Virus record (IMG/VR): IMGVR_UViG_3300032105_000061
Span: 1 to 36,128 of that record
Source: a virus
Reading direction: 5' to 3' (one strand)
DNA length: 36,128 bases
Part shown: positions 1 through 36,128 of the stretch, piece after piece
How positions within the stretch are numbered: position 1 is the stretch's first letter
Layout: the number at the start of each line of letters is the position of its first letter
Position numbers and translations under genes: made by a program
The notes under the pieces: model-generated
Database searches by the model: none
The model's input: only the letters and a program-made list of their open reading frames with translations
What the model was told of the DNA's origin: nothing

Positions 1-52
1 TCGCCCTCGGCCGGCGTCAGGAAAAGCGCGTCGCCCTCGGCCGGCGTCAGGA
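1..52. repeat. Terminal direct repeat, left copy, with 30-bp tandem unit
   Basis: Bases 1-52 are identical to 36077-36128. The stretch is built from a 30-bp unit (starting tcgccctcggccggcgtcag) present almost twice. Read on the minus strand it encodes the decapeptide FLTPAEGDAL in the fibre gene. The identity suggests a closed circle or an assembly overlap of 52 bp, but because the unit is tandem the true copy number is uncertain. Confidence 0.9.
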
Positions 53-3000
53 AAAACCCATCGTAATCGGCCTGCAAAGGAACGACCGCGCCAGTGCGAC
101 CATTGAACGAATCGACAGGGCCGCTGTTGATTACCCATGTGCCATCGCCTTGTAAAACCTTCGCGGCATCTGCGGCAGGGGCATCCGGAACCAGCCCGGC
201 GCTCAGAATGGTATCTACCACGTTATCGCCGAATTTTGGCGAGGTCGGATAAATAAAAATCGAGTCGATGCGCAGCGTGTCCAGCGTGCTCGTCGCGGGC
301 CAGTCGCTGAGAAAGAACCTGTAGAACTGCGACGCGTCCGACTCGGGCACGTGGAAGAACAGCGACACAGTCAGAAACGCCGCAGTGGAGCGCGCTAAGA
401 TTTTCTTTGTGGAGCCGAACTTATTCCGGGTTCCACCCGTCTCGGCGGAGAAGCCCTCGACGCCAATTTCCAGCTCATGCTTGTCGAAGAAGGTATTGGT
501 CTGCGTCTTGTAGGTGATGCGGAACTCATAATTGCCCGCGTTGATTCGGTGTCTGCGCAGGCCGATTAGCGCGGAGCGCGAGCCCGTGCCACCCGACGAG
601 ATTATATCAACGGCATTCGAGCCATTAGTCCCTGCGCCGACGATCAGGGACACGGAGCCGGTCTGCGTCGGGCCGGTGCCCGGCTTAACGTCTGTGGTCC
701 AAAACCCTCCGGCGAAGGCCGCAGCGGACTTGTCGAAGTCCGGATCGATCAGGATATTGGTGGCCGGAGCTCGCGGTGCAGCGGTTGCGGTTGTCGTGCT
801 GGTATCAGGCTCGAACCTGCTGACATTTTTATCAGCACCACGCGTGCGCATCCAATAGAAGCGCCTCCTCGGATTTTCCCTCAATATTTCTCTGTACGGC
901 GGTGCAGCAATCCTACTGATAATTACAGCGGTTGAGCGAACATTAGTATCGCTCGCGTGTATTTCGATTCCCCTAACCAGGGCTGACTCAGGAATCGTAC
1001 ACGACAATTGAACTCCTTCAAACACGGGCGTCGCGATCAATGATATCGGTGGCGGCACTATCTCGTGTTGGTCGTCAGTGGGGGTCACATCACAAGGCAA
1101 GAATGAAATCCGAAAGTTCACGCCCGACTGATCGAACCCACTGATGCGATCAGCCATGAACGGCGCCATGTTTCTCAACGGTGCATTTTGTTGGACAAGA
1201 CTGCGATGCTGACTCGGACCATCCAAAAGCGGTAACGCAAACTGCGCAGGCACATCACCAGTGAGTGCAAAAAAGTGCCCCGCCAAATCAGGGAATGTCT
1301 GCCCGGAACCATCTATCAGCCACAACATTGCACCGGGCGAGCCAGCACCACCAGCACCGCCATAGGTATGAAAGATCGGATTACTTGAGATGAAAAACGT
1401 AGTGGGTTGTATCGAATCAGCCCCGTCCAGACGAATTTCGCCAGCTATGCCGAAGTCTCCACCTCGACAAACAACGCAAAGTGCAGCACCACCAGCACCA
1501 CCAGAACCGCCAGCACTTTTCATGTGCGTACGTCCGGCCAGACCTATTTTTAATCCTGCCCTCTGTCCGAACGCTCCGCCGCCGCCGCGCATATCGGTTG
1601 GTATGCCGATGATCGAACCATTGCCGGCGTCGTCAACCTCAAGGATTAGGTTCGGGAATGAATCGAAACGCCCTTGCGTAAAATATCCCGTAGTCACCCA
1701 CACCCAACTAGGCTCCCCGCCATCGTCGGGCTGCCGGATCAACAAGCCACCGTGCGTCTTGCTATTTCCAATGAATCCCTGTACGCCAAAATTCTCTTTG
1801 TTGCGAAAATAGTAGTGCTCATTTACCAGGAAAGTATCGACGCCCGAAATATGGCCTTGCCCCGTGCCGATGATCGAACCATTGATGGTCAAAAAACCTT
1901 TAACGCGGAGTTGCACATTCTGTTCAATGTTCAGAGTCGTGGTCGAGCTGATCGTAAGCGGCGCAGCGTGATAGAAAATCGCGCCCGCAGCATTCATGTC
2001 GGCATCACCGACCAGAGTGAATGTTCCGGCATTGGTCACATTGCCTGTCATCAATCCCAGCACACCCGACAGCGCAGTGCCTTCCTGTGAATAAAAAGCA
2101 TCGGGTAGACAAATAGTGGCCGTGATCGGTGGAATCTCGTCGGCACGTTCTGAACTGCCGAACAATTTCAGCTTGACGCCTTTGAGCCAATCGACGGTCA
2201 TTCCATGCACGACCATTGTCCGAACCAGGTTGCTCCCGGCCTGGCTGTAATCTCGAATATTCGACAAGTTCACCCGAACGGCATCGCCCACTTCAAGCGG
2301 GTTCATCAGGTGGAAACCATTTATATCCAGGCGTAAGGGAGGCCCTGTATACATATCGCGCAGCGAAGTAAGCAACTGCCGCAAAACCTGTTCGGTAAAT
2401 CGAGTACCGACCAGACCACGGAATGACATTCGCTTTTCGGGAGCCTGTCCGTGTTTCGCAATCGACAGAGAATCAACAATGATGGTCGAGCGAATATATC
2501 GATCACCATTCCAGTTCCAATCGACACGCAGATTGTTTTGCATCGATCCCATATCGTGCCGTAGATTGCCCGATCCAATCACATTGCTGTTGTTGATCTC
2601 GAACTGGTACGGTGAATCGGACAGGGAAGGCACCATGCGTTTCAAGCCGAGCTGACCGTCTGCATAAACGGGCGAGAACAACCCAAGCAGCAAATAAAGT
2701 TCTGTCTCTAAAAACGTCTTGGCATCCTGTTTTTCAATGCCATCGAATCGCAGAATTACCCCAGCCGTGTCGTCGGTCGGCACCCACAGATCGTCGCCAA
2801 TTGCCTTGAAGTCAGCCAATCGAACGAACGCTGTCGGAACGGCAGCGTGCCAACTGCCGGGCAACACATTAGCGGTCCCTTCAATGACCCCGGTCAGGAC
2901 CGCGTAGGCCAGTTTGACAGCCGGTAATTCGAGGTAGACGTACTCCTCCACCTTCGGTCGGCGGTCGCTAGCCGACGCGAGATTGACTTCGACAGCCTGC

Positions 3001-3749
3001 GCAGTGGTCTGCAATGCTCCACGAGTAACATTCGTAAAACTGTTCCCGACAATATCCGCGGTCGGGCAGCTAATGATTTCCTTTGTCGAATCGATCCGAA
3101 TGTAAATTACATCGAGGCCCGGAGCATCCGAATAACTCGTGCCATGCACGTTGCCCTCGAATCCGGACAAATCGAGCACTGGAATAGTGGTCGCTGCTTC
3201 TGCGATCGACGCGGTAAGGTAGGTCTGCGCAAGTTTGAAAATTTGTTTTTTTATGGTCCGCTGAATATCCGTGCACTTGATTGAGTATTTGCCTTCCTTT
3301 GTCTCAACAGCCTGAATGACCTGGGTCTGAAAAAGCACGAAGTTATCGAAGTCGGGATTGTCGCCGGTGCTTGTGCCATCAAGAATACCCGCACCATCCT
3401 GCTCGCTCTTGTAGCCGACAAAGAACTGCACCGTGCGACCACGCAGGCCGATATTGTTTGTTGTTAGCTGGGTTCGAACGACATTGGTAAACGCGTTCGC
3501 AAGGTCAACAATATCGAACGACATTGAGCCGATAGTCGCATTGGCACGATCCGGGTTCAACGTTTGGCTCGTGGCACTGATTTCAACGATCGCGTTCTGT
3601 ATTACGGCAAGCGCAGTCGGCACATTCGCGATATCATCGTGCGAGCTGAGGTGCTGCAACGTGCCATCGAAATCGATGCTGACCACATAGCGCGGCTGTT
3701 TCGAGCCGTCAACATTGTCAGTGGCAAATAGTGTGTTATCAGCTCTCAC
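1..3749 (-). CDS. Tail tip hub/fibre protein, N-terminal part (continues across the window junction)
   Basis: A single open frame begins at GTG 3747-3749 and runs without a stop to base 1. It continues in the same frame from the window end to the stop at 35233, about 1530 residues in all. GTG is the first possible start, because an in-frame stop lies at 3753-3755. The N-terminal ~500 residues resemble baseplate-hub or tail-tip proteins. Residues ~560-700 look like a beta-helix start. Two glycine-rich clusters (near 1345-1370 and 1475-1515) recall adhesin-type glycine-rich domains. A jelly-roll-like carbohydrate-binding module lies near residues 1000-1180, followed by a fibre motif FNGRTGAVV near 90-115. 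The start overlaps the upstream minor tail gene by 11 nt. It probably contacts the host receptor. The frame is certain; domain names rest on resemblance. Confidence 0.85.
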   Translation of the reverse strand, partial: MRADNTLFATDNVDGSKQPRYVVSIDFDGTLQHLSSHDDIANVPTALAVIQNAIVEISATSQTLNPDRANATIGSMSFDIVDLANAFTNVVRTQLTTNNIGLRGRTVQFFVGYKSEQDGAGILDGTSTGDNPDFDNFVLFQTQVIQAVETKEGKYSIKCTDIQRTIKKQIFKLAQTYLTASIAEAATTIPVLDLSGFEGNVHGTSYSDAPGLDVIYIRIDSTKEIISCPTADIVGNSFTNVTRGALQTTAQAVEVNLASASDRRPKVEEYVYLELPAVKLAYAVLTGVIEGTANVLPGSWHAAVPTAFVRLADFKAIGDDLWVPTDDTAGVILRFDGIEKQDAKTFLETELYLLLGLFSPVYADGQLGLKRMVPSLSDSPYQFEINNSNVIGSGNLRHDMGSMQNNLRVDWNWNGDRYIRSTIIVDSLSIAKHGQAPEKRMSFRGLVGTRFTEQVLRQLLTSLRDMYTGPPLRLDINGFHLMNPLEVGDAVRVNLSNIRDYSQAGSNLVRTMVVHGMTVDWLKGVKLKLFGSSERADEIPPITATICLPDAFYSQEGTALSGVLGLMTGNVTNAGTFTLVGDADMNAAGAIFYHAAPLTISSTTTLNIEQNVQLRVKGFLTINGSIIGTGQGHISGVDTFLVNEHYYFRNKENFGVQGFIGNSKTHGGLLIRQPDDGGEPSWVWVTTGYFTQGRFDSFPNLILEVDDAGNGSIIGIPTDMRGGGGAFGQRAGLKIGLAGRTHMKSAGGSGGAGGAALCVVCRGGDFGIAGEIRLDGADSIQPTTFFISSNPIFHTYGGAGGAGSPGAMLWLIDGSGQTFPDLAGHFFALTGDVPAQFALPLLDGPSQHRSLVQQNAPLRNMAPFMADRISGFDQSGVNFRISFLPCDVTPTDDQHEIVPPPISLIATPVFEGVQLSCTIPESALVRGIEIHASDTNVRSTAVIISRIAAPPYREILRENPRRRFYWMRTRGADKNVSRFEPDTSTTTATAAPRAPATNILIDPDFDKSAAAFAGGFWTTDVKPGTGPTQTGSVSLIVGAGTNGSNAVDIISSGGTGSRSALIGLRRHRINAGNYEFRITYKTQTNTFFDKHELEIGVEGFSAETGGTRNKFGSTKKILARSTAAFLTVSLFFHVPESDASQFYRFFLSDWPATSTLDTLRIDSIFIYPTSPKFGDNVVDTILSAGLVPDAPAADAAKVLQGDGTWVINSGPVDSFNGRTGAVVPLQADYDGFFLTPAEGDALFLTPAEG

Positions 3750-4140
3750 GGATCACGAATGCGTAGCGGTGAAATTTCTTGGCCTGTTCGGATTCCGGAT
3801 ATGATTTCGACACCATCAAACAAGAAACAGGATTGTCGGGCACAGCGATCGAGCCGTACCGATCAAACGTAAACAGTTCGGCATTCTCGACCGATGCCAT
3901 AAACTCAAGCAGTCGCGCCTCGTCCAGGTTACGCGGTTCAATCGATTGCGACTGACAGGAATAATGCTTCTCGCTTCGCAGCAATATCGATTCGACCGAA
4001 CCACTGAGCGATGTATTTTGTCGTACCTGCGCACGTCGCGTCAGTCGCCTTGACAGTAACCGAAAGTCACGAGTGACCAGCTCAAGGTTCGATGTTCCGG
4101 GCGACAATTCTCGCCTCGCTGTGTAAATAAAAATGCTCAT
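3739..4140 (-). CDS. Minor tail protein downstream of tape measure
   Basis: A 133-residue protein. The ATG at 4138-4140 overlaps the tape-measure stop (ATGA), and the stop overlaps the GTG of the hub/fibre gene, so the three genes are translationally coupled. It has no signal peptide or TM segment and is mixed alpha/beta by composition. Position between the tape measure and the tip protein is where lambda-like phages carry distal or minor tail proteins (gpM/gpL zone). I recognise no motif. A role in tail-tip assembly is inferred from position only. Confidence 0.7.
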   Translation of the reverse strand: MSIFIYTARRELSPGTSNLELVTRDFRLLSRRLTRRAQVRQNTSLSGSVESILLRSEKHYSCQSQSIEPRNLDEARLLEFMASVENAELFTFDRYGSIAVPDNPVSCLMVSKSYPESEQAKKFHRYAFVIRES

Positions 4141-5981
4141 CCGTTTACCCCCGCGAGTAATTCTGCATTGCGTCCCTGTCCAGAGACAATAATGACGTCG
4201 CGATTTTCCGATGCCTCGCGCAGCGCATCAGCCAATGCGTCGATAGCATCCGGTGTGATGCCGAACAGATTCGGGAATATCAACTGCACGACTCCTTGCT
4301 GTTGTACTGCCGCGCCGCCAGAGTCAGGGGCAGGGTCATTCGCCGCGTCAGAGCCGCTGAAGTCTCCTGTACCGAATCCTCCACCTCCGCCCAATCCACC
4401 CAGACCACCGCCACCGCCAACACCGCCAACGCCCGTTAGCGCAGTCGCGGCAATCAACCCGGCTTGTGCAGCGCCAAAGGCAATAATGGCAGCCGCAGCA
4501 GGAGGTCCGGCAATCGGACCGAGGTCTGCCAGTGCTTTCATCGAAGCCGCCGCCGTGTTTTGAATCACCCTGGCAATCGCAAGGCCCTTTTCGACAAGGA
4601 ACAGTGCGCGAGCGACGGTTTTATTTTTTCCTACCAACACCTGCAAGATTTGTATACTGGCCTGCGCGGTGGCCTGTCGCAACTGTATTGTTTGTTGCGC
4701 GGCTCGCTCTTCTAATTTCCTTTGCGCATTCAATGCGACTCGTTGTTCACGGGCCTCGTCGGCCAAGATTTTTTTCAGTTCTTTCGCGCGATCAAGCTGC
4801 AATCGAATGAAGTCTTTGTTTGCCTGTTCTTCGTTTTTTATCCGCATAAGGAGGCGCTCAGCGTCGGCTGTCTGCTCTATTTCCTGCGCCTTTATTCGGG
4901 CTTCCTCGGTTTGCGCGGCTTTCATATCCGCGATTTTTTTCTCCGCAGCCAGAATAACTTGCGCGCGGCGATCCTGCTCAACCTGAACTTCAACCAGACG
5001 CGCTTCGGCGGCTTCTTTTTCACGTAGTAGTAATGCCTCCTCCCGTTTTATTATGCCCACGAATGGCGATCCGACGTTCGCTATGATTATTCCCTGCCTC
5101 GCGATTTTGCGAATCTTTTCAAGCGCATCTTCGAGGTCAGCAATCTCGTCCAGTTGCACTTCAACGCGCACGGCAAGTTCGATGCCGCTCAAACCGCGAA
5201 CATCATTTTCCACAAGCCCAAGCTGCTCGAACAGCAGCGCCATCGCAGGAATGAAATCACGACGCAAAGTAACAACAAAATTAGTAAGCCCCTCATTGGC
5301 ATCTTTCATGCCCGGAGCGAATCGCCGCGCCAGATCGAAACTAAGCCCTTTCACTGATTCCTGTAAGTCGGTGAATGCATCGTTGGCTTCCTCGATGCTG
5401 GCCGCATCAACAGCCGATATTGCAGTGCCGAATCGTTTTGTCTTTTCCTCTGCTTCCTCGAAACCCGCAGCTCCTGCCTCCAATGTGCGCAGCAACGCAG
5501 CGCCCCGACCGCCGAACAACTCGTATGCCGCGAGCACTTTTTCAGATTGCGTGTTGAGGCCTTTCATGGCCTCGGCGATCTGCAGGAATTGTTCATCCGG
5601 GCTCGTCCTCGAAAGCGCCACCGCTTCTAAGCCGAGTTTTTTCAGGGTGTCAGTGGCAAGCCCGGTTCCTTCTGCGGCTTCCGCCACGACTCGCGTGACA
5701 TTGATCAGCGACTTTTCGAGAGTCTTCTGCTCGATTCCGGTTTTCGCGGCAACCAATTTGAAGGCAGCAAGTTTTTCGGTGGTAATTCCGAGCAATCGAG
5801 ACTGTTTCGCAAGGGCATCGATTTGTTGCAGGCCCTGACGAGTGAGTAAGGCAATTCCAGCCGCTGCGGCAGCCAGGCCAACAGTGGCGAATCGTCCGAG
5901 TTTTTGATTGACCTGGGTGAACGCGCGCTTCGTGCGATCCTGCGCCGTTAAGACTATTTCTGCTTGGTTGCGTCGAGCCAT
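4137..5981 (-). CDS. Tail tape measure protein
   Basis: A 614-residue protein with the classical tape-measure profile: a basic N terminus, a hydrophobic Ala/Gly-rich segment (about residues 33-47), long helical and coiled-coil stretches rich in Ala, Glu, Lys and Arg (about 70-450), a hydrophobic region near 480-530, then a Gly-rich low-complexity segment (VGGGGGLGGLGGGGGF). It sets tail length. At about 1.5 angstrom per residue it predicts a tail near 90 nm, short for a siphovirus. Its ATG lies inside the +1 extension frame of the tail assembly chaperone, the usual arrangement for frameshifted chaperone genes. It ends ATGA-coupled to the minor tail gene. Confidence 0.9.
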   Translation of the reverse strand: MARRNQAEIVLTAQDRTKRAFTQVNQKLGRFATVGLAAAAAGIALLTRQGLQQIDALAKQSRLLGITTEKLAAFKLVAAKTGIEQKTLEKSLINVTRVVAEAAEGTGLATDTLKKLGLEAVALSRTSPDEQFLQIAEAMKGLNTQSEKVLAAYELFGGRGAALLRTLEAGAAGFEEAEEKTKRFGTAISAVDAASIEEANDAFTDLQESVKGLSFDLARRFAPGMKDANEGLTNFVVTLRRDFIPAMALLFEQLGLVENDVRGLSGIELAVRVEVQLDEIADLEDALEKIRKIARQGIIIANVGSPFVGIIKREEALLLREKEAAEARLVEVQVEQDRRAQVILAAEKKIADMKAAQTEEARIKAQEIEQTADAERLLMRIKNEEQANKDFIRLQLDRAKELKKILADEAREQRVALNAQRKLEERAAQQTIQLRQATAQASIQILQVLVGKNKTVARALFLVEKGLAIARVIQNTAAASMKALADLGPIAGPPAAAAIIAFGAAQAGLIAATALTGVGGVGGGGGLGGLGGGGGFGTGDFSGSDAANDPAPDSGGAAVQQQGVVQLIFPNLFGITPDAIDALADALREASENRDVIIVSGQGRNAELLAGVNG

Positions 5982-6500
5982 TTTTTGTGCACCGCGTATG
6001 GCGATTCGCCTTTGATTGCGAAGTATGCCATCCAGGCGCGAAATTCGGTAGCAGTCAGCCTACGAACGTAATCGAGCGATCGGCCCAGCTTTTCGGCGCA
6101 CCAGTGCTGAGCGAACAGCTCCGGGTTATCCCTTATTTTTTTTTAGTTCCTCGGTGAAGGTCGAATTTTCCCCGTTCAGCGCAACAAGTACTCGCCCGAT
6201 TATGTCGGACGGCTCATTGAGTAGCGCCGGTTTATCCAGCAGAGTGAAGAAGTGGTCGCCCTTTCCGTCGAGGCATTGCCGAATAATCTGCATGACATTC
6301 TGCTCGGCGTTGCTCTGGTACACGTTGTCCAGCGATATCACATCGTTAACGGTCAACGGATAGGCATACAGTAGTAGCGGTTTGCTTTGTGTGCCCCATT
6401 CCGGCACTTTGATAACGCGCACCTTTTTGTGTGCCTGGCGTTTCGCGTGTATTTTCCCGAACGCTGTTTCGTCCGGGTGAACGGGTTTCTCGTCAGTCAT
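5954..6500 (-). CDS. Tail assembly chaperone, frameshifted long form (gpGT-like)
   Basis: A +1 (equivalently -2) shift on the nine-A run at 6136-6144 opens a 60-codon extension ending at TAG 5954-5956. The extension starts IRDNPELFAQHWCAEKLGRS and contains an EFRAWMAYFAIKGE segment like the second part of other chaperone pairs. Its frame has a stop at 6143-6145 just before the A run and no ATG until well inside, so it can hardly be made except by slippage. It overlaps the tape-measure start. A -1 shift would hit TAA at once. The direction recalls the -2 shift reported for Mu-type phages rather than lambda's -1. Slippage could be ribosomal or by RNA polymerase. Confidence 0.75.
6126..6500 (-). 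CDS. Tail assembly chaperone, short form (gpG-like)
   Basis: A 124-residue protein started at ATG 6498-6500 behind a GAGGTGGGACC Shine-Dalgarno; the longer upstream reading has no ribosome site. The motif VPEWG near residue 35, followed by an alpha-helical acidic domain, resembles tail assembly chaperones that coat the tape measure. It lies between the tail tube and the tape measure. The last codons read CTA AAA AAA AAT AAG GGA TAA, so the frame ends just after a run of nine A where a frameshift can extend the protein. Confidence 0.85.
   Translation of the reverse strand: MTDEKPVHPDETAFGKIHAKRQAHKKVRVIKVPEWGTQSKPLLLYAYPLTVNDVISLDNVYQSNAEQNVMQIIRQCLDGKGDHFFTLLDKPALLNEPSDIIGRVLVALNGENSTFTEELKKNKG
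6136..6144 (-). promoter_or_regulatory. Slippery A9 tract for +1/-2 frameshift
   Basis: On the minus strand the sequence reads ct, nine A, taagg. The zero frame ends 12 nt later. The +1/-2 frame continues for 60 codons. Equally long A runs occur in the terL gene (13707-13715) and in the lipoprotein region (19214-19222), so the run alone is not proof; the open extension is the stronger evidence. Confidence 0.7.
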
Positions 6501-6615
6501 GGTCCCACCTCTGTTCCTCAATCTGGCCCCGCTCCGGGCTGATCTTCTATCGATGCACCGATAGCAACTCAGTGACATCGCCCCGCACCGGGGCGCTGCT
6601 CTGATGTATTAGATA

Positions 6616-7008
6616 TTACGGCACAAGGTCGCGAACAACCGCGCCGGTTGAAATTCCATAATTGAACGATTGCGGCAAAATTTCGTCAATCGCACCCGAT
6701 GTACTTCGACCTGTAATCTGCACCGTCAGGGTGATTCGCGGGTTGGCTGTCGTGTTTCCTTTCGGGAACAGAATCAGCACTCCGGTCGCGGCAGCATCCA
6801 TTGATTCCTGTACCGAATCAGCCTCATCGTAATGAACCTCGATGGTTCCGGTCGCGCCGGGCAATCCGGCTTTCGCGGTCCGGTTTGTGTCACCCATTGC
6901 CGTATCGTCGAGCTGTTCGGCACTTTCCTCAAGCGACCACGACTTCAATTCGGTGATATTCGGTCCGCCGAAACTAAGTTGCCCGGAATTGCCTGTCGCT
7001 GTAGTCAT
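6616..7008 (-). CDS. Major tail tube protein
   Basis: A 130-residue, mostly beta protein of the gpV-like tail tube type: an N-terminal segment with SFGGPNITELKSWSLEES, a central acidic strand (EVHYDEADSV), and conserved strand spacing through ITLTVQITGRST. The Shine-Dalgarno GAGGA lies 6 nt before ATG 7006-7008. It sits between the tail terminator and the chaperone, the standard order. It is expected to polymerise as hexameric rings around the tape measure. No extra Ig-like C-terminal domain is visible; the length is at the short end for the family. Confidence 0.82.
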   Translation of the reverse strand: MTTATGNSGQLSFGGPNITELKSWSLEESAEQLDDTAMGDTNRTAKAGLPGATGTIEVHYDEADSVQESMDAAATGVLILFPKGNTTANPRITLTVQITGRSTSGAIDEILPQSFNYGISTGAVVRDLVP

Positions 7009-7020
7009 GTTCGTTCCTCG

Positions 7021-7467
7021 TTATCGAGCGATGTCGGGTGTCCCGGCCCGCGTTCGGTAAGTGTACTGAAATTCCATTTCGATTGCACCGTGTGGCTGGT
7101 CGGCGTCCTCTCCGGTCAGTGTTGTCGTTGTCCGTTGAATGCCGTGGTAGATTTTAGCCAAATTCCCGGCTTCTGCAAGCCCATCAACTGCAATTTCAAC
7201 TTCCAGCGCAATCTCGTCCAGCTCATCCTCGATTCGATCACTGATGGCAACAAGCCCATGCACAACCAGCACAAGGTCGCGCATCGATTCGTTTGGTGAT
7301 TCCTCGCGCGCAGAATCCTCCTGCGGCGTATAGACGCACAGCCCCGGCAACTGCGCTTTAGCCAGCGGATACACGCGGCCCTCATACACCCGATTACCAG
7401 TAGTCGCAAGCCCCTGTAACTCAGCGAGCACAGCCTTTCGAATCTGTTGTCGAACGTGTTTAGCCAT
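7021..7467 (-). CDS. Tail terminator protein (gpU-like)
   Basis: A 148-residue protein. The start MAKHVRQQIRKAVLAELQGL, a LPGLCVYTP strand and a central acidic helix (ISDRIEDELDEIALEVEIAV) match the gpU/minor-tail-U type, which caps the tail tube and joins it to the head. The ATG overlaps the end of the head-tail joining gene by 8 nt, and the tail tube gene follows 12 nt later. Position and length fit the family. Confidence 0.75.
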   Translation of the reverse strand: MAKHVRQQIRKAVLAELQGLATTGNRVYEGRVYPLAKAQLPGLCVYTPQEDSAREESPNESMRDLVLVVHGLVAISDRIEDELDEIALEVEIAVDGLAEAGNLAKIYHGIQRTTTTLTGEDADQPHGAIEMEFQYTYRTRAGTPDIAR

Positions 7468-7771
7468 TGGCTTGCAATGTCAGCGTCGTCATTCCGAATC
7501 CGTCCGGTTCATTCGTGACCAGCGTGCCCGAAAACACCGTGCCATCCTGGCGCACGATATCGATTGGCTCGCCTTCCGCAACGTCCGCTGGAATCCTGAC
7601 GGCCTGGCACATAAATACCGGGTCGGTGGTTTGCATCGGGACGGGTCCGACGCCCTCGACAAACTCGGTCCGTTCATCGAACTGGCCGGCCACGTCAACA
7701 CCACGGATGGTCGCGGTTTCCGCATCATCGAAAAACGACGCGCGGTCAGCTTCGGATTCGATTGGCGGCAT
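7460..7771 (-). CDS. Head-tail joining protein (gpFII-like)
   Basis: A 103-residue protein, mostly beta, of the small head-tail joining type: an N-terminal FFDDAETATIRGVDVAGQFD motif, a middle region with VRIPADVAEGEP, and a closing strand FGMTTLTLQANG. Proteins of this family form the ring below the portal to which the tail attaches. It lies between the capsid genes and the tail terminator, and overlaps the latter. The ribosome site is weak, so translational coupling from upstream is likely. Confidence 0.72.
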   Translation of the reverse strand: MPPIESEADRASFFDDAETATIRGVDVAGQFDERTEFVEGVGPVPMQTTDPVFMCQAVRIPADVAEGEPIDIVRQDGTVFSGTLVTNEPDGFGMTTLTLQANG

Positions 7772-7783
7772 GGCTACTTCGTG

Positions 7784-7972
7784 TTAGACGCTTTCCGCTA
7801 CCTTCGGCTTGCCGGTCTTTTGATTCCAGTTGCGATCCTTGCAGCGTTTTTCCCATGCTTTAACTTCCTCTGCATCCGGCTTGTAACCCGGCTTCTGCCA
7901 TCGACCACAAACGCGAATCATCGGCAGTCGTACCGACTGCTTCGGTGATTTCTCTTTTGCTTTATCAGCCAT
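7784..7972 (-). CDS. Small hypothetical protein between capsid and head-tail joining genes
   Basis: A 62-residue, Lys-rich protein started at ATG 7970-7972 behind AGGTGGAGAA. A longer reading of the frame would start inside the capsid gene and has no ribosome site. The core VCGRWQKPGYKPDAEEVKAWEKRC contains two Cys and conserved-looking aromatic and proline residues. Position is that of gpFI-like or other head accessory genes, but I do not recognise the family. It lies just after a perfect hairpin (7994-8018). Confidence 0.6.
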   Translation of the reverse strand: MADKAKEKSPKQSVRLPMIRVCGRWQKPGYKPDAEEVKAWEKRCKDRNWNQKTGKPKVAESV

Positions 7973-7993
7973 TTCTCCACCTTTGTTGGAAAT

Positions 7994-8018
7994 GGGGCGG
8001 GCAAGTAATGCCCGCCCC
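7994..8018 (-). promoter_or_regulatory. Perfect 10-bp hairpin downstream of the capsid gene
   Basis: The arms ggggcgggca and tgcccgcccc pair perfectly around a 5-nt loop. No T-run follows on either strand, so it is not a classical intrinsic terminator. It lies 34 nt after the capsid stop and before the next ribosome site. It may protect the 3' end of capsid mRNA or act as a partial attenuator that favours capsid over downstream genes. Confidence 0.7.
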
Positions 8019-8051
8019 GTTGTCGTACTCAGAACCATCGGCCCGCGGTTA

Positions 8052-10094
8052 CTACAGCGTATCGTTCTCGAATGCAAACGACTCCGGATGTCGCACGGCA
8101 AAGTCAGTCGTCCAGAAAGCGATCACTCGCGTATTCCCTCGTGCAGAAAGCGTGAACGGATCAATCAGAACATCCAGACCGCCCCACGCGCCTTGCAGCA
8201 AGTCAGACCAGTTGGCGAAGAAAACATCACCATCGGTAATCTGATTTGACACTTCGGTGCGGTGACCGTTGAGCGTGTTCCCCTGTTCCCAAATGAACTG
8301 TGCCGTGGCCGCGACCTTTTCCGCCGATTTCAAGCTGCCGCGCATTCCGGTATCGACTGCATACGCAAGCGATGCCGTTAATGCATTGGCCTGAGCAACC
8401 ACCGTCTCAAGCGAGATGACCTCGGCAAAAGTCGGAACCGCTGCGGCGAATGTTCCCGGCGCACCGATACCTGCCGTGTTCGCGACTCCAGTTGGCTCAC
8501 CGCCAGCGCCAGTGCCGTACAGCCCTGCTGTGTCAATTGCAATCGCGAGCACGGTAGCGATATCGCTTCGCACCAATGCCTCAATTGCAACACTCGATTG
8601 CAACAGCAACTGCCGTGTGAAAATCGACAGAGCACCGACATTACGCGGCACCAACGTGACCTGATCTAAGGTCTGTGTTGCCTCGGTGATATCCGTTTCG
8701 TCGGTCGCAAGCCAAAAGTGCGTACCACCGCCCGACAGTCTCGGAATGGCAACGTCGCCATCAAGCCCATTGAGCATCGTCACACCGAGCGCAGACAGGA
8801 TCATGCGGTTTCGCAACAGATCGATGAACGACCCGTCAAGCAGGTCCTCAGCAATCATTGACGCTCCCGCGACGGCCTGTGTCAATACACGAGTCTGCAT
8901 CAACTCCTGGATGGCACGAACAGCCCTCCAATCCCGACCCGCATCGTAGTTTTGGTAGAGCAGAATGTCATTCGGGATAATCAGGCCCCGCTGCTTCCGG
9001 TTGCCTTTCTTGGCTTCCTCACTAGCAACCCGGCAAACTTCCAGCTCGAACGATGCTTCTTTGACGAATTCAGGCTGGTCGTGGCCATACGTGCGCGCAC
9101 GAATCAGTCGCAGGAACTGAAATCGCTTGATTTCTTTTCCGGTGAGGCCGATATTTACGTCCTCGTCAGATCGTGTCTCCGGCGTGTAGCGTTGTGCGCC
9201 TGGTAGTGCATCGAGCAGCGCAGCATTGAACTCGGCAAGTGATTTATTTTCGGCAATACACTTCGTTGCCAACTCCATTTGGCCATACTTCGCGCCGACT
9301 TCCGTAATCAATTTGATTCGAAGCTGTTCCGCAGCGCGGACTTCGTCGGCGTTGACCGCTTTCGGAATAGCGGCGACAACAGGAGCAGCAGCGCCGGCAA
9401 CAAACAGCGTACCATCCTCTCGCTTCGCAGTTCCCGCGGCAATCGCAGCGCGATCCTCGTTTGTCTCGGCAACGGGGTTGCCGTTCGTGTCGAATTTCAT
9501 AGTCGTAGTTTCCTTTGCAGGTAAATCAATAGTGATTGTATCGTGATGCCCTTCATCTCCGTTACGCCATTCGCGGGCCTCCCGACCCACTCCGACGCCG
9601 ATATCAGCGGGCATCGACACCAGCGAGATTTCGAACGGTTCCCAATCGGTTGCCCGATAAACGTCTGGTTCGTCGTCGCTGCTTTCTTCGAGTTTCATTC
9701 GGTGAATTTGATAGCCCACGCTAACAGCCTTCCGAATGCCGTCCTCGATATCCTGCAAAATCGCGTCACGGCCGGCCCCCTGACCAAACCGCACTACCGC
9801 GCGTCCAACACGGTCACTATCGATCTTCGCAGACTGAACTGTTCCGATATGTTCTCGGCCATCATGGTTTAAAAGCAGTGGTCCGGTTTCGCGCAACCGT
9901 TTCATCCGGACAGACTCTTTGCCATGATCTAAAATTTCTTCACCAAACCATCGCGTCACAGGTTCTTCACTCGAAAACGCGAGGTTCACGGTCCTCGCAT
10001 CCATATCGACGCTTTCCCGATCAAAGAACGCCACTCGCCGAAGCGTCGTTGTACGGATTTTTCGATCAGTTTTCTGTTTCACCTTGTCAGGCAT
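8052..10094 (-). CDS. Fused prohead protease and HK97-type major capsid protein
   Basis: A 680-residue fusion. Residues ~15-165 form an S78/U35-type prohead protease with the His in LLLNHDG (H77), the Ser in RKAVSVGYQI (S125) and the Glu in EPFEISLVSMPAD (E155), a plausible catalytic set. Residues ~170-300 are an Ala/Glu-rich linker of the kind used as scaffold (delta) domain. Residues ~310-680 are an HK97-fold capsid subunit, with an IIPNDILL N-arm boundary and typical strands to the end. The protease would be expected to cut itself free after assembly. The neighbours are the portal upstream and head-tail genes downstream. Confidence 0.9.
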   Translation of the reverse strand: MPDKVKQKTDRKIRTTTLRRVAFFDRESVDMDARTVNLAFSSEEPVTRWFGEEILDHGKESVRMKRLRETGPLLLNHDGREHIGTVQSAKIDSDRVGRAVVRFGQGAGRDAILQDIEDGIRKAVSVGYQIHRMKLEESSDDEPDVYRATDWEPFEISLVSMPADIGVGVGREAREWRNGDEGHHDTITIDLPAKETTTMKFDTNGNPVAETNEDRAAIAAGTAKREDGTLFVAGAAAPVVAAIPKAVNADEVRAAEQLRIKLITEVGAKYGQMELATKCIAENKSLAEFNAALLDALPGAQRYTPETRSDEDVNIGLTGKEIKRFQFLRLIRARTYGHDQPEFVKEASFELEVCRVASEEAKKGNRKQRGLIIPNDILLYQNYDAGRDWRAVRAIQELMQTRVLTQAVAGASMIAEDLLDGSFIDLLRNRMILSALGVTMLNGLDGDVAIPRLSGGGTHFWLATDETDITEATQTLDQVTLVPRNVGALSIFTRQLLLQSSVAIEALVRSDIATVLAIAIDTAGLYGTGAGGEPTGVANTAGIGAPGTFAAAVPTFAEVISLETVVAQANALTASLAYAVDTGMRGSLKSAEKVAATAQFIWEQGNTLNGHRTEVSNQITDGDVFFANWSDLLQGAWGGLDVLIDPFTLSARGNTRVIAFWTTDFAVRHPESFAFENDTL

Positions 10095-10097
10095 GGT

Positions 10098-11678
10098 TTA
10101 CTTTCCCTGTTCGGCCAATTCGTCAACGGCTAATTCAAGCACCGTGATACGGTCCTCGGCCGAATTTGAGCCGAGTGTAGCATCTACCTGTGCACCGTCA
10201 ATGCCGAGCGTGGTCATTAGCTCATTCTCTGTAGCGATTTCCTGAAAAACTTCCGTAGGCTGGCGCCCGCGTTTTCGGATGCGCTCGGATCGACTCATGG
10301 TTAAATCTTGCTGTTGGAAGCGATCGGCAGTCGTGTCTTTTAGCGGATCAATCCAATCCCAACGGCGAGGTTGCCACTCGTGTTCCAGAAACTTCGCAAA
10401 GCGCTCAAACGGTAACGGCACGCCATTCCGATTCGTAATCGCCCGCGACTGTAAGCCAGTCTCAAGCCAGTTTGCGAATATCCGGTCAAATGCTTCCTCG
10501 ATCAGCCACTGTTGCAGGCCCATCCACACGGCACGCTCGCTCAATGCGCCCTGGCGCAGACTTCCAAAACTGACGCCTTCGAGGTCCTGTGCGAATTGGT
10601 TATATGACTCTCCGAGTGCGGCAGCGATGCCGCGCAAATTAACCTTCACAAAGTCGCCGAATATCGCGTTCGGGTGATCCGGATTGAAACCAGTAAACAC
10701 CTGTCCCTTTTTCAGTCGCCCGATCAATCCCGGCTCGAACTCCTCGATCAGATAATCGTCATCGGAGTCGTCTTCGTCATCGTCGCCAGTATATCCGGTT
10801 CCATCGTCGCCATCAGTGATAAAGCCCATCTTGCTCGCACCGCCGCGGGCAGATACGAGTTCGGCTTCCTCATACTTATTTAGTTGATTGAAGCGAAGCA
10901 GCGCAGGGTGAATCCACGGCACGCCACGAGTCTGCCAGATGCCATCGTTCAGAAACAGGTGAATGATTTCATTGCCAGGCACTCGAATATATTTACGCCC
11001 GGTCGCAGCGTTTATGAAAAATTCGACATCCCGTTCGCTGGCGAGCACATGATAGGCAACCGGGAATCGGTTAGCGTCATATTCGACGCCCATTCGAACA
11101 ACATTGCCAGCAGCAACATTGACGCCGGTCACGCTGCCAGAATTTTGCTCCGTGTTCACGTTCACATCGATGCTGCCCGGTTCCATTAGCCGCAACGAGT
11201 AACGGTACGGGTTGAATCTCTCGCCCTTGCGCTCCCAAATAAAAACTTCGCCGTCCTGGGCGGCAGAGCGAATCACCAGTTTGCAAAAGTTCTTGAATCC
11301 CATGCCCGACACCTCCGGGCGCATTTCTTTTGACTGCCAAATTTTCCAGTGCCGCTCGATACTGTTTTTCGCCTCAACATCGACAACGGTGTCAGTGTCC
11401 ATCGGTTTACTGATTAGCTGGAAGCCCTGAGCTCCTACTACATTTTCCTGCAGGTCGCGCAAGAATCCTTTGTAGTAGCCATTGTTTTGTGCTTCCTCGC
11501 GAGACCGGGCGCGGAGCACAGTCAAGCCACCCCGAATGTCGGTGTCGATCAGGGCGGGTTGTGTGATCCAGCCCTGTTGCAATCGCCCAATCTGCGCAGC
11601 CGCGTACTTCCGCGCAGCGCGGCCCGCGGTTTTCTTACTGACCGGGATTAGCTTTTTCAATCGATCAAGGAATCGCAC
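10098..11678 (-). CDS. Portal protein, lambda gpB family
   Basis: A protein of about 526 residues forming the dodecameric DNA entry ring. Family signs: ARSREEAQNNGYYKGFLRDL followed by ENVVGAQGFQL near the N terminus, the AAQDGEVFIWER strand, the VPGNEIIHLF motif and RGVPWIHPAL. I start it at GTG 11676-11678, six bases behind a GAGGT Shine-Dalgarno; an upstream GTG at 11691-11693 is possible. An acidic insertion (about residues 300-320, rich in Asp) is unusual. It overlaps the end of the gpW-like gene by 14 nt. Confidence 0.88.
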   Translation of the reverse strand: MRFLDRLKKLIPVSKKTAGRAARKYAAAQIGRLQQGWITQPALIDTDIRGGLTVLRARSREEAQNNGYYKGFLRDLQENVVGAQGFQLISKPMDTDTVVDVEAKNSIERHWKIWQSKEMRPEVSGMGFKNFCKLVIRSAAQDGEVFIWERKGERFNPYRYSLRLMEPGSIDVNVNTEQNSGSVTGVNVAAGNVVRMGVEYDANRFPVAYHVLASERDVEFFINAATGRKYIRVPGNEIIHLFLNDGIWQTRGVPWIHPALLRFNQLNKYEEAELVSARGGASKMGFITDGDDGTGYTGDDDEDDSDDDYLIEEFEPGLIGRLKKGQVFTGFNPDHPNAIFGDFVKVNLRGIAAALGESYNQFAQDLEGVSFGSLRQGALSERAVWMGLQQWLIEEAFDRIFANWLETGLQSRAITNRNGVPLPFERFAKFLEHEWQPRRWDWIDPLKDTTADRFQQQDLTMSRSERIRKRGRQPTEVFQEIATENELMTTLGIDGAQVDATLGSNSAEDRITVLELAVDELAEQGK

Positions 11679-12228
11679 TGCTGAACCTCGCACGGACGTT
11701 GGCGTGTGATTTCCCGCCCGACTTTCTGCGGGCCTTTTGTCGTTCGTCGCGTACCTCTACACGCAATTGCCCCCGCCATTCGTTCAACTCATCGATTGAA
11801 TACCTCGACAATGCCCGACCATTCAGCGAGTAGCTGGTCTGGTCCTTCGTCGCCTTGCCTTTCAGCAACGCCTCGATGGCCGCCAATGCGATTGCAGCGT
11901 AACTGCGCCGATCCACTGCGACTGTGTCGGCAGACAAGTCCGGGTCCACATCGAGTATGCCGCTTTCGAGCGTGAACGTGCTTGTGCCATCAGCGACTTT
12001 TTTAGTCCAGTCGTAGTGTCCTTCGTTGAGCGAGGTCGTATCGATAGTGATGCGATGATCATCAACAACGGCAGCGTGTGTGCTGGCGAACTGCCCGTCT
12101 TTACTGGTAAAGCTGTAGGTCACGACCCAAGATGCGCTCGCAGGGAACTCGTCGAGCGTTTCATCCCATGTAATCGTATCTCCGATGGTGATTCGGCGGG
12201 GTAACTCGACAATCTCGTGTCCGGGCAT
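11665..12228 (-). CDS. Head-tail connector, gpW-like C-terminal domain with added N-terminal domain
   Basis: A 187-residue protein. The C-terminal part (about 105-160) has the helix-strand pattern of gpW-like connectors: YAAIALAAIEALL, then the strand SYSLNGRALSRYSIDEL, then a basic helix. The N-terminal ~95 residues are a beta-rich domain, not present in the 68-residue lambda gpW, that looks Ig-like. The start overlaps the terL stop (TAATG). In lambda the gene order terL, W, B is the same. The N-terminal extension may be a capsid accessory domain; that is inference. Confidence 0.7.
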   Translation of the reverse strand: MPGHEIVELPRRITIGDTITWDETLDEFPASASWVVTYSFTSKDGQFASTHAAVVDDHRITIDTTSLNEGHYDWTKKVADGTSTFTLESGILDVDPDLSADTVAVDRRSYAAIALAAIEALLKGKATKDQTSYSLNGRALSRYSIDELNEWRGQLRVEVRDERQKARRKSGGKSHANVRARFSSAIP

Positions 12229-14141
12229 TAGCTCAAGCCTCCAACAAAGCCAGAGCGACGCCTGCGTTTTTTGCGTCGCTTCGTTTCCAGTTTTTCATCA
12301 GGTTCCGCTTTCGCTTCCTCCGGTGGCTCGGATTCTAGCCTTTTTTGCAACGCACTCCAAACAGGATTAAGAATTGCAAGCACGGCAAATTGATAAACAC
12401 GAATGTCCAGCGGTTCATTCGCAATGCCCGGAGGTTTCCGCCACACGACTTTCGGGAACCCTTTTGTGTAAACGGTAAGTGCCTTTTCCGCAGTCAGCCC
12501 TGCAAAAAACGCCTCGGTGTAGTCCATATTGAAATGGCAGTAGCCCGGTCCCGGCCTTCGCAGTTGGAGCCTCGCGTAGATACTCGATTTCGCCTGATCG
12601 GTCCCGACCGTGTACAAGTCAACTGGCATTCCGGGGATCGTCGTCTTTTTCTTGGTCGGTGGCGATGCAATTGGTACTCCCTCTCCGCCCCGACCTTTCA
12701 TAGCCCACACCCGACGCAATGACCTTTCCGTGCAAAATCGATACACGGTACTGGTTCGGTGTGATGAATCAATCCCGGTCGCAGCTATTTTGAGAATGTG
12801 TCCGGACTGATGCTTGTAGGTCACCTCCAAACGCTCCGCAAGTTCGGTCCACACATCGTCTGATTCCGTGTCGCCCATTATTTTCCAGTGGTCGATTCCC
12901 CACCATTCCTCGCCCCGCCCGAAGCCAGCGACTTCCCCCTCGATCCAGTTTTTCTGTATATCGATTCCCGCGATCAGCAGCAGAACATCCTTCGGCACGA
13001 CCCGCTCGCCATCATCATCGACCGGATATCGCTCTCTGCGATGAAATAATTTGGTGCTCGACACCGTTTCCCCTGATTCTTCCCAACTCTCCGCAAGGAC
13101 CGTGTTCACGAACGTTTGCAACTTGAGTGGATTTTCTTTTGCCGCGTAAAACGCCTCGACAATTTCATCCATCGTTGACCACGGCGAATAAATTTCCCAA
13201 ATGGTGAACGAGCGATGGCCGGCAGCACCTTTCTTATTCGTCGCAATCCAACCGCCGCCGTCTGCGTCCTCGGCTCGCGCAACATTTTTCCGCTTCTGCG
13301 CTTCGTTCCAATGTGCCTTGCACCCGATGCACTCGTAATACGGATCGACCCGCTTATCGTCCTTTTTGAATTTCACCTGCTTCCAGACAAGCTCCTGACA
13401 GTGCCCGCACTTGTGGCACGGCACGAAGTATTTTTGCATGTCACCAGCCTTGAAGCGGGCCTCGATTCGGCTCAATCCTTTAATCGTCGGAGTCGATGTA
13501 TCGATGCGCTTCTTGTTGTAAAACGTCTGCGTTCGTTTGAATGCCAATTGCTCCGGATCGCCCTCTTCGCCAGCACTGTACGGGAATCGATCAACCTCGT
13601 CGCAGAGCACAACCCGGATCGGTCGCGAACTCAGCGATGCAGGACTATTCGCGCCACTGATCGTAACGTGTCCGCCCGGAAATGATTTGTGCAGGACGGT
13701 GTTCTCTTTTTTTTTCGATCCCGACTGCGCGACCTTCGTGTCGAGCCCGCTATCGCGAATCATCGGGTCCAATCGGTCCTTCGAATACGCCTGTCCGATT
13801 TCCTTTGTCGGAAACACAATCATCAGCGGGCAGGGATCCTGATCGATGTGGTAGCCAAGCACGTTGTTTATAATTTCAGTCTTACCAACCTGCGACGAAG
13901 TCATGAAAGTCACGTCAGCAGATTCCTCGTCGCAACAAGCATCCATCATGCCGCGTTGGTACGGCGCCCGACTATTCGACCAGCTACCCGGCTCTGCGCT
14001 GCTTTCGCTTGACAGTTTTCGGTTTTGTTCGGCCCACTGGCTTATCGTCAAGTCGGGCGGTGGTGCCAGATAGGAACTGCTCAAGGTTGCCAAAATGCTT
14101 TGCGGGAGGTTGGTACTGAGATAATTCTGCCAAACATTCAT
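12228..14141 (-). CDS. terL: Terminase large subunit (GpA family)
   Basis: A packaging ATPase and nuclease of the lambda gpA/GpA family. It shows ISQWAEQNRKL before the ATPase domain, a Walker A-like SSQVGKTE, Walker B VVLCDEVDRF, and a zinc-finger-like insertion with CHKCGHC and CIGC between the ATPase and nuclease parts. I start it at ATG 14139-14141, which gives the same distance to the WAEQN motif as in lambda gpA; ATG 14187-14189 is the alternative. Both starts lie inside the terS gene, so about 158 nt or more code in two frames. A run of nine A (13707-13715) lies in frame. The GpA family usually packages cos-type ends. Confidence 0.9.
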   Translation of the reverse strand: MNVWQNYLSTNLPQSILATLSSSYLAPPPDLTISQWAEQNRKLSSESSAEPGSWSNSRAPYQRGMMDACCDEESADVTFMTSSQVGKTEIINNVLGYHIDQDPCPLMIVFPTKEIGQAYSKDRLDPMIRDSGLDTKVAQSGSKKKENTVLHKSFPGGHVTISGANSPASLSSRPIRVVLCDEVDRFPYSAGEEGDPEQLAFKRTQTFYNKKRIDTSTPTIKGLSRIEARFKAGDMQKYFVPCHKCGHCQELVWKQVKFKKDDKRVDPYYECIGCKAHWNEAQKRKNVARAEDADGGGWIATNKKGAAGHRSFTIWEIYSPWSTMDEIVEAFYAAKENPLKLQTFVNTVLAESWEESGETVSSTKLFHRRERYPVDDDGERVVPKDVLLLIAGIDIQKNWIEGEVAGFGRGEEWWGIDHWKIMGDTESDDVWTELAERLEVTYKHQSGHILKIAATGIDSSHRTSTVYRFCTERSLRRVWAMKGRGGEGVPIASPPTKKKTTIPGMPVDLYTVGTDQAKSSIYARLQLRRPGPGYCHFNMDYTEAFFAGLTAEKALTVYTKGFPKVVWRKPPGIANEPLDIRVYQFAVLAILNPVWSALQKRLESEPPEEAKAEPDEKLETKRRKKRRRRSGFVGGLS

Positions 14142-14574
14142 GTACCGCCGATTGTAAGGTGGACTGGCATTTGCGGAAGCTGTTTTCATGTTGGACTAAC
14201 GGCGCAGTTTTTTTCGGCAGATTCAGAAGTTTAGCGCGAATAGCGCCGGTCATGTGGTTCCAACTGTAGGCAACGATATCGACCGGGATTAAATCACCCG
14301 CGAGTGTCGCCGCTTCCATGATCGATTTATCGGCATCGGCTCGCATTTTTTGTGTCCTGGCGTCGCCGTAGTCGGTATCTGCTGTGACTTGCGTTCCGTC
14401 GCGCTGCGCCTTTAGCGATTCGATGTAGCCCATCAACGACTCGATAAAGCGATATCGTCCGTGCCCCTCTTTGAAAATGGTTCCATTAGCCGCAAGTTTT
14501 TGAATATAGCGCTCACTGACGCCGAAAATGTGCGCCAGCACCTTGCCGGTTACGTTTCTGTCAGGACCCGTCAT
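13984..14574 (-). CDS. terS: Terminase small subunit (Nu1-like)
   Basis: A 196-residue protein with an N-terminal winged-helix of the Nu1 type (GKVLAHIFGVSERYIQKLAA) that would bind the packaging site. It continues with a central charged helix (TQKMRADADKSIMEAA), an LIPVDIV motif as in other Nu1-like proteins, and a basic C-terminal tail for contact with TerL. The ATG directly follows the TAA of the glycosyltransferase gene. Its last 158 nt or more overlap the terL start in another frame. Confidence 0.85.
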   Translation of the reverse strand: MTGPDRNVTGKVLAHIFGVSERYIQKLAANGTIFKEGHGRYRFIESLMGYIESLKAQRDGTQVTADTDYGDARTQKMRADADKSIMEAATLAGDLIPVDIVAYSWNHMTGAIRAKLLNLPKKTAPLVQHENSFRKCQSTLQSAVHECLAELSQYQPPAKHFGNLEQFLSGTTARLDDKPVGRTKPKTVKRKQRRAG

Positions 14575-15321
14575 TTATACACCAGTAATCGGCACGCGCA
14601 CGACCGGGTTGATGTCCCAATTGGTGCGCTTTTTCTGGTTCACCTGACCGCCTTGCGTATCGATTCGAACGATATCGCTACCCCACTTTTTTTGCAGAAG
14701 GGCGAACTGCTTGCGCTCGCGTTCCATTGTCCGGTAAGTCGCGCACCCGCCGACATTCGTGTGCTGGCCGCAGACGTAATGGTACATATTGAACCGCAGA
14801 GTGCGCCGATATTTGTTCAGCACCTGCAAACTCAAATCGTAGTCTTCCTTCAACGGCAGCGATTCGTCGTAGCGCAAATCCATGTTCGTGAATCCCTGCA
14901 CCGGACCCAGGACGACCGCGCGAAAAGCGAGTGGCGTGTACTCTCGGTAGGCTCCTTTGTCCGGTAGCAGATTCATGCCCCACATACGCGCACCGAGTCC
15001 TCGCGCAAGAATGAATGCGTGTTCGATAAACTCCATCGCCTCGTCGCTGTCGAGTTTCAAATTCTTCTGTTGGCTCCACCGGCCAAAGCGACGAATATCA
15101 TCGTCGAGAAGCAGAACGGGGTTGAAGTTTTCGAGTATGTAATTGCGTACACGGCAGACGTTGCCCTGCACGTTATTCGGCACGGCAATAACTCGCCTTC
15201 CTGCGCGCTCGTAGGCGCGCTTTTCAGACTGTGCAACAACGTAGGTGCAGGCGGGAAGGTAATCCTGAGTGGTTGATGTCCCGGCGCGACGGTAGGACGG
15301 TGACAGTATTTCAATTTTCAT
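14575..15321 (-). CDS. TET-associated-type glycosyltransferase (TAGT-like, GT-A fold)
   Basis: A protein of about 248 residues started at ATG 15319-15321, overlapping the upstream gene by 11 nt. The N terminus KIEILSPSYRRAG, the VAQSEKRAYE strand-helix, VPNNVQGNVCRVRNYIL and a VLLLDDDI metal-binding triplet match the GT-A glycosyltransferases described beside TET/JBP oxygenases in phages (Iyer, Aravind and colleagues). A second acidic motif, DESLPLKEDYDLSLQ, is the likely catalytic region. Family members attach sugars to hydroxymethylated bases in phage DNA. No TET/JBP or hydroxymethylase is visible here, so the acceptor is unknown. Its place next to terS suggests a link between modification and packaging. 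Confidence 0.75.
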   Translation of the reverse strand: MKIEILSPSYRRAGTSTTQDYLPACTYVVAQSEKRAYERAGRRVIAVPNNVQGNVCRVRNYILENFNPVLLLDDDIRRFGRWSQQKNLKLDSDEAMEFIEHAFILARGLGARMWGMNLLPDKGAYREYTPLAFRAVVLGPVQGFTNMDLRYDESLPLKEDYDLSLQVLNKYRRTLRFNMYHYVCGQHTNVGGCATYRTMERERKQFALLQKKWGSDIVRIDTQGGQVNQKKRTNWDINPVVRVPITGV

Positions 15322-15604
15322 CTTCGTCCGGTTCGAGCCAGTCGATTCCCGGCACAGCATCGTCCTCTACATCACGCGTCGCAATTTCTGGATCATGGTG
15401 CTGCACAGTTTCCGCAACCGGAGGAGCCACGTAACGCAAAAATCTCTTGCGCTTGACAGCCTCATCCGCGCCATCCGTGATATCGACATACTCCGTGTCC
15501 TTATCGTAACCGCCGATATAGATTTCGCTTCGGCCATCTGCGAACTGCTTGTGCAGATTTCCTTTGGCGTCCGTGTATTCATTATCGCTTTTTTTTACTG
15601 ACAT
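15311..15604 (-). CDS. Small acidic hypothetical protein upstream of the glycosyltransferase
   Basis: A 97-residue protein started at ATG 15602-15604, inside the last codons of the ParB-domain gene. It begins MSVKKSDNEYTDAKGNLHKQ and ends in a strongly acidic tail (DWLEPDEDEN). The start lies on a run of eight A that the upstream gene reads in another frame (+1/-2 relation), so slippage could also fuse the two. No known motif. Tight coupling on both sides suggests that it works with the ParB-domain and glycosyltransferase proteins. Confidence 0.65.
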   Translation of the reverse strand: MSVKKSDNEYTDAKGNLHKQFADGRSEIYIGGYDKDTEYVDITDGADEAVKRKRFLRYVAPPVAETVQHHDPEIATRDVEDDAVPGIDWLEPDEDEN

Positions 15605-16217
15605 TTTTCGTAACCCTCCGCAGGTACCTGGCACCATCGACAACCCGACCGATGCCCTTGCTCCACGGCTTGCCATTGCACCGCTTACTGTAAACCGACT
15701 TCAGCCTGAAGTGTGTCCGAGCACTAACCCAGTCAACATCATTGTCGAAATATAGCACAACGTAATTCCGTGACTCTAAAAGTTCCTCGCTGAACACGAC
15801 CTTGCCAACGACCGGCACCGTGTCCTCGACCGCATCGAGCAAGTCGTTCAGCTCGTCGTCGGTGAATGCAGTCGATTTCCTTTCCTTTGGATTCAACGCA
15901 AGCAGTTCTTCGGTCAGTTCAATTTCCAGCCAGAAGCTATTTTCGTTGGTGCGGTTGTCAGCGATCCGGTACGCGCGAATCTGTTTCTTTGTCAGATGGT
16001 CGCAATCCATCACCGGCACTTTGGTCAATCCGAGAAGCAACGCCGACGAGTGCCTGGTATGTCCGACAACGATCACTTTGTTTTTGTCTACGACAATTGG
16101 CTGGTTAAATCCGAAATCCCTGATGCTCTGCGCAACGGCTTCGATGGCCTTCGAATTGTCGCGTGGGTTTTTGTTGTACGGCGTCAGCGACTTCGGCGAT
16201 AGCATTTTAATTCTCAT
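15582..16217 (-). CDS. ParB/sulfiredoxin-fold domain protein
   Basis: A 211-residue protein. Residues 1-100 carry the ParB N-terminal signature: PYNKNPRD (13-20), a QPIVVDKNKVIVVGHTRHSSAL core (about 39-60) and AYRIADNRT (82-90). In phages this fold often lies next to or fused to DNA-modifying enzymes. The C-terminal half (about 125-211) has the strand NYVVLYFDNDVDW and a basic tail, and I do not recognise it; there is no HTH as in chromosomal ParB. The ATG overlaps the upstream stop (ATGA). The role may be nucleotide hydrolysis or nuclease activity; position suggests a link to the glycosyltransferase. Confidence 0.8.
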   Translation of the reverse strand: MRIKMLSPKSLTPYNKNPRDNSKAIEAVAQSIRDFGFNQPIVVDKNKVIVVGHTRHSSALLLGLTKVPVMDCDHLTKKQIRAYRIADNRTNENSFWLEIELTEELLALNPKERKSTAFTDDELNDLLDAVEDTVPVVGKVVFSEELLESRNYVVLYFDNDVDWVSARTHFRLKSVYSKRCNGKPWSKGIGRVVDGARYLRRVTKNVSKKKR

Positions 16218-16396
16218 GGCGGGTCATCCATCCAATCGAGCATTTCCTGCTGACTTCCCCAATCGTCCTGAAAGGTTGCATACTTCGGGCAGTCGGGGTC
16301 CATATTCGCGATGTTTTGTTTATCGTCATCCATAAGAAGCACCATAATCGGCTGATCGTCACTGCTAAACCATTTCGCGCCGACCTTAATTCGCAT
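16214..16396 (-). CDS. Small acidic hypothetical protein
   Basis: A 60-residue protein starting MRIKVGAKWFSSDDQP, with a hydrophobic strand PIMVLLMDDDK and a Trp/Asp/Met-rich acidic C terminus. It is coupled by ATGA to the ParB-domain gene and overlaps the upstream gene by 11 nt. The strand plus acidic tail looks like a small globular protein or inhibitor; no family is recognised. Confidence 0.55.
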   Translation of the reverse strand: MRIKVGAKWFSSDDQPIMVLLMDDDKQNIANMDPDCPKYATFQDDWGSQQEMLDWMDDPP

Positions 16397-16580
16397 CGGC
16401 TTTTCTCCATCGTCTGAACATCAACTGCACACGGCCACAAAGCCATGCTGTCCAATACCAGCGGTGCTCGTGCCTGACGTAATCCGAACAGCAGCAGACT
16501 AAGCGAATGTGCATTTTTTCCAATTTCTTCTGCCCCCATTTCAGGCGCGGAAACCGCTTTGCTCTGAATACCTGACTCAT
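16386..16580 (-). CDS. Small basic hypothetical protein
   Basis: A 64-residue, very basic protein rich in Arg, Lys, Trp and Cys (a CCC triplet near residues 29-31). The ATG at 16578-16580 overlaps the methyltransferase stop (ATGA). Overlap with the next gene is 11 nt. The charge suggests nucleic acid binding, but no motif is recognised. Confidence 0.5.
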   Translation of the reverse strand: MSQVFRAKRFPRLKWGQKKLEKMHIRLVCCCSDYVRHEHRWYWTAWLCGRVQLMFRRWRKADAN

Positions 16581-17320
16581 GTTGCCCTCGAATAGACCAT
16601 CGGCGGGATGCCGAGGCCACGCACTTTGACTTTTTCGAATCCCTGAGCTGCCATGAATCGGTTGAACTCTAATTTCGTGTAACAGGTATGAGCAGAGTTC
16701 TTGTCCGATTTCCCGAACGGTGCATACACGATCACCAGCCGGAAATTCCGAATCCAGCCATCGAGCCAGCTTTCAAGGTCATGGATGTGTTCGAAAACGT
16801 CCGAACTGTACAGCCAGTCCACAGGTCCGAAATGACCGTGAGCCAATTCTTTCGTCGTCTTCGACAGATTGACAATTGTTAGCCTGACCATCGCAAGGGC
16901 GCGCATTTTCTCGATCATCTGCAATGAGTTTTTATTGATTTCCGCCAGATAAGCGCAAGCGAATCCTAATCGCGCCAGCGCAACGCCATCGGTCCCGATC
17001 CCTGATCCCACTTCGCAGAACGTATTCATGCCAAGTTGTTTTGCAATCGTCCCTGCGTGGATCACCCGACGCAATCTCTGCCCGTTGCGCTCCTGATGCC
17101 ATGCCGCGACTTCCTCTGTGACCAACAACGAGTCGCGATAAAAAAGGTTGTAGTCATCCTCTGTCTTCGGCGAGCAAACATCCCATTCAGCATTAAGCAA
17201 TTGTTCTGCCTCCGGCCGGGGCCGATAGCCGAACAGAATCTTAAAGGCAACGCCGGCATTCAGATACAGGTAGCGAATCAATTCGGCATCGAGCCGGCCG
17301 CGTTCGAAATTAACTTGCAT
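16577..17320 (-). CDS. Class I SAM-dependent methyltransferase
   Basis: A 247-residue protein with the Rossmann SAM-binding motif I EVGSGIGTDGVALA (about residues 103-116), an acidic end of strand 2 (LAEIN) and a SSDVFEHIHDLESWL motif IV/V typical of UbiG/Methyltransf_11-type small-molecule or sugar methyltransferases. It lacks the DPPY and PC motifs of DNA base methylases. Start taken at ATG 17318-17320 (a TTG precedes). In this neighbourhood it might methylate a sugar or nucleotide intermediate; that is inference. It overlaps the upstream gene by 11 nt. Confidence 0.78.
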   Translation of the reverse strand: MQVNFERGRLDAELIRYLYLNAGVAFKILFGYRPRPEAEQLLNAEWDVCSPKTEDDYNLFYRDSLLVTEEVAAWHQERNGQRLRRVIHAGTIAKQLGMNTFCEVGSGIGTDGVALARLGFACAYLAEINKNSLQMIEKMRALAMVRLTIVNLSKTTKELAHGHFGPVDWLYSSDVFEHIHDLESWLDGWIRNFRLVIVYAPFGKSDKNSAHTCYTKLEFNRFMAAQGFEKVKVRGLGIPPMVYSRAT

Positions 17321-17525
17321 CAATCACGTCCGAATACTTGGGCCAATACGGACGCCTTTTCCGCAACATCAGATATCGCTTTTTGAAATCTCGTCGGCAC
17401 ATAAACTTGAATCGAAAGGCGGAGGTAGCATCGCAATCGATTGTTCCATCTTCATTGGTCACATACCAACGCCACCACGTAACATTTCGAAAGTAGACAC
17501 CCGAGCGAAAGTAGGTAACTTTCAT
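17310..17525 (-). CDS. Small aromatic-rich hypothetical protein
   Basis: A 71-residue protein rich in Trp, Tyr, Phe and Arg (YFRNVTWWRWYVTNEDG at the N terminus, a basic RRDFKKRYLMLRKRR segment later). The start overlaps the upstream stop (ATGA) and the end overlaps the methyltransferase start. No family is recognised; the pattern suggests a small beta-barrel or nucleic-acid-binding fold. Confidence 0.6.
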   Translation of the reverse strand: MKVTYFRSGVYFRNVTWWRWYVTNEDGTIDCDATSAFRFKFMCRRDFKKRYLMLRKRRPYWPKYSDVIDAS

Positions 17526-17752
17526 CGTTTGATTCCCGTAACTCTCTCCTGAACATGATCTGCAAGCTGCTCCCAGATCGTTTCGCGTCGATAATGATTA
17601 CGCGCATTCCAGCTATGGTCGTGCTCGACGTAGCGATGGCCGAGGTCATCTGTCCTGATTCGCTGCGGGTACTTGCCGTGCTTCTCATACCATTCCACCT
17701 CGTAGTGCATCTGCTCGATGCGGGTGCAGCAGGGCCGCTTACGTCGAGCCAC
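17522..17752 (-). CDS. Small hypothetical protein with His-rich segment
   Basis: A 76-residue protein. Beginning MARRKRPCCTRIEQMHYEVEW, it contains HRYVEHDHSWNARNHYRRE, a His-rich stretch that could bind metal. The two Cys near residue 8 may contribute. It is ATGA-coupled to the next gene and overlaps the DUF4031 gene by 14 nt. The function is unknown. Confidence 0.6.
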   Translation of the reverse strand: MARRKRPCCTRIEQMHYEVEWYEKHGKYPQRIRTDDLGHRYVEHDHSWNARNHYRRETIWEQLADHVQERVTGIKR

Positions 17753-17999
17753 GTCTGTTCCGAACTAACCGGCCTGCATCCCGTATCGATATTTCAACCG
17801 CACCCGCTTCCACCGCTTTCGCCTTTTTACTCAAACAGATATCGAAATGACTTCGGTGACTTCCCGCGTGCTGATGCCATCGGTGAGCAACCCCGATCCT
17901 GTCGGCCATCGCAAGCAGTTCATGTTCGGTATCGGCAAGCATGTGGCACATAATCATTCGGCCATATCGGGCCTTCATGCCATCGACATAAACGGTCAC
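17739..17999 (-). CDS. DUF4031 domain protein
   Basis: An 86-residue protein. The pattern MTVYVDGMKARYGRMIMCHM, then ELLAMADRIGVAHRWHQ, SHFDICLSKKAKAVEAGAVEI, matches the small DUF4031 family common in phages and bacteria, with conserved Asp, His and Trp residues. The molecular function of the family is unknown. It is ATGA-coupled to the upstream coiled-coil gene (overlap 17996-17999). Confidence 0.8.
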   Translation of the reverse strand: MTVYVDGMKARYGRMIMCHMLADTEHELLAMADRIGVAHRWHQHAGSHRSHFDICLSKKAKAVEAGAVEISIRDAGRLVRNRRGST

Positions 18000-18208
18000 G
18001 CAGTCTGCTTTTTCCGGGCCAGCGATTCTACCTTTTTGAGTCCCTTCAGCTCTGCCTCCAACGAGGCGATTCGGTGTTCGGTCTGCAATGTTTCTTTCCT
18101 GATTCGCAGATATCGATTGACCACAGCAAGCGCCTTGTCTCCGTGCTCCTTAAATAGTTTGTCCATCACCGGGCAACCCTCGCGGTAAATTGGTGCATCA
18201 TATTTCAT
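17996..18208 (-). CDS. Small coiled-coil hypothetical protein
   Basis: A 70-residue, mostly helical protein. The C-terminal 35 residues (RIRKETLQTEHRIASLEAEL and following) form a coiled coil with a Lys-rich tail. Overlaps the HNH gene by 11 nt and the DUF4031 gene by 4 nt. Possible oligomeric adaptor; family not recognised. Confidence 0.6.
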   Translation of the reverse strand: MKYDAPIYREGCPVMDKLFKEHGDKALAVVNRYLRIRKETLQTEHRIASLEAELKGLKKVESLARKKQTA

Positions 18209-18536
18209 TTTGTTTCCCTATCCAATCAATGGCCCGACCTTCGCGTCGGGTCTGGTACGCAGTTTGCGCATGATGCCTGGCGTCATAGGTCAGGTGGCAC
18301 CTCTGACACCAGTGTTTCAAATTATCGTCGTCGCAATTCTCCGGCGTATGGTCAAGATGGCCGACAGTCAACACGACCGACGACCCGGTAATCGGGTGCG
18401 GCTCGCGATTCGCCGCCCTGCACTCCGGATATGCTGGTGATCCCTCGCAGCAATCTCCGGAGCGCTCACGAATATGCGCGACGATTTCCTTCCAGTTTGG
18501 CGGGTATCGAGCAGCATTTTCCGGCTTTATCGGCAC
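18198..18536 (-). CDS. HNH endonuclease
   Basis: A 112-residue protein started at GTG 18534-18536. It has a zinc-binding CCEGSPAYPEC pair, the core VLTVGHLDHTPENCDDDNLKHWCQRCHLTYD with the HNH-type His and Asn, and a C-terminal RREG region. Phage HNH proteins of this type often lie near terminase genes of cos phages (HK97 gp74 type) and may help DNA cleavage at packaging; here it is 4 kb from terS but in the same operon. It could alternatively be a homing nuclease. Confidence 0.78.
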   Translation of the reverse strand: MPIKPENAARYPPNWKEIVAHIRERSGDCCEGSPAYPECRAANREPHPITGSSVVLTVGHLDHTPENCDDDNLKHWCQRCHLTYDARHHAQTAYQTRREGRAIDWIGKQNEI

Positions 18537-18676
18537 TCACGATCTCCCACTCCCGCCCCCGGCCGGCCGACAAGTATTGCAGTATCGTGGAAGTCACAAG
18601 CGCCGCCCGGACAGATGACGAATACATAATCCTTGCCGCTATGATTCCACAGTCGCCATTTCGTAACTGATCGCAT
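18527..18676 (-). CDS. Small hypothetical protein (49 aa)
   Basis: This 49-residue protein begins MRSVTKWRLWNHSGKDYVFV. Its ATG at 18674-18676 overlaps the stop of the lipoprotein gene (TGATG), and its end overlaps the HNH start. It has CPGGACDFHD with two Cys and one His. The stop/start coupling is the evidence; the function is unknown. Confidence 0.5.
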   Translation of the reverse strand: MRSVTKWRLWNHSGKDYVFVICPGGACDFHDTAILVGRPGAGVGDRECR

Positions 18677-19065
18677 CAGCAAAGCCCCTCTACGCAGTGC
18701 CGTGTGATTCCATACCCGTGATCCACCCTATTGAATTCCTGCCAGTACGGTCGCCACTTCGCAGCCAGTGCCCGCGAAAGCAGATAATCAAAGACAGCAA
18801 GACTCGCAAAATACATATAGGTATCGGACGATTTCGGTGTGCGGCCCAAAACTAATTTGGGCAAATTTCCGTCCTCCGTGAAGCCACCCGAATCTTTTAA
18901 GTGCGCGGTAAGATGCGCGTCACAGGCAACGAGAATTGTCACGCCGGCCTGCATAGCGGTGTCACGAGTCGTCCACTCATCGGTGTGAGCGCAGCCGACG
19001 TTGAGTGAGGCCAGCAGCGCCAGCGTCGCAGCCCGCCACCTGACATTCGACTTTTTCCAGGCCAT
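18676..19065 (-). CDS. Putative phage lipoprotein
   Basis: A 129-residue protein if started at ATG 19063-19065. The N terminus MAWKKSNVRWRAATLALLAS ends in a lipobox LNVGC (Cys25), a clear lipoprotein signal. The mature part begins AHTDEWTTRDTAMQ and has LGRTPKSSDTYMYFASLAVF, like a family of small phage and proteobacterial lipoproteins often found near lysis or structural genes. No good Shine-Dalgarno precedes the ATG, and the frame is open 140 codons further upstream (see the longer reading), so a fused product is also possible. Confidence 0.6.
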   Translation of the reverse strand: MAWKKSNVRWRAATLALLASLNVGCAHTDEWTTRDTAMQAGVTILVACDAHLTAHLKDSGGFTEDGNLPKLVLGRTPKSSDTYMYFASLAVFDYLLSRALAAKWRPYWQEFNRVDHGYGITRHCVEGLC

Positions 19066-19485
19066 CGTTAGCGACGAACGCACAAAGCGAAGCGAACCCG
19101 ACGCCCAAAGCAGGAGACTAATCAAATTCGGCAACTCCGAATTACCTACCGGCTTTAGCTCCCCAGAGGACCCGCTATCCGACTTCGACCCCCCGCCCCC
19201 GGTTACGTTATTCTTTTTTTTTGAACTGTCCGGATGAACCAGGGTCAGCCCTGGGGCCTCCGGGCAAGTATTCGAGGCAAGCTGCGCAGCAATCATGGCA
19301 TCGCTTTTTATCAGCACAACGTGCGATCGGTCTGCATCGAATCGAGTTCCAGTGTAGCGGACCCTCGCCACAGGTTCGCCATCCAGTTCGCAACTGATGG
19401 TTGCATCCGCAGCGTAAAGGTCGATACCCGCCCCGCCCATTAAGCGCCGCGCAGTTGCCATCGGATGCACTTCAAAATCACGCAT
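18676..19485 (-). CDS. Longer in-frame reading: N-terminal domain plus linker plus lipoprotein
   Basis: From ATG 19483-19485, inside the end of the upstream gene, the frame encodes about 90 residues of a globular domain (MRDFEVHPMATARRLMGG to HPDSSKKK), then a Gly/Ser-rich linker, a short hydrophobic segment, and then the lipoprotein with its signal peptide inside. A signal peptide in the middle of a protein is odd. A run of nine A (19214-19222) lies at the domain end, and in both other frames a stop follows within five codons. The A run may be miscounted, or slippage may make a short form; then the first gene would end near 19210. Confidence 0.45.
   Translation of the reverse strand: MRDFEVHPMATARRLMGGAGIDLYAADATISCELDGEPVARVRYTGTRFDADRSHVVLIKSDAMIAAQLASNTCPEAPGLTLVHPDSSKKKNNVTGGGGSKSDSGSSGELKPVGNSELPNLISLLLWASGSLRFVRSSLTMAWKKSNVRWRAATLALLASLNVGCAHTDEWTTRDTAMQAGVTILVACDAHLTAHLKDSGGFTEDGNLPKLVLGRTPKSSDTYMYFASLAVFDYLLSRALAAKWRPYWQEFNRVDHGYGITRHCVEGLC
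19125..19143 (-). promoter_or_regulatory. Perfect 7-bp hairpin between the N-terminal domain and the lipoprotein
   Basis: The arms aattcgg and ccgaatt pair around a 5-nt loop, in the low-complexity stretch between the two parts of the reading frame. It would fit a short non-coding spacer better than a linker, which supports the two-gene view, but there is no T-run. Confidence 0.4.
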
Positions 19486-19753
19486 CGTCGGGTGATTCTT
19501 TTTCTTTTTTAGGCTCTGTTTTAAGCGGCAAAGCAGCAGGCATTCTCGGTGCAATTATCTCGTAGAATCGTTGCATGTTGACTGCTTGTACAGTCACCAT
19601 ATTGCGCAAATCGTTGAGGTTTGCATTGATCGATTCAATATGGGCCGGGGTGCCCATGCCGACCAGCCGATGCGGATATACAGCTGCCTGATGTAGCTGA
19701 TTGGCAAGCGACTGACGTTCGTCAGCCGACAATTTATCTAAGTCTATGGTCAT
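19478..19753 (-). CDS. Small structural-type hypothetical protein
   Basis: A 91-residue protein started at ATG 19751-19753, one base behind the SD-like CAGGTGGGAACC. A helix-rich N terminus (MTIDLDKLSADERQSLANQL), a central LRNMVTVQAVNMQRFYE helix, and a Lys/Glu-rich tail. The end overlaps the next start by 8 nt. Perhaps a scaffold or chaperone-like protein; family not recognised. Confidence 0.6.
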   Translation of the reverse strand: MTIDLDKLSADERQSLANQLHQAAVYPHRLVGMGTPAHIESINANLNDLRNMVTVQAVNMQRFYEIIAPRMPAALPLKTEPKKEKESPDDA

Positions 19754-19776
19754 GGTTCCCACCTGATCGCGTTCGG

Positions 19777-20154
19777 TTACTCCTGTCCGGTACGGCCGAT
19801 CATTTGCAGACTGGTTTCAAATATCGGCGCTGTACCCGCAATGGTCACTTCGGCACGGATGAACGGTCGCGCCTGTTCGATGTAGAAATCGATTTCCTGT
19901 TCCGAATCCGTCACGCCTACCTGTATGAAGTTCACCGCTGGCGTCAGCGACGCATAGGCACCACCCAACGTCAGACCATCAGTAATTTCGATGTCCATAG
20001 TGCGACCCGCGCCCGACACGGAATCGACAGCAAGGCACAGCTTCACCATGTCCTGAAATTCGGAAACATCGATGCCCGTCAGACTGACGGTTGTAATCAA
20101 TCGCTGCGGCGGGATGGGTGATGTTTTCAGTACACAGTTTTCTAATCGGTTCAT
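19777..20154 (-). CDS. Structural-type hypothetical protein
   Basis: A 125-residue protein, beta-rich, with TTVSLTGIDVSEFQDMVKL near the N terminus and AEVTIAGTAPIFETSLQMIG near the end. The composition (Thr, Val, Ile, Gly, few charges) is that of a phage head or tail accessory protein. It lies between the gp10/gpZ-like gene and a small gene. The function is inferred from context only. Confidence 0.6.
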   Translation of the reverse strand: MNRLENCVLKTSPIPPQRLITTVSLTGIDVSEFQDMVKLCLAVDSVSGAGRTMDIEITDGLTLGGAYASLTPAVNFIQVGVTDSEQEIDFYIEQARPFIRAEVTIAGTAPIFETSLQMIGRTGQE

Positions 20155-20163
20155 GTTTGTCCC

Positions 20164-20802
20164 CTATCGTGCTGACCTCAGTGCCTGGCGAAATGATCGT
20201 TCGAATAGCCTCGGCCAATTAACCCTTATTGAGTTTTGACCCCGTTCGAAAAACCTATAACCCGGACGATAGACTGCTTGCCGTTCATAGGCAAGCAGCA
20301 GTTGAAGCCTGCTACCCTTGCGCAGCTTGCCGCGCTTCGTTTTTGTCGGTGCTTTCCAGATACCCGCAACACCGCCAAGCGTGGCAGAAAAGGCACCTCT
20401 CGCCAATTGCGCTTTCGCCATCTGGCTACGCGGCAGGTTCCCAAATCGATTCAGTTTGATTCGACCCGGACCCGGCTTTGCTGGTCGCAGCGCAAGTGCA
20501 ACGCCCTTCGGTAATCGAACTCCGCCGAATATAAGGTATTGCAGATACTCATTCTGCTTCGGCAAAATAAACAGCCTTCCGCTAAGGCTTTTCTTATCTG
20601 CACTATCAACGCGAAACCCCCGACGCGTGAATGGCACCGGATTTCGAATGTCCTTGTCGAGCTGTCGCAGGACATCCTTTTGGGCGACCTGCAATGTCTG
20701 CGTAATTGCTCGTGCCGTGGCAAACGGTATCTGCTTTTTCTGCACGTTGCGCAGGAACCGTCTGACCTGTTTAGTCTCGACCTTAATTTTAATCTGGATC
20801 AT
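20164..20802 (-). CDS. HK97 gp10 / minor tail protein Z-like protein
   Basis: A 212-residue basic protein started at ATG 20800-20802, overlapping the upstream stop (ATGA); the longer reading of the frame has a low-quality His/Arg-rich N terminus. KVETKQVRRFLRNVQKKQIPFATARAITQT and the DIRNPVPFTRRGFRV segment resemble the tail-completion or gpZ-like proteins that join tail and head. Lys/Arg-rich C terminus. Being outside the main head-tail cluster is unusual for this family. Confidence 0.6.
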   Translation of the reverse strand: MIQIKIKVETKQVRRFLRNVQKKQIPFATARAITQTLQVAQKDVLRQLDKDIRNPVPFTRRGFRVDSADKKSLSGRLFILPKQNEYLQYLIFGGVRLPKGVALALRPAKPGPGRIKLNRFGNLPRSQMAKAQLARGAFSATLGGVAGIWKAPTKTKRGKLRKGSRLQLLLAYERQAVYRPGYRFFERGQNSIRVNWPRLFERSFRQALRSAR

Positions 20803-21185
20803 GCAGGAATGACGTTGCCAAGCACTGTCATCGTGCCGGTCATCACGGTTGTTTTCACGCCCGAAGCACTCACCATTCTGGCCTCGTGGTGATAATCTGT
20901 CCTGATTCGGCCAATGCTCAAAGGTTCCGTGTCGGTGTCCTGAACATCGATGCGGAATTTTCCTTTGTTCAATCCAGTCTGTGGCAAAATAATCGTGATG
21001 TTTGCAGGGCTCGTGTAAAAGAAAATTCTGCTCTTGCTTTTGGCATCGATTGCAACCGCCCACACAATCGTCGCGCCAGTGATACCTACAGCAACCGCAT
21101 TTTCATTAAGCACGGTGACGTTGATGGTCTTGTCGTTGCCGGAAACGATTTCGAAATTCTGCGGTATCAGTTTTTTCTGTGACAT
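20799..21185 (-). CDS. BppU-like N-terminal-type structural protein
   Basis: A 128-residue beta-sandwich-like protein: FEIVSGNDKTINVTVLNEN, then ITGATIVWAVAIDAKSKS, then GKFRIDVQDTDT, and YHHEARMVSASGVKTTVMTG. This Ig-like pattern occurs in baseplate or structural proteins of many siphophages (BppU N-terminal type). The end couples by ATGA to the next gene. Confidence 0.62.
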   Translation of the reverse strand: MSQKKLIPQNFEIVSGNDKTINVTVLNENAVAVGITGATIVWAVAIDAKSKSRIFFYTSPANITIILPQTGLNKGKFRIDVQDTDTEPLSIGRIRTDYHHEARMVSASGVKTTVMTGTMTVLGNVIPA

Positions 21186-21187
21186 GG

Positions 21188-22102
21188 CTACGTATCCGAA
21201 TTAACTGTCGCTTTCAATTCTACAGCAATTTGGCGACCGTCAAGACTCAGCGCGATCTGACGGCCCTGAAGTTCGAGTGATAATACCCGACCATCCAGCA
21301 CAATTGCGTCGATTATGACATCACCCGCGGTAGCCGCCGTGCCGGCCGGAATTATTATCGGCAGCTCTGTCGGAGCGAATATCTGCCACAAGTTCTGTTT
21401 AAGAGACATGTGCTCATCAGCGGATAACTCTCGCAGCCAAAGTGCGCAAAGAAATATCGCTCCTTCAAACCGCTCTGCGCCCACGGGACCAGAGCCAAGA
21501 CCCATTTCCTGACGTGTACTCACCACGTCAAAGCCACCCGTAACACCCGTTTCTTTTGCACCGACCTCAACTCCATCATGATATTCGGAGCAAACGCCGG
21601 CCGGGCTTATGCTGAAAGCGGTCGTGTGAACAGCGCCTAAATCACCGGACCACGGATTGGTCGCATTGAGTTTATTGTTGACATTGCCGCCGCTGTCGGT
21701 CCAGCGAATACGAGTGATCTCATTGGTTACCTGAACCCACCGCAGATGACTGACGTTATTGTCGTACCGAATACGCAAGTACGATTGTTCCACACCAGTA
21801 TCTAAGTCCCTTCTGGCCAGCAAAAAACCCGACATACCGTTGCCGGAACCTGACATGCGGGCAAAGCCTGGATGCTTCTCGCCCCACTGCACAATATTTG
21901 GGTCAACTGCTGGCCCCTGCTCGCCAGCTAAAATATCGTAATCATTAGCCAAATCGGGCGGGAGATTGTAGATAAGGTCATGCGGCGTATCGCCTACCGT
22001 CAGAAAAATCAAATCCTTAGTGATTTGATTATTAACATCAATGGGCGTGCCTGGGGGCGGCTGCCGCCGCCACGGAAGCCGCATTGTGACTGTCTTTGGC
22101 AT
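21188..22102 (-). CDS. LamG/concanavalin-A-like structural protein
   Basis: A 304-residue protein with a lectin-like jelly roll (about residues 75-245): LRIRYDNNVSHLRWVQVTN, a middle region with SPAGVCSEYHDGVEVG, and the closing motif FEGAIFLCALWLRELSADEH followed by LWQIFAP, typical of LamG domains in phage particle proteins. The C-terminal ~60 residues form short repeats (LDGRVLSLELQGRQIALSLD). It may bind cell-surface glycans or decorate the particle. The ATG overlaps the upstream stop (22102). Confidence 0.7.
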   Translation of the reverse strand: MPKTVTMRLPWRRQPPPGTPIDVNNQITKDLIFLTVGDTPHDLIYNLPPDLANDYDILAGEQGPAVDPNIVQWGEKHPGFARMSGSGNGMSGFLLARRDLDTGVEQSYLRIRYDNNVSHLRWVQVTNEITRIRWTDSGGNVNNKLNATNPWSGDLGAVHTTAFSISPAGVCSEYHDGVEVGAKETGVTGGFDVVSTRQEMGLGSGPVGAERFEGAIFLCALWLRELSADEHMSLKQNLWQIFAPTELPIIIPAGTAATAGDVIIDAIVLDGRVLSLELQGRQIALSLDGRQIAVELKATVNSDT

Positions 22103-22575
22103 CAGGCCTTCGGGCCGAAAGTATACGGCGTGATCTTTATCATCCAGTTAATGCCAATGGTCTGTCCAGTGCCGTTGTTCCTGATATAGAACTCGTGTAT
22201 CTGTGAGGTTTGAAACAGCGGCAGCACCGCGTTTTCGATAGTGGTGAAAAAGTCCACATCGAACGCCACGCTGAAGTCAATTTTGAAGGTGCCAATGTAA
22301 ACCGATACATAGCTGTCGTTCGGCACGTTCGGCTCGTTAGTGCCATCTATATTGAGCAAACGGACATACAGATCAATGCTGCCCACGGTCGGCATAGCCG
22401 TATCGAACCGGAACTTGCCGACGAAACTCGCGAACGGCGCATCTTCGTCATTTGTCCACGGCGTGATATCGGCCAGCACTGAGAAAGAGCCATTAGTAAT
22501 AACAGCGGTTGAGCCGTCGTCGATATTATCCTGGGTTCCAAACTTCGGAATGGTGTCATCGATTCCTATCGCCAT
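22102..22575 (-). CDS. Structural-type hypothetical protein
   Basis: A 157-residue acidic, beta-rich protein: SVLADITPWTNDEDAPFASF, then VGSIDLYVRLLNIDGTNEP, then HEFYIRNNGTGQTIGINW. This looks like a jelly-roll capsid or tail accessory protein. It lies in an uninterrupted row of structural-type genes, with 2 nt to the previous gene and 1-nt overlap with the next. No named family. Confidence 0.62.
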   Translation of the reverse strand: MAIGIDDTIPKFGTQDNIDDGSTAVITNGSFSVLADITPWTNDEDAPFASFVGKFRFDTAMPTVGSIDLYVRLLNIDGTNEPNVPNDSYVSVYIGTFKIDFSVAFDVDFFTTIENAVLPLFQTSQIHEFYIRNNGTGQTIGINWMIKITPYTFGPKA

Positions 22576-22577
22576 GA

Positions 22578-22886
22578 TCAGACTCCGGCATCTGCGTCAA
22601 TAAACAGGTCGATGGCTGTATCGACGTTAGCCTGAATGGCCGCATCGGCAGCGCCCGTGATGTTACTCAGGTCTGCGCCCTTGTTCAGCGCCAACACGGC
22701 CATGTAAATGCGGCGAGCCTCTCCTTCGGGACTAGTAACCGCCTTGTCTGCCCATGCCTTTCCCGCCGTGCCTGGTGTCGCCTCGGCGAGTATTCCCTCG
22801 GCCGCGATAATGACGGCGGCCGTGACTTTATTTCGTAAATCGCTGTTGTTGAACAGACCCCGCTGCTCAAACATTTTGTCATACAT
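22578..22886 (-). CDS. Hypothetical protein of phage structural type
   Basis: A 102-residue, Ala-rich helical protein. MYDKMFEQRGLFNNSDLRNK, then a hydrophobic helix VTAAVIIAAEGILAEA. The repeating helices (ARRIYMAVLALNKGADLS) resemble small siphophage proteins found beside structural genes. The function is unknown. Confidence 0.6.
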   Translation of the reverse strand: MYDKMFEQRGLFNNSDLRNKVTAAVIIAAEGILAEATPGTAGKAWADKAVTSPEGEARRIYMAVLALNKGADLSNITGAADAAIQANVDTAIDLFIDADAGV

Positions 22887-22888
22887 CG

Positions 22889-23095
22889 CTAATCCTCATT
22901 GTATTTTCCCGCAGTGGCGCCAACACCGTATCGCGTGTTTCCATTTTCGTCTGATCGAACAACCGCTGTGCCGCGCACCCGAATGTTAGGCAGGATACCG
23001 CGATTGGCGATTATTCGATTTATCTGTGCCCGTTCACGCGGCGACATATTGCCGAAGTCGCTACTCTGAATGGTTTTGTCCTTGCCGCGTCCCAT
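22889..23095 (-). CDS. Small hypothetical protein
   Basis: A 68-residue basic protein: MGRGKDKTIQSSDFGNMSPR, then RAQINRIIANRGILPNIRVRG, and a Gly-rich end. It is the second gene after the terminator, 2 nt before the next start. There is a possible small DNA-binding or neck role; not recognised. Confidence 0.55.
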   Translation of the reverse strand: MGRGKDKTIQSSDFGNMSPRERAQINRIIANRGILPNIRVRGTAVVRSDENGNTRYGVGATAGKYNED

Positions 23096-23117
23096 TGCGC
23101 GAGTTTAGCGCGTATGG

Positions 23118-23309
23118 TCAGCCGTTGGTAATCGGCAGCACATTTTCCTTCCTGAAATATCCGACCAGTCCGTTGACCAGCACAACGGAAGCGGCAACTG
23201 TACCAAGCGACGGTTCGATGTCGGTAAACATGTCGATCATTTCCCAAACGAAAGCAATGGCAAGGCCAGCTAACATGGCGGCGGTGATCGTGCCTGAAGG
23301 TTGGTTCAT
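23118..23309 (-). CDS. Two-TM holin-like membrane protein
   Basis: A 63-residue protein with two hydrophobic segments (about residues 7-27 and 36-53), a short polar loop with acidic residues between them, and a charged C-terminal RKEN. The Shine-Dalgarno AGGGGGA lies 5 nt before ATG 23307-23309. It is the first gene after the intrinsic terminator. Length and topology fit a class II-type holin, which the lysis genes at 34.8-32.9 kb otherwise lack in a clear form. Its distance from those genes is a reason for caution. Confidence 0.6.
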   Translation of the reverse strand: MNQPSGTITAAMLAGLAIAFVWEMIDMFTDIEPSLGTVAASVVLVNGLVGYFRKENVLPITNG

Positions 23310-23416
23310 GTGAATCCCCCTGTGAAAGTGCGGGACGCCAGGCCCACCAGCAAAAGCGCGGGTGGGAACGCGCGCAAAATAAATGAGCCCGACGCCCCAC
23401 GATCCGAATGGTAGCC
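23310..23416 (-). promoter_or_regulatory. Gap between early operon terminator and late operon; likely promoter and possibly the packaging site
   Basis: Non-coding on the strand of the genes, 107 nt. It holds a 6-bp inverted repeat (cccacc at 23343-23348 and ggtggg at 23361-23366). No convincing -35/-10 pair is visible, so a late promoter may need a phage factor. As one of only two clear non-coding gaps it is also a candidate for cos; this is inference. Confidence 0.4.
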
Positions 23417-23443
23417 AAAAAAAAGCCCCGCGTGAAGCAGGGC
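23417..23443 (-). terminator. Rho-independent terminator ending the early operon
   Basis: On the minus strand GCCCTGC pairs with GCGGGGC (7 bp, one G-T pair) around TTCAC, followed by eight T. It lies 24 nt downstream of the VRR-NUC gene stop. It is the strongest terminator in the window and separates the recombination operon from the structural operon. Confidence 0.88.
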
Positions 23444-23466
23444 CTAATCAATGCGCAATAATCTTA

Positions 23467-23748
23467 TTATCGCATTTGCACTTCCATCAGTGCTTGCTCT
23501 TTGGTTTCCACTATCGGAATCGAAACGTCCGGGTGATCCTCCCGGTAGGTTTTCTGTTTCGGCGTCATGCGTCCCGTCGGCATTTTGACCTCCAACACAA
23601 TCCAATGCCTTGAGTCGTGATTCCAGATAAGTAAATCGGCCGGAGCACCGATGCGATGCACGATGTGGCCGTGCTCGCGTAAATGATCGACAATCTCTGG
23701 TTCGTTTTCATCCCTCCGTGCGTCCTGTCTTTGGTTTTTTGCAGGCAT
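23467..23748 (-). CDS. VRR-NUC/PD-(D/E)XK-type nuclease
   Basis: A 93-residue protein with the fold signature of small phage VRR-NUC nucleases: an N-terminal acidic helix (E16, E18), GAPADLLIW with D38, VLEVKMPTGRMTPKQ with E53 and K55 and the later Gln. This D..ExK set is the catalytic core of PD-(D/E)XK enzymes, which cut or process DNA ends. It is the last gene of the recombination operon (start overlap TAATG). Likely role in recombination or Holliday-junction processing, by family. Confidence 0.78.
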   Translation of the reverse strand: MPAKNQRQDARRDENEPEIVDHLREHGHIVHRIGAPADLLIWNHDSRHWIVLEVKMPTGRMTPKQKTYREDHPDVSIPIVETKEQALMEVQMR

Positions 23749-23924
23749 TAACGGTTCAGCGCATCTGGGCGAGGCACAATGATTTCATTGTCCAGCGCGC
23801 ACAATTCCGCTTGCCTGAGCGTCGGGTACTGTCGTGCCTTTTCCGGATCGGTAGTGTAATCAAGCACGCTACCGGATGGTGCCACATACGATTTGGTGTG
23901 TGCCAACTGAAGCAGGTATTTCAT
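23748..23924 (-). CDS. Small hypothetical protein (58 aa)
   Basis: The ATG at 23922-23924 overlaps the upstream stop (ATGA), and the stop TAA overlaps the next ATG (TAATG), so it is tightly coupled. It starts MKYLLQLAHTKSYVAPSGSV and ends IVPRPDALNR. It is not membrane bound. No family is recognised. Confidence 0.6.
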   Translation of the reverse strand: MKYLLQLAHTKSYVAPSGSVLDYTTDPEKARQYPTLRQAELCALDNEIIVPRPDALNR

Positions 23925-24133
23925 GGCCGCGTCTGTTCGGCAAGCGCAGCAAATATCTTGTGAGTGTCTTCGTCATTGAAACTCGACGCCCAGCTCGCCT
24001 CTCTGTTCACGGACTCCGAACCATCGACAACGACGCAGAGATATTTGAAGTTGCCACTCAACAGGCTATTCGCAGCAGTAGCGAAGTGATCGATGTCGGC
24101 AGCGTGCCTGTCGTTAGTGTGCAGAATTTTCAC
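23921..24133 (-). CDS. Small hypothetical protein
   Basis: A 70-residue acidic protein: MKILHTNDRHAADIDHFATA, then YLCVVVDGSESVNREASWAS, and DEDTHKIFAALAE. It is ATGA-coupled both to the Ref-like nuclease and to the next gene. Conserved-looking HAADID could be an Asp/His metal site; this is not established. Confidence 0.55.
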   Translation of the reverse strand: MKILHTNDRHAADIDHFATAANSLLSGNFKYLCVVVDGSESVNREASWASSFNDEDTHKIFAALAEQTRP

Positions 24134-24573
24134 GGTTTTTCCTCATTCACTGTTTTTCCAAAAAGATAACAATTGCAGCGCGTACCGCCAAGCGAAATCT
24201 CACAGCCGGTGTAATGGGTTTTCTGTTCTCCAATTGTTCGGGCCTCAAAAGCAGCAACATACTTGTTCATCAGAGAAAGCAATTCAGCATCCGAACCGAA
24301 CTGTTTGCGAAATGCCTTCTTGTGAAGTTTCCGCGATGGCCCGAAGGCTTTTCGCATGGCCCTGGCGTTGGTCCCGGTCAGACATTCGCCCATGTGGTGC
24401 CACGGACATTCCGCCGTCACGTCACTGTGACCGATTCGATATCCTTTGAGCAGATGATTCGCCTGTGCAGCAATGTATCGAGCGAATTTCATACGACAAC
24501 AAATGCACCCGACCTCGCGAGTGATGATATCGAAGCGGCGTTGTTCGGCCTTAGTTGGCGATTTTCCGTGCAC
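24130..24573 (-). CDS. Ref-type HNH nuclease
   Basis: About 147 residues if started at GTG 24571-24573 (upstream AAGGA). It has CICC (near 22-25) after a basic N terminus, QANHLLKGYRIGHSDVTAECPWHH with the HNH-type histidines, and AFGPSRKLHKKAFRKQFGSD, which matches the Ref family of phage P1 and relatives (HNH nucleases that act with RecA). The C terminus adds a GGTRCNCYLFG segment with two Cys. In this operon with RecT and exonuclease it is likely part of recombination. The start is uncertain: overlap with the upstream gene is 23 nt. Confidence 0.8.
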   Translation of the reverse strand: MHGKSPTKAEQRRFDIITREVGCICCRMKFARYIAAQANHLLKGYRIGHSDVTAECPWHHMGECLTGTNARAMRKAFGPSRKLHKKAFRKQFGSDAELLSLMNKYVAAFEARTIGEQKTHYTGCEISLGGTRCNCYLFGKTVNEEKP

Positions 24574-24754
24574 GTTTTTTCGGTTCCTTAGGCATTCGAT
24601 CAGCCAGGATAGTCGAAATAGCAATTCGGTACAGACAGGTTTGCCGCCTGAGTTCTCCCATCAACGGACTGTCATCGGGATGGTAGTCAAGGTATTTTCC
24701 AAACGCCATAGCCCTGCGGTACTTTTCCTCAAGCAATCGAGTTGAAGCACTCAC
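24551..24754 (-). CDS. Small helical hypothetical protein
   Basis: A 67-residue basic protein started at GTG 24752-24754, in a GTGA overlap with the upstream stop. Sequence MSASTRLLEEKYRRAMAFGK, then DDSPLMGELRRQTCLYRIA, and a Lys/Arg-rich tail. It may bind nucleic acid. The function is unknown. Confidence 0.58.
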   Translation of the reverse strand: MSASTRLLEEKYRRAMAFGKYLDYHPDDSPLMGELRRQTCLYRIAISTILADRMPKEPKKRARKIAN

Positions 24755-25071
24755 AACAGTTGCCCCTGTTGCGTGATCCCGCGTGTTCCGGTGGATCGAA
24801 TAAATTTTGCATTTTCTAATGCGTCCGCCCTGCGTTTTAGATGACTACTTCGTGATCGCAAATCCGCGACCGACATTTCAATCTCGCGAATTGTAGCAAA
24901 CTCGACCAGCATATAGCCCTTTTGGCCTGACATGAATCGGCCGGGTTGCTCCGAGCAGGCAGCGCGTATCATTCGCCCATTCATTTGCAGGTTGCCCTTG
25001 TGGTGCCAGTGACCATCGTCGAGCAGCCACGCCAATGTTTCGCAATGTTCCTGGCTGGCTTTCGGTTTCAT
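24751..25071 (-). CDS. Small hypothetical protein, possible winged helix
   Basis: A 106-residue protein. The N-terminal ~55 residues (CETLAWLLDDGHWHHKGNLQ and MIRAACSEQPGRFMSGQKGY) have the helix-turn-helix plus wing pattern of small phage regulators. The C-terminal half is a charged helix (IEMSVADLRSRSSHLKRRAD). It is coupled by ATGA to the gene before. Regulatory role is inference. Confidence 0.55.
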   Translation of the reverse strand: MKPKASQEHCETLAWLLDDGHWHHKGNLQMNGRMIRAACSEQPGRFMSGQKGYMLVEFATIREIEMSVADLRSRSSHLKRRADALENAKFIRSTGTRGITQQGQLL

Positions 25072-25304
25072 TTTCCCTTCTTGTGCAGTGCCTCTACTAC
25101 TGCGATAGCTTTCTTTGCCCTGATTACCCAGTGCCTGTCTAATTCTGGCGTGAAAAACTCAAACTGAATCCCGCCGGGGGTTGTCTCTGATTGGCATTGT
25201 ATTGATTCGGTGATTTCTTTCGCCGCTTCATACACGGCACGCAGCACCCTGACCTCCGCCCGCAGTTCGTTGTCGGTCATCTTATCGATGTCCTTCAGCT
25301 TCAT
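25068..25304 (-). CDS. Small helical hypothetical protein
   Basis: A 78-residue protein. MKLKDIDKMTDNELRAEVRV continues as a helix LRAVYEAAKEITESI, a pattern common in small phage early proteins; the C terminus is Lys-rich. It is coupled by ATGA on both sides. No function known. Confidence 0.6.
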   Translation of the reverse strand: MKLKDIDKMTDNELRAEVRVLRAVYEAAKEITESIQCQSETTPGGIQFEFFTPELDRHWVIRAKKAIAVVEALHKKGK

Positions 25305-25501
25305 CCGTAAAACTCCTTGCCATCGCGACGTGCCGGAATCAGCGCAAAGTTATGCCTGATCCACTGTTGCAACGAGTAGCTTTGCAGTGCATTTTTCGCG
25401 GCATCCAAATCCAACAACTCATCGGTGTCGATGTATTCCTGAAGATGGACAACAGCGCTCACCAGCGCGCAAATTATTTGTGTGTCGTTTCGGGTGGTCA
25501 T
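25301..25501 (-). CDS. Small hypothetical protein
   Basis: A 66-residue protein started at ATG 25499-25501 behind GAGGGATTTGTA; the upstream reading lacks a ribosome site. MTTRNDTQIICALVSAVVHL, then an acidic region (YIDTDELLDLDAAKNAL). The end couples by ATGA to the next gene. Not recognised. Confidence 0.55.
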   Translation of the reverse strand: MTTRNDTQIICALVSAVVHLQEYIDTDELLDLDAAKNALQSYSLQQWIRHNFALIPARRDGKEFYG

Positions 25502-25517
25502 TACAAATCCCTCACAT

Positions 25518-25586
25518 CTATAAGACATTGGTGAATACAATCAGCCAACGCGTGCTGACAGGATCCTCCCGGTTGAGTTTCCGCAT
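25518..25586 (-). CDS. Possible leader-size peptide (22 aa)
   Basis: ATG 25584-25586 lies 9 nt behind GGAG and encodes MRKLNREDPVSTRWLIVFTN plus two residues, ending TAG 25518-25520. It fills the gap between the 38-residue gene and the next one. Length makes it doubtful; the gap may only carry the next ribosome site. Confidence 0.25.
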   Translation of the reverse strand: MRKLNREDPVSTRWLIVFTNVL

Positions 25587-25590
25587 TCGG

Positions 25591-25707
25591 CTATTCTCCG
25601 CCCATGAATGCGATCTGTTGCACATTATCTGACGACTCTCCGCCAGCGCTGAAAATTTCCGTAGCGATATGATCAGCTAATTCTCGTTCGTTAAGTATTG
25701 TCTTCAC
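25591..25707 (-). CDS. Small hypothetical protein (38 aa)
   Basis: GTG 25705-25707 lies 7 nt after a perfect AGGAG and overlaps the upstream stop (GTGA). The peptide starts VKTILNERELADHIATEIFS and ends IAFMGGE. An acidic, amphipathic helix. The ribosome site and the overlap support translation; the function is unknown. Confidence 0.5.
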   Translation of the reverse strand: MKTILNERELADHIATEIFSAGGESSDNVQQIAFMGGE

Positions 25708-26117
25708 AGCTTTACTCCTGTTCGTAAATTCGCGTTCAATGTCTGCCAGCCGCTGAATTTCTTTTCAGCAGCACTCCGCAGCCCGTACAACAACGTTTCG
25801 TGGTAACTGGCTTCCTCGACATCGCGCAGCACCCGCAGATAGGCAATCGATTTTTTTGCCTTTCGCGTTTTATCGGTAGTACTTCCGGGCCCGGCTTTAG
25901 TTTCCTCCATCGCCAAAACGATACCGATATATTTGTCCAGGAATCGACGCCGCGCACTCCAGGCCGCGTGTGATTCGGCACTTTGCGCCAGGAAATACAG
26001 ACACCGTTCCGCAGTCTCGCAGTTGATCCGTTTCGAATCCGGCACAGCACTGTCCTCGTAATGAGTTTCGTACTGGTAATTTCGATCCCTGACAAGACCG
26101 CCCTTGTCGTCAGTCAC
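25704..26117 (-). CDS. Hypothetical early protein
   Basis: A 137-residue charged protein, mostly helical, beginning MTDDKGGLVRDRNYQYETHY. It contains CETAERCLYFLAQSAESHAA and SIAYLRVLRDVEEASYHETL, and no recognised motif. The ATG overlaps the upstream stop (ATGA), and it is coupled to the next gene by GTGA. It lies in the early recombination operon. Confidence 0.62.
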   Translation of the reverse strand: MTDDKGGLVRDRNYQYETHYEDSAVPDSKRINCETAERCLYFLAQSAESHAAWSARRRFLDKYIGIVLAMEETKAGPGSTTDKTRKAKKSIAYLRVLRDVEEASYHETLLYGLRSAAEKKFSGWQTLNANLRTGVKL

Positions 26118-26341
26118 ACCAGTGACCTGCGAATGTCAGACATCAGCGTGTCAATACGGCTGACGATTTCGTTGTGGTGGTCGGTCTGCCAGTTTCGATC
26201 TGAGTTTAGTGCCTGTAGTTGTCTTTTCTCTGATGCACAGTCCGGCAGACCGGTGAAATTCAGAAGCTGGAACGAATCGTCGCCAATTTGTTTAGCACGT
26301 TCTTTTGCAACTTTGGAGATCATTCGAACGGCATCAGACAT
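26114..26341 (-). CDS. Small hypothetical protein
   Basis: A 75-residue protein started at ATG 26339-26341 behind AAAGGA; a longer reading of the frame begins inside the upstream gene. MSDAVRMISKVAKERAKQIG, then a helical C terminus (NEIVSRIDTLMSDIRRSLV). Family not recognised. Coupled to the next gene by ATGA. Confidence 0.58.
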   Translation of the reverse strand: MSDAVRMISKVAKERAKQIGDDSFQLLNFTGLPDCASEKRQLQALNSDRNWQTDHHNEIVSRIDTLMSDIRRSLV

Positions 26342-26646
26342 TGATCCGATTCCTTTCCGCAATTAAGGCAAGGCCAAAGGCTGATTTTCGCATCGGCATC
26401 AGATTCGAATTTGCAACTCTCGTGCGCGCAGTGTCCGGTTTCGAGCAGGTCTGTGCTTGCTTTGTGCGATGCGATTCCCACCTGACAATTCGCAATTGAT
26501 ATCAACGTATCGCGAAATCTCCGGAGACAATTCGCAGTGAGCTGCATTTGAAGCGCCTCCTGTTGGTGTTCCGGCGCTGCGGAGACACCACAGACCGCGA
26601 CTCGTTCGTCCAGTATTTCAATCAGGTCTGTAACATTGGTTTCCAT
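26320..26646 (-). CDS. Small protein with C-terminal zinc-ribbon-like Cys motif
   Basis: A 108-residue protein behind GAGGTGGGACT. The N-terminal part is helical (METNVTDLIEILDERVAVCG). The C terminus has HCAHESC and CLNCGKESDQC, which could bind one zinc. It starts after a strong stem-loop (26671-26714), so it may have its own control point in the operon. The function is unknown. Confidence 0.6.
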   Translation of the reverse strand: METNVTDLIEILDERVAVCGVSAAPEHQQEALQMQLTANCLRRFRDTLISIANCQVGIASHKASTDLLETGHCAHESCKFESDADAKISLWPCLNCGKESDQCLMPFE

Positions 26647-26670
26647 AGTCCCACCTCATTTGCTCAGATT

Positions 26671-26714
26671 CAGGAGCCAGGGGCCGAACGTGGATTGCTC
26701 AGCCCCCGCTCCTG
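26671..26714 (-). promoter_or_regulatory. Long stem-loop upstream of the zinc-ribbon gene
   Basis: Minus strand: CAGGAGC and GCTCCTG close the stem (7 bp), followed after a bulged G by six more pairs (one G-T), about 13 bp around an 18-nt loop. No T-run follows, so it is not an ordinary terminator. It lies 24 nt upstream of the ATG. It could be an attenuator, an RNA processing site, or a mRNA stability element. Confidence 0.6.
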
Positions 26715-26759
26715 CTGTGATCTTGTCACCGTCAATACGCTTCCGATCACGTTGGTTTG

Positions 26760-27329
26760 CTAGATTAGCTTCGGTTGATCTGCATCCGGTTTGATGTCAG
26801 CCAATCCCTGCATGAACACTCCGGGGTCTGACAGGACCAGCACCACATCGCGAGTTGCATAGTCAGCTAACGCGTGACGCATATCCGATCCCGGCGCCAC
26901 GGTGACCACCGCCCGCACTCCGTCCCTGAACGTAACAGAGAACAGATTGCAAATCACCGCCTTGTGCCCGATTGCCGACATGACCTGCACGGCCTTCTGC
27001 ATTGCGCTGTGAACGCGATCCGACAGTCTGGCAATCACTACCGCCTGTGCTGCCTCCGATGTGTGATGCCACGGTTTGTCGAGCGCACGAATTTCATCGA
27101 TCAAAGTTTCCGTGACCTGCGCGGCCAATCCCGAGGCTGCGTAATTCCGCGAGCGTTCCAATGCTTTTTTCGCGGCTGATACGCGCTTTCCTGCAGACGC
27201 ATTCCTGTCGGTCGCTTTCTGCGCGGCCTTGTCTGCCTTCGTTTGCCGTTTGATTTTCTTGCGTGTCCCTGCGTGCTTGCGATTTGTTTTCGCTGCTGAC
27301 TTTTTAGCCGCCTTTTTCTTCGTTGCCAT
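26760..27329 (-). CDS. Conserved phage protein with Lys/Ala-rich N terminus
   Basis: A 189-residue protein started at ATG 27327-27329 behind GAGGTGGGGAAC. Residues 1-55 are Lys/Ala/Arg-rich (MATKKKAAKKSAAKTNRKHA), like histone H1-type tails. Residues 75-189 form a conserved-looking domain: PWHHTSEAAQAVVIARLSDR, then SVTFRDGVRAVVTVA and ADYATRDVVLVLSDP, which I recall in small phage proteins encoded with recombination genes. The basic tail suggests DNA binding; the domain function is unknown. Confidence 0.66.
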   Translation of the reverse strand: MATKKKAAKKSAAKTNRKHAGTRKKIKRQTKADKAAQKATDRNASAGKRVSAAKKALERSRNYAASGLAAQVTETLIDEIRALDKPWHHTSEAAQAVVIARLSDRVHSAMQKAVQVMSAIGHKAVICNLFSVTFRDGVRAVVTVAPGSDMRHALADYATRDVVLVLSDPGVFMQGLADIKPDADQPKLI

Positions 27330-27343
27330 GTTCCCCACCTCCA

Positions 27344-27607
27344 TCAGTGGTTGATTGATGTATCGCCACAATCGTGCTGCGTGGCAAATCTTTCGTACTC
27401 TGCATGCAAGGCTTCCATCCCGGTTGGGTCGTCGCCTTTCATTTGGTAATTCTCAAACGCAATTGAGTCGATCACTTCCAGACATGAATGGAACCCGCAA
27501 AAGAATGCCCGCCTTTGTTCGGCCTCATGCCACGGATTGATGGTTCCTGAAATAATGACCTGTGCGTAAATATCGAAGCAGTTTTCAATCGACGGTGTGT
27601 CAGTCAT
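27344..27607 (-). CDS. Small hypothetical protein
   Basis: An 87-residue protein, acidic and aromatic, with CFDIYAQVIISGTINPWHEA, then EQRRAFFCGFHSCLEVIDS. The start overlaps the upstream stop (ATGA) and 14 nt separate it from the next gene. The pattern of Cys and His suggests a small metal-binding fold, not certain. Confidence 0.6.
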   Translation of the reverse strand: MTDTPSIENCFDIYAQVIISGTINPWHEAEQRRAFFCGFHSCLEVIDSIAFENYQMKGDDPTGMEALHAEYERFATQHDCGDTSINH

Positions 27608-27837
27608 GTGAGGTCTTCATTCAGGGTATAAGCATTAAACCTATCCCCGCGGAACATGAATGTCCGCTCGCCATCCGAGACTGTCACCATGAACGAATCG
27701 CCTTTTGCCTCGCGTTCTGTTGCCTGGAACTTGCTTGTCATATTCCCGAACTGGCAAACGTAGTTCGGTCCCGGCTGAATGAAATATGCAAAGAAAAGAG
27801 CCAACAAAATCAACGTAACACCGAGTGTGGTCTTCAT
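27604..27837 (-). CDS. Small secreted or membrane-anchored protein
   Basis: A 77-residue protein started at ATG 27835-27837 behind AGAGGTGAG. MKTTLGVTLILLALFFAYFI is a signal anchor or uncleaved signal, followed by a periplasmic-type domain (GDSFMVTVSDGERTFMFRGD). The ATGA overlap ties it to the previous gene. A role at the cell envelope is possible (for example, superinfection control); this is inference. Confidence 0.6.
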   Translation of the reverse strand: MKTTLGVTLILLALFFAYFIQPGPNYVCQFGNMTSKFQATEREAKGDSFMVTVSDGERTFMFRGDRFNAYTLNEDLT

Positions 27838-28130
27838 TGGCTCACCTCTGTAATTTGTAGACAGGGTTTTTGGATGTCGGGGGACGGAGGCAAAGCGAGA
27901 CCCACAGGATTTCGCCTGGGTGCCTCGCATTTCGGTACGACGGTATGACGTTTCGCGAGCCGGGTTCCTGACAGCATCTTGCCGATTCTCATTGCTCGTG
28001 CTCGTTCCCGAATAGCCCTAAGCACGAACTGATCCCCGGTCGGCGTGACTGCGGCCATCCCTGTGACTGATGCACCGACTCGATTCGGCTTGCAATGCGG
28101 GAGCGGAAGAGGCAGAATTGATATCCTCAA
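27834..28130 (-). CDS. Small hypothetical protein, start uncertain
   Basis: A 98-residue frame from TTG 28128-28130 (SD AAAGGA, 7 nt before). An ATG 69 nt downstream would also do. Basic and Pro/Arg-rich, with VLRAIRERARAMRIGKMLSG. It is ATGA-coupled to the following gene, which supports translation. It overlaps the upstream gene by 113 nt in another frame, which is unusually long. No family is recognised. Confidence 0.45.
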   Translation of the reverse strand: MRISILPLPLPHCKPNRVGASVTGMAAVTPTGDQFVLRAIRERARAMRIGKMLSGTRLAKRHTVVPKCEAPRRNPVGLALPPSPDIQKPCLQITEVSQ

Positions 28131-28320
28131 TTGCTGATCCTTTGCCGGATCGCATCGTAAGTCCGAAAGGGGCCTGTTCTTTGTGACAGGCCCCGGACGG
28201 CATAATCAATACCACCTCCAATACCTCGCCGTCAACAACCGTGCACGTGCTGAACAGCCGGCAGGTCGCCCTCAGAGGCCACAGCAGCGATTTACCCCAC
28301 ACCCGATACAGGTTCGTCAC
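28018..28320 (-). CDS. Small hypothetical protein with an internal hairpin
   Basis: The GTG at 28318-28320 follows AGAAGGA by 6 nt, giving 100 residues starting VTNLYRVWGKSLLWPLRATC. The frame overlaps the preceding gene by 29 nt. A strong hairpin (28161-28198) lies inside, which is unusual for coding sequence, and the C-terminal half has low complexity. The good ribosome site speaks for the gene; the hairpin speaks against it. A longer frame upstream lacks a ribosome site. Confidence 0.45.
   Translation of the reverse strand: MTNLYRVWGKSLLWPLRATCRLFSTCTVVDGEVLEVVLIMPSGACHKEQAPFGLTMRSGKGSAIEDINSASSAPALQAESSRCISHRDGRSHADRGSVRA
28161..28198. promoter_or_regulatory. Strong terminator-like stem-loop
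   Basis: GGGGCCTGT and ACAGGCCCC pair over 9 bp around an 8-nt loop, and the outer GTCCG/CGGAC extend it after a small bulge. On the minus strand only three T follow. It lies in the recombination operon and could be a weak terminator that lowers expression of the genes beyond. Confidence 0.6.
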
Positions 28321-28696
28321 CGCGATCCTTCTGCTCGCCCGCAGGCTGCTGTGCGGGCCACGGTTGGCGTAATCGCTTTCTTCCGAGACAGGTCGCCACA
28401 ATCCGACCGCCAGACCGGGTATCGACGAATCCGCGCTTTGCGAGACTGCGGATGGTAGAGCCACTCAGATCGGTATTCCAAAGCGGAACGCCGCCCCGTC
28501 CTCCTCCTGCAATTGATTGCAGAACTACCAACTGGTGGCGCGTCATCCATGCGCCGTGATCCTTCGCCGGTTTTCTTTTCCGGGCCGGGTTACTTTTCCC
28601 TTTGCCACCGATCCTTTCCCGCAGCGCGAAAAACATTCCGCCACTTCCTATCATCATGGCAGCGAGCACAATTCCAAAAAAAGTAAATTTATCCAT
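28292..28696 (-). CDS. Membrane-anchored protein with winged-helix-like domain
   Basis: A 134-residue protein behind a GAGGAG site. One N-terminal TM segment (about residues 5-25), then a Lys/Arg-rich linker (GGKGKSNPARKRKPAK). The C-terminal part (MTRHQLVVLQSIAGGGRGGV to VATCLGRKRL) fits a winged helix: helix, helix, strands, wing. A DNA-binding domain at the inner membrane would be unusual. It follows the exonuclease gene by 2 nt. Confidence 0.58.
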   Translation of the reverse strand: MDKFTFFGIVLAAMMIGSGGMFFALRERIGGKGKSNPARKRKPAKDHGAWMTRHQLVVLQSIAGGGRGGVPLWNTDLSGSTIRSLAKRGFVDTRSGGRIVATCLGRKRLRQPWPAQQPAGEQKDRGDEPVSGVG

Positions 28697-28698
28697 GC

Positions 28699-29379
28699 CT
28701 ACTCCTCGAAAAAACCCGGCACTCCGGATTGAACTTGCGGAACAGTCGGGCGAGTGCCAGCCCGAAAGTGCGCCAGGAAACGATTGAGTTCTGCATACAG
28801 AAAATTCGAATATATTTTATCGATCGGCACCCGGACGATGGCAATGCGATTCGCAAGTATCGGGTAGTCCGGACAGTAGGAAACGTAATCGGCCTGATCG
28901 TAGCCGGCGCACATTGCCTGACAGTAAACCTGGTCTTTGTCTTCCGGCAGCATTCCGACCTTTAGTGCGTATTCGTGCTTTGCGTGATCAACCCGAACCT
29001 TGCCCTCTCCGGATCGATCTTTCAGCAGCCAATCCGGACTGCACCCGAACTCATCAATGGTCGGATGCACGACAAAGCCAGGACGGTCGATTTTTATTTT
29101 GTACCCATATTCCTGCTGCCGCATTATTTCATACCGGGCGATAAGCCAATCCTCGCGCTCTTTGCCAAGTCGAATCGATGCGGGAGTTTTATAGCCGAAG
29201 CCCTCCATATACTTGTCGAGCGCCGCTTCCCGTTGCTCGACTTCCCATTGCATGATGTTCAACAATCCAGTTTGTGCCGCCAGGGTTCCATGAGCGACAG
29301 TTTTAAGCCGCGTTGACGTAACCCGCCCAAGCCGTAGCCCGAACCACTCACGGCTTTGCTGCCCGACGTAATGCCTCAT
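28699..29379 (-). CDS. YqaJ/lambda-type exonuclease
   Basis: A 226-residue alkaline exonuclease of the YqaJ/lambda family: the start RHYVGQQSREWFGLRLGRVT, a GCSPDWLL motif with the metal-binding Asp, then EGKVRVDHAKH with the E-x-K pair, and a QVYCQAMCAGYDQADYVSYC segment for the final helices. It resects double-stranded ends for the RecT annealase encoded just upstream (ATGA overlap). Together they form a Red-type system. Confidence 0.85.
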   Translation of the reverse strand: MRHYVGQQSREWFGLRLGRVTSTRLKTVAHGTLAAQTGLLNIMQWEVEQREAALDKYMEGFGYKTPASIRLGKEREDWLIARYEIMRQQEYGYKIKIDRPGFVVHPTIDEFGCSPDWLLKDRSGEGKVRVDHAKHEYALKVGMLPEDKDQVYCQAMCAGYDQADYVSYCPDYPILANRIAIVRVPIDKIYSNFLYAELNRFLAHFRAGTRPTVPQVQSGVPGFFEE

Positions 29380-30251
29380 ACCGGCAACACCAGTCGAACG
29401 GCCTCGTCAAAGCACTTTTCAGGAAGCAACGACAACGACACGATGCCGAATGCCCGACAAACGGTTTCGGTTGCAATGCTGTGTTCCGAACAAAGGTCGG
29501 TAAGTTGGCTGGTCTGCCGTGAGCTGATAATTCGAACGGCCTCGCCTTCGAACGTCACAGGCTCGATCACATCGAGAACCTCCATTGCTCTCTGCATCTT
29601 GCCTTCGGTGTCGTGGGGCCAGTGTTTCCATGCTCTGCGGATCACGGCCTTTTTCTGCATTTCACCCCGGAACCTTGACCGCCAAACTGCGCCGCCCGGT
29701 TTCTTGCCAGGGCGTGATTTAGTCGCGGCTTCCTCGACCGCTTCAAGGTCTTCGCGATCCATCACTTCGGTGTGCTGCTTTCCATTCCTGAAGCTGGCTA
29801 TGCAGTAAGCGTGAGTAACCTCGCCACGATCCTTTCGTGCTTCCTCGTGCATTATGTACCGACCATCCGGACCTGATCCGACGCTAAAAACCGGATCATT
29901 CTCGCAAACGAGCGCCGCCTGTATCGCGATCACCACGCCTGTTCCATAGGCCATCTGCTCCATGCCGCGATAGCCGATGCAGAGCGTCGCCTTGTCCTTG
30001 TAAGGGATTAGGTACAACAACGACTGCGACGGTGCCAGAGTCAATCCTGTGTACGCCACATCGAGCAAGGCATTGTGAATCGACTGCGGTGTACACCTCC
30101 GCAGGTCCTCGCTGCCCTGAATGATCTGCAACGCGAAATTCCGCTGTGCGGCAAACTTCAACGTCTTGTCGGGTCGGCCCGCATTGAATCTCGCGCTCAA
30201 TGATCGGTCGGTCAGGATTTCTTTGTATTCAGCCAATGCGTGTGTGGTCAT
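29376..30251 (-). CDS. recT: RecT-family single-strand annealing protein
   Basis: A 291-residue RecT-family protein: AQRNFALQIIQGSEDLRRC, the signature NALLDVAYTGLTLAPSQSLLYLIPYKDKATLCIGYRGMEQM split over the core, and MQKKAVIRRAWKHWP near the end of the domain. It anneals complementary single strands produced by the exonuclease encoded next to it. It is ATGA-coupled on both sides. The C-terminal ~55 residues look flexible. Substrate and mechanism are from the family. Confidence 0.92.
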   Translation of the reverse strand: MTTHALAEYKEILTDRSLSARFNAGRPDKTLKFAAQRNFALQIIQGSEDLRRCTPQSIHNALLDVAYTGLTLAPSQSLLYLIPYKDKATLCIGYRGMEQMAYGTGVVIAIQAALVCENDPVFSVGSGPDGRYIMHEEARKDRGEVTHAYCIASFRNGKQHTEVMDREDLEAVEEAATKSRPGKKPGGAVWRSRFRGEMQKKAVIRRAWKHWPHDTEGKMQRAMEVLDVIEPVTFEGEAVRIISSRQTSQLTDLCSEHSIATETVCRAFGIVSLSLLPEKCFDEAVRLVLPV

Positions 30252-30466
30252 AGGTTTTTATCCTGTTCGCTGCATTTCGGTTGTCGCCCGATAAATTCAT
30301 TAATCTGTTGCACAAGTTCTGAAATTACAATCCTTGCCGTATCTGGCAAATCACCAAAAGCGATCAGCCCCTGCAATGCGCCATTTACGAATGCCAGCAT
30401 TCCGAGCGGTTCTTTATCGCCGTGAGAGGCAACGATAGAAATTGCCTGCTGTCGTGGTTGTTTCAT
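30248..30466 (-). CDS. Small hypothetical protein between csrA and recT
   Basis: A 72-residue protein, hydrophobic in the middle (LGMLAFVNGALQGLIAFGDL) and helical at the end (DTARIVISELVQQINEFIGR). ATGA overlaps on both sides tie it to the csrA and recT genes. No known motif; perhaps a small partner of either neighbour. Confidence 0.58.
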   Translation of the reverse strand: MKQPRQQAISIVASHGDKEPLGMLAFVNGALQGLIAFGDLPDTARIVISELVQQINEFIGRQPKCSEQDKNL

Positions 30467-30651
30467 ATCCTGCTCTCTGCTTTTTTCTCTTTGTAGATTT
30501 CCTCCCGATCAATCAGGAATGTCTTGTTTGCATAAAAACCAAGCCGCACATGGTGGGCTTTGATATTTCGAATTTCGATTGTGAATTTTTCACCAGACGA
30601 TTCGTGCGTAACGATTATTCGTTGTCCTTCTGTTCTGGTAAGACTCAGCAT
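30463..30651 (-). CDS. csrA: CsrA-like RNA-binding regulator
   Basis: A 62-residue protein aligning by eye with bacterial CsrA over its length: start MLSLTRTEGQRIIV with the RNA-contact residues L4 and R6, a middle VRLGFYANK, and IDREEIYKEKK with the conserved Arg-Glu-Glu-Ile-Tyr. There is a small insert near residues 16-22 (HESSGEK). CsrA dimers bind GGA motifs in mRNA leaders and control translation or stability. As a phage gene it might reprogram host metabolism or time phage genes. Shine-Dalgarno TATAGGAG, upstream hairpin at 30670-30695. Confidence 0.88.
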   Translation of the reverse strand: MLSLTRTEGQRIIVTHESSGEKFTIEIRNIKAHHVRLGFYANKTFLIDREEIYKEKKAESRI

Positions 30652-30663
30652 TTTTGCTCCTAT

Positions 30664-30695
30664 AAAAATCCGGAGCCAGGTTTCCCCGACCCCGG
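30664..30695 (-). terminator. Terminator-like hairpin with GAAA tetraloop before csrA
   Basis: On the minus strand an 11-bp stem (three G-T pairs) closed by a GAAA tetraloop, ending in CCGG A and then five T. It lies between the DUF932 stop (30704) and the csrA start (30651). It may partly end transcription so that csrA and recT are made at lower level, or serve as a leader structure. GGA motifs lie in the stem base (CCGGA) and in the Shine-Dalgarno (ATAGGAG). Confidence 0.65.
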
Positions 30696-30703
30696 CCTTC
30701 AGG

Positions 30704-31870
30704 TTATGTCGCTATGGGAACCGGAACTGGCTCGCACATCCGCATCCAACTGGCATCGGTGATGTCGATCAGCCTGGAGCCAATCACTTCAAGGTCTGAT
30801 GCCCTATCGTAATCGACCACTTCACTGTTAGCGACCTTTGTTACCGCATTGACTACTCCCCACCTCGAATAGTCCCGGTCTTCGATCAGGTTCCTGAGCA
30901 CTTCGTCCGACTCGGTTTGATTGAGTCCATGATCTTTCGCAAGCAATTCGATTGCCGGAATCGGGTATTTGATTCCGTCGCCCTCTCGCAAGCTTCTGAG
31001 TTTGTCGCCCATCTGGTTCACGAACTCAGGTGTTGCAATTGCGTGTATGACGTCATTCACCTGGCTGAGAATCGTTTCGTCCTCAGGTTTCTTGCTCTTG
31101 TCCGACAAAATTTCGAAGCCTTCGCCCTCGATCAATGCTCCGCCGAGGTGACCGCGCTTGTATTCGAAGGCATCGGTTTTCCCGAACACGCAACCGTTGT
31201 AGCAGAAACTGCGATAAAAGAACGCCGATATCGACACTGAACCTGAGCCAATCTCCGAGTTGCGGAGACAGAAGCCCGGCTGAATAATGTCCGGTGTTCC
31301 ATCGCGAGTTTTACCAATTTCCTGTTTCATTTCCTCGCCGGTCAAAAGCACTTTGACGTAGAGGTTGCGGTCGGTCACTTGCGAACTGAGCAAGGTTGTT
31401 TCCAGATTGCCCCTGACGATAGCGGGCAACGCGGCTCCGAGCACCTGGTCATTGTCGATTCTCTTGTACCAATTCGACAGAAATGCTCTCAGTTTATTGT
31501 CCATCGTTCGCAACAGGCGAGTTCCCGGCTCACGTTCGAATAACTTGTTGACCGCATCCATGACGATATCGGTGTGGTCCTCAAGCATCCGGGCATAAAA
31601 CTTCCACGGAATTTGCAGCAGACCCGCTATCTGTCGGTGAGCGTGTTCCGTTATCTCTAATCGTTCGAGACAGGCAAGCCCGGTAACCGGGTAATTTTCG
31701 GCAACTTCCGATTCCTGCCCGTTCTGCAAAACGACAGCCACGTTACCTGGGAATCCGGGCATCGGCACCATTCGAACATCGTTCCTGGTCGATGCGACGT
31801 AATCCTTTTTCGCGTGTGACTGGCGCTGCACTTCCGTAAGCAGTGCTTCGATTGTCATTCCACTTTTCAT
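30704..31870 (-). CDS. DUF932 domain protein
   Basis: A 388-residue protein of the phage/plasmid DUF932 type: ITEHAHRQIAGLLQIPWKFY, then TRLLRTMDNKLRAFLSNWYK, LRNSEIGSGSVSISAFFYRS and YGALI-like EYKRGHLGGALIEGE. The family occurs in early regions near recombination genes; its function is not settled. There are two close ATG (31870 and 31858) and no good Shine-Dalgarno, so the start is approximate. Ends 9 nt before the csrA leader hairpin. Confidence 0.85.
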   Translation of the reverse strand: MKSGMTIEALLTEVQRQSHAKKDYVASTRNDVRMVPMPGFPGNVAVVLQNGQESEVAENYPVTGLACLERLEITEHAHRQIAGLLQIPWKFYARMLEDHTDIVMDAVNKLFEREPGTRLLRTMDNKLRAFLSNWYKRIDNDQVLGAALPAIVRGNLETTLLSSQVTDRNLYVKVLLTGEEMKQEIGKTRDGTPDIIQPGFCLRNSEIGSGSVSISAFFYRSFCYNGCVFGKTDAFEYKRGHLGGALIEGEGFEILSDKSKKPEDETILSQVNDVIHAIATPEFVNQMGDKLRSLREGDGIKYPIPAIELLAKDHGLNQTESDEVLRNLIEDRDYSRWGVVNAVTKVANSEVVDYDRASDLEVIGSRLIDITDASWMRMCEPVPVPIAT

Positions 31871-31936
31871 TATTTCTACGCCTGTTCAGGCATCGGAACT
31901 GATACCAGCGAGCGCCCTGTCACGACGCTCAAGTTA

Positions 31937-32143
31937 TCAACTACATTCAGTCGCCTCGTAAGCATCCGATGCAATTATTATCGGCTCAAGTCCGTTTGCG
32001 ATTCGATTGGGACTGGCCCGCGCTATGCAACCGCGGCAAACGGCGTGTCGAACTCCATCGATACGAACGCCAGGCACCGTGTTGGGGTTGTAAGTCATCA
32101 TTGCCCCACAAATGCAATTACCGATCACGAACATATAACCCAT
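31937..32143 (-). CDS. Small zinc-ribbon protein
   Basis: A 68-residue protein with two Cys pairs: NCICGAM (near residue 9) and AVCRGCIAR (near 35), spaced like a zinc ribbon. MGYMFVIGNCICGAMMTYNP at the start. GGGAG lies 9 nt upstream. Starts 2 nt after the preceding gene stop. Similar small zinc proteins are common in phage early regions. Confidence 0.65.
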   Translation of the reverse strand: MGYMFVIGNCICGAMMTYNPNTVPGVRIDGVRHAVCRGCIARASPNRIANGLEPIIIASDAYEATECS

Positions 32144-32144
32144 T

Positions 32145-32306
32145 TCATTTACTCCCTGTTGATGTTTTTTGTGCTCTCTGCACGGCTTCGATCACCTCCG
32201 ATGAAAGGAGGCCAGCAGCAACATTCTTATCAAGGTTCCAGTCTTCAAGGTCTTCGATGGTCTCGACGATTACATCGTCAACGATAATTTCTAGTCTAAT
32301 TTCCAT
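32145..32306 (-). CDS. Small acidic hypothetical protein (53 aa)
   Basis: Begins MEIRLEIIVDDVIVETIEDL and ends QKTSTGSK; a strand then a helix with many acidic residues. The leader reads GGAGTACACGAA before the ATG, the same as in two neighbouring genes. It overlaps the upstream gene end by 11 nt. Too short for a listed family. Confidence 0.58.
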   Translation of the reverse strand: MEIRLEIIVDDVIVETIEDLEDWNLDKNVAAGLLSSEVIEAVQRAQKTSTGSK

Positions 32307-32523
32307 TTCGTGTACTCCGTGTTAGGGTAGCCGCAGCCGCTTCGATTGATTTTTCTGCATCGATCAGATGATCGTGCGTTCTGCGAACTGCAGGAAACGG
32401 CACATTGATCGTGTCGAAAACATGGTCGCGGATTTCTGCAATCACGATACGTACCTTGCGCAATTCTTTCACGAGGTCGCAAACCTCGACTGCATGTTTG
32501 ACTCTATCCTGTGATGCACTCAT
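32296..32523 (-). CDS. Small helical hypothetical protein (75 aa)
   Basis: A 75-residue protein starting MSASQDRVKHAVEVCDLVKE, then KVRIVIAEIRDHVFDTINV and a helical end with DAEKSIEAAAATLTR. The leader AGGAGTACACGAT precedes the ATG. Possibly a coiled-coil early protein. Not recognised. Confidence 0.6.
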   Translation of the reverse strand: MSASQDRVKHAVEVCDLVKELRKVRIVIAEIRDHVFDTINVPFPAVRRTHDHLIDAEKSIEAAAATLTRSTRNGN

Positions 32524-32544
32524 ATCGTGTACTCCTATTGACGA

Positions 32545-32715
32545 TCAGTCACCAATGATAGTTACGCTCCACTTCGGGTCGCGGCAGAACTTGTTGGCCT
32601 CGGCTTCGGTAAGAGTGCTGTGAATTTTCGGCTTGATGGCATTCACTAGGCCCAGCACCTGGTACTGCCATTTATTTTCCTCGATCTGGTCTTGCTTCAA
32701 AGTTAGCTTTTTCAT
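32545..32715 (-). CDS. Small hypothetical protein, first gene of the early operon (56 aa)
   Basis: The ATG at 32713-32715 lies 7 nt after AGGAG in the leader AGGAGTACGACA. It encodes MKKLTLKQDQIEENKWQYQV and ends VTIIGD. It is the first gene after the non-coding gap 32716-32863, so its promoter should lie there. The function is unknown. Confidence 0.62.
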   Translation of the reverse strand: MKKLTLKQDQIEENKWQYQVLGLVNAIKPKIHSTLTEAEANKFCRDPKWSVTIIGD

Positions 32716-32863
32716 TGTCGTACTCCTGTTTGAGACATTTCGGGCGAGTGCCCTCAGTTGAAATAATACTCCGCCGACGACAGAACGGCTAGCAACTGTC
32801 CAGTTTTTCAGCGGTTATTTTCCCCGTTCCACAGGGCCGCTGGCAGACAACGGATACAGCGGT
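32716..32863 (-). promoter_or_regulatory. Intergenic control region before the early operon
   Basis: 148 nt between the spanin genes and the early operon. It has a -10-like TATTAT (32761-32770 region) with no good -35, a palindrome AACTGgaCAGTT (32794-32805) where an operator might be, and three related 6-mers (32857-32862, 32837-32842, 32809-32814) of which the middle can pair with either outer one, as in an attenuator. This is one of only two real gaps. No terminator with a T-run is seen after the spanin gene. Confidence 0.45.
32794..32805. promoter_or_regulatory. Palindrome, candidate operator
   Basis: AACTG and CAGTT flank GA. A perfect 5-bp inverted repeat about 25 nt upstream of the TATTAT element. 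A repressor or activator site is possible but not supported by a second copy. Confidence 0.3.
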
Positions 32864-33175
32864 CTAGTCGATGAGCTGGACGACCTGGGCCTCGTACCAC
32901 AACCAAAATGCGGAGATTCTCGCGTTACATAAGTCGAGCGTTTGCAGCAGCGAAAGGAACTCGCCGGGCAGGTCTAGCCATTGTGCATCGAGTGATGGCA
33001 ACCCGACGCGATCACAAGGCGGCAATTTGCTTTTCGGTATTTCAATCGGGGTTAGTTGCGGTACCCGGATTATTTCGAGTTCGGTTATAGGTGGCAACTG
33101 CGTCGCGCATCCCGACAAGCTGACCAGAAGCAACGCGCTCACCAGCACAGAAAAAGTCATCGTCTTCGATTTCAT
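32864..33175 (-). CDS. o-spanin (Rz1-like lipoprotein)
   Basis: A 103-residue lipoprotein: a signal peptide MKSKTMTFSVLVSALLLVSL, lipobox LSGC with Cys23, then a Pro-rich mature stretch (ATQLPPITELEIIRVPQL). The gene begins inside the i-spanin gene in another frame and extends beyond it (overlap 134 nt), as in Rz/Rz1. It anchors in the outer membrane and joins the i-spanin to fuse membranes at lysis. About 80 mature residues. Confidence 0.85.
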   Translation of the reverse strand: MKSKTMTFSVLVSALLLVSLSGCATQLPPITELEIIRVPQLTPIEIPKSKLPPCDRVGLPSLDAQWLDLPGEFLSLLQTLDLCNARISAFWLWYEAQVVQLID

Positions 33176-33521
33176 TTGTCGCAGCCTCCAACGCAGCCAA
33201 TTGTTCCTCGTGTTCTATTTCCTTCGCAAGAATGGCCGCAGCGATTTCCTTTTCAGCAGCCCGCGTGTTATCCAGGCGTAGTTTTTCCCCGGTTGCAAGA
33301 TCTGTTTGGATACGCACGAGTTCGGCAGTGATCTCAACGTTGTGATCGTTCGCATCGCGAAGCGCCTGATTTTCGCACTCAAGCACGGCTGTTGCGTTTT
33401 TTTCCCAAGCCGCCCTGAGCAAATATCCGGTGAGTGCATTCGAAGCGAACAATCCGATTAAAATATAAACCAAAACAGGCCCGGACAATCGACCGACCAA
33501 CCCTGCAAGCGTTCCAATCAT
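33042..33521 (-). CDS. i-spanin (Rz-like)
   Basis: A 159-residue protein with one N-terminal TM anchor (about residues 12-33) followed by a periplasmic coiled coil (ECENQALRDANDHNVEITAE to LAALEAATNEI) and a short Cys/Gly end, the Rz topology. The o-spanin gene overlaps it out of frame. It is ATGA-coupled to the capsid-cement-like gene. Works with Rz1 at the last step of Gram-negative lysis. Confidence 0.83.
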   Translation of the reverse strand: MIGTLAGLVGRLSGPVLVYILIGLFASNALTGYLLRAAWEKNATAVLECENQALRDANDHNVEITAELVRIQTDLATGEKLRLDNTRAAEKEIAAAILAKEIEHEEQLAALEAATNEIEDDDFFCAGERVASGQLVGMRDAVATYNRTRNNPGTATNPD

Positions 33522-33925
33522 GCGTGTGTGACGCCGCTTTGCAAGATTCCGAGTTTCAAGATATTCGCAGTTGTCGCAATCCCGACAACGGTCGTGAAGT
33601 TACCGACAGCAGCATCGGCCTCCGGTGCAAGCGCACCGGGTGCAGCGCCGATAATGTACGTTTGGCCGATTGCGAGAATCGCGCCCATGTCGATTGTGCC
33701 GGTAATTCCATACTCGACAGGCTGCAATGCAGCCGCATCATTCAAGGCAACGCCGACGCAAGCAGCATCAGCGACTGCCTGATCCTTTTCGCAAAGTTCG
33801 AGTTCACCATCAGTCGCCTTGAAAAGCGAATCGCCAGCGGTGATCGCTTCGCCCGCAATTCCGCGCTTGGTAACCAGGTCCAGTCCCGGTTTGACGTTGG
33901 CGGGAACAACTACTAAGTCGACCAT
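33518..33925 (-). CDS. Capsid cement/decoration-type protein
   Basis: A 135-residue protein with the pattern of small cement proteins: KPGLDLVTKRGIAGEAITAG, then VGVALNDAAALQPVEYGITG, GQTYIIGAAPGALAPEADAA, and TTVVGIATTANILKLGILQS. Such proteins decorate capsids and stabilise them. It lies inside the lysis genes, away from the capsid gene, which is unusual. ATGA-coupled to the i-spanin gene. Confidence 0.72.
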   Translation of the reverse strand: MVDLVVVPANVKPGLDLVTKRGIAGEAITAGDSLFKATDGELELCEKDQAVADAACVGVALNDAAALQPVEYGITGTIDMGAILAIGQTYIIGAAPGALAPEADAAVGNFTTVVGIATTANILKLGILQSGVTHA

Positions 33926-33948
33926 CTTATTTCCTCGTCCATTTCAAT

Positions 33949-34401
33949 TCAGAGCAATCGTCTGACGCTCAAGATTCTCGATATGTCGTAGCTCGAAATT
34001 CTAACACTATTCGATTGGTTTCCGCCAAGCAGTTGCACGAAGTGCCCTGCTTGTCCCGCGTAGAACCCCACATGGCCCGGTGCGGTCGTGTTCTCGATTC
34101 CTGGCTGATCGCCCGATCCGCGCTGTAGCACAACGATATCGAACCCGGCCTGTGCATTCGGTAATCCGACTTCCTTTCCAACCGTCAGCCAGGATCGTGC
34201 GAGCAGACTTTTCGACCGGGGCAGGCGCAGCAGTTTGCAAATGTAATTGACGAATGCAGAACACCACGGCACCTCGTCATTCTGCGGCCAGTTGTTATCG
34301 AGTTTCAACATCGCAAGAATCTGCGGGTTGTCCATCGCACCGCCGACTTCGTCCGTGCCGACGAACACCTGTGCAATATCAAATGCCGTGACGTTCATCA
34401 T
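33949..34401 (-). CDS. Endolysin, TIGR02594/CHAP-NlpC-like amidase
   Basis: A 150-residue peptidoglycan hydrolase with the Cys-His core: WPQNDEVPWCSAFVNYICKL (catalytic Cys) and TAPGHVGFYAGQAGHFVQLL (catalytic His), as in TIGR02594 proteins. No signal peptide, so it needs a holin. ATG overlaps the upstream stop (ATGA). The length suits a single catalytic domain. Which bond it cuts is not visible. Confidence 0.8.
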   Translation of the reverse strand: MMNVTAFDIAQVFVGTDEVGGAMDNPQILAMLKLDNNWPQNDEVPWCSAFVNYICKLLRLPRSKSLLARSWLTVGKEVGLPNAQAGFDIVVLQRGSGDQPGIENTTAPGHVGFYAGQAGHFVQLLGGNQSNSVRISSYDISRILSVRRLL

Positions 34402-34772
34402 ATATCAGGCTCAACAGTGCAGCCTTCGGTTCGGTGACAGTTAATTTTTGTATCGAGTTCCCTGATCTCCGATTCGATTTCATCAACGTCCTCTGCCGCG
34501 TTCCCATCTTCGGGGTTTCTCCGCACATCGCGCTTCGCCTCGCGCAATTCACTCTGCAATGCAGACTTTCGAATGTTCAGAATTTGTACGGCGGTGCTGG
34601 TTTGGTACGTGTCGATTTTTTTCTCGAGCCGATTCAAGTCGACAGTGAACAACGGTCGCCCGATTCCGGAGGCCGGCCACACCACGACGATTATCGTAAG
34701 CAGCGTCCCGATGCTCATGCCGATGAAAGTGTTCTTGGTGATTTCGTGCCCTGCGATCTTCGCCACTTGCAA
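34398..34772 (-). CDS. TM plus coiled-coil protein in the lysis cassette
   Basis: A 124-residue protein: one TM segment (about residues 17-35, FIGMSIGTLLTIIVVVWPAS) then a long charged coiled coil (SALQSELREAKRDVRRNPED to ESEIRELDTKI) and a Cys-containing tail (CHRTEGC). It may be a lysis regulator, antiholin or pinholin-type protein. It couples by ATGA to the endolysin. No family is recognised. Confidence 0.6.
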   Translation of the reverse strand: MQVAKIAGHEITKNTFIGMSIGTLLTIIVVVWPASGIGRPLFTVDLNRLEKKIDTYQTSTAVQILNIRKSALQSELREAKRDVRRNPEDGNAAEDVDEIESEIRELDTKINCHRTEGCTVEPDI

Positions 34773-34783
34773 GCCTGCCTTTT

Positions 34784-35233
34784 CTATTTAGGTGTACCGA
34801 CAACAGCATGAACGTGATTGATTCCGTTGTCCAACTCGGCACCGCCATTGTAACGAATACGGGTGGTGATGACCGCCTTAAGCTCGGTGTCGTCGAGTGG
34901 CTCGATATATTCAACCGTTCGGTTGGTGCTGATAAAGTGCCACACGTCAAGCGCATCACCACCAGTGGGTGCGTCGTCGACAATATCTTTACTGAACTTC
35001 ACTGCGTACAGACCATCATTCAAATGATTCGGCATGATCCAGTCGGTTGCAGCTTGCAATTGCGTTTGCCTTACACCCTCGGTTTTTTCGATTGTTCCGT
35101 CCACACGAATCCGTAAAATCGCTATTGCAGTGTTGCCATTTTCAACTGCATGGTGAATATTGTCGCGACCAGTGACGGTAACAACTGGCACAAGTACCAA
35201 TCTTTGAATGATGCTGCAGAGCAATAAGCCCAC
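34784..35233 (-). CDS. Tail-fibre-associated hypothetical protein
   Basis: A 149-residue protein started at GTG 35231-35233 inside the fibre stop (TAGTG). It begins with hydrophobic strands (MGLLLCSIIQRLVLVPVVTV) and continues with beta-rich segments (GTIEKTEGVRQTQLQAATDW, then LDDTELKAVITTRIRYNGG). Position after the fibre gene suggests a fibre assembly chaperone or particle protein; the hydrophobic start is not a clear signal peptide. The function is unknown. Confidence 0.6.
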   Translation of the reverse strand: MGLLLCSIIQRLVLVPVVTVTGRDNIHHAVENGNTAIAILRIRVDGTIEKTEGVRQTQLQAATDWIMPNHLNDGLYAVKFSKDIVDDAPTGGDALDVWHFISTNRTVEYIEPLDDTELKAVITTRIRYNGGAELDNGINHVHAVVGTPK

Positions 35234-36128
35234 TAGCTAAAATTCTCTGCAAACGTGCCAATCAAAGTTGTTTTGGCGTCGCGTGAGCGAAGGTTAATCA
35301 GGAATCGGCCATTGGCAACATTCAAATTCGGTGCGATGCCCTCCGGCCAGCCAACGGTCCCGGCGATAGCCGTATCCCACGCAATCGTGCGTGGCGTTAC
35401 GCCCTGTGTAACCTCGATTTCCAATTGACCGAGTCGACTCGTAGCGGGCCAGTTGGTGATCGTCAATGTCGTGATGCTTGCAGCATCCAGATTCAACAAT
35501 ACCGACTGACCTGTAGTGTAATTGATCGTCGTACTCGCAACACCCGTCACCACCTGGTGCCTGACTGCAAAATCATCCATCAATGCGCGGATAATAGAAT
35601 TGTCCTGCCAGTTCCAATTATTGGCTATATTCGCAGACGCAGTTCTATCAAGAAGATTCGCTTCGAGGATGCCTCCATAACTGGTGCCAGTTATTGCATC
35701 GAAATCTGCGTCGGTGGAACCAGCGATGAGACTCGTGATGTTGGTCATAGTAACCGTACCAGCAGTTATAGCTTTCAAGTCAATATCGCCACCATTAGGC
35801 ACTGAAAGATCAAGTTGATTTGGTGTTGCACTCGTGGCCCCCCAGCCACGAATAGTTGGATTCAATGAGTTGTCAAAACTGTTACCGAAAATTATAATTA
35901 AATTCTGGTCATCGGCACCGGCACGGAAAGAGGCGTTACCCGTACTTGGGCTACTAACAATCCCGGCAGTGTTTAAAAACTGCCATATTCCAAATACATT
36001 TTCATTGGCCGATTTGTTGAGTAAATTTGCGTCGGCAATGCCATCGTGCAAATGACCAAGCATCGAATACGCAGCGTCGCCCTCGGCCGGCGTCAGGAAA
36101 AGCGCGTCGCCCTCGGCCGGCGTCAGGA
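35233..36128 (-). CDS. Tail tip hub/fibre protein, C-terminal part (continuation of the gene at 1-3749)
   Basis: This is the same reading frame as the gene at 1-3749, entered through the 30-bp repeats at the window end and closed by TAG at 35233-35235. An ATG at 36061-36063 could be mistaken for a start, but codons upstream are open and in frame with the other side of the junction, so it is internal. The segment has two SLIAGSTDADFDAITG/ANLLDRTA-style repeats (compare the region just after the decapeptides with residues about 130-150 further on), typical of trimeric phage fibres. The C-terminal ~100 residues are rich in Thr, Ile and Asn and look like a beta-structured tip. The next gene starts inside the stop (TAGTG). 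Confidence 0.82.
   Translation of the reverse strand, partial: LTPAEGDALFLTPAEGDAAYSMLGHLHDGIADANLLNKSANENVFGIWQFLNTAGIVSSPSTGNASFRAGADDQNLIIIFGNSFDNSLNPTIRGWGATSATPNQLDLSVPNGGDIDLKAITAGTVTMTNITSLIAGSTDADFDAITGTSYGGILEANLLDRTASANIANNWNWQDNSIIRALMDDFAVRHQVVTGVASTTINYTTGQSVLLNLDAASITTLTITNWPATSRLGQLEIEVTQGVTPRTIAWDTAIAGTVGWPEGIAPNLNVANGRFLINLRSRDAKTTLIGTFAENFS
36077..36128. repeat. Terminal direct repeat, right copy
   Basis: Identical to bases 1-52. It is flanked on the inner side by fibre coding sequence in the same frame, so joining the two ends restores one continuous gene. It could be an assembler overlap, or a real longer tandem array that stopped the assembly. Confidence 0.9.

Follow-up and report, generated by a model that had tools for sequence, protein, structure and literature searches.

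A ParB-like protein and a TAGT-family glycosyltransferase encoded as a conserved pair before the terminase: a candidate DNA glycosylation module of tailed phages

The biochemically known TAGT glycosyltransferase, from phage T6, acts on DNA, on glucosylated 5-hmC (PMC13216743). A 2026 study found solitary TAGT homologues in 288 of the 753 phage genomes encoding glycosyltransferase homologues and suggested that they may be novel transferases (PMC13216743). What such an enzyme modifies, and with which partner, is the question raised by a TAGT gene in IMG/VR record IMGVR_UViG_3300032105_000061, from a virus of bacteria, of which positions 1 to 36,128 were analyzed (the window). All of the genes named in the original prediction for positions 14575 to 17320 are real and were found in the ORF list and the sequence, on the minus strand, where it had placed them (Table 1). 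From the methyltransferase (MTase) gene through terS, the genes abut or overlap; the TAGT and ParB genes lie within the late operon, abutting terS, and the genes of the packaging/late module follow in the order terS-terL-portal-capsid. That prediction had combined the MTase, three small ORFs, the ParB gene, and the TAGT gene into one modification cassette.

Table 1. Features of the locus in window coordinates
Feature	Position	Strand	Basis or remark
Terminase large subunit, start of packaging/late module	12228..14189	-	Syntenic with TerL in L002-L006
Terminase small subunit (terS)	13984..14574	-	phrog_57, E 1e-25; ATG directly after TAGT stop codon
TAGT-family GT-A glycosyltransferase, 248 aa	14575..15321	-	PF20691, PHROG 842, AlphaFold2 model, invariant columns
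Small acidic ORF, 97 aa, between ParB and TAGT	15311..15604	-	Clade-specific, accessory
ParB/Srx-fold protein, 211 aa; N domain ~ residues 1-131	15582..16217	-	PF02195, phrog_620, model
ParB C-terminal domain, ~70 residues (about residues 140-211)	15582..15800	-	Motif NYVVLxFDNDxDW...SKRxNGKPWSKGIGRV
Small ORF, 60 aa, unconserved, outside unit	16214..16396	-	10-residue match only in IMG/VR
Small ORF, 64 aa, mobile accessory, outside unit	16386..16580	-	Different place in L004
Class I SAM-methyltransferase-like protein (MTase)	16577..17323	-	Sub-threshold Methyltransf_12/23

The predicted TAGT identity of the gene directly before terS was borne out by profile searches, which gave 37.8 bits against Pfam TAGT PF20691 (cut-off, 27.5) and an E value of 2.9e-18 against PHROG 842 (beta-glucosyl-HMC-alpha-glucosyltransferase). 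Its motifs DDD (residues 73-75, nucleotides 15105-15097) and KED (residues 158-160, nucleotides 14850-14842) are invariant across 43 relatives, and by this alignment the nucleotide-sugar and catalytic motifs are intact. The AlphaFold2 model (pLDDT 89.6) has GT-A structural matches with Z scores of up to 13.8, and the closest PDB folds include protein- and polysaccharide-directed enzymes, as expected for a GT-A model. Sequence searches found no relative of solved structure, and NCBIfam gave no match. When the TAGT tree was read by partner, the TET-type clade was separate (support 99/96, with long branches flagged), and the ParB type and the T6 type were not separated, their branches being long.

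The neighboring protein was likewise confirmed as ParB/Srx, with 32.3 bits against ParB_N PF02195 (cut-off, 26.3) and an E value of 8e-41 against phrog_620. Its model matches CTP/CDP-bound ParB, Noc, and KorB with Z scores of up to 13.1, and its box II GxxR motif reads GHTR (residues 52-55). The arginine of this nucleotide motif is absent in some family members, so NTP control may not be general. The score for a canonical chromosome-partition ParB was below threshold (TIGR00180, 38.3 bits; cut-off, 58.45), and no parA stood out in the ORF list of the window. No methylase domain is fused to the window ParB: similarity to the DNA methyltransferase family phrog_498 is confined to the ParB part (residues 1-133), and PADLOC matched the protein to a methylase model over the same domain. 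The C-terminal domain is, by sequence comparison, a marker of TET-less ParB-TAGT pairs; it is more conserved than both the ParB N domain and TAGT, and the ParBs sampled from TET-type and methylase systems did not show it. Model confidence for this domain is low to moderate, and no listed structural match covers it.

The two genes proved to be linked in both directions of search. ParB lies directly upstream of TAGT in 75 of 80 IMG/VR TAGT loci, the other five starting within about 350 nt of a contig edge, and in all nine bacterial-genome loci, which belong to Planctomycetota, Verrucomicrobiota, Bacteroidota, Spirochaetota, Lentisphaerota, and Bacillota; in both sets the genes usually overlap or abut. 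Conversely, a reverse scan with the ParB C-terminal domain found TAGT downstream in all of the best 80 loci (L180, whose TAGT ORF was called long, was counted by hand), and no fusion of the two in one protein was seen among the reverse-scan loci. The ParB-TAGT loci represent 23 clusters under 60% TAGT identity, the linkage holds over different terminase families, and the pair sits before the terminase in most loci; no plasmid copies were found. ParB and TAGT are the only proteins broadly common to these very different phages, with no third protein found that is broadly shared, and on gene content the unit conserved across hosts is the pair. ParB-TAGT distances correlated with r values of 0.46-0.59 over 52 pairs; in the same 28 loci, TAGT-TerL reached 0.44 versus 0.48-0.54 for ParB-TAGT. 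A special co-evolution of the two proteins was thus not retained, the signal not being clearly above that of TAGT-TerL.

The wider surroundings do not travel with the pair. The MTase matched Methyltransf_12 with an E value of 0.001 (20 bits against a threshold of 30) and carries the SAM-motif-like sequence EVGSGIG. It is kept only in the three closest IMG/VR relatives (L002-L004), with variable spacers; a scan with the MTase alone found one relative, and none was found in 50,697 phage records. Given this narrow distribution, it was rejected as part of the ParB-TAGT unit, and it is probably just a neighbor. None of the three small ORFs matched a Pfam or PHROG family above threshold. The one between ParB and TAGT is present only in the local clade (L002-L004 and L006). 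The other two, proposed as candidate new parts, were rejected: the 60-aa ORF has only its short match, and relatives of the 64-aa ORF, shifted in L004, sit in contigs where no ParB or TAGT was found. Conservation of gene order in other phages, a check proposed with the original prediction, extends beyond the nearest relatives for the ParB-TAGT pair and not for the MTase or the small ORFs. A single modification pathway comprising MTase, ParB, TAGT, and three small proteins would suit the tight packing of the window genes and the retention of the MTase in L002-L004, but it is very improbable given that the MTase and small ORFs are missing outside the nearest relatives and have variable spacers. 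We also give scarcely any weight to ParB and TAGT being independent accessory genes that share a pre-terminase hotspot and do not act together. The slot before terS does often hold accessory genes, methylases and Mom-like genes included, but chance cohabitation is at odds with a linkage that held in either search direction at every sampled locus where it could be tested, across 23 divergent TAGT clusters and different terminase families, and with a ParB C-terminal domain seen only with TET-less TAGT.

By analogy with T6, the window TAGT may transfer sugar to modified DNA bases. In agreement with the original prediction, no oxygenase or hydroxymethylase is visible: within the 36-kb window record, TET/JBP (PF12851) gave no match even at E<=1, the dCMP hydroxymethylase/thymidylate-synthase fold (PF00303) gave none while the MW202897 control was positive, and neither TGT (DpdA) nor C5-methylase was found. 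The IMG/VR record is a linear fragment whose left edge leaves a tail gene open, so absence from this single record is little proof, and the absence of acceptor enzymes rests instead on comparative data. TET was found in none of 18 long viral contigs, Javan291, or KaiHaiDragon, in searches that detected every TET-type control phage, and no hidden TET, hydroxymethylase, TGT (DpdA), or C5-methylase was found in the ParB-TAGT phages. Nine host genomes yielded no host-encoded TET, in a search whose controls gave no match either. Acadian gp2, annotated as a queuine tRNA-ribosyltransferase, was dismissed as a DpdA link, since the TGT profile gave nothing and Tet_JBP matched with an E value of 1.4e-4.

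The suggestion that an unknown protein of this locus performs the first step is narrowed: with no third protein broadly shared, that step would have to be supplied by ParB, TAGT, the host, or enzymes differing among phages. It is possible, if somewhat doubtful, that the acceptor is a base hydroxylated or otherwise modified by host or unrecognized phage enzymes, ParB-TAGT supplying only the second step, in the manner of T-even and TET phages. The characterized TAGT uses such a substrate, TAGT adjoins a pyrimidine hydroxymethylase in MW202897 and TET in S-CBWM1, and every phage has many small ORFs without assigned function; on the other hand, the TET searches in phages and hosts, the lack of a third common protein, and hosts from at least six bacterial phyla all argue against it. 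An unlikely reading, taken as a whole, is that ParB and TAGT, a system widespread in uncultivated phages, would need no further enzyme and would attach sugar to a standard, unmodified base of DNA (or to its backbone), the acceptor being exposed or activated by the C-terminal domain of ParB. To our knowledge, this chemistry is not known for nucleotide-sugar glycosyltransferases. Since neither phage nor host shows an enzyme that would produce the acceptor, the target could also be something other than DNA, such as a protein (ParB itself, terminase, capsid, or a host protein) or a surface polymer, ParB being a substrate or regulator. Structural neighbors that include protein GalNAc-transferases and the wall-teichoic-acid enzymes TarS/TarP are compatible with this, but we regard it as quite improbable, since the nearest sequence family of known function (PHROG 842, PF20691) acts on DNA, and since it would otherwise be hard to see why TAGT is linked to ParB, whose DNA-binding fold is coupled time and again with DNA modifiers.

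Altogether, we consider it probable that ParB and TAGT form a two-gene module by which tailed phages glycosylate DNA, with ParB recruiting TAGT. In this module, the ParB/Srx domain would bind DNA, with NTPs probably exerting control as they do for other ParB folds, and the special C-terminal domain would hold or activate the TAGT enzyme, bringing it to phage DNA. The sugar that TAGT would then place on that DNA would come from a nucleotide-sugar made by the host or, in some cases, by the phage. The location of both genes at the head of the packaging operon suggests that the marking of DNA would come late, either ahead of packaging or while it proceeds. The sugar mark would most likely serve resistance to host restriction.

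Through the pairing with ParB, solitary TAGTs, or at least some of them, acquire a partner and a narrow hypothesis, testable now by nucleoside analysis because cultured lytic Microbacterium phages, among them Quhwah, KaiHaiDragon, and Paschalis, carry a diverged version of the pair. Should plain DNA be the substrate of the pair, sugar-modified DNA would be reached by a new route, which might also serve as a tool to mark or protect DNA; otherwise, finding the missing acceptor step would uncover a base-modifying enzyme not known so far.

Among known systems, the T2/T6 beta-glucosyl-HMC-alpha-glucosyltransferase resembles the window TAGT in family (PF20691, PHROG 842), GT-A fold, and phage origin; the T6 enzyme scores 37.2 bits against PF20691, the DD and ED motifs align, and the identity between the two is 24%. 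However, the T6 TAGT gene adjoins gene 42, and its acceptor arises through gene 42 and alpha-GT, whereas the window has ParB as partner and no hydroxymethylase. Mycobacterium phage Acadian and Arthrobacter phage Altadena share ParB and TAGT with the window in ParB-TET-TAGT-PIG-L operons, that of Acadian occupying the same slot shortly before terS-terL. These operons differ from the window pair in encoding a TET/JBP-like oxygenase and a PIG-L deacetylase as well, in having ParBs that lack the C-terminal domain, and in having TAGTs that group in a clade apart. ParB domains related to that of the window are found together with DNA modifiers (methylases, TET-TAGT-deacetylase, and a Mom/GNAT-like protein), often in the pre-terminase slot. 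Streptococcus Javan492 and Latilactobacillus TMW 1.2272 P1 have a related ParB N domain, encoded between replication and terminase genes, with a methylase fused to ParB as effector in place of the separate glycosyltransferase of the window. In Pasteurella phage Pmp13, a related ParB without the C-terminal domain precedes its effector shortly upstream of terS, as in the window, but that effector is an ABC-ATPase/GNAT-like protein with weak Mom similarity. ParB domains with NTP binding have been published near CmoX (PMC12783734) and in phage methyltransferase fusions (PMC12704722), the latter in a 2025 ParB-fold survey that mentions phage methylase fusions and no glycosyltransferase. The CmoX 5-carboxymethylcytosine systems likewise have a ParBc domain protein as the neighbor of a DNA hypermodification enzyme (PMC12783734); they carry out carboxymethylation and amide ligation, whereas glycosylation is predicted for the window pair.

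The tightly packed minus-strand row at 14575-17323 comprises a methyltransferase-like gene, two small ORFs, ParB, another small ORF and the glycosyltransferase, and continues into terS and terL. The assignment of the glycosyltransferase to the TAGT family (PF20691), part of the original prediction, was supported by Pfam (37.8 bits versus a cut-off of 27.5), and the protein matches PHROG 842, the family of the T2/T6 beta-glucosyl-HMC-alpha-glucosyltransferase (E 2.9e-18). The ParB protein lies above the PF02195 cut-off, and the methyltransferase-like protein gave only a sub-threshold family match. The 36-kb IMG/VR record is a fragment whose left end cuts through a tail gene; its replication and recombination part encodes a RecA-dependent nuclease family member (PF16786, 52 bits), RecT and a RecE-like exonuclease.

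Coordinates of features in the window and in comparison loci
Feature	Record	Position (nt)	Strand
terL	window	12228-14189	-
terS	window	13984-14574	-
TAGT	window	14575-15321	-
ParB	window	15582-16217	-
ParB C-terminal domain	window	15582-15800	-
Methyltransferase-like	window	16577-17323	-
PF16786 nuclease	window	24130-24624	
RecE-like exonuclease	window	28699-29379	
RecT	window	29376-30251	
Javan291_0034 (ParB)	L007, Streptococcus prophage Javan291	8411-9001	
gp87 (UDP-glucose dehydrogenase-like)	L009, Microbacterium phage KaiHaiDragon	20588-21370	
Metallophosphoesterase-like	L045, comparison locus	4118-5032	
ParB and ABC-ATPase/GNAT	L094, Pasteurella phage Pmp13	5528-6628	
gp2	L106, Mycobacterium phage Acadian	813-1691	

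A comparison of every ORF in the window, in Javan291, in nine long viral contigs and in five bacterial-genome loci left TAGT and ParB as the sole broadly shared proteins; the terminase was not broadly shared in this set. The TAGT and ParB of locus L097, which escaped the comparison through ORF tiling, are both present at that locus. The five closest relatives keep the order ParB, 97-aa ORF (where the contig extends that far), TAGT, TerS, TerL, portal and capsid; three retain the methyltransferase, with differing spacers, and none retains the place of the remaining two small ORFs. A wider IMG/VR scan, whose query alignment included Javan291, yielded 335 relatives, and ParB lay upstream of TAGT in 75 of the best 80; in the remaining five, TAGT starts within about 350 nt of a contig edge. 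The two genes mostly overlap or abut, with gaps up to about 870 nt in a minority, and the pair is present in all 23 clusters formed under 60% TAGT identity. Among 84,980 bacterial and archaeal genomes, nine TAGT loci were found (Planctomycetota, Verrucomicrobiota, Bacteroidota, Spirochaetota, Lentisphaerota and Bacillota). ParB is the immediate upstream neighbor in every one of them, and terminase genes are recognizable downstream in most. Distance correlations gave no sign of ParB-TAGT co-evolution beyond the TAGT-terminase level, and the TAGT tree did not resolve the ParB type from the T6 type.

The modeled ParB N domain has the ParB/Srx fold, near CTP- or CDP-bound ParB, Noc and KorB. Mean identity is highest in the C-terminal domain of about 70 residues (52%), followed by TAGT (48%) and the ParB domain (31%). 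An independent scan with the C-terminal domain alone gave 306 loci, and TAGT lay downstream in all of the best 80 (79 by script and one with an overlong TAGT ORF call). Since both scans rank the closest relatives first, remote exceptions may exist. The domain occurs in Javan291, and weakly in KaiHaiDragon; it was not found in the sampled ParBs of the TET type (Acadian, Altadena), of methylase fusions and of Pmp13. On this distribution, the domain marks ParB-TAGT pairs that lack TET. Javan291_0034, labeled a DNA modification methylase, is actually a ParB protein of 196 aa that has no methylase domain and is followed by TAGT.

The TAGT AlphaFold2 model has a GT-A fold (mean pLDDT 89.6), and the enzyme is probably active because its DDD and KED motifs are invariant across 43 relatives. 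A second, tandem TAGT copy in three comparison loci (L025, L086 and L096) suggests that some phages may add two sugars, the divergent copy in L086 and L096 perhaps serving for the second. In 56 Microbacterium phage records, ParB, a small ORF and TAGT are accompanied in most by a UDP-glucose dehydrogenase-like gene, consistent with a nucleotide-sugar donor. In KaiHaiDragon gp87, the central domain of this protein is recognized and the NAD-binding domain scores weakly; the gene adjoins TAGT in most Microbacterium phages. Seven loci (L045 and six similar) encode a metallophosphoesterase-like protein in the interval that separates TAGT from the terminase genes.

The window record and 18 long viral contigs had no match to profiles for TET/JBP, thymidylate synthase/hydroxymethylase, TGT and C5-methylase, and neither did Javan291, a complete prophage, or KaiHaiDragon, a complete phage. 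The controls were positive: TET adjoins TAGT in Synechococcus phage S-CBWM1, Acadian and Altadena, hydroxymethylase adjoins it in MW202897, and the TGT and C5-methylase searches matched in named control genomes. Phage TET and hydroxymethylase proteins, searched against six-frame translations of all loci, had no match there, while they found each other in control phages; TET was absent from the nine host genomes in a search that did not match its own controls. Acadian gp2, labeled a queuine tRNA-ribosyltransferase, matches Pfam Tet_JBP (E 1.4e-4) and aligns with the Altadena Tet-like protein; it is likely a misannotated TET/JBP oxygenase.

We infer DNA as the target, recruitment by ParB and protection: late in infection, ParB would use its DNA-binding NTP-switch domain and C-terminal domain to recruit TAGT to the phage DNA, and the sugar added there by TAGT would protect the packaged DNA. 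The acceptor would come from an unrecognized or host step, or else the pair would act on unmodified DNA, which, if true, would be new chemistry. No description of the ParB-TAGT pairing was found in the open literature, a search outside which a 2013 computational survey of base-modification systems lies; that survey may show ParB near TET/TAGT genes, which would not cover the TET-less pair yet would lower the claim to novelty. The T4/TAGT study mentions no ParB (PMC13216743), and the ParB survey no glycosyltransferase (PMC12704722).

DNA is the likely target of the window TAGT because the characterized T6 member modifies DNA (PMC13216743) and because effectors that modify DNA are repeatedly found next to related ParB domains, often in the same pre-terminase slot. 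ParBc proteins occur near CmoX cytosine carboxymethylases (PMC12783734), and ParB-methyltransferase fusions are described, as are diverse NTP-binding ParB folds (PMC12704722). Streptococcus prophage Javan492 and Latilactobacillus phage TMW 1.2272 P1 join a related ParB with a methylase. In Pmp13, shortly before terS, a related ParB precedes an ABC-ATPase/GNAT protein that weakly resembles Mom; the two are a candidate for another ParB-linked DNA modification module. Acadian and Altadena combine a related ParB with TET-TAGT-PIG-L, in Acadian just before terS.
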